Assembly: GCA_947623685.1 (NCBI GenBank)
Contig: CANQHF010000012.1
Location: 1-37,325, forward strand
Length of the DNA: 37,325 bases
Source of the DNA: an uncultured Bacilli bacterium
GTDB lineage: Bacteria > Bacillota_I > Bacilli_A > RF39 > UBA660
Direction: 5' to 3'
Both the position numbers and the translations under genes were made by a program. Every line of letters starts with the position of its first letter. The first letter of the stretch is position 1. The notes under the pieces were generated by a model that was not told where the DNA came from, searched no databases, and was given only the letters and a program-made list of their open reading frames with translations. Shown in pieces: positions 1 through 37,325 of the stretch.

Positions 1-166
1 ACTATTTAAACAATAAAATTTTTAATCCTACATTTTAACTTTTTTATCAAAAATCCCCAAAACTCTTTACATTAACAGCACTAATTTGTGCTTTAGGATT
101 GGACATATATGATATTAATATTTAAATTATAAATACAAATTATGTCTTGTCTTATTTAATCACTTA

Positions 167-1516
167 TTAATTCTTTAATTTTAATACGTAATCTTTAAAC
201 TCCTTACCCCTAACTTCACATTCTTTATACTGATCCCATGATGCTGAGGCTGGAGATAATAAAACAACATCACCTTTTTTTGCAATCGTAGGAATTATTT
301 TAAAACCATCTTTTAAATATTCATTTACATACGTTTTAATTCCTAGGCTTTTACCATATTCTTCAACTCTTTTTCTACACTGACCAATTGCGATTATGGC
401 TTTAACGTTTTTCATATAAGGCGTAAGTTCATTAAAATCTTGATTTCTTTCTAACCCACCTAAAATAATTATGGTAGGTGCATTAAACGAAGATAAAGCT
501 ATTTGCGTACATTTAACGTTAGTTGCTTCAGTATCGTTATAATACCTTACATTATTTACTTCACCGCAAAACTCTAATCTATGTTCTACTCCTTTAAAAC
601 TACACACAACCTTTTTAATTATCTCATTCGATACGTTAAACTCCTTGGCAACTAAAGTAGCAGCCATTACGTTTTGAGCGTTATGTTCACCAACAATAAT
701 CATATCTTTAGTATCTAAAAGCATATTTTTTTTATAATAAATAATACCATTTTCTAAATAGCAATCAGCATTTTTATTACAGCATGAAAAATAATGTTTT
801 TCTGATTTTATTGCTTTAGTTTGCGTTAAAACTTCTTGGTTATCTAAATTAAGAATTGCAATATCTTCTTTTGTTTGATTTTTAAATATCTTTGTTTTTA
901 CATCTTTATATTTTTGGTAGCTGTTATCAAAAAAGTCAACGTGAGCATGTGATAAATTAGTCATTACCGCAATATGTGGTTTAAACTCTTTTAAATTATT
1001 AAGTTGCTGACAAGAAGTTTCCATAACTATTACGTCACCTTTTTTTAACTTATCTAAAAAGCTACATAAAGGATAACCAATATTACCTGCTAAATGGCAA
1101 CTAACACCAGCTGCTTTTAATATTTCATAAGTAAGCGTCGTTGTGGTTGTTTTTCCGTTAGTTCCAGTTATCGAAACCAAAGTAACATCCTTTGGTAAAA
1201 GCCTATAAGCCATTTCAACTTCATTTATTACTTCTATGTTAAGCTCACCTGCTTTTTTTACGTAATCATGATTAATTGGAACCCCAGGATTTTTGATTAA
1301 ATAATCATAACTATCATCTAATAAATCAAGTGGATGAGAACCTAAAAAGAATTTTGCACCCATCTTCTTTAACTCATCAATTTTTTTAACATCCAACTTA
1401 CTTTCATCTTTAGAATCATTTATTAATACTTCATTACCACGTTTTAATAAAAATTTAGCAGCTTCATAACCACTTCTTGCAAAACCAAGAATAAATATTT
1501 TTTTATTTTCAAACAT
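167..1516 (-). CDS. murD: UDP-N-acetylmuramoylalanine--D-glutamate ligase MurD
   Basis: Cytoplasmic Mur ligase that adds D-Glu to UDP-MurNAc-L-Ala in peptidoglycan precursor synthesis. Seen: an N-terminal Rossmann-like start (FILGFARSGYEAAKFL), the ATP-binding P-loop SITGTNGKTTTTTL near residue 118, the central-domain segment NLSHAHVDFF and the C-terminal Mur ligase pattern YNDTEATN...LGG. Length (449 aa) is normal for MurD. The frame can be opened 9 bases earlier at a GTG, but GAGGTG lies about 6-8 bases before the ATG at 1516, so that ATG is taken as start. TATAAT stands about 10 bases upstream of the RBS, without a clear -35. It is followed by 166 bases to the window edge with no gene. Confidence 0.97.
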   Translation of the reverse strand: MFENKKIFILGFARSGYEAAKFLLKRGNEVLINDSKDESKLDVKKIDELKKMGAKFFLGSHPLDLLDDSYDYLIKNPGVPINHDYVKKAGELNIEVINEVEMAYRLLPKDVTLVSITGTNGKTTTTTLTYEILKAAGVSCHLAGNIGYPLCSFLDKLKKGDVIVMETSCQQLNNLKEFKPHIAVMTNLSHAHVDFFDNSYQKYKDVKTKIFKNQTKEDIAILNLDNQEVLTQTKAIKSEKHYFSCCNKNADCYLENGIIYYKKNMLLDTKDMIIVGEHNAQNVMAATLVAKEFNVSNEIIKKVVCSFKGVEHRLEFCGEVNNVRYYNDTEATNVKCTQIALSSFNAPTIIILGGLERNQDFNELTPYMKNVKAIIAIGQCRKRVEEYGKSLGIKTYVNEYLKDGFKIIPTIAKKGDVVLLSPASASWDQYKECEVRGKEFKDYVLKLKN

Positions 1517-1553
1517 AAGTAACACCTCAATATAAATTATACTATATTTATTC

Positions 1554-2003
1554 TTATTTGTTTAACGTTTTTATAAATTTATTTTGATTATTTAACACGT
1601 TTTTTACTACTACTTTATTAAATTTATCTTTAAAACTAAAATCAAACATCGCAAACATTTTATATATGTACTCATAATCACAACCAGTTGCAACATGAAA
1701 ATTAAACGTATCATATCTTATTCCGTTTACATCATAAATATCACCATCAATCAAAGCAGCACAATGCATTTTATCATTTTGCATCATTAAAATAGCATTT
1801 GGGAAAAATCTTTTAAGAAGAATAAAATACTCAAAACAGTAGCCACTAGAAAAAGTTTTTATAGCAGAAGGAAACGACCTATAATCTCTATTTTTTTCAT
1901 AATAACTTTCATAAGTTTCATTAATTATATTAATTACATTCATTATGTCCATAAAAAAATCACCATAAACATTATGATGATTTCTGATTAAATATTTTGC
2001 CAA
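1554..2003 (-). CDS. Small putative papain-like Cys-His-Asp protein (paralogue 1)
   Basis: Unnamed 149-aa cytosolic protein. It aligns along its length with the protein at 5346-5816: both have KTFxSGYCF, then about 25 residues later His, then an hGxxYDxxGxRY segment. The invariant C56, H80 and D91 in this order and spacing resemble a cysteine-protease or transglutaminase-like (papain-like fold) triad; that function is inference. The TTG start at 2003 lacks a clear RBS but gives the same length as the paralogue; an in-frame ATG at 1952 has GGTGA 8 bases upstream and would give 132 aa. It sits between the surface-protein block and murD. No signal peptide is visible. Confidence 0.7.
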   Translation of the reverse strand: MAKYLIRNHHNVYGDFFMDIMNVINIINETYESYYEKNRDYRSFPSAIKTFSSGYCFEYFILLKRFFPNAILMMQNDKMHCAALIDGDIYDVNGIRYDTFNFHVATGCDYEYIYKMFAMFDFSFKDKFNKVVVKNVLNNQNKFIKTLNK

Positions 2004-2021
2004 ATTTTGTATAATTTTTAA

Positions 2022-2102
2022 TTATTTTAAAATTTCATATGAATCTTGATAGTGTGATGATAATTTCGAAATAGTATTTGTATCATAATATACCCTTACC
2101 AT
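2022..2102 (-). CDS. Possible 26-aa ORF or gene remnant
   Basis: In the 329-base gap between the genes at 2003 and 2333, one frame stays open from about position 2178 down to a TAA at 2022. It reads protein-like (for example STIVFKSSRKGKKIMVRVYY) but the only ATG is at 2102, with AAAGG 10 bases before it. An AAAGGAG further upstream precedes a different frame (GTG, 16 codons) that ends TAATG on this ATG. This may be a 5'-truncated or frameshifted gene behind the degenerate promoter cassette at 2219-2243. Nothing in it is recognisable. Confidence 0.25.
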   Translation of the reverse strand: MVRVYYDTNTISKLSSHYQDSYEILK

Positions 2103-2218
2103 TATCTTTTTACCTTTTCTACTTGATTTAAATACAATTGTTGATGATACACTTACTTTTACTCCTTTATTTTTCTTTTATGTAGATAACTGATACTACC
2201 CTGTTATCTTCTATATTG

Positions 2219-2243
2219 ATAATATTCCCCCAATACCAGTCAA
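2219..2243 (-). promoter_or_regulatory. Degenerate third copy of the G-tract promoter cassette
   Basis: TTGACT (2238-2243) and TATTAT (2219-2224) with only 13 bases between them, including a run of five G. The upstream segment 2262-2292 is nearly the same as upstream of the two surface-protein promoters. By homology it is a decayed or contracted member of the set; the short spacer predicts little activity. It faces the small ORF/remnant at 2022-2102. Confidence 0.5.
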
Positions 2244-2290
2244 GTTTTTTAGTTAGTTATCGAAAACAAATTGAAAAATCGTTTTAAAAA

Positions 2291-2312
2291 AATATGCTTT
2301 CTTTTGCATGTT
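2291..2312 (-). terminator. Terminator after surface protein 2
   Basis: Short hairpin (ATGC/GCAT, loop AAAAGAAA) followed on the minus strand by seven T. The equivalent hairpin at 3100-3121 has compensating changes (ATAC/GTAT), which supports a real stem. Confidence 0.55.
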
Positions 2313-2332
2313 TTATTACTTTAATTTATTAT

Positions 2333-2992
2333 TTACGAATCCGTTGTACTATATGTCAAAGTTATGTCGCCAAATGTAACGTCAAAGTCTCCGTCGGCAA
2401 CAGAAGCGTTAGTATCATAATAAATACCAATAGAAAAGGATTCAAAAGTTTCTTTTTCTAAAGGATGACCTGTTATATTATCTTGTGTAATATATTCACC
2501 ATATGGTTTCGCACCACTATAATATATTCGAAGTAATATACCTTCACAAGCTTTATTAACTAAATCTTGTGATGTACCTTGTTTTGCAGTACATGTTTTT
2601 TTGCCAAACTCAATTTTCTTTAAATATGCTGTATATTTTCCTTGGTTAGTTACATAAAATCGCCATTCATCATATTCACTAGGATTTGTAAGTGTTGTTT
2701 TTATGCCTGTTATTTTTGGATGCAACGGATCATTATTATCTATTGTTGCATTAGTTCCATGCCCAACACCTAATGGTCTAATAGGATTAGTTTCAACAAC
2801 CGTGTCTGAACTTGAAAACAATACCTTAAAGTCTGATGAATCTGGTGTTACTGTTGCAGTTGAATTAATATTTAGATTTTTAGAAAATGCTGAAAATCCT
2901 ATTGATAATCCTATTACTCCAATAGTAAGTACCATGATTATTATTATTTTAGTGTTTTTATTATATCTTTTTCTTGTTCTTTTACTATTCAT
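2333..2992 (-). CDS. Exported surface protein, SipW/TasA-type N-terminus (copy 2)
   Basis: 219-aa secreted or membrane-tethered protein of unknown role. Seen: basic residues 1-15 (MNSKRTRKRYNKN), one hydrophobic segment about 16-33, then GFSAFSKNLNI, which resembles the signal region of SipW-dependent proteins. The mature part is beta-rich and ends FGDITLTYSTTDS. Two Cys (CTAKxGTSQ...C) are shared with the neighbour and could form a disulfide. It is a tandem paralogue of 3141-3815: both ends are almost identical and the middle differs. Strong RBS AAGGTGG. Its promoter (3023-3050) carries a G9 spacer, so expression may switch. No sortase motif and no dedicated peptidase gene nearby. Confidence 0.85.
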   Translation of the reverse strand: MNSKRTRKRYNKNTKIIIIMVLTIGVIGLSIGFSAFSKNLNINSTATVTPDSSDFKVLFSSSDTVVETNPIRPLGVGHGTNATIDNNDPLHPKITGIKTTLTNPSEYDEWRFYVTNQGKYTAYLKKIEFGKKTCTAKQGTSQDLVNKACEGILLRIYYSGAKPYGEYITQDNITGHPLEKETFESFSIGIYYDTNASVADGDFDVTFGDITLTYSTTDS

Positions 2993-3022
2993 TTTTCCAC
3001 CTTGTTTTAATTTCCTATGTTT

Positions 3023-3050
3023 ATAATATCACTAACCCCCCCCCGGTCAA
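3023..3050 (-). promoter_or_regulatory. Promoter with G9 spacer, likely phase-variable (copy 2)
   Basis: On the minus strand TTGACC (3045-3050), then nine G (3036-3044), TTAGTGA, then TATTAT (3023-3028): a 16-base spacer. One extra G would give the optimal 17. Homopolymer slippage in this position is a known phase-variation mechanism in other bacteria. Transcription would start about 20-25 bases before the RBS of the gene at 2992. Confidence 0.75.
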
Positions 3051-3068
3051 GTTTTTTAGAAAGCTGTG

Positions 3069-3100
3069 GAAAACAAATTGAAAAATCGCTTTTAAAAAAA
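3069..3100 (-). repeat. Conserved upstream element, one of three copies
   Basis: A roughly 30-base AT-rich block (2262-2292, 3069-3100, 3891-3920), containing GAAAACAAATTGAAAAATCG on the plus strand, lies just upstream of each TTGAC box. Conservation exceeds that of the bases between it and the -35 box. It could be an UP element or a protein site, or merely follow the duplication of the unit. Confidence 0.6.
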
Positions 3101-3121
3101 ACATACTTTCTTTTGTATGTT
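3100..3121 (-). terminator. Terminator after surface protein 1
   Basis: Seven-base-pair hairpin AACATAC/GTATGTT, loop AAAAGAAA, followed on the minus strand by a run of T. It lies between the two surface-protein genes, so each is a separate transcription unit. Confidence 0.75.
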
Positions 3122-3140
3122 TTATTACTTAATTTATTAT

Positions 3141-3815
3141 TTAGGAATCAGTTGTACTATACGTTAAAGTTATGTCTCCAAACTCAACATCAAAGTCTCC
3201 GTCGGCAAGTGGAGGATTATCAAAATTACGTAAATAACCTATCCATAAATAGATTCTTTCAGAAGAATTTTTTTCTAAAGGATGATTTGTTATATTATCT
3301 CTCGTATTTTCTAAAGCCTTGGTGTTTACCTGCTCACCTACAGTTATAAAAAGAGACGTCTTTTTACATACTTCATCAACTAAAATTTGTGATGTGCCTG
3401 GTTTTGCAGTACATGTTTTTTTGCCAAACTCAATTTTCTTTAAATATGCTGTATATTTTCCTTCATTTCTTACGTAAAAACTATAATCAGCAGATTGATC
3501 TGGTCCTGTAAATGTTGCTTTCATTCCAGTTATTTTTGGATGCAATGGATCTTTATTATCTATTATTGCATTAGTTCCTGTCCCATTATGACCTCCCGGC
3601 GTAATAGGATTAGTTTCAACAGCCGTTTCTGAACTTGAAAACAAAACTTTAAAATTAGATGGATCTGGTGTTACTGTTGCAGTTGAATTAATATCTAGAT
3701 TTTTAGAAAATGCTGAAAATCCTATTGATAAGCCTATTACTCCAACAATAAGTACCATGATTATTAATATTTTAGAGTTTTTATTATATCTTTTTCTTGT
3801 TCTTTTACTATTCAT
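3141..3815 (-). CDS. Exported surface protein, SipW/TasA-type N-terminus (copy 1)
   Basis: 224-aa paralogue of the protein at 2333-2992. Seen: the same start MNSKRTRKRYNKN, hydrophobic segment and GFSAFSKNLDI; shared STATVTPD, FKVLFSSS, HPKITG and the KYTAYLKKIEFGKKTCTAK block; the same ending FGDITLTYSTTDS. Residues about 72-110 and 150-200 differ in sequence and length, so variation is central. One conserved Cys pair. RBS AGGTGG before ATG. It has its own G9 promoter (3845-3872) and terminator. Likely an alternative surface or matrix component; the function is unknown. Confidence 0.85.
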   Translation of the reverse strand: MNSKRTRKRYNKNSKILIIMVLIVGVIGLSIGFSAFSKNLDINSTATVTPDPSNFKVLFSSSETAVETNPITPGGHNGTGTNAIIDNKDPLHPKITGMKATFTGPDQSADYSFYVRNEGKYTAYLKKIEFGKKTCTAKPGTSQILVDEVCKKTSLFITVGEQVNTKALENTRDNITNHPLEKNSSERIYLWIGYLRNFDNPPLADGDFDVEFGDITLTYSTTDS

Positions 3816-3844
3816 TTTTCCACCTTTTTTTATTTACTATGTTT

Positions 3845-3872
3845 ATAATATCACTAACCCCCCCCCGGTCAA
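3845..3872 (-). promoter_or_regulatory. Promoter with G9 spacer, likely phase-variable (copy 1)
   Basis: Minus strand: TTGACC (3867-3872), nine G (3858-3866), TTAGTGA, TATTAT (3845-3850); 16-base spacer, identical in design to 3023-3050. The conserved upstream block lies at 3891-3920. Confidence 0.75.
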
Positions 3873-3925
3873 GTTTTTGAAACAATTGTGGAAAACAAAT
3901 TGAAAAATCGTTTTAAAAAAATTAT

Positions 3926-3948
3926 AAAAAAAGATGCTTTAAGCATCT
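3926..3948 (-). terminator. Terminator of nagZ-like gene
   Basis: GATGC/GCATC stem directly at the stop codon, followed on the minus strand by seven T. Confidence 0.8.
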
Positions 3949-5293
3949 ATTTTTCCATATCATACATTAAACCTTTATAATATTTCCATGCTAATACTTT
4001 AAATGTCATTTTATCAATTATTGATTCCGTTAGGTTACCATTTTCTATATCTTTTTTTACATCATTTATGGCATTTTCATAATCAGTTGCAATTATTAAA
4101 TCGTTACCTGCTAAAATAGACCTTCTTATGGCATCTTTATCAGTTATAGCTTTCATATTTATATCATCAGTCATTATTATTCCGGTAAATGACAATTCGT
4201 TTCTTAAAACGTTATGAACACTTGCGGATAATGATGCTGGATTATCTTTGTCTAATGCAGGCACTATGTTATGACTTACTAACACTGCTTCTGCCTTAGC
4301 TTTTATTCCTGCTCGAAACGGTGGAATATCATCTTCAAATAATTTAGAATAAGTTCTATTATCAGTGGTTTTAGACTCGTGGGTATCAGCGTTATCTCCA
4401 TAACCTGGAAAATGTTTTAAAACGTATGATACTTTTGAACCTTTAGATGCATTTATAACGGTTTTTGCATATTCACTTGTTATTTTAGTGTCTTCTTTTA
4501 TGGTTCTATCATATATATAGCTTTCTGGATCAGTTGCAACATCAACTACTGGTGCTAAATTAACGTTTATTCCCAAATCTTCTAATATGTCCGTTTTATT
4601 TATCGTATCTTGTTTTATTAAATTCATACCACCTTCTTGATATAATTCCGATGGAGATTTAAAAGGAGATTTAACCAAATTAGGGTTACTACTTATTCTT
4701 ATTACTTTTCCGCCTTCTTCATCTACCGCGATTAATAATGGTATTTTTGATGCTGCCTGGTAATTATCTATCATATTTATTACTTCTTGTTTTGTTTTAT
4801 CCTTAAAATCTTTTTCATATAGTACATAACCACCAAATTTATATTTTTTTAAATCCTCGATTTGATTTTTATCTGGTAATCTAACTAAAAATATTTGGCC
4901 TATTTTTTCATCTAATGATAATGTTTTAAGTTTATTATATGCTAAATTATAAAAGTTACTAAATATATCATCATCATCAAATTGCGATAAAAAATCTTCA
5001 TCATACAAACTAGTTGATAAAACATTTACGCTTTGTTTTTCCGTAGCTTTATTTAACTTTCCATCATAATTTATTTTTATATTATCCCCAACTTCATATA
5101 AATCGCCATATTTACCAACGAAAGTGTATATAATATTATCCTTATCCATAACTTTAATAGAATTACCAGAAACCTTTAAAACTGATGCCTTAATACTTGA
5201 TGTTTTACTCCTCTTGGCAACGGGATTAACTAGCGTGGCAGTTAAGATGCAAACAAATATTATTGATAAACAAATCACTACTTTTTTATTCAT
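3947..5293 (-). CDS. nagZ: GH3 beta-N-acetylhexosaminidase, NagZ-like, membrane-anchored
   Basis: Glycoside hydrolase family 3 enzyme expected to remove terminal GlcNAc from muropeptides or other glycans outside the cell. Seen: N-terminal signal anchor (VVICLSIIFVCILTATLV), a small beta-rich domain about residues 30-90, then the GH3 TIM barrel from about 115: DEEGG, KHFPGYGDNADTH (the loop with the catalytic His of NagZ-type enzymes) and IIMTDDINMKAI with the Asp nucleophile. 448 aa without the second GH3 domain, as in NagZ. Start supported by AAAGGA 8 bases upstream. It is next to the two surface-protein genes but has its own terminator; no strong promoter was found. Confidence 0.92.
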   Translation of the reverse strand: MNKKVVICLSIIFVCILTATLVNPVAKRSKTSSIKASVLKVSGNSIKVMDKDNIIYTFVGKYGDLYEVGDNIKINYDGKLNKATEKQSVNVLSTSLYDEDFLSQFDDDDIFSNFYNLAYNKLKTLSLDEKIGQIFLVRLPDKNQIEDLKKYKFGGYVLYEKDFKDKTKQEVINMIDNYQAASKIPLLIAVDEEGGKVIRISSNPNLVKSPFKSPSELYQEGGMNLIKQDTINKTDILEDLGINVNLAPVVDVATDPESYIYDRTIKEDTKITSEYAKTVINASKGSKVSYVLKHFPGYGDNADTHESKTTDNRTYSKLFEDDIPPFRAGIKAKAEAVLVSHNIVPALDKDNPASLSASVHNVLRNELSFTGIIMTDDINMKAITDKDAIRRSILAGNDLIIATDYENAINDVKKDIENGNLTESIIDKMTFKVLAWKYYKGLMYDMEK

Positions 5294-5345
5294 TTTTTAA
5301 TTCCTTTCACTTCATAGTAAATATTATGAGAAAAACTAAATTATA

Positions 5346-5816
5346 TTAAATACTTTTTATGTTTTTATTTATAAATTCTTTATTATAATTTATATAATCA
5401 TTTAAATATTTATAAAAGCACCATTTAAAATAACCATATACATCATCTTTTACTTGCATATGATTTAAATTTATTTTTTGTAATTCTTTATTAGTTAATA
5501 TAAAATATTTATCAAGATATCTTTTTCCTTTTATATCATAAGCAAATCCATTAATATAAATATATATGTGTGAAATAGATGCGTAATTTTTATCCGCAAC
5601 AACAAATTTTGCTTTCTTATATATACTTTTTAGAGTTCTTGCAAAATAAAAACAATATCCACTAGTAAATGTTTTATACATATTAAAATATAAAAAATCA
5701 TCTTTACCATGATAATATTCTTGCGTTGTGTTATAAGCTTTTTTAATTAGCTCAATAACACCTTCTACATTTTCTTCTAAAAATTCATTTATCTGTTTAT
5801 CTACGTAATGTCTCAT
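5346..5816 (-). CDS. Small putative papain-like Cys-His-Asp protein (paralogue 2)
   Basis: 156-aa protein, no signal peptide, paralogous to 1554-2003. Shared: KTFTSGYCF (C55), a His (H83) in a beta strand and NGFAYDIKGKRY (D94). The order and spacing C-x27-H-x10-D fit a papain or transglutaminase-like active site. The family pattern GxC..fa..L...H....ldG..yD..G also occurs in uncharacterised phage and plasmid proteins (recalled, not checked). AAGGA precedes the ATG. The promoter TTTACT-17-TACAAT overlaps the terminator of the serS-end fragment. Substrate unknown. Confidence 0.75.
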   Translation of the reverse strand: MRHYVDKQINEFLEENVEGVIELIKKAYNTTQEYYHGKDDFLYFNMYKTFTSGYCFYFARTLKSIYKKAKFVVADKNYASISHIYIYINGFAYDIKGKRYLDKYFILTNKELQKINLNHMQVKDDVYGYFKWCFYKYLNDYINYNKEFINKNIKSI

Positions 5817-5839
5817 ATGTGTTTTCCTTTTTAATAAAT

Positions 5840-5868
5840 ATTGTACTAAAATGAAAAAAAGAAGTAAA
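5840..5868 (-). promoter_or_regulatory. Promoter of Cys-His-Asp paralogue 2
   Basis: TTTACT (5863-5868), 17-base spacer, TACAAT (5840-5845). The -35 box is inside the hairpin of the neighbouring terminator. Confidence 0.55.
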
Positions 5869-5877
5869 CTACTTCTT
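5859..5877 (-). terminator. Terminator of the serS-end fragment
   Basis: AAGAAGTA/TACTTCTT stem with three-base loop, then seven T on the minus strand. It corresponds to the true serS terminator with about 40 bases removed. Confidence 0.65.
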
Positions 5878-5879
5878 TA

Positions 5880-6004
5880 TCTATTTTTTTCTTTTCCATC
5901 CATATAAGGTTGTAACGCTTTAGGTATTAAAACGCGTTAATCTTCCATTAAATTATTTTCTAAAAATGCTATTAACATTCTAGGTGGTGCGATAACGGTG
6001 TTTA
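5880..6004 (-). pseudogene. serS: Duplicated 3' end of serS (fragment)
   Basis: About 117 bases (5887-6004) match the true serS end (7218-7334) with roughly four mismatches; homology continues into the terminator. It encodes NTVIAPPRMLIAFLENN, then a TAA replaces the Gly codon of MEDGSV, then RVLIPKALQPYM follows in the same frame up to a TAG-containing end. No upstream part of serS is present. This is a recent, non-functional partial copy, placed at the far side of the AbiE cassette. Confidence 0.9.
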
Positions 6005-6039
6005 CCATTGACGTAATTTGCATGATTGTAAAAATATAG

Positions 6040-6075
6040 CATACAAGATAACATATAGAAAAACATACAAGATAA
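6040..6075. repeat. 12-base direct repeat at the cassette edge
   Basis: CATACAAGATAA occurs at 6040-6051 and again at 6064-6075, between the serS fragment and the cut end of abiEii. Possible scar or binding iteron; no function is established. Confidence 0.5.
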
Positions 6076-6104
6076 TTGACTGTTTTGTTAGATGTATTGG
6101 AAGG

Positions 6105-6422
6105 TCAACCTGCTATGTCATCCAAAGAATTAATGAATAGATTAGGATTAAAATCAAGATTATCATTTAGCTTATCTATAAAATTTTTTATCGATTCATC
6201 TTCTAATGAATATTTAATGAAATCCAAATCCAAATCACGAGTAGCACGGCGCAAGTCATTTGAAATGTTATGCATAACAACTCCGCCCTTTATTGTTATA
6301 TTTTTATTAAATTTACTTTTAGAAATTGCTAGTAATATTATATCTTGAGCAACTTTTGCTGTAGCATCAATTTCTTCATATCCTATTTCTTCATACTTTT
6401 GGATAAGATTATATAAATTCAT
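6105..6422 (-). pseudogene. AbiEii-type nucleotidyltransferase toxin, C-terminally truncated
   Basis: 105 aa matching only the N-terminal part of the AbiEii/AbiGii toxin family (type IV toxin-antitoxin and phage exclusion). Seen: KGGVVMH followed by RRATRDLDLDF, the nucleotidyltransferase GG...DxD core. It ends at TGA after SLDDIAG; usual members are over 200 aa. The next bases show no continuation in another frame that I recognise. The ATG overlaps the stop of the antitoxin gene (TAATG) with AAGGAGG inside that gene. Probably inactive, since the C-terminal domain is gone. Confidence 0.8.
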
Positions 6423-6964
6423 TAAAAGACCTCCTTTTTAATAATGTCAAAAATATGATCTTCTAAACTGTAATTTTCTAAATATTGTTCTATTTTCCAA
6501 TTTTTCAATTCATCAACAATATTTCTATAATTTAAAATAATTTCCTTATAATAATCAAAAGAAATATTACTTTTATTTTTTATAAGCTCTATTAACATTT
6601 TTTCTTTATCATAAATATTGATATAAACTCCTTCAAAAACTAATTGTTCTTTTCCTAAATCAAATAATTTATCACTAACTAAAACTTGTTTTATTCTTTT
6701 ATCTTTTATTCTAACAGCATTTCTTTTTGTCGCTAAATATATTTTATCTGGTATTACATCAGTTAAATTATGATAATAATATGCAGATTCTCCCGTAATT
6801 ATTGCATTAGGATATTTTTTGGTAATAATATCTAAATAATGTACATCTTTACTTGTAGAATATATACCTTTTTCTATTTTAAATATTTTTTTCTGTTTTA
6901 CAGCTTTTTCTATTTGGTAATTTGATTTATACTCGTTTAATAGTTCCTTATGTGTATATAGCAT
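6422..6964 (-). CDS. AbiEi-type antitoxin / transcriptional autoregulator
   Basis: About 180-aa protein of the AbiEi antitoxin type, which in studied systems represses its own operon by binding inverted repeats and counters AbiEii. Seen: an N-terminal wHTH-like part (IEKAVKQKKIFKIEKGIYS), the family segment ITGESAYYYHNLTDVIPDKIYLAT, then a C-terminal helical part. The frame opens at a GTG at 6973, but AGGTGA stands just before the ATG at 6964, taken as start. Overlaps abiEii by one base. A large palindrome over the promoter (6985-7034) fits autoregulation. Full length, unlike its toxin. Confidence 0.85.
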   Translation of the reverse strand: MLYTHKELLNEYKSNYQIEKAVKQKKIFKIEKGIYSTSKDVHYLDIITKKYPNAIITGESAYYYHNLTDVIPDKIYLATKRNAVRIKDKRIKQVLVSDKLFDLGKEQLVFEGVYINIYDKEKMLIELIKNKSNISFDYYKEIILNYRNIVDELKNWKIEQYLENYSLEDHIFDIIKKEVF

Positions 6965-6981
6965 TTTCATCACCTAATATA

Positions 6982-7010
6982 ATTTTAAACTAAATGCTCG
7001 CATTAGTCAA
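6982..7010 (-). promoter_or_regulatory. Promoter of the abiE operon
   Basis: TTGACT (7005-7010), spacer of 17, TAAAAT (6982-6987), ending 18 bases before the antitoxin ATG. It overlaps the palindrome described next. Confidence 0.75.
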
Positions 7011-7034
7011 TGGTTATGTGAGTATTTAGTTTAA
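6985..7034. promoter_or_regulatory. Large palindromic operator upstream of abiEi
   Basis: Arms of 19 bases (6985-7003 and 7016-7034), 17 of 19 matching, 12-base centre. One arm covers the -10/-35 spacer, the other lies just upstream of the -35. AbiEi proteins are known to bind two inverted repeats at their promoter; this is the probable site. Confidence 0.75.
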
Positions 7035-7161
7035 TTTTTTATATTTTAATTTCTAGCATATACCTTTTTATCAATAATTAAACTGCAAAAATATCCTTGA
7101 AAATTAAAAGTTGGATAAGAAAAACTTTTTATATTTGCATTTTTTTTGATGAACTAAAAAA

Positions 7162-7183
7162 AGAAGTGTGTACAAATACTTCT
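7162..7183 (-). terminator. Terminator of serS
   Basis: AGAAGT/ACTTCT stem with ten-base loop, followed on the minus strand by seven T. Confidence 0.7.
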
Positions 7184-7201
7184 AATAAAAAGTTAATCAT
7201 T

Positions 7202-8488
7202 CTACTTCTTTTCTAATTTTTCTTTTCCACCCATATAAGGTTGTAACGCTTTAGGTATTAAAACGCTTCCATCTTCCATTAAATTATTTTCTAAAAATGC
7301 TATTAACATTCTAGGTGGTGCGATAACGGTGTTATTTAAAGTATGAGCATACTCTTTAGTTCCATCTTCTTTTTTGTATCTAATTGCAAGTCTTCTTGCT
7401 TGTGCATCAGTTAAATTAGAACATGAACATACCTCGAAATATTTTTGTTGTCTTGGGCTCCACGCTTCAATATCACAAGAACGATATTTTAAATCTGCTA
7501 AATCACCAGAACAACAAACAAGTTTTCTTACTGGTATGTTTAAACTTCTAAATAACTCTACCGAATAATTCCACATTTTATCATACCAAGCATCACTATC
7601 TTCTTTTTTACAAATAACTACCATCTCTTGTTTTTCAAACTGATGAATTCTATATACTCCTCTTTCTTCTATTCCGTGAGAACCTACTTCTTTTCTAAAG
7701 CATGGTGAGTATGATGTCATGGTTATTGGAAGATCACTTTCCTTTAGCAATTGATCTTTAAATTTGGCTATCATAGAATGCTCTGATGTTCCTATTAAAT
7801 ATAAATCTTCACCTTCTATTTTGTACATCATATTTTCTTTTTCTTCAAAAGACATAACTCCATCTACCGCATCAGAATGAATCATGTATGGTGGAATGCA
7901 ATAAGTAAAACCTTTATCTATCATAAAATCTCTAGCATAAGCTAGTACCGCTGAATGAAGTCTTGCAATATCACCCATTAAATAGTAAAAGCCATTACCA
8001 CTAACACGTCCAGCAGCTTCTTTATCTATACCATTAAAAGATGCCATAATATCAGCGTGATATGGAATTTCAAAGTTTGGTACTTTAGGTTCTCCAAATC
8101 TTTTTTCTTCTACGTTCTTAGAATCATCTTCACCAATTGGAACATCATCTGCTATAATGTTAGGAATCATCATCATTCTTTTTTTAATTTCAGCTTGTAA
8201 TCTTTCTTCTTCATCTTGTAATTCTAAAATCTTATTTTTTACACTTGATACTTCGTTTTTTACTTTATTTGCCTTTTCATTTTGGTTATCACGCATTAAA
8301 TTTCCAATTTCTTTACTAAGCGTGTTTAACTTACTTCTAGCTTCGTCAGCTTCAGTTTTTATTTTACGATAGTTTATATCCATTTCATATACTTCATCTA
8401 CCAACTTAAGTTTATTATCCTGAAACTTTTTTCTAATATTTTCCTTTACTAATTCTTTATTTTCTCTTATTAATTTAATGTCTATCAT
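7202..8488 (-). CDS. serS: Seryl-tRNA synthetase
   Basis: Class II synthetase charging tRNA-Ser. Seen: N-terminal coiled-coil arm about residues 25-105, class II motif 2 (PCFRKEVGSHG...GVYRIHQFEKQEM), the TSEHS serine-site segment and motif 3 NNTVIAPPRMLIAFLEN, in the variant lacking the usual GSGxAxGR form. 428 aa. The longer frame start at 8512 lies inside the preceding gene; ATG at 8488, one base after that gene's stop with AAGGGAAG upstream, gives the usual MIDIKLIREN start. Co-transcribed with the DUF1653 gene under a T-box with a UCU specifier. Its last 120 bases are duplicated at 5880-6004. Confidence 0.97.
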   Translation of the reverse strand: MIDIKLIRENKELVKENIRKKFQDNKLKLVDEVYEMDINYRKIKTEADEARSKLNTLSKEIGNLMRDNQNEKANKVKNEVSSVKNKILELQDEEERLQAEIKKRMMMIPNIIADDVPIGEDDSKNVEEKRFGEPKVPNFEIPYHADIMASFNGIDKEAAGRVSGNGFYYLMGDIARLHSAVLAYARDFMIDKGFTYCIPPYMIHSDAVDGVMSFEEKENMMYKIEGEDLYLIGTSEHSMIAKFKDQLLKESDLPITMTSYSPCFRKEVGSHGIEERGVYRIHQFEKQEMVVICKKEDSDAWYDKMWNYSVELFRSLNIPVRKLVCCSGDLADLKYRSCDIEAWSPRQQKYFEVCSCSNLTDAQARRLAIRYKKEDGTKEYAHTLNNTVIAPPRMLIAFLENNLMEDGSVLIPKALQPYMGGKEKLEKK

Positions 8489-8489
8489 A

Positions 8490-8735
8490 TTATTTTTCTT
8501 CCCTTCTATCATTTTTATTTTTTACTTCTTCAAACCTATACTTTTGTTTTATATCCGGGTATTTTTCATGGTCTACTTCGGACAAAAACATATCTACTGG
8601 TCTTACCCATAACTTATTATTATGATTGTATATAACTAAATCTTCAAGACTTTCCGAATGTTTTGATATTCCTATAACATAAACATAATCTCCCTTAAAA
8701 TGCCTGTAAATCGCGCCAATTTTTATTTTTCTCAT
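8490..8735 (-). CDS. DUF1653 family protein
   Basis: 81-aa protein of unknown function. The family pattern is clear: GAIYRHFKGDYVYVIGISKH, a negatively charged SESLEDLVIY stretch and LWVRPVDMFLSEV. Probably an SH3-like beta fold. It is the first gene after the Ser T-box and reads directly into serS (one base between stop and ATG), so it is made with SerRS. AGGAGG precedes the ATG. Cytoplasmic; the link to serine metabolism is positional only. Confidence 0.9.
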   Translation of the reverse strand: MRKIKIGAIYRHFKGDYVYVIGISKHSESLEDLVIYNHNNKLWVRPVDMFLSEVDHEKYPDIKQKYRFEEVKNKNDRREEK

Positions 8736-8755
8736 TAAAATCCTCCTGTTAAATA

Positions 8756-8960
8756 AAAAGAATAAGCCTTATTGCTGGAGTGATATTAACCACGGTGCCA
8801 TCTCAGCTTATTCTTAATTAGTATAACGGTTTTATCCGCGAATGTTTTCATTCGTCTTAGAAGTAGATTCGCAAAAATTTATTATTATCTTACACCAGGC
8901 GATAACTCTCTTTGAAATAAATATTTTTGTTACTAGTCTTCATCATCGATTTAAAATATA
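8756..8960 (-). ncRNA. T-box riboswitch, serine (UCU specifier)
   Basis: Leader that senses uncharged tRNA-Ser and controls DUF1653-serS. Seen on the minus strand: GAAGACUAGUAA at the base of Stem I, the AGAGAG bulge, GGUGUAAGA, then GAA-UCU-ACUUC, with the UCU (Ser) specifier at 8865-8867. The T-box core GAGATGGCACCGTGG is at 8790-8804. The terminator arms GCTTATTCTT (8806-8815 and 8756-8767) are followed by T. The specifier agrees with the downstream synthetase. Confidence 0.92.
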
Positions 8961-8965
8961 ACTTA

Positions 8966-8994
8966 AATATACCCTATTTACATATAAATGTCAA
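8966..8994 (-). promoter_or_regulatory. Promoter of the serS T-box operon
   Basis: TTGACA (8989-8994), 17-base spacer, TATATT (8966-8971), immediately after the dnaE stop. Confidence 0.85.
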
Positions 8995-8997
8995 TTA

Positions 8998-11868
8998 TTA
9001 ATTTAACTTAGTAGCATCATATAAAATAATTTGTAATTTAGAAAATCTTTTTTCCACCTTTCCAGTTACTTTATATATTCCAGGTAAATTAATATTAAAC
9101 AATTTATTATATGTTTTTGGAAAAACGGTAATATCAATCGTACCATATAAATCACTTGCGCTTAAAAACATCATCTTTTCTTTGCTCTTGGTTTGTATTT
9201 CTCTTTTTTTATCTATGTATAATACAATATCGATTGTTTTATCAAAATATTTATCAAGCTTGTTAGTGGTAATGCTATCATCATTTACATACTTACTTGT
9301 TGGATGATTGCTTATGTAAAAGCCAAATATCTCCATCTCGTGTTTACTAAGCTCATCATTATCATATTCATCATATTCTTTTAATTCTGGTTTAGCAACT
9401 AAATCACTAGATAAATCAGAACATAAATCGGCGTAATTAATTACCTCATCTAAATTTTCTATTAAAGTTTTTTTATTAATTTTAAAACAATCTAATGCAC
9501 CTGATAAAATTAATCCCCTTAAAACATCCTTTCCTTGTTTATATTGCCTTTTAACAAAATCAAAATAAGAAGTATATATTCCGTTTTCATTTCTATCAAG
9601 GGTGATTTCTCTTGCAACTAAAGTACCAATACCTTTAATTAAAGATAAAGGATATATAAGTTTACCATCTTTTATTTGATACTTATCTGTTGATACGTTT
9701 ATCATTGGGGATGATAATAAAACTCCTAATTTTTTACATTCGCTTATAATGGCTTTTGTTTTACTTACAACTCCAATATTATTATTTAAGATTTCACATT
9801 CAAAATAAAGTGGATAGTGCACCTTTAAATATGCTATTTTATATCCTAAAATCGCATAAGAAACAGAATGTGCTTTATTAAAACCATAATTAGCAAATTT
9901 TAAAATAAGATTATACACCTCTTTTGCAGCTTCTATAGTATAACCGTTATCAATACTTCCCTTTATAAACATCTGTTTATACGATAGTAAAACATCTTCT
10001 TTTTTCTTACTCATTGCCCTTCTTAATTCGTCCGCAAGGGCATACGAAAAACCAGCCATCTTACTTGCTATTTGCATTATTTGTTCTTGATAAATTATTA
10101 TTCCGTAAGTTGAACTTAAAATAGGTTTTAAATCATCATGAATGTAAGTAATTTTTTCTTTGCCATGCCTTCTTTTAACATATGAATCGATGTTTTGCAT
10201 TGGACCCGGTCTAAAAAGTGCTACCGCCGCAATTAAATCATCTATTTTTTCCGGTTTTAAATCTGATATAAATTTTTTCATACCCGCTGACTCAAATTGA
10301 AATACACCATTTAAAGCACCTTCTTTAAATAAATCAAACGTTTTTTTATCATCTAAAGAAATATCATTAAATTTTAAATCTTCAACTGAATTTAATATTC
10401 TATCCACAACACTTAGGTTTTTAAGACCTAAAAAATCCATTTTTAAAAGCCCTAAACTTTCTATGTAATTCATTGTGTATCCACATAAATAAGAACCATC
10501 TTGATTAAGTGATAAAGGAACGTAATTTCTTAATTTTTTACTTGATATTATTATTCCAGCAGCATGAACTGATGCATGTCTTTTTAAACCTTCTAGGTGC
10601 ATTGCGATATCATATATTTTTTTTAAACTTTCATCATCATTTAATATTCTTTTAACATTAATATTATTAAGTTGATATTTTAAATCTTTTTTATCATCAA
10701 AATTCTTAAGCAAATTATCAATTTTAAAGTTACTAACGTCAAATATTCTTGCTACGTCTCTTATTACTTGTTTTGAAAGTAAACAAGAAAAAGTTATTAT
10801 TCCAGATACATTATCTTTTCTATATTTTTCGATAACATAATTTATAACTTCATCCCTTTTAAAAGCATCAAAATCAACGTCTATATCAGGCATGGTAACC
10901 CTTTGCGGGTTTAAAAACCGTTCAAATAATAAATCATACTTAATTGGGTCAATATCGGTTATACCTAAACAATAAGAAACTAAACTAGAAGCACTAGATC
11001 CCCTAGTATTTACCATTATTCCATTTTTTTTAGCATATTTAACATAGTCCCATACAACCAAAAAATAATTGCAAAATCCCATTTTTATTATTACGTCAAG
11101 TTCGTATTTTAATCTTTGAACATACTCTTTAGGAACGTTATTATTTAACCTTTTTTTAAGTCCTGCAACAGATAAATCAGTTAAATACTTTTTCTCATCA
11201 AACGATGGATCCAAATTATATACCGGTAACAAGTCATCTTGCTTCGGAATTACTATATTACATAACTCACTTAAATAAATACTTGTTTTTTTATCCTCGG
11301 TACTAACCGTCATATCAAGTGTCACATCATCTTTAGTGTTATATTCTTCTTCTTTTATTTTATATAAGTATTTTAAATACTTTTCATCTTCTTTATTTAA
11401 AGTTAAAGTCTTTTTTATAAAGACCTTATTACCATCTATTAAGTCTTTTTCCAAAGAAGATGAATAACCAATAAAGACATCAGAAGAATATAACTCCAAC
11501 TCTTTCTTTTTATCTTTATACATAAAAGGTAAAACCACAACTAAATCAGATAAATATTTAGTTAACATATTAAAATCAAGTTTTTTTTCACTAATTAAAG
11601 TACTTATGTTACATAAATTCTGATATCCATGATAATTTTTTGCATATAATAAAACTGTATAATCTAAATTAACTTCCAAACCAATAATTGGTTTAATACC
11701 ATTTTTCTTACATTTATCATAAAACTCCATTACACCAAATAAATTATCATCACATATTGCTGCAGCTTTTATTTCATAATCGGAAAGTTTAGCTATTAAA
11801 TCATCTATTTTTATTAAACTAGTAAGAAGCGAATAATCTGTTTTTATCCATAGTGGTACGTAATTCAT
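8998..11868 (-). CDS. dnaE: DNA polymerase III alpha subunit DnaE (short, PHP inactivated)
   Basis: C-family replicative polymerase. Seen: the PHP-like N-terminus (YVPLWIKTDYSLLTSL), polymerase palm PDIDVDF about residue 327 with upstream NTRGSSASSLVSYCLG, LKMDFLGLKNL, FRPGPMQNIDSYVKRRHG, GIIIYQEQIMQIA, FNKAHSVSYAILGYKIAYLK and an OB domain at the end (IDIVLYIDKK...GTIDITVF). At 956 aa it is shorter than Bacillus DnaE (about 1,115). The metal-binding LHxHS of the PHP domain is replaced by LWIKTDYS, so no PHP nuclease is expected. A GTG nine bases earlier is possible; ATG at 11868 matches family starts. No PolC is in the window. Confidence 0.95.
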   Translation of the reverse strand: MNYVPLWIKTDYSLLTSLIKIDDLIAKLSDYEIKAAAICDDNLFGVMEFYDKCKKNGIKPIIGLEVNLDYTVLLYAKNYHGYQNLCNISTLISEKKLDFNMLTKYLSDLVVVLPFMYKDKKKELELYSSDVFIGYSSSLEKDLIDGNKVFIKKTLTLNKEDEKYLKYLYKIKEEEYNTKDDVTLDMTVSTEDKKTSIYLSELCNIVIPKQDDLLPVYNLDPSFDEKKYLTDLSVAGLKKRLNNNVPKEYVQRLKYELDVIIKMGFCNYFLVVWDYVKYAKKNGIMVNTRGSSASSLVSYCLGITDIDPIKYDLLFERFLNPQRVTMPDIDVDFDAFKRDEVINYVIEKYRKDNVSGIITFSCLLSKQVIRDVARIFDVSNFKIDNLLKNFDDKKDLKYQLNNINVKRILNDDESLKKIYDIAMHLEGLKRHASVHAAGIIISSKKLRNYVPLSLNQDGSYLCGYTMNYIESLGLLKMDFLGLKNLSVVDRILNSVEDLKFNDISLDDKKTFDLFKEGALNGVFQFESAGMKKFISDLKPEKIDDLIAAVALFRPGPMQNIDSYVKRRHGKEKITYIHDDLKPILSSTYGIIIYQEQIMQIASKMAGFSYALADELRRAMSKKKEDVLLSYKQMFIKGSIDNGYTIEAAKEVYNLILKFANYGFNKAHSVSYAILGYKIAYLKVHYPLYFECEILNNNIGVVSKTKAIISECKKLGVLLSSPMINVSTDKYQIKDGKLIYPLSLIKGIGTLVAREITLDRNENGIYTSYFDFVKRQYKQGKDVLRGLILSGALDCFKINKKTLIENLDEVINYADLCSDLSSDLVAKPELKEYDEYDNDELSKHEMEIFGFYISNHPTSKYVNDDSITTNKLDKYFDKTIDIVLYIDKKREIQTKSKEKMMFLSASDLYGTIDITVFPKTYNKLFNINLPGIYKVTGKVEKRFSKLQIILYDATKLN

Positions 11869-11929
11869 AAGCAACACTTTCCTTTCTAATAATATTTTAC
11901 TACAAATAAGGTTTTTTTCATATTTTAAT

Positions 11930-11958
11930 TTGACTAATTAACAATTATATGGTAAAGT
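11930..11958 (+). promoter_or_regulatory. Promoter of rpmB
   Basis: TTGACT (11930-11935), 17-base spacer, TAAAGT (11953-11958); about 35 bases before the rpmB ATG. Confidence 0.75.
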
Positions 11959-11993
11959 TATTAGGCAAACACGTATTTAAGGAGGAATTAAAT

Positions 11994-12161
11994 ATGGCTA
12001 AAAAAGTATCTACTAGAAAAGGATTACACGGAAATAATCGTTCACATGCTTTAAACGCAACAAAAAAAGTACAAAAAGTAAATATGCAAAAAGTATTAGT
12101 TGACGGAAAAACAGTTATAATGAGTACTAGAGAAGCTAAAAAGCTAAAAAAAGAAGCATAA
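11994..12161 (+). CDS. rpmB: 50S ribosomal protein L28
   Basis: Small basic ribosomal protein, 55 aa. Seen: MAKKVSTRKG start and NNRSHALNATKK, the typical L28 core, then QKVLVDGKTVIMSTREAKKL. The frame extends upstream to 11949, but AAGGAGG ends 8 bases before the ATG at 11994 and the extra residues overlap the promoter. A single-gene unit with its own promoter and terminator, and the only plus-strand gene besides the Crp/Fnr regulator. The family's second Cys pair is absent, consistent with a zinc-free form. Confidence 0.95.
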   Translation: MAKKVSTRKGLHGNNRSHALNATKKVQKVNMQKVLVDGKTVIMSTREAKKLKKEA

Positions 12162-12163
12162 TA

Positions 12164-12197
12164 AAAACACTTAAAAGGTTAATTTTAAGTGTTTTTT
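12164..12197. terminator. Bidirectional terminator between rpmB and the pilin-like gene
   Basis: Arms AAAACACTTAAAA and TTTTAAGTGTTTT with six-base loop; T-rich on both strands. It ends rpmB and the convergent gene at 12206. Confidence 0.9.
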
Positions 12198-12205
12198 TGT
12201 AAATA

Positions 12206-12670
12206 TTATTTATAAATAACATAAGCATAATTATCAAATTGATATCCTGACCGGGCTAAAATTTTTTGTAAATCATAGCCTGATTGAGCAGGAGTATCAT
12301 TAAATATAATTATACGATGATTTTCCATTTCATCCTTTTCCCATTTATTTTCTCCAGTAGCTGGGTTTGTAACATCATCTTCTAAATAGTCATTATTTTT
12401 TAAGTCCAAAACTGTAACATAAGCAGAATCTTCTAAATTACCCTCATCATCTATACAACTTATTATTCCTTTTGAATTTCTACATTGATTTGTTGCTGCT
12501 ATATAAGCTTCTGCTATATTAACAATTTCTTTTGCAGCAATATATTTAGCCTTGGTTTTGGAATCTTTTATGTTCTTTAATACGTTTGTTGTTGCAATAA
12601 CAAGGATTATCCCAAGTATTACTATTACTGCAAGTAACTCAATTAAAGTAAAACCATTTTTTTTCTTCAT
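12206..12670 (-). CDS. Type IV pilin-like / pseudopilin prepilin
   Basis: 154-aa prepilin. Seen: short basic leader MKKKNG followed by FTLIELLAVIVILGIILVIA, the prepilin-peptidase site (G/F) with Glu at +5 and a hydrophobic helix, then KDSKTKAKYIAAKEIVNIAEAYI. Cys in NQCRNSKGIISC may form a disulfide. No prepilin peptidase, ATPase or other pilin gene is in the window, so the partner machine must be elsewhere. A longer frame starts at 12679, but AGGTGA precedes the ATG at 12670. The promoter carries a palindrome over its -10, suggesting a repressor. Confidence 0.88.
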   Translation of the reverse strand: MKKKNGFTLIELLAVIVILGIILVIATTNVLKNIKDSKTKAKYIAAKEIVNIAEAYIAATNQCRNSKGIISCIDDEGNLEDSAYVTVLDLKNNDYLEDDVTNPATGENKWEKDEMENHRIIIFNDTPAQSGYDLQKILARSGYQFDNYAYVIYK

Positions 12671-12681
12671 ATAAATCACCT

Positions 12682-12706
12682 ACCATCATAATATCATTAT
12701 GATGGT
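12682..12706. promoter_or_regulatory. Palindrome over the pilin promoter -10 (possible operator)
   Basis: Ten-base perfect arms ACCATCATAA/TTATGATGGT around a five-base centre. It overlaps the -10 box and likely start site of the pilin-like gene. A 5'-UTR hairpin is less likely because half of it lies upstream of +1. Confidence 0.6.
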
Positions 12707-12716
12707 TTTTAGTCAA
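12688..12716 (-). promoter_or_regulatory. Promoter of the pilin-like gene
   Basis: TTGACT (12711-12716), 17-base spacer, TATTAT (12688-12693). Confidence 0.75.
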
Positions 12717-12734
12717 TTTTATACTTAATAAAAA

Positions 12735-12754
12735 AAGAAACTTTTACGTTTCTT
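12735..12754 (-). terminator. Terminator of nrdD-nrdG-dut
   Basis: AAGAAAC/GTTTCTT stem at the dut stop, followed by T on the minus strand. Confidence 0.75.
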
Positions 12755-13215
12755 TACTTTTTATCAGTAGAACCAAATCCGCCAGTACGAACTCCACTTG
12801 CACTATCATCATCCGTTGTTAAATATTTCATAAATATTGCTTGACCTATTGCTTCACCTTTTTTAATAACCGCAGGTTCGCTTTTCACATTATAAAACGA
12901 AAACATAATAGCTCCATCATTATCAGGATTACCGTAGTAATCGGCATCTATTATACCTACGCTATTAGAAAGTACAAGACCTTTTTTCTTTGGATTAGAA
13001 CTTCTATTACAAAGCATTAGGTATTCATCATCATTCATATAAGCTTTTAATCCAGTTTTAACCAAAGTTGGATTCATACCTGGCTTAAATGGCTCAATTA
13101 CAGTATCTTCGGCTGCTTCTATATCATATCCCGCAGAAAACTTTGTTTTTCTTACTGGTAAATTTATGTTTTTATCCTCAAAACCTTTTGCGATTTCAAA
13201 ACCTCTTGTCTTCAT
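12754..13215 (-). CDS. dut: dUTP diphosphatase (trimeric dUTPase)
   Basis: Hydrolyses dUTP to dUMP, preventing uracil incorporation and feeding dTMP synthesis. The five motifs of homotrimeric dUTPases are visible: AGYDIEA (1), NRSSNPKKKGL (2), GIIDADYYGN (3, with the catalytic Asp), GEAIGQAIF (4) and RTGGFGSTDK (5, the flexible arm). 153 aa, normal length. It starts directly after the nrdG stop and closes a nucleotide operon with nrdD and nrdG. Terminator at its stop. Confidence 0.96.
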   Translation of the reverse strand: MKTRGFEIAKGFEDKNINLPVRKTKFSAGYDIEAAEDTVIEPFKPGMNPTLVKTGLKAYMNDDEYLMLCNRSSNPKKKGLVLSNSVGIIDADYYGNPDNDGAIMFSFYNVKSEPAVIKKGEAIGQAIFMKYLTTDDDSASGVRTGGFGSTDKK

Positions 13216-13728
13216 TTATACACCTACTATTTCTTTTTCATCTATTAATATAACTTTATTTTCTTTTAGTGATTTTGGAACATCTATTACCCTTTGATTA
13301 GATGAACCACACCATTTTAACCTAAAGTCATGAAGTTCATCTTTATATTGTCCATCTACTAAAACATCAATGTATTTTAATACTTCTTTATCTTTTAAAT
13401 CTTTATCAAATAAGAATCCCGTCCAACACCAAATAGTTTTGTTTGGAAATTTTTCTTTAAATGCTTTAGCAAGTTTAGTGGTTGCTTCTATGTTTAAAGG
13501 ATGCATTGGTTCCCCACCTAAAATGGATAGCCCAACAACATAATCTTTTTCACATAACTCTAATACTTTACTAATTGTTTCATTAGTAAATTCTTTACCA
13601 CCTTTAAAATCATGGGTTTCAGGGTTAAAGCAATTCTTACAGTTAAATGTGCAACCTTGCATAAAAATTGATACTCTAACCCCTGGTCCATTTGAGATGT
13701 CCATTTTTCTTATTTTATTATATCTCAT
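13216..13728 (-). CDS. nrdG: Anaerobic ribonucleoside-triphosphate reductase activating protein
   Basis: Radical-SAM enzyme that generates the glycyl radical on NrdD using a 4Fe-4S cluster and SAM. Seen: RKMDISNGPGVRVSIFMQGC then CTFNCKNC (CX3CX2C cluster motif) and GLSILGGEPMHP (SAM-binding GGE). 170 aa. An ATG at 13737 inside the nrdD end is also open; the ATG at 13728, just after the nrdD TAA, matches family N-termini. No strong RBS, so translation is probably coupled to nrdD. Confidence 0.95.
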   Translation of the reverse strand: MRYNKIRKMDISNGPGVRVSIFMQGCTFNCKNCFNPETHDFKGGKEFTNETISKVLELCEKDYVVGLSILGGEPMHPLNIEATTKLAKAFKEKFPNKTIWCWTGFLFDKDLKDKEVLKYIDVLVDGQYKDELHDFRLKWCGSSNQRVIDVPKSLKENKVILIDEKEIVGV

Positions 13729-13730
13729 AA

Positions 13731-15893
13731 TTAACATTCATCAGCATCTTTATTATCGATGTGAATTACTCTTTCTTTTATTTCTTGAGTTCTACCTTTG
13801 TTCCAAAAGTTAGTTCCAATGTAACCACAAGTTCTTCTTGCAACGTTTAATTTATCATGGTCTCTGTTACCGCAGTTAGGACAATACCACTCTAAATCAT
13901 CATCTAAGAGAATTTCACCATCATAACCACATTCTTGGCAATAATCTGATTTAGTGTTTAATTCAGCATACATAATGTTATCATAAATGAATTTAATTAC
14001 TTCCATTACGGCGTCTAAATTATTGGTTAAGTTTGGAGTTTCAATATAACTTATTGCGCCACCTGGAGAAAGTTCTTGGAATTCACTTTCAAGTTTTAAT
14101 TTTGTAAATGCATCTATTTCTTCAAATACTGGAACGTGGTATGAATTAGTTATGTAATCTCTATCAGTAATTCCTTTAATCTTACCAAAGCGTTCTCTTA
14201 AGCATTTAGCAAATTTATAAGTGGTAGATTCAATTGGAGTACCATAAACACTATAATCAATGTTTTCTTCAGCTTTCCATTTTTTACAAGCTTCGTTAAG
14301 CTTTCTCATTACGTCTAAACCAAATTCTTTACCTTTTCCGTTATCAGTATGAGAGTGCCCGGTCATAAACTTAACGCATTCATATAATCCAGCATATCCA
14401 AGTGATATGGTTGAGTATCCGTTATGAAGTAAATCGTGAATGGATTCTCCCTTACCTAATCTTGCAAGGGCACCATGTTGCCATAAGATAGGCGCAACAT
14501 CACTGGTTACCTTAGATAATCTTTTATGTCTTGCCTGTAAAGCTCTATGGCATAATTCAAGCCTTTCATCCATTATCTTCCAGAATAAGTCCATGTCTTT
14601 ATCTGATGATAACGCAACATCTACTAAGTTAATGGTAACAACACCTTGGTTAAATCTACCATAATATTTAGGGTTTCCATTTTCATCAACGTAAGGAGTT
14701 AAAAATGATCTACAACCCATGCATGGATAACATTGTCCGTTACCATTTTTATCAATCTTAAGTTTTTTCATTATTTTTTCTGATATATAATCAGGAACCA
14801 TACGTTTAGCCGTGCATTTAGCAGCAAGCTCCGTTAAATAATAATATTTGCTACCTTTATGAACGTTATCTTCTTCAAGTACGTATAAAAGTTTAGGAAA
14901 CGCAGGAGTTATGTAAACACCCTTTTCATTTTTCATACCTTGCGTACGTTGTTTTAAAACCTCTTCAATTATCATTGCAAGTTCTTCTTTGTATTCTTCT
15001 GTTTCTCCTAGATACATACAAACAGATAAGAATGGTGCTTGACCGTTAGTTGTGGTCATAGAGTTAATTTGATATTGGAAGGTTTGAACTCCATCCGTAA
15101 TTTCCCTTTTCAAATCTTGTTTAGCATATTTTTCACAGTCAGCCTTACTAAATTTTCTATCTTTATATTTTTGCAAAAAACGTTTATAACTTTCTCTTAC
15201 GAAAGGTGCTAAATGAGTAAGAGTTACCGTTGCACCACCGTACTGACTTGAATTAACTGCCGTAATAAGCTGGGTTGCAATCGTCATTGCAGTTAAAAAT
15301 CTATGTGGTTTTTCAATCATAACTCCGTTAATGTTAGTTCCGTTTTGAAGCATATCTTCAAGGTTTATTAAGTCACAGTTATGAAGAGCGTTTTGTGCAA
15401 AATAATCCATATCATGAAAGTGAATTATTCCTTCATCGTGTGCCTTTACTACGTCTTCCGGAAGTAAGAACCTTCTTGTTATATCAGTTGATGTAATACC
15501 TGCGATGTAATCTCTTTGGGTAGTTACAACTCTAGCGTTCTTATTTGAGTTTTCGGTGTTCCAGTAATCGTTTTCACCATCAATTAACTCTTTTATTGAA
15601 AGGTCAGTAGTATTACTTTTTCTTACTAACTCTCTTGTGTATCTATAAGTTATATATTTTTTAGCTAAAGCATACTTACCAATGGACATTAACTTTGTCT
15701 CTATGATATCCTGAATGTCTTCAACTAGCATTCTTTTCTTACCTAAGCCTTCAATATATTTAATTATGTTTTTAATTTGTGCCTTAGAAGCCATTTCGTC
15801 TTCTGCGACTTCTTTGTTAGCTTTCATTATTGCGTTTTCAATTTTTTCTGGACAATAATCAACTATGTGTCCATCTCTTTTTATTATTTTCAT
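13731..15893 (-). CDS. nrdD: Anaerobic ribonucleoside-triphosphate reductase (class III)
   Basis: Oxygen-sensitive glycyl-radical enzyme making dNTPs from NTPs. Seen: N-terminal ATP-cone (IIKRDGHIVDYCPEKIENAI), catalytic barrel with HFHDMDYFAQNALHNCDLINLE, C-terminal zinc site CQECGYDG...CPNCG and the glycyl-radical loop RRTCGYIGTNFWNKGRTQE. 720 aa, full length. GGAG-rich RBS. First gene of nrdD-nrdG-dut. A palindrome centred at about -41.5 from the predicted start suggests activation by the divergent Crp/Fnr protein. Confidence 0.98.
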   Translation of the reverse strand: MKIIKRDGHIVDYCPEKIENAIMKANKEVAEDEMASKAQIKNIIKYIEGLGKKRMLVEDIQDIIETKLMSIGKYALAKKYITYRYTRELVRKSNTTDLSIKELIDGENDYWNTENSNKNARVVTTQRDYIAGITSTDITRRFLLPEDVVKAHDEGIIHFHDMDYFAQNALHNCDLINLEDMLQNGTNINGVMIEKPHRFLTAMTIATQLITAVNSSQYGGATVTLTHLAPFVRESYKRFLQKYKDRKFSKADCEKYAKQDLKREITDGVQTFQYQINSMTTTNGQAPFLSVCMYLGETEEYKEELAMIIEEVLKQRTQGMKNEKGVYITPAFPKLLYVLEEDNVHKGSKYYYLTELAAKCTAKRMVPDYISEKIMKKLKIDKNGNGQCYPCMGCRSFLTPYVDENGNPKYYGRFNQGVVTINLVDVALSSDKDMDLFWKIMDERLELCHRALQARHKRLSKVTSDVAPILWQHGALARLGKGESIHDLLHNGYSTISLGYAGLYECVKFMTGHSHTDNGKGKEFGLDVMRKLNEACKKWKAEENIDYSVYGTPIESTTYKFAKCLRERFGKIKGITDRDYITNSYHVPVFEEIDAFTKLKLESEFQELSPGGAISYIETPNLTNNLDAVMEVIKFIYDNIMYAELNTKSDYCQECGYDGEILLDDDLEWYCPNCGNRDHDKLNVARRTCGYIGTNFWNKGRTQEIKERVIHIDNKDADEC

Positions 15894-15922
15894 GTTGTAC
15901 TCCTCTCCTACTTTACAATTTT

Positions 15923-15928
15923 AATATA
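15923..15928 (-). promoter_or_regulatory. -10 box of the nrdD promoter
   Basis: TATATT on the minus strand without a good -35 at 17 bases. The palindrome at 15949-15966 takes that place, as in class II activator-dependent promoters. Confidence 0.6.
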
Positions 15929-15948
15929 GCACAATTAAAAAAAGTTGT

Positions 15949-15966
15949 ATGTTGCAATTGCAACAT
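15949..15966. promoter_or_regulatory. Perfect 18-base palindrome, probable Crp/Fnr-family operator
   Basis: ATGTTGCAATTGCAACAT, centred at 15957.5 between nrdD and the regulator gene. If nrdD starts at 15916 (seven bases from its -10), the centre is at -41.5. On the plus strand the site covers the -35 of the regulator's own promoter. Confidence 0.75.
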
Positions 15967-15986
15967 TTTGAAAAAAATGTTATTAT
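15958..15986 (+). promoter_or_regulatory. Promoter of the Crp/Fnr gene
   Basis: TTGCAA (15958-15963, half of the palindrome), 17-base spacer, TATTAT (15981-15986). Confidence 0.65.
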
Positions 15987-16004
15987 TTTACTAAGAGGTG
16001 TAAA

Positions 16005-16634
16005 ATGAACAAGCTTTTTAATAATATAAGTGTAAAGGAACAGGCAAAATTACTAAAATTACTAGAGACAAGCATTCTTTATTATAAAAAGGATACAACC
16101 ATTTTATCAGCGGTTCAAGGCAACATAATAGGAATAATATTAGAAGGATATGCCCAAATAATAAGAACTGATTATAATGGTAACAGAACCATCATTGAAG
16201 AACTTGAAGAAAACTCGGCTTTTGGTTCTAGTATATCTTCTTTATCTAGTGATGAATGTGAAATAATCGCTAAAGAAAACACGAAAGTTTTATTAATAGA
16301 TTATGATAGAATCATCCAACAAGAAGCTAATAATTATTCTTATTATAATCAGTTCATTAAAAATTTGCTAGAAATGACAACAAACATAATTGATGATAAA
16401 AATGACCGTATTGAAATTCTTACTAAAAAGACAATAAGAAATAAATTACTAGAATATTTTAATATATATTCTAAAAAGCACGGAACAAACATAATATATT
16501 TACCATTTAGTTTAACTGATTTTGCTGATTATTTGGCCGTTGATAGAAGTGCTATGTCAAGGGAACTTAAAAACTTAAAAGACGAAGGTTTTATTAATTC
16601 TAAAGGAAGAAGAATCACCTTGCTTTATAGGTGA
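16005..16634 (+). CDS. Crp/Fnr-family transcriptional regulator
   Basis: 209-aa regulator: N-terminal cyclic-nucleotide-binding-like beta barrel (about 1-125; GIILEGYAQIIRTDYNGNRTII, ELEENSAFGSS), long dimer helix, and C-terminal winged helix with LTDFADYLAVDRSAMSRELKNLKDEGFI. No N-terminal Cys cluster as in FNR, and no complete cAMP pocket that I recognise; the ligand is unknown. AGAGGTG precedes the ATG. Divergent from nrdD over a shared palindrome, so anaerobic dNTP supply is its likely target, with autoregulation. Its 3' end overlaps the convergent gene by 10 bases. Confidence 0.93.
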   Translation: MNKLFNNISVKEQAKLLKLLETSILYYKKDTTILSAVQGNIIGIILEGYAQIIRTDYNGNRTIIEELEENSAFGSSISSLSSDECEIIAKENTKVLLIDYDRIIQQEANNYSYYNQFIKNLLEMTTNIIDDKNDRIEILTKKTIRNKLLEYFNIYSKKHGTNIIYLPFSLTDFADYLAVDRSAMSRELKNLKDEGFINSKGRRITLLYR

Positions 16635-16641
16635 TTCTTCT
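16608..16641. terminator. Bidirectional terminator inside two convergent gene ends
   Basis: Twelve-base perfect arms AGAAGAATCACC/GGTGATTCTTCT with ten-base loop. It covers the last codons of the regulator and of the convergent transglutaminase-like gene. Confidence 0.8.
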
Positions 16642-17425
16642 TTAAACTTTTACAAATAGACTCAATATTTTCTTTTATTTCATCATGAAAATCTTTTATT
16701 AAAGATGAATTATCTTTAAATTTTATTAAATCGGTATCAAAGGTATTTTTATATTTTTTTAAATCACAATTATTCTTAGTTTTTATGCTCTTTAAATATT
16801 TTCTTGTTTTATCAGTTGAATATGAATCTTTAAAATTACACCTAGGAAACATTATGTTCATAAGTCCCTTACCATTTACAACCTTAAGTGCCGTTGCCGT
16901 TTCGTTTAATTTTAAAATAAGATCCCAAGTTGCATCATAGCAAAAGTATTCATCACCATCTATTACTAAACTAAGTGAATGAGTTAAACTTTTATCATAA
17001 TTTTTTAAAGATTTTAAAAGATACATAATAGTAAGTTTAAAATCATTAACGTCTTTAATAGGATTATTAAAAATTGGATCATATGTTATTAAGATTGCGT
17101 TTTCATTAAAACTTGTTACTAGTTTATGATTTTCAACATCGCTTAAACAAAGAAGTCTTCTTAAACCATCATTAATGTTACGACAGCATCCATATCCTAA
17201 CGCAATGTTTAAAGCCCCATTACTTAATATCTGTTTATCGGTTAAAACAAACTTCTTATCTATAGATAAATTACCAGTATATAATAAATAACTATATAAA
17301 TTACATAAGCTAAGGGCAGAATTAACGTTTAATTTATCTGCTAATAAAATAATTTTTTTAAATATTTCGTAACATTTATCATCTATTTGACAAATGCTTT
17401 TAGTATCTTTTGATAAATAATGCAT
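16625..17425 (-). CDS. Transglutaminase-like protein (Cys-His-Asp)
   Basis: 266-aa protein without signal peptide. Seen: helical N-terminus, then LGYGCCRNINDGLRRLL (C81, in the G-x-C-R position), THSLSLVIDGDEYFCYDATW (H149, D164). This order and the YDATW segment are typical of the transglutaminase-like superfamily of cysteine proteases. Substrate unknown. The C-terminal 70 residues are charged and helical. AAGGAAG precedes the ATG. It has a perfect consensus promoter (17449-17477) and is monocistronic. Confidence 0.75.
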   Translation of the reverse strand: MHYLSKDTKSICQIDDKCYEIFKKIILLADKLNVNSALSLCNLYSYLLYTGNLSIDKKFVLTDKQILSNGALNIALGYGCCRNINDGLRRLLCLSDVENHKLVTSFNENAILITYDPIFNNPIKDVNDFKLTIMYLLKSLKNYDKSLTHSLSLVIDGDEYFCYDATWDLILKLNETATALKVVNGKGLMNIMFPRCNFKDSYSTDKTRKYLKSIKTKNNCDLKKYKNTFDTDLIKFKDNSSLIKDFHDEIKENIESICKSLKKNHL

Positions 17426-17448
17426 ATAAATCTTCCTTTTTATCAGCT

Positions 17449-17477
17449 ATTATAAAAGTTATAATATTTTATGTCAA
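17449..17477 (-). promoter_or_regulatory. Perfect consensus sigma-A promoter
   Basis: TTGACA (17472-17477), exactly 17 bases, TATAAT (17449-17454), before the transglutaminase-like gene. Confidence 0.9.
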
Positions 17478-17484
17478 CAAAAAA

Positions 17485-17506
17485 ACAAAAGTTAACTTTC
17501 TTTTGT
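17485..17506 (-). terminator. Terminator of thrS
   Basis: ACAAAAG/CTTTTGT stem overlapping the thrS stop, followed by T on the minus strand. Confidence 0.8.
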
Positions 17507-19258
17507 TTTTTTATCTTTTATTTCATTAAGTAAAAGTTCTACAAACATATTTTTTTCTATTGAATAAGTTTTATCAGAACCATGTCTTCTATAACTTACC
17601 ATATTTTCATCTTTTTCTTTGTCGCCCAATATTAATGTAATAGGTATTTTTTTAGTTTGTGCTTCTCTAATTTTATAAGATAGTTTTTCATCTCTATCAT
17701 CTAGCTTTACTCTTACGTTTTTATTCTTTAACAAGTCATATATTTCATTTGCGTATTCTAAATGGTAATTATTATTAACCGGAATTATATTAACTTGAAC
17801 TGGTGCAAGCCAAGTTGGAAATGCTCCTTTAGTTTCTTCTATTAAAAACGCAGTAAACCTATCAAACGTACCAAAAATTGCACGATGAAGAACAACTGGT
17901 GTCTTTTTTTCACCATTTTTATCTATGTAAGATAAATCAAAGCGTCTTGGAAGTAAGAAATCCAACTGACAAGTAGATAAAGTAACTTCCGGTCCAATCG
18001 CTGGCTTTACTTCTACGTCAAGTTTCGGTCCATAAAACGCAGCTTCACCAATCGCTTCAAAATAATCAACGCCTAATTCGTTTAAAACTTTTCTTAATTT
18101 ATCTTCCGCTTCATTCCACATTTTATCATCATCAAAGTATTTTTCCTTATCATCCTTATCCCTTAATGATAATCTAAACTTATATTCTTTAATTCCAAAA
18201 TCTTTATAAACTTCTAAAATCAAATTAACAACCTTTTTAAATTCATCAGCAATTTGTTCTGGTGTGACAAACAAGTGTGCATCGTTTTGACACATACATC
18301 TTACTCTTTCTAGTCCTTTAACGGCACCAGATGCTTCATATCTAAAATCAGTTGCAAACTCACCTATTCTAACTGGTAAATCACGATATGAATGTAACTT
18401 GTTTTTATAAACAAGCATATGGTGTGGGCAATTCATTGGTCTTAAAACAAATTCTTCTTCATCAACCTTCATCGAAGGAAACATATTTTCTTTATAGTGA
18501 TCAAAGTGGCCTGATGTCTTATATAAATCAACTGTCCCAACGCATGGAGAGTATACGTGTTCATAGCCTAATTTTTTTTCTTTTTCATAAATATAATTTT
18601 CTAGTTCCTTACGTATTATTGCACCATTTGGAAGCCATATTGGCATTCCTGCCCCGACTAGTTCGTGGTTCATAAATAGTTCTTGGTCTTTCCCTATTTT
18701 TCTATGATCTCTTTGTTTTCTTTCTTCTAGTTCATTTAAATAATTATTTAAGTCTTCTTCAGTTTCAAAACATACCCCATATATTCTTTGAAGCATTTTG
18801 TTTTTAGAATCGCCTTTCCAATATGCACCAGAAAACTTAAGTAATTTAAAATATTTCATTTTCTTGGTTGTATCAACGTGTGGTCCGCGGCAAAGATCAG
18901 TAAAATCCCCTTGGGTATAGCAAGAAATAACCGTGTTTTCTTCATCCATATTATTTATTAAATCTATTTTATATGGATCATCTTTAAACTTTTCTAATGC
19001 TTCTTTTTTAGATATTTCTTCCCTATAAATTCTTTTATCAGCCTTAGCGCATTTCTTCATTTCTTTTTCTAGTTTTACTAAATCTTCATCAGTTAAAGTC
19101 TTATCACCTAAATCCATATCATAGTAAAAGCCTTCATCTATTACTGGTCCAACCCAAAATTTAGCTTCTGGATATAAATGTTTTACCGCTTGTGCAAGTA
19201 AGTGTGCGCAAGAATGGTTAAGTACGTTTAATTTTTCATCTTCTTTTATGTTTATCAT
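17492..19258 (-). CDS. thrS: Threonyl-tRNA synthetase, without TGS domain
   Basis: Class II synthetase for tRNA-Thr. Seen: editing domain with [11 protein letters not shown] and [11 protein letters not shown] near residues 15-140, catalytic core with LRPMNCPHH (zinc Cys), [22 protein letters not shown] (motif 2), [11 protein letters not shown] (motif 3, zinc His) and the C-terminal anticodon-binding domain ([10 protein letters not shown]...). 588 aa; the usual N-terminal TGS domain of about 60 residues is missing, since the protein opens directly at the editing domain. AAAGGA RBS within the end of the preceding gene; last gene of the Thr T-box operon. Confidence 0.97.
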
Positions 19259-19260
19259 TT

Positions 19261-19524
19261 TTATCTTTTTCCTTTCTTAAATCTTTTTTGTGCTTTTCTT
19301 TTTTTTATTTTATTGTTTTGATATTTTAATTTTGCATAAAAAGCACTATCAACGTAATACGTTGAGCCGTGCAAAACTTGATATAATTTTTCATCATAAT
19401 CAAATATTTGTTTTAACTCAAATATATTACTATATGATAAATTAAGTCTTTCTAAATATATTTTCTTTCTTTTAATATCTATTTTTTCATCACTTAAAAA
19501 ATCAATTAATGCATCAGTTATCAT
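19261..19524 (-). CDS. Small basic protein of unknown function
   Basis: 87 aa, not recognised. A helical, Lys-rich N-terminal half ([21 protein letters not shown]), an aromatic middle ([20 protein letters not shown]) and a strongly basic tail ([16 protein letters not shown]), which suggests nucleic-acid or ribosome contact. It ends two bases before the thrS ATG and starts 24 bases after the nucleotidyltransferase gene, so it shares the Thr T-box transcript. A G-rich RBS (AGGGGGATAGG) precedes the ATG. Confidence 0.75.
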
Positions 19525-19548
19525 AAACCTATCCCCCTATAAATAATA

Positions 19549-20316
19549 TTAATTAATATTATTTTTCAAAACAAACGTTCTTATGTTAAAACCGCCTTGT
19601 TTTTTATAATAATAATCTACTAAATTTTCTATGTTCTTATACATAACACCCATTTTACCTTCTTCATAACATTTCAAATATAAATCGGTAAACTCTTTAT
19701 TAGGCAATTTAAATGTATGATATTTTTTTCTATATTCTTCATTTGTTAATATTTTAAATAACTTTGTTCTAGGTAATTTTGCTATTTCATAATATTCACA
19801 ATATACTTCATATATTTCATTTAATAAATTATAATAATTTAATTTAAAATCTAATCTATCTTCTTCTAGTGATACTTTTAACTCATCCATTAAATTCCAT
19901 ATTCTATGATTATTTTCAAGTAATTTAGTTTGGGTAATTGTTTTAAATGGTTTATCAATATAATCAAGAGCTAGACTTTGGAGCATTTTAACACTTCCAT
20001 CTAAATCATATATTATTTTTCCATACGCAAGCATATTAGCGGTACATAAATTATTACTATTATATTCATCTTCCATACACTTTTTTATTTTCCATATAGG
20101 ATTTTTAAAATATTCTATTAAATAACTATTTGAATCAGTATTACCCTTTTCTTGATAATCTACACCGTTTTTCATAATCAAATAAACGTTAATATCTGAA
20201 TATTCATTGTAATTATCATTTGCATAACTACCACATAAAACGGCACCTATAACGTCTTCATCTTCTTCATAATGCTCTAAAAATTCCTTTAGGGCAAGTT
20301 TCCATTTTTCAACCAC
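19549..20316 (-). CDS. Nucleotidyltransferase-fold protein with altered catalytic pair
   Basis: 255-aa protein with a Pol-beta-type nucleotidyltransferase N-terminus: VIGAVLCGSYANDNYNEYSD followed by INVYLIM, that is GS-x11-D-x-N where active enzymes have D-x-D/E. The C-terminal part is helical, like the substrate-binding half of aminoglycoside nucleotidyltransferase-like proteins. Start is GTG at 20316 with AAGG 10 bases upstream. First gene after the Thr T-box, so it is induced when tRNA-Thr is uncharged. Substrate unknown; activity is uncertain given the Asn. Confidence 0.8.
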   Translation of the reverse strand: MVEKWKLALKEFLEHYEEDEDVIGAVLCGSYANDNYNEYSDINVYLIMKNGVDYQEKGNTDSNSYLIEYFKNPIWKIKKCMEDEYNSNNLCTANMLAYGKIIYDLDGSVKMLQSLALDYIDKPFKTITQTKLLENNHRIWNLMDELKVSLEEDRLDFKLNYYNLLNEIYEVYCEYYEIAKLPRTKLFKILTNEEYRKKYHTFKLPNKEFTDLYLKCYEEGKMGVMYKNIENLVDYYYKKQGGFNIRTFVLKNNIN

Positions 20317-20337
20317 CTAAAATCACCTTCTTTCTAT

Positions 20338-20545
20338 AAAAAAAGATGATACCAAAGGAGTGCTAAAAGCACGGTACCATCCTTATTTTAACTTGATTTG
20401 ATAACGTGTTTATAAAACACGGACACATCTTTCGAGGTCTGCTTTTAAAGTAGTAATTTTATAATTAGTTTATCTAATTTTCACCATCATAGACTCTCTT
20501 TAAAACATCATTATAAAATCGTGTCTTTAATAATCGCATTTCTAA
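20338..20545 (-). ncRNA. T-box riboswitch, threonine (ACU specifier)
   Basis: Leader of the nucleotidyltransferase-small protein-thrS operon. Seen on the minus strand: Stem I arms ATTTTATAAT/ATTATAAAAT, AGAGAG bulge, GGTG, then ACU-AC-UUU with specifier ACU (Thr) at 20452-20454. T-box core GGATGGTACCGTG at 20370-20382. Terminator GATGGTACC/GGTATCATC followed by seven T (20338-20381). Confidence 0.9.
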
Positions 20546-20549
20546 AAAA

Positions 20550-20578
20550 ATAATACTACAAAATAAAAGTTAAGTCAA
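20550..20578 (-). promoter_or_regulatory. Promoter of the thrS T-box operon
   Basis: TTGACT (20573-20578), 17-base spacer, TATTAT (20550-20555). Confidence 0.85.
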
Positions 20579-20593
20579 TCATATTAAAATAGC

Positions 20594-20611
20594 AAAGATT
20601 TTTTAATCTTT
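20594..20611 (-). terminator. Weak hairpin after dnaI
   Basis: AAAGATT/AATCTTT stem with four-base loop, but only an interrupted T stretch follows on the minus strand. Confidence 0.4.
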
Positions 20612-20612
20612 A

Positions 20613-21539
20613 TTATTTTCTTTTGTTTTCTCCTATCATTTCTATATCAATGGTTAATTGCTTTATTCTTTCTATTATCCTTACTGCCTTTACTCTTTCT
20701 AATCTATTACTAGTTGTTATGCTTAGGTGTTCTTCCAATTCTTTTAGATTTAAGTTAGATGTTATAAAAGTTGGTAAATTCTCTTGCATTCTATACTGTA
20801 AAATGCTTCCTAATATTTCATCCCTACTCCAAGAAGTTACTGCTTCTGCTCCTAAATCATCAATTAAAAGTAATTTGGCATATTTAACCATATTATATTT
20901 TTCTTTAAACTCATCATTAGATGATGCGCCATAACTAGATTTTAAGCTTCTTAAGTACTCAGGAAAATAAACGATAACACTTTTTACTTTTTGTTTTGCA
21001 AGTTCATTAAACATGGCTGAAATTAAATATGTTTTACCACATCCAAAATTACCATGTAAGTATAAACCTTTGTTTATTTTTTTATTTTTATAATCCTTGA
21101 TGTAATTTAAAATCCATTTTATTACGTCTTTTCTACCATTATCATCGGTGTATATATCTTTTATTTTAGCTTCTTTTATTGCTTTTGGAACATCTAAAGT
21201 AGTTACGTATTTTTCATACTTGGTATCTTTTATGTTTTTGTTTTTATATCTACAAGCAACGTAAGAAAAAGAAAGCTTGCCATCATTTAAAACTGGCATA
21301 TAACAATAACCGTTAATTAAGTTTTTACACTCTAAAAGATTTTTACAACTACTACAATTTTCATATTCTAAAGATGCATCCTGTAAATTAGATGTGTATT
21401 TTATTAATTTTTCATCATTTAAATTAATTGTACTTACAAGCTTTTTAAAAGCTTCATCTTTTAAAGCTTTTTCATATGAATCTTTTAATTTAATGTCTAA
21501 ATTTTTTACTTTTGTTATACCATCATTAACGTTTTTCAT
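20613..21539 (-). CDS. dnaI: Primosomal protein DnaI (helicase loader)
   Basis: AAA+ ATPase that loads the replicative helicase with DnaB/DnaD in Bacilli. Seen: N-terminal Cys cluster CSSCKNLLECKN with a later YCYM (zinc-binding region), Walker A LHGNFGCGKTYL, Walker B LLLIDDLGAEAV, sensor TFITSNLNLKEL and an arginine-finger-like NRLERVKAVR. 308 aa, normal. AAGGAG precedes the ATG, 12 bases after the dnaB stop; the two are one operon, as in Bacillus. Confidence 0.95.
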   Translation of the reverse strand: MKNVNDGITKVKNLDIKLKDSYEKALKDEAFKKLVSTINLNDEKLIKYTSNLQDASLEYENCSSCKNLLECKNLINGYCYMPVLNDGKLSFSYVACRYKNKNIKDTKYEKYVTTLDVPKAIKEAKIKDIYTDDNGRKDVIKWILNYIKDYKNKKINKGLYLHGNFGCGKTYLISAMFNELAKQKVKSVIVYFPEYLRSLKSSYGASSNDEFKEKYNMVKYAKLLLIDDLGAEAVTSWSRDEILGSILQYRMQENLPTFITSNLNLKELEEHLSITTSNRLERVKAVRIIERIKQLTIDIEMIGENKRK

Positions 21540-21551
21540 AGTAACTCCTTT

Positions 21552-22847
21552 TTATGAAAATTCCTTTAACATATCCTTAAGTGATTTTTCATCTTCCTTA
21601 CTTATTTGCTGTTTTTTTATACTTTGATTAAACCACTCTGGTATGATTTCGTTTTTCAAAGTCTTACTTTTTTCTTTAAATGTCAATTCTTTTTTTAATT
21701 TTTTATACTCTTTTTCAGCTTCCATCATTGCTTCTTCTACCGTTTCAACGTTAAGTCTTTTCCAATGAGATGCAATTGTTTCCACGTATGATCTAGTTAA
21801 TTTTTTATTATTAATTTTTAAAACATAATCAACCAATACGTTTACTACCCCTGGATTAAGTTTAAAATCGTTAAGTAATACTTCAAGTAAATTTAAATCA
21901 TGGCTTGATGGTTTAGCACCATTACTTCTTCCCTTGATAAAATTATAAGGTGTAGTATTTTCAAATACGTATATCATTTTAGATCTTCGATCGTCTCTTC
22001 CAATTGGCTTTTTTAAATATTCCGGCTGACTTTTATAAACAAGTGATGGAAGTTTATTTTCGTTTTCATATTTATAATAATTTCTTACGTTTTTTCTTAA
22101 CAAAGTTTTATCAATAAGTCCATTTTCCTTTATTGAACTTAAAATGGGCGTTTTCATATCTTCAGCATCCATATTGTATATAAAAGATAAATTATTAATA
22201 AGATCCTTTACTTCCTTACTAAACGTTTTTGTAATAACTCCATTAGGAATTAAAGAAATAAGCAAATCAAAATCAAAGGCATTATCTATTTTTATCTCTC
22301 CCGTTTTATTAATTCTTAAATCTTCGTTTAAATTATTATAAGAATTAGAAGGTAAGCTTTCAAAAACATCATCAAAAGAGCTTGTAACATCAGTATAAGA
22401 TGATAAATTTATTTTTGGAACCTTAAAATATTTTAAAAGCTCTTCATATTCTTTTTTACCAACGTTATTATATAAAACTATGTTTAAAACCGGGTGATTA
22501 AAAAAATCAGATGCACTTATTGGTGAAAAAAGTTCATATACATAATTATTGACCTCGGCCTTTTTTAAATAAGTTTTTAAAAGACCTACCGCTTCTAATT
22601 TTTTTCTAGCGGCAATTATAACATCCATTTTCATTCTTAAACTAGTCATTAAATGATGATGAGTATATTCATTACTTAAAAGTTCTGTTTTATTTAAATC
22701 AGCCCATAACGTATAATATAGGCAAACGGCAACACTACCTATTATCGGCTGGTATAACATACTTATTATTTTTCTATCGTTTTCGTTTAGTATCGTGCGG
22801 TTTACTACTACGAAAGTATCCGCTGGCAAAACATTAATTTCTTTCAT
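21552..22847 (-). CDS. dnaB: Replication initiation and membrane attachment protein DnaB
   Basis: Bacilli-specific helicase-loading protein acting at the origin and in restart with DnaD and DnaI. Seen: N-terminal winged-helix type region (FVVVNRTILNENDRKIISML...IGSVAVCLYYTLW) and a C-terminal DnaB/DnaD-like helical domain (KLTRSYVETIASHWKRLNVETVEEAM). 431 aa. AAGGAGG RBS. Promoter at 22870-22898. It is not the DnaB-type replicative helicase: no Walker motif is present. Confidence 0.92.
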   Translation of the reverse strand: MKEINVLPADTFVVVNRTILNENDRKIISMLYQPIIGSVAVCLYYTLWADLNKTELLSNEYTHHHLMTSLRMKMDVIIAARKKLEAVGLLKTYLKKAEVNNYVYELFSPISASDFFNHPVLNIVLYNNVGKKEYEELLKYFKVPKINLSSYTDVTSSFDDVFESLPSNSYNNLNEDLRINKTGEIKIDNAFDFDLLISLIPNGVITKTFSKEVKDLINNLSFIYNMDAEDMKTPILSSIKENGLIDKTLLRKNVRNYYKYENENKLPSLVYKSQPEYLKKPIGRDDRRSKMIYVFENTTPYNFIKGRSNGAKPSSHDLNLLEVLLNDFKLNPGVVNVLVDYVLKINNKKLTRSYVETIASHWKRLNVETVEEAMMEAEKEYKKLKKELTFKEKSKTLKNEIIPEWFNQSIKKQQISKEDEKSLKDMLKEFS

Positions 22848-22869
22848 AATAGAAACCTCCTTAAATATT

Positions 22870-22898
22870 ATTGTAATTCATTTTAATTTTTATTTCAA
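22870..22898 (-). promoter_or_regulatory. Promoter of dnaB-dnaI
   Basis: TTGAAA (22893-22898), 17-base spacer, TACAAT (22870-22875). Confidence 0.75.
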
Positions 22899-22915
22899 TA
22901 ATTATAATCCAAAAA

Positions 22916-22940
22916 AACATGTTAACTTTAATAACATGTT
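22916..22940 (-). terminator. Terminator of the anchored surface protein gene
   Basis: AACATGTTA/TAACATGTT stem with seven-base loop, then seven T on the minus strand. Confidence 0.85.
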
Positions 22941-22949
22941 TTTTAATTA

Positions 22950-23726
22950 TTAATTACGTTCCTTTTTTAATGCAAATAAACTTATAAAAATTAAACTTAC
23001 AAAAGTTAAAGAAAAGTATGTTGTAACATTATCAAAAGTATTAGGATTTACTACGTTTTTTTCTGGTAACACCGTATAAACGTTTATACCATCCTGCATC
23101 TTAATATTACAAAACCAAAGATATTTTACCGAAACATCCTTTTCATTTGCAATTGGTGTTTTAGTATCACTAGTTATTATTTTATCCAAATTTATATCAC
23201 CGGTTGATTTAAGTTCTTTACCATAATCTAAAATCGTAAAATTAACATATGTAACACCATTTCTTATAAACATTTTCCATTGGTATGTATATATCCCGTT
23301 TTCTTTTAATACGTATGAAAAAGAAGGCGCCCAGGTAGCACTTAGCTTAACTTCGTTATCAGATATTTTTTGCGTTGTTACAACGGCTTCAGAAACATAA
23401 ACGTTATCACTGTTTTGTAATCCCAAAGTTATTTCAAAAAGTTCACTTGTCTTCATTTTATCAAAGTCAATTTCAACGTTTAACTCTTCATTAATTCCAT
23501 CTTTTAATTTATCCTTACTTTTTTTACTATAAGGTCCTACGTACATCCCCATGTCATCATCATATTTACCATTTAAATTAGTTATGTTATCAGTTACTTT
23601 TTGCTTGCTTCCATATCCGTTTTGTGAATACCAATCATCATAACCATACGCTTGTAAAGCCGCGGTTTTAAACATAAAGCTTACCATTGTAAACGTAAAA
23701 ATTAAAAATCCAAATAATTTTTTCAA
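22950..23726 (-). CDS. Anchored extracellular protein of unknown function
   Basis: 258 aa. The open frame begins at an ATG at 23744, but the bases that would encode MRGGGI are GAGGAGGTGG, a Shine-Dalgarno sequence, so the TTG at 23726 is the likely start, giving MKKLFGFLIFTFTMVSF. Seen: signal peptide 1-25, beta-rich extracellular part (DVSVKYLWFCNIKMQ; a single-domain look), and a C-terminal membrane helix (YFSLTFVSLIFISLFAL) ending KKERN, the layout of a wall or membrane anchor but without LPXTG. Not recognised. Transcribed alone between dnaB and an ABC exporter. Confidence 0.75.
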   Translation of the reverse strand: MKKLFGFLIFTFTMVSFMFKTAALQAYGYDDWYSQNGYGSKQKVTDNITNLNGKYDDDMGMYVGPYSKKSKDKLKDGINEELNVEIDFDKMKTSELFEITLGLQNSDNVYVSEAVVTTQKISDNEVKLSATWAPSFSYVLKENGIYTYQWKMFIRNGVTYVNFTILDYGKELKSTGDINLDKIITSDTKTPIANEKDVSVKYLWFCNIKMQDGINVYTVLPEKNVVNPNTFDNVTTYFSLTFVSLIFISLFALKKERN

Positions 23727-23845
23727 AATTCCACCTCCTCTCATATTTTAAAAAAATACAAGAACTAATAATATTTTGGTGAAATCATAGTATTTTATAA
23801 CAGTTTTTGTCTAAAATATAATTGGAAAAAATTTACTTCACTTAA

Positions 23846-23868
23846 AAAAGTGATAAAAAATCACTTTT
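23846..23868 (-). terminator. Terminator of the ABC exporter operon
   Basis: AAAAGTGA/TCACTTTT stem overlapping the permease stop, followed by T on the minus strand. Confidence 0.75.
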
Positions 23869-25174
23869 CTTTAACGGCCTTAAACATTTTCTTCCATAAA
23901 TTAGATTCTGAATAATTTAAAATGCCAACTTTATAAATTTTAAGTCCATACTTAATTAATAAATAATCTAATAACGCTACTAGCGAAATGCCAATTATTA
24001 TGGTAATTACCGATATTTCACCTGACAATAAAAGACTTGGTGCAAGTGTTATTGAAATAAGCGGAACGCAAGATATTATTTTAATAAATAATGACCCCGG
24101 AAAAGCAGTTGACAAGAAAATAAGATAATATCCTATTACGCTTACAACCATTAAAGGAGTTTGTAGTTGCTGATAATTTTCCATATTAGTTGTAACAGAA
24201 GATAAAATACCCGCTAAAAGAGAATATGCTAAAAAGCTTAATATCAAAAGAATTATTATAAGCGGAATAATATATCCTAATTTATTTATGATACCACTGT
24301 TTGTTAACGTATCAAATATCATATTAAGATCAAAATCACTTGATAAGCTTTGGGTAATTAAAGATGATGGTGGAGATATAAATTTTCTTATTAATAACCC
24401 TATTAAAACGTAGAAAACAAGTAATCCGCCTTGAATTAAAACAAATAAATTACTAGCTAAAATTTTAGAAAAGAAGTGAGTCTTAGCAGATACGTTACCA
24501 ATTATTATTTCCATTGCTTTAGTTGACTTTTCTTCGTTTATTTCAGCACCTATCATTTGTACTAAAAAGACAATTAACATAAAACAAGGTAAAACAATTA
24601 TCATTGATAAAATATTTAAAATACTCCTTGAATTTTCTTCCATTTCGTTTTTATCTTTATTTACATAACTTCTTTTTACCTTTATTGGTTTTGATATTTT
24701 GGCAAGTTCATCTTTATCTATATTAGAATTTTGTAAGGCAATTTTTTCCTTTACGCTGTTAAGAGATGATACGATTGCAGAATATTTTACCATATCAACG
24801 TATGAATCAGTTATAAATGAAACGTTAAATACGTTTTCATCTTTATTTATAACAAGCAAAATATCATCCGTATCTTTTAATTTTTGCTTTTGCTTTTTTA
24901 AATCTTCTACTTTTTTTATCGTTAATTTAGAATTAGATAAATAAGGGCTTACACCTTCTAAACCAGTTTTAATATCATTATAATAATTAGTGTTATCTAT
25001 TACGTTTATTTTTAATTCATCATTAAAATCACCGCCAAAAAATTTAACTATAGAATCAACGTTTACAAGTCCTATTACTATTATTAAAACAATTATGTTA
25101 GCGATTACAAACCATTTATTCTTAATTTTTTTAAAAAGGCTATGTTTTGTTAAAAACCTAAATTTATTTTCCAT
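23861..25174 (-). CDS. ABC-2 type transporter permease (NatB-like)
   Basis: 437-aa membrane subunit of an exporter. Seen: one N-terminal membrane helix (WFVIANIIVLIIVIGLVNV), a large extracytoplasmic domain about 45-180, then at least five helices, including ILSMIIVLPCFMLIVFLVQM followed by GAEINEEKSTKAMEIIIGNV, the conserved cytoplasmic loop of NatB/YhaP-type permeases. The frame can open at 25183, but AGGTGA fits the ATG at 25174, which overlaps the ATPase gene by 11 bases. Works with the next gene. The substrate (sodium, peptide or antibiotic in relatives) cannot be told. Confidence 0.92.
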   Translation of the reverse strand: MENKFRFLTKHSLFKKIKNKWFVIANIIVLIIVIGLVNVDSIVKFFGGDFNDELKINVIDNTNYYNDIKTGLEGVSPYLSNSKLTIKKVEDLKKQKQKLKDTDDILLVINKDENVFNVSFITDSYVDMVKYSAIVSSLNSVKEKIALQNSNIDKDELAKISKPIKVKRSYVNKDKNEMEENSRSILNILSMIIVLPCFMLIVFLVQMIGAEINEEKSTKAMEIIIGNVSAKTHFFSKILASNLFVLIQGGLLVFYVLIGLLIRKFISPPSSLITQSLSSDFDLNMIFDTLTNSGIINKLGYIIPLIIILLILSFLAYSLLAGILSSVTTNMENYQQLQTPLMVVSVIGYYLIFLSTAFPGSLFIKIISCVPLISITLAPSLLLSGEISVITIIIGISLVALLDYLLIKYGLKIYKVGILNYSESNLWKKMFKAVKEK

Positions 25175-26063
25175 ATTCATCACCTACTTTCGAAACAAAT
25201 ATTTCTTCTAAGCTTGGTTCTTCTAAAGCAAATTTAGTTATGTTATTTCGTGTTTTTAAATACTCAAATACATCCTTGCAAAAACTTTTATCTTTTATAC
25301 TAACCTTTAATTGGTTAGATGTTTTAACTACGTTTATAACTCCGTTAATTTTCTTTAAATCAGAAACTTTAACATCGCCTTGGATTATTATATTCTTTAT
25401 TTTATAATTATCTTTAATATCTTTTAAGTATCCTTCTAACACACTTTTACCCTTAACTAATATAACTAACTTTTCGCAAAAAAACTCTACGTGATCCATT
25501 CTATGTGATGAAAAAATTATTGAAGTTCCTTTATCCTTAAGTTTTAATATCACTTTTTTAAATAATTCTACGTTTATTGGATCTAATCCTGAAAATGGTT
25601 CATCCAAAATAAGTAATTGGGGTTCATTTATAATAGCTTGAATAAATTGTATCTTTTGCTGATTACCCTTTGATAACGTACTTATTTTTCTATCTTTATA
25701 TTCACTTATTTTAAATTCTTCCAATAGCTTGTCCAATCTTTTTAAGATAACATCTTCATCCAAAGACTTTAAGGCTCCATAAAAAAGCATCTGCTGTTTT
25801 ACCGTCATTTTGGTAAGAAGGCTTCTTTCTTCAGTTAAGAAGCCTATTTTATCAGTTACATCATAATTAATTTTCTTACCATTAAAAGTTATTTTTCCGC
25901 TAGTGGGTTCGATTAAATTCATAATCATCCTAAAGGTAGTTGTTTTACCAGCTCCATTAACACCTAAAAGGCCAAATATTTGACCCTTCTCGACTTCAAA
26001 CGAAAGGTTATCAACCGCTAAAACATTACCATAATACTTTGTTACTTTATCAACTTTTAACAT
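25164..26063 (-). CDS. ABC transporter ATP-binding protein (NatA-like)
   Basis: 299-aa ATPase. Seen: Walker A GLLGVNGAGKTTTFRM, Q-loop region, signature LSKGNQQKIQ, Walker B LLILDEPFSGLDP and switch His in IIFSSHRMDHVE. The C-terminal 80 residues form the extra domain of drug or Na exporters (NatA, YhaQ). Two bases after the M16 peptidase gene and overlapping the permease: one operon with the M16 pair is likely. Confidence 0.95.
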   Translation of the reverse strand: MLKVDKVTKYYGNVLAVDNLSFEVEKGQIFGLLGVNGAGKTTTFRMIMNLIEPTSGKITFNGKKINYDVTDKIGFLTEERSLLTKMTVKQQMLFYGALKSLDEDVILKRLDKLLEEFKISEYKDRKISTLSKGNQQKIQFIQAIINEPQLLILDEPFSGLDPINVELFKKVILKLKDKGTSIIFSSHRMDHVEFFCEKLVILVKGKSVLEGYLKDIKDNYKIKNIIIQGDVKVSDLKKINGVINVVKTSNQLKVSIKDKSFCKDVFEYLKTRNNITKFALEEPSLEEIFVSKVGDEYGK

Positions 26064-26065
26064 AA

Positions 26066-27352
26066 TTATTTTCCCTTCCCGCTTTCAATTACTATTTTAG
26101 TTTGATTTTTATAATCTATCTTTTTAACAAACTCTAAATATTCATCAAAACTAACGTTTTTATATATGTCATAGCAATTATCCATTATAATATCATATTT
26201 ATTATACATATATCGTATGTGAGATGAGATTGCATTTGGATTTTCAAACATTTTAACGTAATTTGATAATCCTTGTTTTTTATACAATTCAAAACTTTCT
26301 TTTAAATCATCAAAACAAGTTAATTTCTCATCTATTAATCTTTTTACTTTTTCGTCATCAAGAACATCCCCATAAAAAACAATTAAAGCATATTTTTTAG
26401 TAATGTTTGGATAATAATAAAAATATGATTTTACTAACTTATTTTTTATTAAATCTTCAGTAAAATTAGTTAATTCACCAAATTTAGTTCTTAAAAATAT
26501 AGATAAGAAAAATGATCTTTTTAAATCTTCAATCGGGCTTAATTCATCAAGTTTAATTTTATAAGCATAGCCTATTTTACAAGCGGCAACGTTTCTTGTT
26601 ATCTTCTCACTTTTTTTATCTACGTAATCAGGCTCATCTATTTTTTTATTAATTATTTTTGGAGCTTTAGGAAAGCTTTTTGTTTTTTGATTTTCCTTTA
26701 TGAAATCCATAACATTATTTATATCTACATCACCTACGATTGTTAAAAACATATTAGAAGGATGATAAAAAGTGTTATAACATTCATACAAATCTTCTTT
26801 AGTAATTAATTTTATATCCTTTTTTGTTCCAGCAATATCATATTTAATTGGATCGTTAACAAAGGCATTATAATATAATTTATCATAAATAGTTTGATCA
26901 GGATTATTTTGGTACATATCTATTTCTTGACCTATTATTGGTTTTTCTTTTTCTACGTTTTCATAAGTAAAATAAGGTGATTGAACCATATCTAATAGTC
27001 TTTTTAAATTTTTATTAAATTTTTTATTACAATCAAAAAAGTAATTAGTACTATTATGACCGGTTGTGGCATTAACATAAGCCGTATCATTTTGAAATTG
27101 TTCAAAAACGTTAGAATTATCAGCACTTTCAAATAGTTTATGTTCTAGAAAATGAGCAATTCCAAGGGGATATTTTTTAAATTCCTTTTTATTAATTGGA
27201 ATAAATTCATTATTTACAGATCCATATTTAGTTTCAAAAAAAGCTAATTTCTTTTCAAAACCCTTCATCTTACAAATGAAGACGGTTAATCCGTTATCAA
27301 GTTTTTCTTCGTATATTGTTTTGTTTACACCTTTTAATTTTATACTACGCAT
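26066..27352 (-). CDS. M16 zinc peptidase, YmfH-like (catalytic partner)
   Basis: 428-aa inverzincin. Seen: GIAHFLEHKLFE with the inverted zinc motif HxxEH (H67, E70, H71) and a downstream Glu in EKEKPIIGQEIDMY. Second half is the degenerate M16 repeat. Bacillus ymfH is its likely equivalent; it acts with the inactive partner encoded upstream, as two-chain M16 peptidases do. AAAGGGGG precedes the ATG within the end of the previous gene (8-base overlap). Substrate unknown; relatives process peptides. Confidence 0.93.
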   Translation of the reverse strand: MRSIKLKGVNKTIYEEKLDNGLTVFICKMKGFEKKLAFFETKYGSVNNEFIPINKKEFKKYPLGIAHFLEHKLFESADNSNVFEQFQNDTAYVNATTGHNSTNYFFDCNKKFNKNLKRLLDMVQSPYFTYENVEKEKPIIGQEIDMYQNNPDQTIYDKLYYNAFVNDPIKYDIAGTKKDIKLITKEDLYECYNTFYHPSNMFLTIVGDVDINNVMDFIKENQKTKSFPKAPKIINKKIDEPDYVDKKSEKITRNVAACKIGYAYKIKLDELSPIEDLKRSFFLSIFLRTKFGELTNFTEDLIKNKLVKSYFYYYPNITKKYALIVFYGDVLDDEKVKRLIDEKLTCFDDLKESFELYKKQGLSNYVKMFENPNAISSHIRYMYNKYDIIMDNCYDIYKNVSFDEYLEFVKKIDYKNQTKIVIESGKGK

Positions 27353-28589
27353 CAGTTTTACCCCCTTTAAAGAAAAATGAATCAGTTATATAAATTTTCT
27401 TTGATAAATTTTCCACGTCTTGTTTCGTAACTTTTTTTACTTCTTCAATTTTTTTAGAAATATCTTCTTCGTTATATAATTCATTTAGGTAAATAGGAAC
27501 CACGTAATTCGATAATTCATCCAAGCTTTCTTTTAAGGAAGAAATTATTTCAATTTTTGCTCTTTTTAACTCATCACCAGTAATTTTTTTCATACTTTGT
27601 ATAACTTCCTTGATTAAATCTAATGCTTTTTCATAATCTTGATTTTCAATTCCAGAATAAATATCTATTATGTTATCATCTTTTTCAGCTCTAGAAAAGC
27701 AAGAATAACAAAGCGAATTCTTTTCTCTTATAATATCAAATAACCTAGATGATGCACCTGAACCCAAAATATTATTGTAAACCGGCAATACATACGTTGA
27801 CTCAAAGTAAGTCAAATCCTTAAGCTTAAGACCAACTCCTAAAACAGATTGTAAACCATTATATTCTTCAATTGTATCATTAACTTTATTATTAATTTTT
27901 GAATTTACTTGCAAATTTTTATCATATTTAGTTGTCTTTACGTTATTTAAAAATTTAAATTCCTTAATTTTAGATACATCTTTACCAGCGATAACAAAGG
28001 ATACTTCACTATTATTTATCATATTTAAATATTCTTTATACAAGCCTTCATTAGTTACTTTATTTAAGATTTCTAATTCTGGCACATATGATATTGGAGT
28101 GTTATCTCCCATTTGTTTATAAAGCTTATCAATAACATAACTTTCTGCTCTTTCCTTTTTTGACTCAATATTCGATCTTCTTTTTTGTATTGCAAGATTA
28201 AATTCATCTTCATCAAACTTACCAAAAGATGAGTTAGGATTAAAAATAATTTCATAAAAAGTATCCATTACTCTATTTAAATTATTTTTATCTGTATATC
28301 TTTCATCTAAAGTCCTAAATAAAAAGTAATTTGTAGCGTAATTTCCGTCTCTTCTAAAATTCGAACTGTAATAAGTATCATAATTTTCTAAACAATTAAT
28401 ATTAAGCAAACGATTACTTGGGTATTTCTTGCATGAATGTATTAAAATATTTCTAATTAAATTTCTTGTTACTACCATTTCTTTTTCAATTGGCATTTTA
28501 AAAAACATCGCACCACATATTGATTTAAATTTATCAATATCAATTAGCGTAACTGGTATATTATTTATTTTTTTTCTTGTTATTTTCAC
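27345..28589 (-). CDS. M16-family protein without zinc motif, YmfF-like
   Basis: 414-aa non-catalytic half of the M16 pair. No HxxEH is present at the expected place (LIRNILIHSCKKYPSNRLL). The R/Y pair segment SLCYSCFSRAEKDDNIIDIYSGI near the C-terminus is kept, as in the substrate-binding partner of such pairs. GTG start at 28589 with AGAGGTGA upstream. Located just after ftsK, matching the spoIIIE-ymfF-ymfH order of Bacillus. Confidence 0.92.
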   Translation of the reverse strand: MKITRKKINNIPVTLIDIDKFKSICGAMFFKMPIEKEMVVTRNLIRNILIHSCKKYPSNRLLNINCLENYDTYYSSNFRRDGNYATNYFLFRTLDERYTDKNNLNRVMDTFYEIIFNPNSSFGKFDEDEFNLAIQKRRSNIESKKERAESYVIDKLYKQMGDNTPISYVPELEILNKVTNEGLYKEYLNMINNSEVSFVIAGKDVSKIKEFKFLNNVKTTKYDKNLQVNSKINNKVNDTIEEYNGLQSVLGVGLKLKDLTYFESTYVLPVYNNILGSGASSRLFDIIREKNSLCYSCFSRAEKDDNIIDIYSGIENQDYEKALDLIKEVIQSMKKITGDELKRAKIEIISSLKESLDELSNYVVPIYLNELYNEEDISKKIEEVKKVTKQDVENLSKKIYITDSFFFKGGKTDA

Positions 28590-28648
28590 GCTATCACCTC
28601 TTATTATTATATCTTGTAACTAATAAAATTATAACACACATTATAAAA

Positions 28649-28676
28649 AAGAAGACCTATTCTTCGGAATCTTCTT
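28649..28676 (-). terminator. Possible terminator at the ftsK stop
   Basis: AAGAAGA/TCTTCTT arms with a long 14-base loop, then six T on the minus strand. Partial read-through to the M16 genes is likely. Confidence 0.45.
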
Positions 28677-30834
28677 TTTTATCTTCATATTTAACTAAAA
28701 CTTCCCTTGGCTTAGATCCGTTAGCAGGTCCTACAATTCCCCTTTCTTCAAGTAAATCTATCATCCTTGCCGCTCTATTATATCCAAGACGATACTTTCT
28801 TTGTAACAAAGACGCACTTGTTTTTCCACTTTTTATTACAAAATCAACAATTTCATTATATAAAGGATCGTCATATTGATCATCTTTTGAGTCATAAGTT
28901 GATGAAGAAGAACCAGTTGGACTACTAGTAAGATTAGTAAAGGTTTCATCATAATTTGCTTTTTGCTGTTTAATCGTATAATTAACAACGTTTTGTACTT
29001 CTTCTTCCGAAACAAAAGACCCTTGTATTCTAGTTGGAGTGCCTTCACCCATTGGTAAAAATAACATATCACCTTTACCAATTAATTTTTCAGCTCCACC
29101 CATATCAAGAATGGTTCTTGAATCGATTTGTGAAGAAACCGCAAAAGATATACGAGATGGAATGTTTGCTTTTACAACACCAGTTATAACATCAGTTGAA
29201 GGTCTTTGTGTTGCAACAATTAAATGAATACCAGCTGCTCTTGCCATCTGGGTTATTCTCATTATTGAGTCTTCTACTTCTTTGGCCGCAACAAGCATTA
29301 AGTCAGCAAGCTCATCAATCAAAACAACAACGTAAGGCAGCTTTTTAACACTTGTATCCCCTGAATCTATTTTCACTTGGATTTTAGCATTATAACCCTC
29401 AATGTTTTTTGTTCCACTTTCACTAAATAAATCATAACGCCTTTCCATTTCTTCTACGATTTTCTTTAAAGCAACAGAAGCTTTTTTAGGATCAGTTACA
29501 ACGGGTGCTAAAAGATGTGGTGCACCATTATACATAGAAAGTTCAACCTTTTTAGGATCAATCATCATAAGTTTTACTTCGTCTGGTTTAGCTCTCATTA
29601 AAATTGAGGTAATAATCGAATTTACGCAAACAGATTTACCAGATCCAGTTGCACCAGCAATTAAAAGGTGTGGTGTTTTATTAACTTCCATCCATCTTGG
29701 ATTACCCATTATGTCTTTACCTAAAACCGCAAGAAGCTTACTATCTGATTTTTCCTTTGGAATGGCTTGTAATACTTCTCTTAAAGAAACTGGCGTCGTA
29801 ATCTTATTTGGTATATCAATTCCAATCGTTGACTTACCTGGAATAGGAGCCTGAATTCTAACGTCTTTAGCAGCTAATGCTAATGCTATTTCCTTGTTTA
29901 AACTTAATATTTTGCTTACTTTAGTACCTGATTTAATCTCTAATTCATATTGGGTAACAGTAGGTCCAACGTGTGCTTCAACAACTTTACCATTAATATC
30001 AAAATCATTTAAAACTTGCTCTAATAACTTTATGTTTGAAGATATATTTTCTTCATTTGCCTTAGTATTTACCTTTTTAGGTACGTTTAACAAAGAAAAT
30101 GGTGGAAGCTTATATTCACCGCTAATTACTGGTTGGTTTACATCTTCGTTTTCATCAACTGGCACATGATTTAAATCATTAACACTTGAAATAACAACCC
30201 TTTTATCTTCAGCCTTATCATCAGCGGCCTCATCTTCTTGGTTTTCTTGATCTACATTCTTATTAAGCCATTTTTTTGGTACGAAAAATAAAATGATTTT
30301 TCTAATAACCGTTGCAAAAGATAAATTAAATATTAACATAGCACCAAATAAAATAAGAACAAAACAAATTATTTTAGAACCTAAAATATCAAATCCTAAA
30401 ACAAAAAGATAAGAAAAAATAGCTCCTAAAATACCACCACCTTGAATAAAATTAACGTCGTTAAATCCTGAAACTATGTTTGCAATGGTATCCTGAAACA
30501 CGGCAGAGCCAATGTTTGTATCATACATTATGTATTTAACATGAGCCATTGAAAGAACCGCAATAGAAAATAAATAAAAACCAATCAATTTCTTAGTAAA
30601 CATTTTAGGCTTTTTTCTAAATATTAATACATATCCACCTACTATTAAAAAGAAAACTAACCCCCAATTATAAAACGCACCAAATAAAAAAATACCAAAA
30701 TTACTAACTAATCTACCTATAAAACCAGATCTAAGTAACCCTAAAACAGTTAAAACTATATATAAAATACCACCAATTTCAACAGGAATCTTTCCTTTTT
30801 TAGTATTTGATGATGATGTTTTTTTCTTTGCCAA
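28657..30834 (-). CDS. ftsK: DNA translocase FtsK/SpoIIIE
   Basis: 725-aa septal DNA pump. Seen: four or more membrane helices in residues about 20-180, an acidic linker (NQEDEAADDKAEDK), motor domain with Walker A IAGATGSGKSVCVN and Walker B VVLIDELADLM, RITQMARAAGIHLIVATQRPS, and a C-terminal gamma winged helix (ASLLQRKYRLGYNRAARMID). The frame opens at 30858, but GGGGTGA lies 5 bases before TTG at 30834, which gives the more usual MAKKKT start. Promoter TTTACA-17-TATAAT. Confidence 0.96.
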   Translation of the reverse strand: MAKKKTSSSNTKKGKIPVEIGGILYIVLTVLGLLRSGFIGRLVSNFGIFLFGAFYNWGLVFFLIVGGYVLIFRKKPKMFTKKLIGFYLFSIAVLSMAHVKYIMYDTNIGSAVFQDTIANIVSGFNDVNFIQGGGILGAIFSYLFVLGFDILGSKIICFVLILFGAMLIFNLSFATVIRKIILFFVPKKWLNKNVDQENQEDEAADDKAEDKRVVISSVNDLNHVPVDENEDVNQPVISGEYKLPPFSLLNVPKKVNTKANEENISSNIKLLEQVLNDFDINGKVVEAHVGPTVTQYELEIKSGTKVSKILSLNKEIALALAAKDVRIQAPIPGKSTIGIDIPNKITTPVSLREVLQAIPKEKSDSKLLAVLGKDIMGNPRWMEVNKTPHLLIAGATGSGKSVCVNSIITSILMRAKPDEVKLMMIDPKKVELSMYNGAPHLLAPVVTDPKKASVALKKIVEEMERRYDLFSESGTKNIEGYNAKIQVKIDSGDTSVKKLPYVVVLIDELADLMLVAAKEVEDSIMRITQMARAAGIHLIVATQRPSTDVITGVVKANIPSRISFAVSSQIDSRTILDMGGAEKLIGKGDMLFLPMGEGTPTRIQGSFVSEEEVQNVVNYTIKQQKANYDETFTNLTSSPTGSSSSTYDSKDDQYDDPLYNEIVDFVIKSGKTSASLLQRKYRLGYNRAARMIDLLEERGIVGPANGSKPREVLVKYEDKKEDSEE

Positions 30835-30865
30835 TGGATTCACCCCGCAATCTATCATTAAAATA

Positions 30866-30894
30866 ATTATAACACTTAAAATAAAAGATGTAAA
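30866..30894 (-). promoter_or_regulatory. Promoter of ftsK
   Basis: TTTACA (30889-30894), 17-base spacer, TATAAT (30866-30871). Confidence 0.8.
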
Positions 30895-30916
30895 TTTAAG
30901 CTTACAGAATTAGACA

Positions 30917-31831
30917 CTAATTTTCCACTATGTTTATTTTATCCAATAACATATTTAAATAATCAATATCATCTATTTTGCTTATGCCAAATACTTTTAA
31001 TCCTAAATCTTTTAATGATGCACCTATGTGATATAACTTATTTTTATCTATTATTATGAACCTATCATGAAATACACTTGTATATCTTATTTCTAGTTTT
31101 GGATACTGGCTATTAAACTTTTCTATGTCTAATTTTGTTATATTACTTTTCTTACTTGTTATTATATATACTATTACATTTATGTTTTTTTTAGTTAATA
31201 TATCTAATGTTTTTTTATCTACGTAATTATCTATTATTATAATTTCTTTATCTGCTTTACTTATTATATCTACAAGTAAACTATAAGCATCATATATTTC
31301 TCCATTATAAAATAACTTACTTTTTAATTCTTCTTTTTTATCAAATTTATCAAATAATTCTTCTATTTTTATATTATGCTCTATTAACGTGCTTTTTATA
31401 TAATCTGTTTTATTTTCTATTGCTATCATTCTTTTAAATATATCTTTATTTTCATTTATAAACTTTCTCATTGATACAAATGCATTCATTATGTTTACAC
31501 TTACTCTTGCGGCATCTTTTGTTCTTAATACGCTTGATAACATTGCAACTCCTTGCTCTGTAAATGCATATGGCAACTTTCTTGTTCCACCGTAATTGTT
31601 TAAACTTGAAGTCCCAATCTGGGACTTCAAGTTATTATATTCCCTAGATGTTAACTGAAAATAAAAATTACTTGGAAATCTTTCTAAATTACGTTTTACT
31701 GCCTGATTTATAGTTTTTGTGCCATTTGTACACCCATATAAAACAGCTAAATCACTATCTAACATCACTTGTTTTTCTCTTACTTCATATATTAAATCTT
31801 TTATATCAATCTTTTCTTTTAACGCATCCAA
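30917..31831 (-). CDS. ORF6N-domain protein with PLD-like C-terminus
   Basis: About 304 aa. N-terminal ORF6N DNA-binding domain known from phage and bacterial regulators: VMLDSDLAVLYGCTNGTKTI, RFPSNFYFQLT and LPYAFTEQGVAMLSSVLR (residues about 20-110). Middle helical. C-terminal part shows strands and HDRFIIID...HIGASLKDLG, like a phospholipase-D-fold HxK/R...D motif with Arg for Lys. Role unknown; relatives occur in prophages and accessory regions. The open frame starts with a GTG lying in the RBS; AGGTG then TTG at 31831 is preferred. A perfect palindrome lies inside the gene (31603-31633). Confidence 0.82.
   Translation of the reverse strand: MDALKEKIDIKDLIYEVREKQVMLDSDLAVLYGCTNGTKTINQAVKRNLERFPSNFYFQLTSREYNNLKSQIGTSSLNNYGGTRKLPYAFTEQGVAMLSSVLRTKDAARVSVNIMNAFVSMRKFINENKDIFKRMIAIENKTDYIKSTLIEHNIKIEELFDKFDKKEELKSKLFYNGEIYDAYSLLVDIISKADKEIIIIDNYVDKKTLDILTKKNINVIVYIITSKKSNITKLDIEKFNSQYPKLEIRYTSVFHDRFIIIDKNKLYHIGASLKDLGLKVFGISKIDDIDYLNMLLDKINIVEN
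31603..31633. repeat. Perfect inverted repeat inside the ORF6N gene
   Basis: Fourteen-base arms (AACTTGAAGTCCCA and its complement) around a three-base loop. It encodes the NLKSQIGTSSL segment between the two conserved ORF6N blocks. Not followed by a T run, so it is not a typical terminator. Confidence 0.85.
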
Positions 31832-31898
31832 ATTAATCACCTCTCATACTTATATTTCTCCATAACTTTTAATTTTCCCCCCTTAAAAATTAAAAAAA

Positions 31899-31921
31899 AG
31901 AAAAATTTTTATCATTTTTCT
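31899..31921 (-). terminator. Terminator after the Ogg-type glycosylase
   Basis: AGAAAAAT/ATTTTTCT stem with seven-base loop, then a T run on the minus strand. Confidence 0.7.
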
Positions 31922-31924
31922 TTC

Positions 31925-32758
31925 TTAATTTTTATTTCTACCATAATTAAATAAGTACTGAATTGCTATACCACTATATTTTCCATAAGTTTCTTTTGCA
32001 AACTGTCTTATGTTTTTTTCGCCTTCAATTTTATAATTGTTTTTCATTACCTTCTTTACCCAAGTATCAATTGGAAAAACATCATACTTTTGATACGCAA
32101 ATAAAAGTATGCAAGAAGCAACTTTAGGTCCGATTCCTATGTTTTCCATTAATTTACTTAAAGCAGTTTGTGTATCTAAATCATAAAACTCATTTAAATT
32201 AATCTCATTTTTATTAAGTTTATCAATCATTGCTTTTAAATACTTGTCCCTAAAACCTACCTTACAACTTCTTAATGATTCTAATGTTACTTCTTTTAAA
32301 TCTTCATATTTTGGAAAAAGGTAATAATCTTTTTCATTAAATTTTACTTTTTTACCATATTTTTGTGCTATGTTATTAAGTGCGCTAGCGATTTGTAAAA
32401 CACCATTATTAGATGAAATTATATAAGATATTACCGTTTCAAATGGATCTTGCTTTATCATTTTAAGACCACTTGAAAAATTAACTGCATCAACTATTTT
32501 TTTATCATGATTTACTAAAAATTCATTCATTATAGAATAATCATTATTTAAATCAAAATAATCCTTAACCACGTTTTTTAAATTGCTTTCGTCATTAGAG
32601 CTTGCAAATAAAAACCCTTCTTTTTCAAATACGTTTATTACCCTATCTTTTAAAATGATGTCAAAACTACCATCTTTCATCTTAAAAAATCTAAATATTT
32701 GACCACAAGTTATCGTATCATTTAATTTAAATGGTTTTTCGATTTTTATTTTTATCAC
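31925..32758 (-). CDS. 8-oxoguanine DNA glycosylase, Ogg1 family
   Basis: 277-aa bifunctional base-excision enzyme with N-terminal OGG_N part (FKLNDTITCGQIFRF) and HhH-GPD domain: FETVISYIISSNNGV, GIGPKVASCILLF (K212, the Schiff-base Lys) and FPIDTW (D231), spaced 19 residues as in Ogg1. Cytoplasmic DNA repair. GTG start at 32758 with AAGGAG upstream, overlapping the PAP2 gene by 32 bases, so translation is coupled. Third gene of the rel-PAP2-ogg operon. Confidence 0.9.
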   Translation of the reverse strand: MIKIKIEKPFKLNDTITCGQIFRFFKMKDGSFDIILKDRVINVFEKEGFLFASSNDESNLKNVVKDYFDLNNDYSIMNEFLVNHDKKIVDAVNFSSGLKMIKQDPFETVISYIISSNNGVLQIASALNNIAQKYGKKVKFNEKDYYLFPKYEDLKEVTLESLRSCKVGFRDKYLKAMIDKLNKNEINLNEFYDLDTQTALSKLMENIGIGPKVASCILLFAYQKYDVFPIDTWVKKVMKNNYKIEGEKNIRQFAKETYGKYSGIAIQYLFNYGRNKN

Positions 32759-33368
32759 TATTAAACTCCTTATTCATAAACATATTAGATATAATTAGTA
32801 TAATAAAACCTAGTATAACACTTGCTAAAACATCAGTTAAATAATGTGCACCAAAATATATCCTACTAAAACCTGTTAAAATAATCATTAAATAAAAACT
32901 AATTAATAAAGGTTTTCTTAATTTACCATTAACTTTTTTAGATACAAGTAAAATCAAAGTACCATAAAAAACCAAAGCAGAAATAGTATGCCCAGACGGA
33001 TAACTAAAACCACCTTGCGTTATCCATTTCCAGCTTGGTCTTACTCTTTTTATAATATGTTTTAGTACTTCCATTAGTAAAACCCCACTAAATACATTTA
33101 TAACTACATATTTAAAAGATGATAATGCTTTTTTTCTTATAAATATAATCGCAGTTAAAATAATTAATATAATAATTCCAATCGTTGATGCCATATTAGT
33201 TATTAAATATAAGAATTTACTTAAAGCATTACCCTTTAATTTTATTACTTGATTAAACACATACTCATCAACAAAATCTAATTTACCTAAAGTAACAAAA
33301 AGTGTTAGCATAATAAATAAAATTAAAAGAACCGCGATAAAATAATATTCACCCTTTTTTCTTTTCAT
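32727..33368 (-). CDS. PAP2-family membrane phosphatase
   Basis: 213-aa integral membrane lipid phosphatase. The three PAP2 motifs are complete: KHIIKRVRP (103-111), PSGH (124-127) and SRIYFGAH...D (168-179). Six hydrophobic segments. Relatives dephosphorylate undecaprenyl diphosphate or phosphatidate; which one cannot be told from the sequence. AAGGAGC RBS lies on the stop of the upstream rel-like gene, and the gene overlaps the glycosylase gene downstream. Confidence 0.92.
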   Translation of the reverse strand: MKRKKGEYYFIAVLLILFIMLTLFVTLGKLDFVDEYVFNQVIKLKGNALSKFLYLITNMASTIGIIILIILTAIIFIRKKALSSFKYVVINVFSGVLLMEVLKHIIKRVRPSWKWITQGGFSYPSGHTISALVFYGTLILLVSKKVNGKLRKPLLISFYLMIILTGFSRIYFGAHYLTDVLASVILGFIILIISNMFMNKEFNSDKNKNRKTI

Positions 33369-33370
33369 TA

Positions 33371-34492
33371 TTATGCTCCTTTTTTACGAGATAACTTTGT
33401 TAAAGCTTTTCTCATGTCATCACTTAAATTTTCTTTAACATCTTGATTTAAATCTGAAAATACTCCTAAATTATTTGTCTTTTGCATTTGTTCTGTTCTT
33501 ATTCTTACTTGAACTTTAGTATTATTATACAATACGTTTGTATTTAATGATTTATATCCATTATTTTTAGGTGATGCAATAAAATCTTGAACTCCAGTAT
33601 CTATTGGAACACAAAAATCATGAATTGCTCCTAAAGCGTTATAACACATTAAACGATCTTTTAAAACCATTTTTATGGCTAATAAATCATCTATTTGATC
33701 TACGCTACATCCATTTTTTAAATCTTCATATATTGCCCCTACGTTTTTTATTCTATAATTATAATCCACCGCAATTCCTTCCTTGCTAAGAATTTCTTGC
33801 GTTTTTTCTCCTATTTTTTCCAAATGTTTATTATACATTTTTTTCAAACCATTCCTTGATTCTTCAAGTTTTAAAAACTCATCTTTATCAAGATAATATA
33901 AACAAAGATCTTGTAATTCATCTTTTAGCTTATAAATTCCAAGAATTTTAGTTATTGGAACATCAAAATTAATGGTTCCGCTTGCAAATCTTTTTTGTTT
34001 TTCCGGTGATAGAGCATCCAAAGTGTACATATTATGCATTTTATCACCACCAATTTTAACCGCGATTACCCTTGGTTCTTCTTGTGATGATAAAATTATT
34101 TTTTCATGTGTTTCTTCTTCACTTCCACCGCTCATCTTGGTAACACCATCAACTATTTTTGTTATTGTTGAACCAAAATCTTTTTCACAATCGCGTAAAG
34201 TATAAGAAGTATCCTCAATCGTATCATGCAATAAAGCTGCTGCCACCGTTTCAAAATCAAGACCAAAATTAGCTAAAATACTTGCAGCTCCTATTGGGTG
34301 TACAATATAAGGCTCTCCACTTTTTCTTTTTTGTCCTTTATGAAGTAAAGCCGCTTTATATAAAGCCTTATAAATTACTCTTATTTGATTAGCATCAAAT
34401 TGTTCACACTTCGGTATAAGTTTTAAAAACTCCTTTTGATCTTTAGCAAACATATTATTTAATTTTGTAAAATGCGTTTCTATTTCTCTCAT
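33371..34492 (-). CDS. Compact RelA/SpoT homologue, hydrolase kept, synthetase degenerate
   Basis: 373 aa, about half of a long Rel. Residues 1-200: HD-type (p)ppGpp hydrolase with H51, H65, HD at 89-90 (ALLHDTIEDTSY) and D150 in GGDKMHNM. Residues 225-345: the RelA/SpoT synthetase fold is recognisable (CYNALGAIHDF, DFIASPKNNGYKSL) but key positions differ: the EVQIRT Glu is Gln (VQVRIRT), SLHT is SLNT, and the YRK of the ATP site is YED. No TGS or ACT domain follows. Probably a ppGpp hydrolase without synthesis. First gene of rel-PAP2-ogg; GGGGGA RBS. Confidence 0.85.
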   Translation of the reverse strand: MREIETHFTKLNNMFAKDQKEFLKLIPKCEQFDANQIRVIYKALYKAALLHKGQKRKSGEPYIVHPIGAASILANFGLDFETVAAALLHDTIEDTSYTLRDCEKDFGSTITKIVDGVTKMSGGSEEETHEKIILSSQEEPRVIAVKIGGDKMHNMYTLDALSPEKQKRFASGTINFDVPITKILGIYKLKDELQDLCLYYLDKDEFLKLEESRNGLKKMYNKHLEKIGEKTQEILSKEGIAVDYNYRIKNVGAIYEDLKNGCSVDQIDDLLAIKMVLKDRLMCYNALGAIHDFCVPIDTGVQDFIASPKNNGYKSLNTNVLYNNTKVQVRIRTEQMQKTNNLGVFSDLNQDVKENLSDDMRKALTKLSRKKGA

Positions 34493-34521
34493 ATTAATCC
34501 CCCATAACTTTTGAAATAATT

Positions 34522-34549
34522 ATTATATTTATAATACTATAAAATTCAA
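34522..34549 (-). promoter_or_regulatory. Promoter of the rel-PAP2-ogg operon
   Basis: TTGAAT (34544-34549), 16-base spacer, TATAAT (34522-34527). Confidence 0.65.
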
Positions 34550-34572
34550 AAAAAAGCATCAAAAAAACGCTT

Positions 34573-35520
34573 TTATTTTATTAATTCTTCAAATATTTTT
34601 AGTGATAATTTTATATTATCATGTTTTAAAGACTCGTTTTGTATTTTAACAAAATCGTCTTTAATTACTCTAACACCTAATTTATTAATGTTTTCCTTAT
34701 CGATTATAACTGGTTCTTTTTCTTCTTCACGACTATATTTTTCCATAAAATGAGTTGGGATATTTCCACTATTTATTATTACCGTATCAATTTTTCTTTT
34801 ACCTAAATAATGGTTTAACACCTTAACATGATCACTTACCTTAAAATCATCGGTTTCTCCTGGCTGGGTAAACATATTACATACGTATAATATTTTTGCA
34901 TTTGAAGAATCAATTGCTTTTATAACATCACTACAAATTAAATTACAAGCAATACTAGTATATAAACTTCCCATACTAAGTATTATCATATCAGAGTTTT
35001 TAATATTTGCTATTACTTCTTTATTAATCGTTGGGTTTTCTTTGTAAAAAACATCTTTAATCTTCTTTTTTGATTTAGTAATGTTGTGTTCTCCTTCAAC
35101 TACACTATCATCTTCCATTTTACCCATTAAAACAACATTATCTTCTGTCAAAGGTAAAACCTTACCCTTTATGTTAAGTACTTTGGATAAAGATTTTATA
35201 CCATCAGACATATTACCAGTTATATTACACAAAGCCGCTAAAAGAAGATTACCTACGGCATGACCATTTAAATCACTAGTCGTATCAAATCGGTACTCTA
35301 ATAATTTTTCAAATAAAGGCTCGGTTTCGGATAAAGATGCAATTACCTTCCTTAAATCACCTACCGCTGGAATATCAAATTCTTTTCTCAACTTACCAGT
35401 TGATTTGCCATCATCACAAACCGATACAACAACTGATAAATCAACTGGAAATTCTTTTAAGCCGCTTACTAAAGTAGAAGCCCCAGTTCCACCACCTAAT
35501 ATAACAACTTTTTTACTCAT
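34573..35520 (-). CDS. yvcK: YvcK/CofD-family protein (gluconeogenesis factor type)
   Basis: 315-aa cytoplasmic protein of the UDP-sugar-binding YvcK family, needed for growth on gluconeogenic carbon and for wall shape in Bacillus. Seen: VVILGGGTGASTLVSGL, SVCDDGKSTGKLRKEF, AVGDLRKVIASLS, HAVGNLLLAAL, ILSMGSLYTSIACNL and CNMFTQPGET. Normal length. GAGGTG RBS, 15 bases after the DnaQ-fold gene, so both share the promoter at 36018-36046. The rapZ and whiA genes that often flank yvcK are not in this window. Confidence 0.95.
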   Translation of the reverse strand: MSKKVVILGGGTGASTLVSGLKEFPVDLSVVVSVCDDGKSTGKLRKEFDIPAVGDLRKVIASLSETEPLFEKLLEYRFDTTSDLNGHAVGNLLLAALCNITGNMSDGIKSLSKVLNIKGKVLPLTEDNVVLMGKMEDDSVVEGEHNITKSKKKIKDVFYKENPTINKEVIANIKNSDMIILSMGSLYTSIACNLICSDVIKAIDSSNAKILYVCNMFTQPGETDDFKVSDHVKVLNHYLGKRKIDTVIINSGNIPTHFMEKYSREEEKEPVIIDKENINKLGVRVIKDDFVKIQNESLKHDNIKLSLKIFEELIK

Positions 35521-35535
35521 AAGTCACCTCTTAGT

Positions 35536-35991
35536 TTATATTTTTTTAATTAATGCTTCATAAAGTAAGTCAACTAAATAATTACTAGGTTCTAATCCAT
35601 ACTTATTCATTAATCTATCAAATACATCATCAGTTACTTCTAAATCTAAATATTTAAACACTGATTCCTTATTATTTTTAATGTCACATAAATAATTTCT
35701 AGTATAAGTATTATCAATTATTAAAAGTGGTAAATCTTCTATAAACTTTTTAAAATGATTCATTAACGTTTTACTTGTTTTAACATATTTAAAAGCTTCA
35801 TTATCATAATCTATCATTTTTAATATATCAGGTATCTTTATTTTAGATTTATCAAGTCTATAATCAAACCTATCAACTAACTTTATACCATCTATTTTAA
35901 GTGCTGAAAGCTGTGCAACATCTCCCTTTTTAGGATCAACACTTGTTGGAATTATCTCTAATATAATATATTTTTCATTTTTTAAATTCAT
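35536..35991 (-). CDS. DnaQ/RNase H-fold protein lacking catalytic acids
   Basis: 151 aa. The strand-helix layout of a DEDD 3'-5' exonuclease is visible: KYIILEIIPTSVDPKKGDVA in place of the usual D-x-E-TTGLDP, then QLSALKIDG, and LLIIDNTYTRNYL in place of the N..FD motif. The D-x-E pair reads E-I-I and the FD is Y-T, so it should not cut. A non-catalytic binding role is inference; the fold assignment itself rests on pattern. Co-transcribed with yvcK. RBS AAGGAAGG. Confidence 0.6.
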   Translation of the reverse strand: MNLKNEKYIILEIIPTSVDPKKGDVAQLSALKIDGIKLVDRFDYRLDKSKIKIPDILKMIDYDNEAFKYVKTSKTLMNHFKKFIEDLPLLIIDNTYTRNYLCDIKNNKESVFKYLDLEVTDDVFDRLMNKYGLEPSNYLVDLLYEALIKKI

Positions 35992-36017
35992 TATTTACCT
36001 TCCTTCATAGTACTATA

Positions 36018-36046
36018 ATTGTATAATTTATATAAATTTAAGTCAA
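36018..36046 (-). promoter_or_regulatory. Promoter of the DnaQ-fold gene and yvcK
   Basis: TTGACT (36041-36046), 17-base spacer, TACAAT (36018-36023). Confidence 0.8.
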
Positions 36047-36049
36047 ATA

Positions 36050-36085
36050 AAAAGTATTAAGATTAATATTAATCTTGATACTTTT
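36050..36085 (-). terminator. Terminator of the WG-repeat gene
   Basis: Seventeen-base arms (36050-36066 and 36069-36085) with one mismatch, overlapping the stop codon, then T on the minus strand. Confidence 0.85.
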
Positions 36086-37241
36086 CATAATGACTATTTG
36101 CCATTTCTAATGCATCATCTACGTAAGAATTTTCGATATTTGTTATTCGTTTTTCTTTTATAGCTTCTTTTTCTTTTAAAGATTCTTCAATTTCACCTAC
36201 ATACTCATCTCTTTTATTTTTATCATTAAATTCCTTTTCTATCGTTTTGTTATCTAAAGATAATTTAAATAAATATGCCAATTCCATTGTTTTTATATCT
36301 ACCATATATTTATTATCAAAAATAATCATTCCATCACTAATAGAAATTGAATCAAATGTGCAATCTATTATTTGATTTCCTTCTTTATCTATTACACCAT
36401 ATTTTCCATTTAATTTAACTGATGCTAGATTTTCGCTAAAATCAGACACATAATCGTAAATTGGTTTTATGACTTCTTTTCCTTCTTTGTTAATATAACC
36501 CCATTTTCCATTTAAAAGAACGGCTGCTAAACCTTCATGAAAATCAGATGCACCATCATAAATTGCTTTTACGACTTCTTTTCCTTCTTTGTTGATATAA
36601 CCATATTTGCCATTTAAACAAACTGCTGCTAAGCCTTCATGGAAATCAGATACATAATCATAAATTGGTTTTATGACTTCTTTTCCTTCTTTGTTGATAT
36701 AGCCCCACTTATCATCTAATTTAACTCTTGCTAAACCTTCATGAAAATCACCTACATAATTATATCTTTCATTTAGTTTTATTATGTATTTACCTTCTTT
36801 GTTAATATAACCCCATTCCCCATTTAAAAGAACGGCTGCTAAACCTTCATGAAAATCAGATACACCATCATAAATTGGTTTTACTACTTCTTCTCCTTTG
36901 TTATTGATATAACCCCATTTCCCATTTAAACGAACTGCTGCTAGTCCTTCACTAAAATCACGCCCAAAATTATAAATTGGTTTTACTACTTCTTTTCCTT
37001 CTTTGTTGATATAACCATACTTTCTATTTAACTCAACTGCTGCTAAATTATCATGGAAACCATATACATTATTATATCTTTTATTTAGATTTATTACTTC
37101 TTTTCCGTCTTTTCTAATATAGTTACAATTTTCATTTAAACGAACTGCTGCTAAACCTTCACTAAAATTAAATATATCATCATATTTTGATATATCTATC
37201 TTATTTTTTATTATTGTGCTATAACTTATAACAGTTTCCAT
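36069..37241 (-). CDS. WG-repeat protein
   Basis: 390 aa. Residues about 20-310 hold eight tandem units of roughly 34 residues with the form DFHEGLAAV-LNGKWGYINKEG followed by KEVVKPIYD; the aromatic pair is WG or YG. Units 2-7 are nearly identical, so copies were made recently. The C-terminus (310-390) is charged and helical. No signal peptide, so cytosolic location is likely. WG repeats are beta-rich binding modules of mostly unknown partner. GAGGAG RBS. Copy number may vary by recombination between units. Confidence 0.92.
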   Translation of the reverse strand: METVISYSTIIKNKIDISKYDDIFNFSEGLAAVRLNENCNYIRKDGKEVINLNKRYNNVYGFHDNLAAVELNRKYGYINKEGKEVVKPIYNFGRDFSEGLAAVRLNGKWGYINNKGEEVVKPIYDGVSDFHEGLAAVLLNGEWGYINKEGKYIIKLNERYNYVGDFHEGLARVKLDDKWGYINKEGKEVIKPIYDYVSDFHEGLAAVCLNGKYGYINKEGKEVVKAIYDGASDFHEGLAAVLLNGKWGYINKEGKEVIKPIYDYVSDFSENLASVKLNGKYGVIDKEGNQIIDCTFDSISISDGMIIFDNKYMVDIKTMELAYLFKLSLDNKTIEKEFNDKNKRDEYVGEIEESLKEKEAIKEKRITNIENSYVDDALEMANSHYEKYQD

Positions 37242-37260
37242 ACCAGAATCTCCTCGTATA

Positions 37261-37309
37261 ATAGTTTTTGTAAGAGATAATTTATGTATTTTTTTCTTAC
37301 AAATACTAT
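37261..37309. promoter_or_regulatory. Inverted repeat upstream of the WG-repeat gene
   Basis: Fifteen-base arms (37261-37275 and 37295-37309), 14 of 15 matching, 19-base centre. It lies 20-68 bases before the ATG where a promoter is expected: possible operator, or a terminator of a gene beyond the window edge. Confidence 0.5.
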
Positions 37310-37325
37310 TTTATTTTTTATTCTA

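Follow-up and report, generated by a model that had tools for sequence, protein, structure and literature searches.

Switching by a homopolymeric run placed between the -35 and -10 elements of a promoter has been proven for porA of Neisseria meningitidis and for tp0126 of Treponema pallidum, as described in PMC7864442. According to the same paper, the poly-G promoter of tp0126 has its best activity at a spacing of 17. Variation is also proven for Treponema tprL, whose runs range from 7 to 11 G with the vast majority of molecules carrying nine, and at tprE, tprG and tprJ a CRP homologue acts together with the poly-G run (PMC7864442).

Here we describe promoters of comparable layout in a genome of Candidatus Aphodocola, a genus of the GTDB order RF39 and family CAG-433 (PMC8035907). 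The window, that is the whole stretch of DNA that was analysed, comprises 37,325 nucleotides. Literature searches for RF39 together with phase variation, and for poly-G combined with promoter spacer, found nothing.

Two poly-G promoters of the window

The minus strand of this DNA carries two promoters, at 3023-3050 and 3845-3872, that read TTGACC-GGGGGGGGG-TTAGTGA-TATTAT, where GGGGGGGGG is a tract of nine G. An earlier note on this DNA had described these boxes, the G9 tract and a spacer of 16 bases, and both promoters match that description exactly. Promoter 1 is composed of the -35 element TTGACC (3045..3050), the G9 tract inside the spacer (3036..3044), the remaining spacer part TTAGTGA (3029..3035) and the -10 element TATTAT (3023..3028). 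The corresponding elements of promoter 2 are found at 3867..3872, 3858..3866, 3851..3857 and 3845..3850. Both -10 elements are of the extended type (TGA-TATTAT), with the TGA extension at 3029-3031 and 3851-3853 respectively; the extended -10 of promoter 1 is kept in the other copies of this genome and in 14 of the 18 genomes of the genus. Upstream of each promoter, on the same strand, lies a conserved TTTTCCACA box (3065..3073 for promoter 1, 3887..3895 for promoter 2) that is absent from the earlier note. When the whole window was scanned for runs of seven or more G, just the two promoter tracts were found, and the 6 observed G7 matches compare with a mean of 0.19 in shuffles.

The -10 elements end 29-30 bases upstream of the start codons of two minus-strand open reading frames, which encode paralogues sharing 67% identity. 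The first protein has 219 aa (2333..2992), with an N-terminal membrane helix and a beta-rich ectodomain predicted from its translation, and the second has 224 aa (3141..3815). Both genes belong to exported paralogue families, in agreement with their earlier description as exported paralogues. The AlphaFold model of the 224-aa protein consists of a helix at residues 13-38 followed by beta strands and is of moderate confidence (mean pLDDT 70.8); a fold search with this model returned no significant match (best E 0.0024, TM-scores low). A Pfam scan of both window proteins gave no family above cut-off, PF12389 (camelysin/TasA) included, and TIGR04090 was matched by neither.

The paralogue pair and a GH3 gene (3947-5293) are flanked by YunG-like genes (PF24591) at 1554-2003 and 5346-5816. 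Further along the window, a short AbiEii-like fragment (6105-6422) and an ORF6N-domain gene (30917-31840) are possible mobile-element or defence remnants.

A promoter class in the genome, the genus and the family

The 28-base promoter string is present in 14 exact copies in the 1.24 Mb assembly. With variants included, 33 of the 34 runs of seven or more G found genome-wide lie inside a promoter of this type, and with about 33 poly-G promoters this genome has the most in its genus. The two window promoters belong to this class of roughly 33 members, which is of the housekeeping-sigma type (TTGAC, poly-G run, extended -10), so that the earlier picture of two genes with four expression states had the scale wrong. 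The common cassette runs from GTTTTCCACA over about 13 variable bases, CTTGACC, G9, TWNNTGA and TATTAT to NAACATAG.

The cassette precedes the family of the window proteins (MNSKRT...) and the exported families MHKRNN, MEKNKG, MEMILLKKQ... and MKEEKNHVGRP.... Most poly-G targets have an N-terminal membrane segment followed by an ectodomain, as surface or secreted products do. Contig C27 (L066 1165-9123) holds a tandem array of ten related exported paralogues, seven of them with poly-G promoters, two with promoters of ordinary spacer and one without a recognisable promoter of its own. The cassette also stands ahead of a 93-aa gene that has a 706-aa gene behind it (contig C14) and ahead of a YukD/EsaB and WXG100 type VII secretion operon (contig C18). 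At the type VII secretion locus (L075 285-2218), the poly-G promoter precedes genes for one YukD-like and several WXG100 proteins. Taken together, the predicted targets of the promoter class are exported coat- or matrix-like protein families and a type VII secretion operon.

Where orthologous or paralogous promoters lack the run, they have an ordinary 17-base spacer in its place but retain TTGAC and TGATATTAT. In front of the type VII secretion operon, this genome (G000) and G005 have a poly-G spacer, G007 and G014 an interrupted one, and G001 an ordinary sequence of 17 bases. For a large sigma factor gene, apparently located behind the same upstream gene, the spacer is poly-G in G009 and G012, whereas G004 and G011 have an ordinary one of 17 bases. 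Similarly, in the C27 array the promoters of two of the ten paralogues read TTGACC-TAAAATTATGTAGGTGA-TATTAT (or TATCAT): their ends are unchanged, and the spacer is an ordinary one of 17 bases. Since the middle differs in these comparisons and the ends do not, we conclude that the poly-G tract is a real promoter spacer, as the earlier note had assumed, and that the run is located between predicted -35 and -10 elements in the manner of porA and tp0126.

Poly-G cassettes are found in 14 of the 18 Candidatus Aphodocola genomes. Among the 90 listed cassettes of the genus, 78 have pure runs of 7-11 G and the other twelve are interrupted or without a run; the longest run is nine G in 47, ten in 14 and eight in 12. 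Their spacers range from 14 to 21 bases, with 16 (47 cassettes) and 17 (22 cassettes) being the commonest.

In genomes sampled from the family, a relaxed search for TTGAC, a run of seven or more G and a -10 element gave matches in 28 genomes out of 193 and in 25 genera out of 148; the counts per genome include double matches of one promoter. The reversed pattern, used as a control, gave zero matches in every genome. In these other genera the flanks of the run vary by genus, some having G8 and others G9. Their targets are mostly proteins of the SipW/TasA kind with an N-terminal membrane segment: PF12389 scored above cut-off in 4 of the 9 targets scanned and TIGR04090 matched weakly in two. Proteins of the TasA/camelysin family (PF12389) are SipW-dependent matrix proteins, and tasA of Bacillus subtilis is controlled by SinR/AbrB rather than by a poly-G run. 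PF12389 is thus matched by four of these targets of other genera and not by the window proteins.

A scan of genome contigs for strain-level variation gave matches in sister species of the genus, in one Bacilli MAG (CALVZF) and in one Virgibacillus, the latter with no plausible gene downstream. On CALVZF010000036 (L092) a poly-G promoter without the box, with a spacer of 15, precedes an ATG that apparently starts an ABC-transporter-like ATPase. Viral contigs scanned for the poly-G promoter yielded nothing.

Run length, spacing and slippage

The earlier note had proposed that slippage of the G tract switches the promoters, and that a tract fixed at nine G in all reads and relatives would speak against it. 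The tract is not fixed, with 7-11 G in the genus. Otherwise similar promoters on contigs C9 and C10 of G005 have G10 and G11 respectively; G10 on C68 of G012 corresponds to G8 on C10 of G014, with downstream sequences 97% identical; and G026 has G8 and G9 copies with identical downstream flanks. As read from the assemblies, run length differs between otherwise near-identical loci, both among paralogues and between sister species. The approximately 13 bases between the box and TTGAC differ freely among copies while the run stays pure. In the pure copies of this genome the stretch from the run to the -10 element is always 7 bases, and consequently the length changes fall in or beside the run.

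In sister species, longer runs go with a shorter remainder of the spacer (spacers of 18 or less, rho -0.57, p 2e-4, a descriptive value only, the copies being related by duplication), and this compensation holds the spacing near 16. Spacers of 17-18 are found in 9 of 11 interrupted runs, in which slippage would hardly be possible, compared to 18 of 70 pure ones, which mostly have 16. The ordinary TTGACA/TATAAT pairs of this genome have their spacer peak at 17, followed by 16, which agrees with the earlier note in taking 17 as the ideal spacing. Other genera, however, keep 16: with the best-scoring -10 in each of the 65 copies examined, the spacer is 16 in 38 and 17 in 4, against 9 and 15 for the ordinary promoters of this genome (p 9e-6, again descriptive, with copies related by duplication).

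Within a genome the distribution of run lengths is narrow. Exactly nine G are found in 28 of the 33 tracts of this genome, and run length is equal in 41 of 49 paralogue pairs at 78-84% identity; on both counts the copies of this genome are not randomised. In most of the other genomes with several copies, 75-100% of these have the modal length. MutS is intact in this genome and present in the poly-G genomes sampled, and for this reason slippage may be slow. The same finding led us to reject loss of mismatch repair as a cause. An intramolecular G-quadruplex seems unlikely, each cassette having a single G run. The proposed switching is partly supported: a real spacer, differences of one or two G and exported families agree with it, but copies that are not randomised, a spacer of 16 in other genera and the presence of MutS do not favor it.

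Among single explanations, the best is that promoter strength is tuned by slipped-strand changes. We regard this as just about probable and as the likeliest reason for a pure G run at these promoters. Slippage would be why the run is kept. With one G more or less, the spacing between -35 and -10 would shift, with 14-15 being weak or off, 16 the working or default state and 17 stronger, and the -10 would at the same time move relative to the upstream activator box. The expression of each gene would then become heritably variable between cells. Selection holding the majority state at about 16 would account for the narrow length distribution. A dominant length in a consensus assembly is compatible with minority variants, since tprL varies yet mostly has nine Gs.

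The upstream box, rival explanations and known systems

The consensus of the DnaA box is TTWTNCACA, and from its fit to this consensus we take the TTTTCCACA box to be a DnaA-box motif. The same word is the commonest box word between rnpA and dnaA, the probable oriC (L237, G000 C7 26303-26517), with five copies. Most Aphodocola cassettes carry TTTTCCACA about 45 bases upstream of the -10, and of the 75 cassettes with a box, 71 have it at a distance of 44-46 from the -10, also when TTGAC is displaced by 3 bases. The box varies mainly at position 5 and then at position 3, as the DnaA consensus expects. Its presence follows the state of the tract: in this genome the box accompanies 26 of 27 intact tracts, 0 of 3 short or interrupted ones and 0 of 3 promoters without a tract. 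The association is looser in sister species, where the figures for the same classes are 26/32, 8/17 and 0/7. In genus g36 a DnaA-box-like word is fixed 14 bases upstream of TTGAC. By sequence, a DnaA-type box is present at a set distance, the arrangement predicted for a DnaA-regulated promoter. The nearly constant distance suggests regulation beyond slippage. A literature search for promoter activation by DnaA found nothing.

These observations speak for a fixed promoter that does not switch, the main rival explanation, which we consider possible but would not expect to be correct. The G run would be a structural or recognition element of a promoter that is weak alone and needs the protein of the TTTTCCACA box, most simply DnaA; its length would be held by selection for correct spacing, and slippage would be noise. 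The constancy and DnaA-like variation of the box, its frequency at the probable oriC, its co-occurrence with intact tracts and the fixed word in g36 all fit such a promoter, as do the narrow length distribution within genomes and the spacer kept at 16 across genera. Many poly-G genera, however, lack the box: none was found at the poly-G promoters of G049, G097 and G061. Moreover, ordinary spacers stand in for the run at orthologous promoters, and a recognition element should allow some substitutions whereas the run is mostly pure. The joint loss of box and tract may also be mere decay of unused promoters.

A fixed DnaA-linked promoter and slippage may both be true. It is conceivable that slippage tuning is combined with a shared DnaA activator, which would make the choice of coat protein heritably variable and tied to replication initiation in a layout that is family-wide, although we think this full combination doubtful.

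Alternatively, the G run may have no function of its own and belong to a repeated 5' module that was spread and homogenised by duplication or recombination among paralogue families. The near-identical 5' modules of tandem arrays, with up to ten paralogues on C27, are what such spreading would produce. We find it improbable as a general cause, as the run precedes unrelated genes (the type VII secretion operon, sigma factors, the 93/706-aa pair) and has differing flanking words in 25 genera. Purity also lasts where the neighboring bases have diverged, and selection on purity in unrelated promoters would already be largely the case.

Finally, large sigma-70-family genes located directly behind a poly-G promoter in G001, G005, G009 and G012 would point to the site of a dedicated alternative sigma factor, a highly improbable explanation that we reject because sigma gene and poly-G promoters disagree in their occurrence across species (this genome, the richest in poly-G promoters, shows no such large sigma factor, while G004 and G011 lack poly-G promoters despite having one) and because the -35 and -10 elements are housekeeping-like and common to ordinary promoters. 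The large sigma genes themselves (L207, L229, L230 and L231 in G001, G009, G005 and G012, respectively) are open frames of 615-806 aa with C-terminal extensions, and their relatives in other sister species have ordinary promoters.

Known cases of poly-G promoter switching come from a few pathogens, Gram-negative bacteria and spirochaetes, and concern individual loci or small gene families. In gut Bacilli with small genomes, this layout extends to tens of promoters in a genome and to 25 genera or more, mainly ahead of one class of exported protein. The porA promoter of Neisseria meningitidis is alike in having a G run in the sigma-70-type spacer of a surface-protein promoter, with spacing setting its strength (PMC7864442). 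Unlike porA, which is one locus with proven variation, the present class in gut Bacilli amounts to about 33 promoters in one genome, for which variation is proposed. Treponema pallidum tp0126 and tpr resemble it as poly-G promoters of surface-protein genes; Treponema has far fewer loci, the start site of tprL is four bases past the run, the one predicted here about 7 bases past TATTAT, and the available part of PMC7864442 mentions no DnaA-box motif at the Treponema promoters.

If switching is true, common gut commensals would owe much of their surface diversity to these promoters. If it is not, the upkeep of pure G runs at so many promoters would have to be explained in another way, and the DnaA-box link would be the interesting part. 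The fim promoters of Bordetella have a poly-C run between an activator site and the -10, and slippage alters that distance. The fim run replaces the -35 element, whereas in the promoters described here TTGAC is kept.
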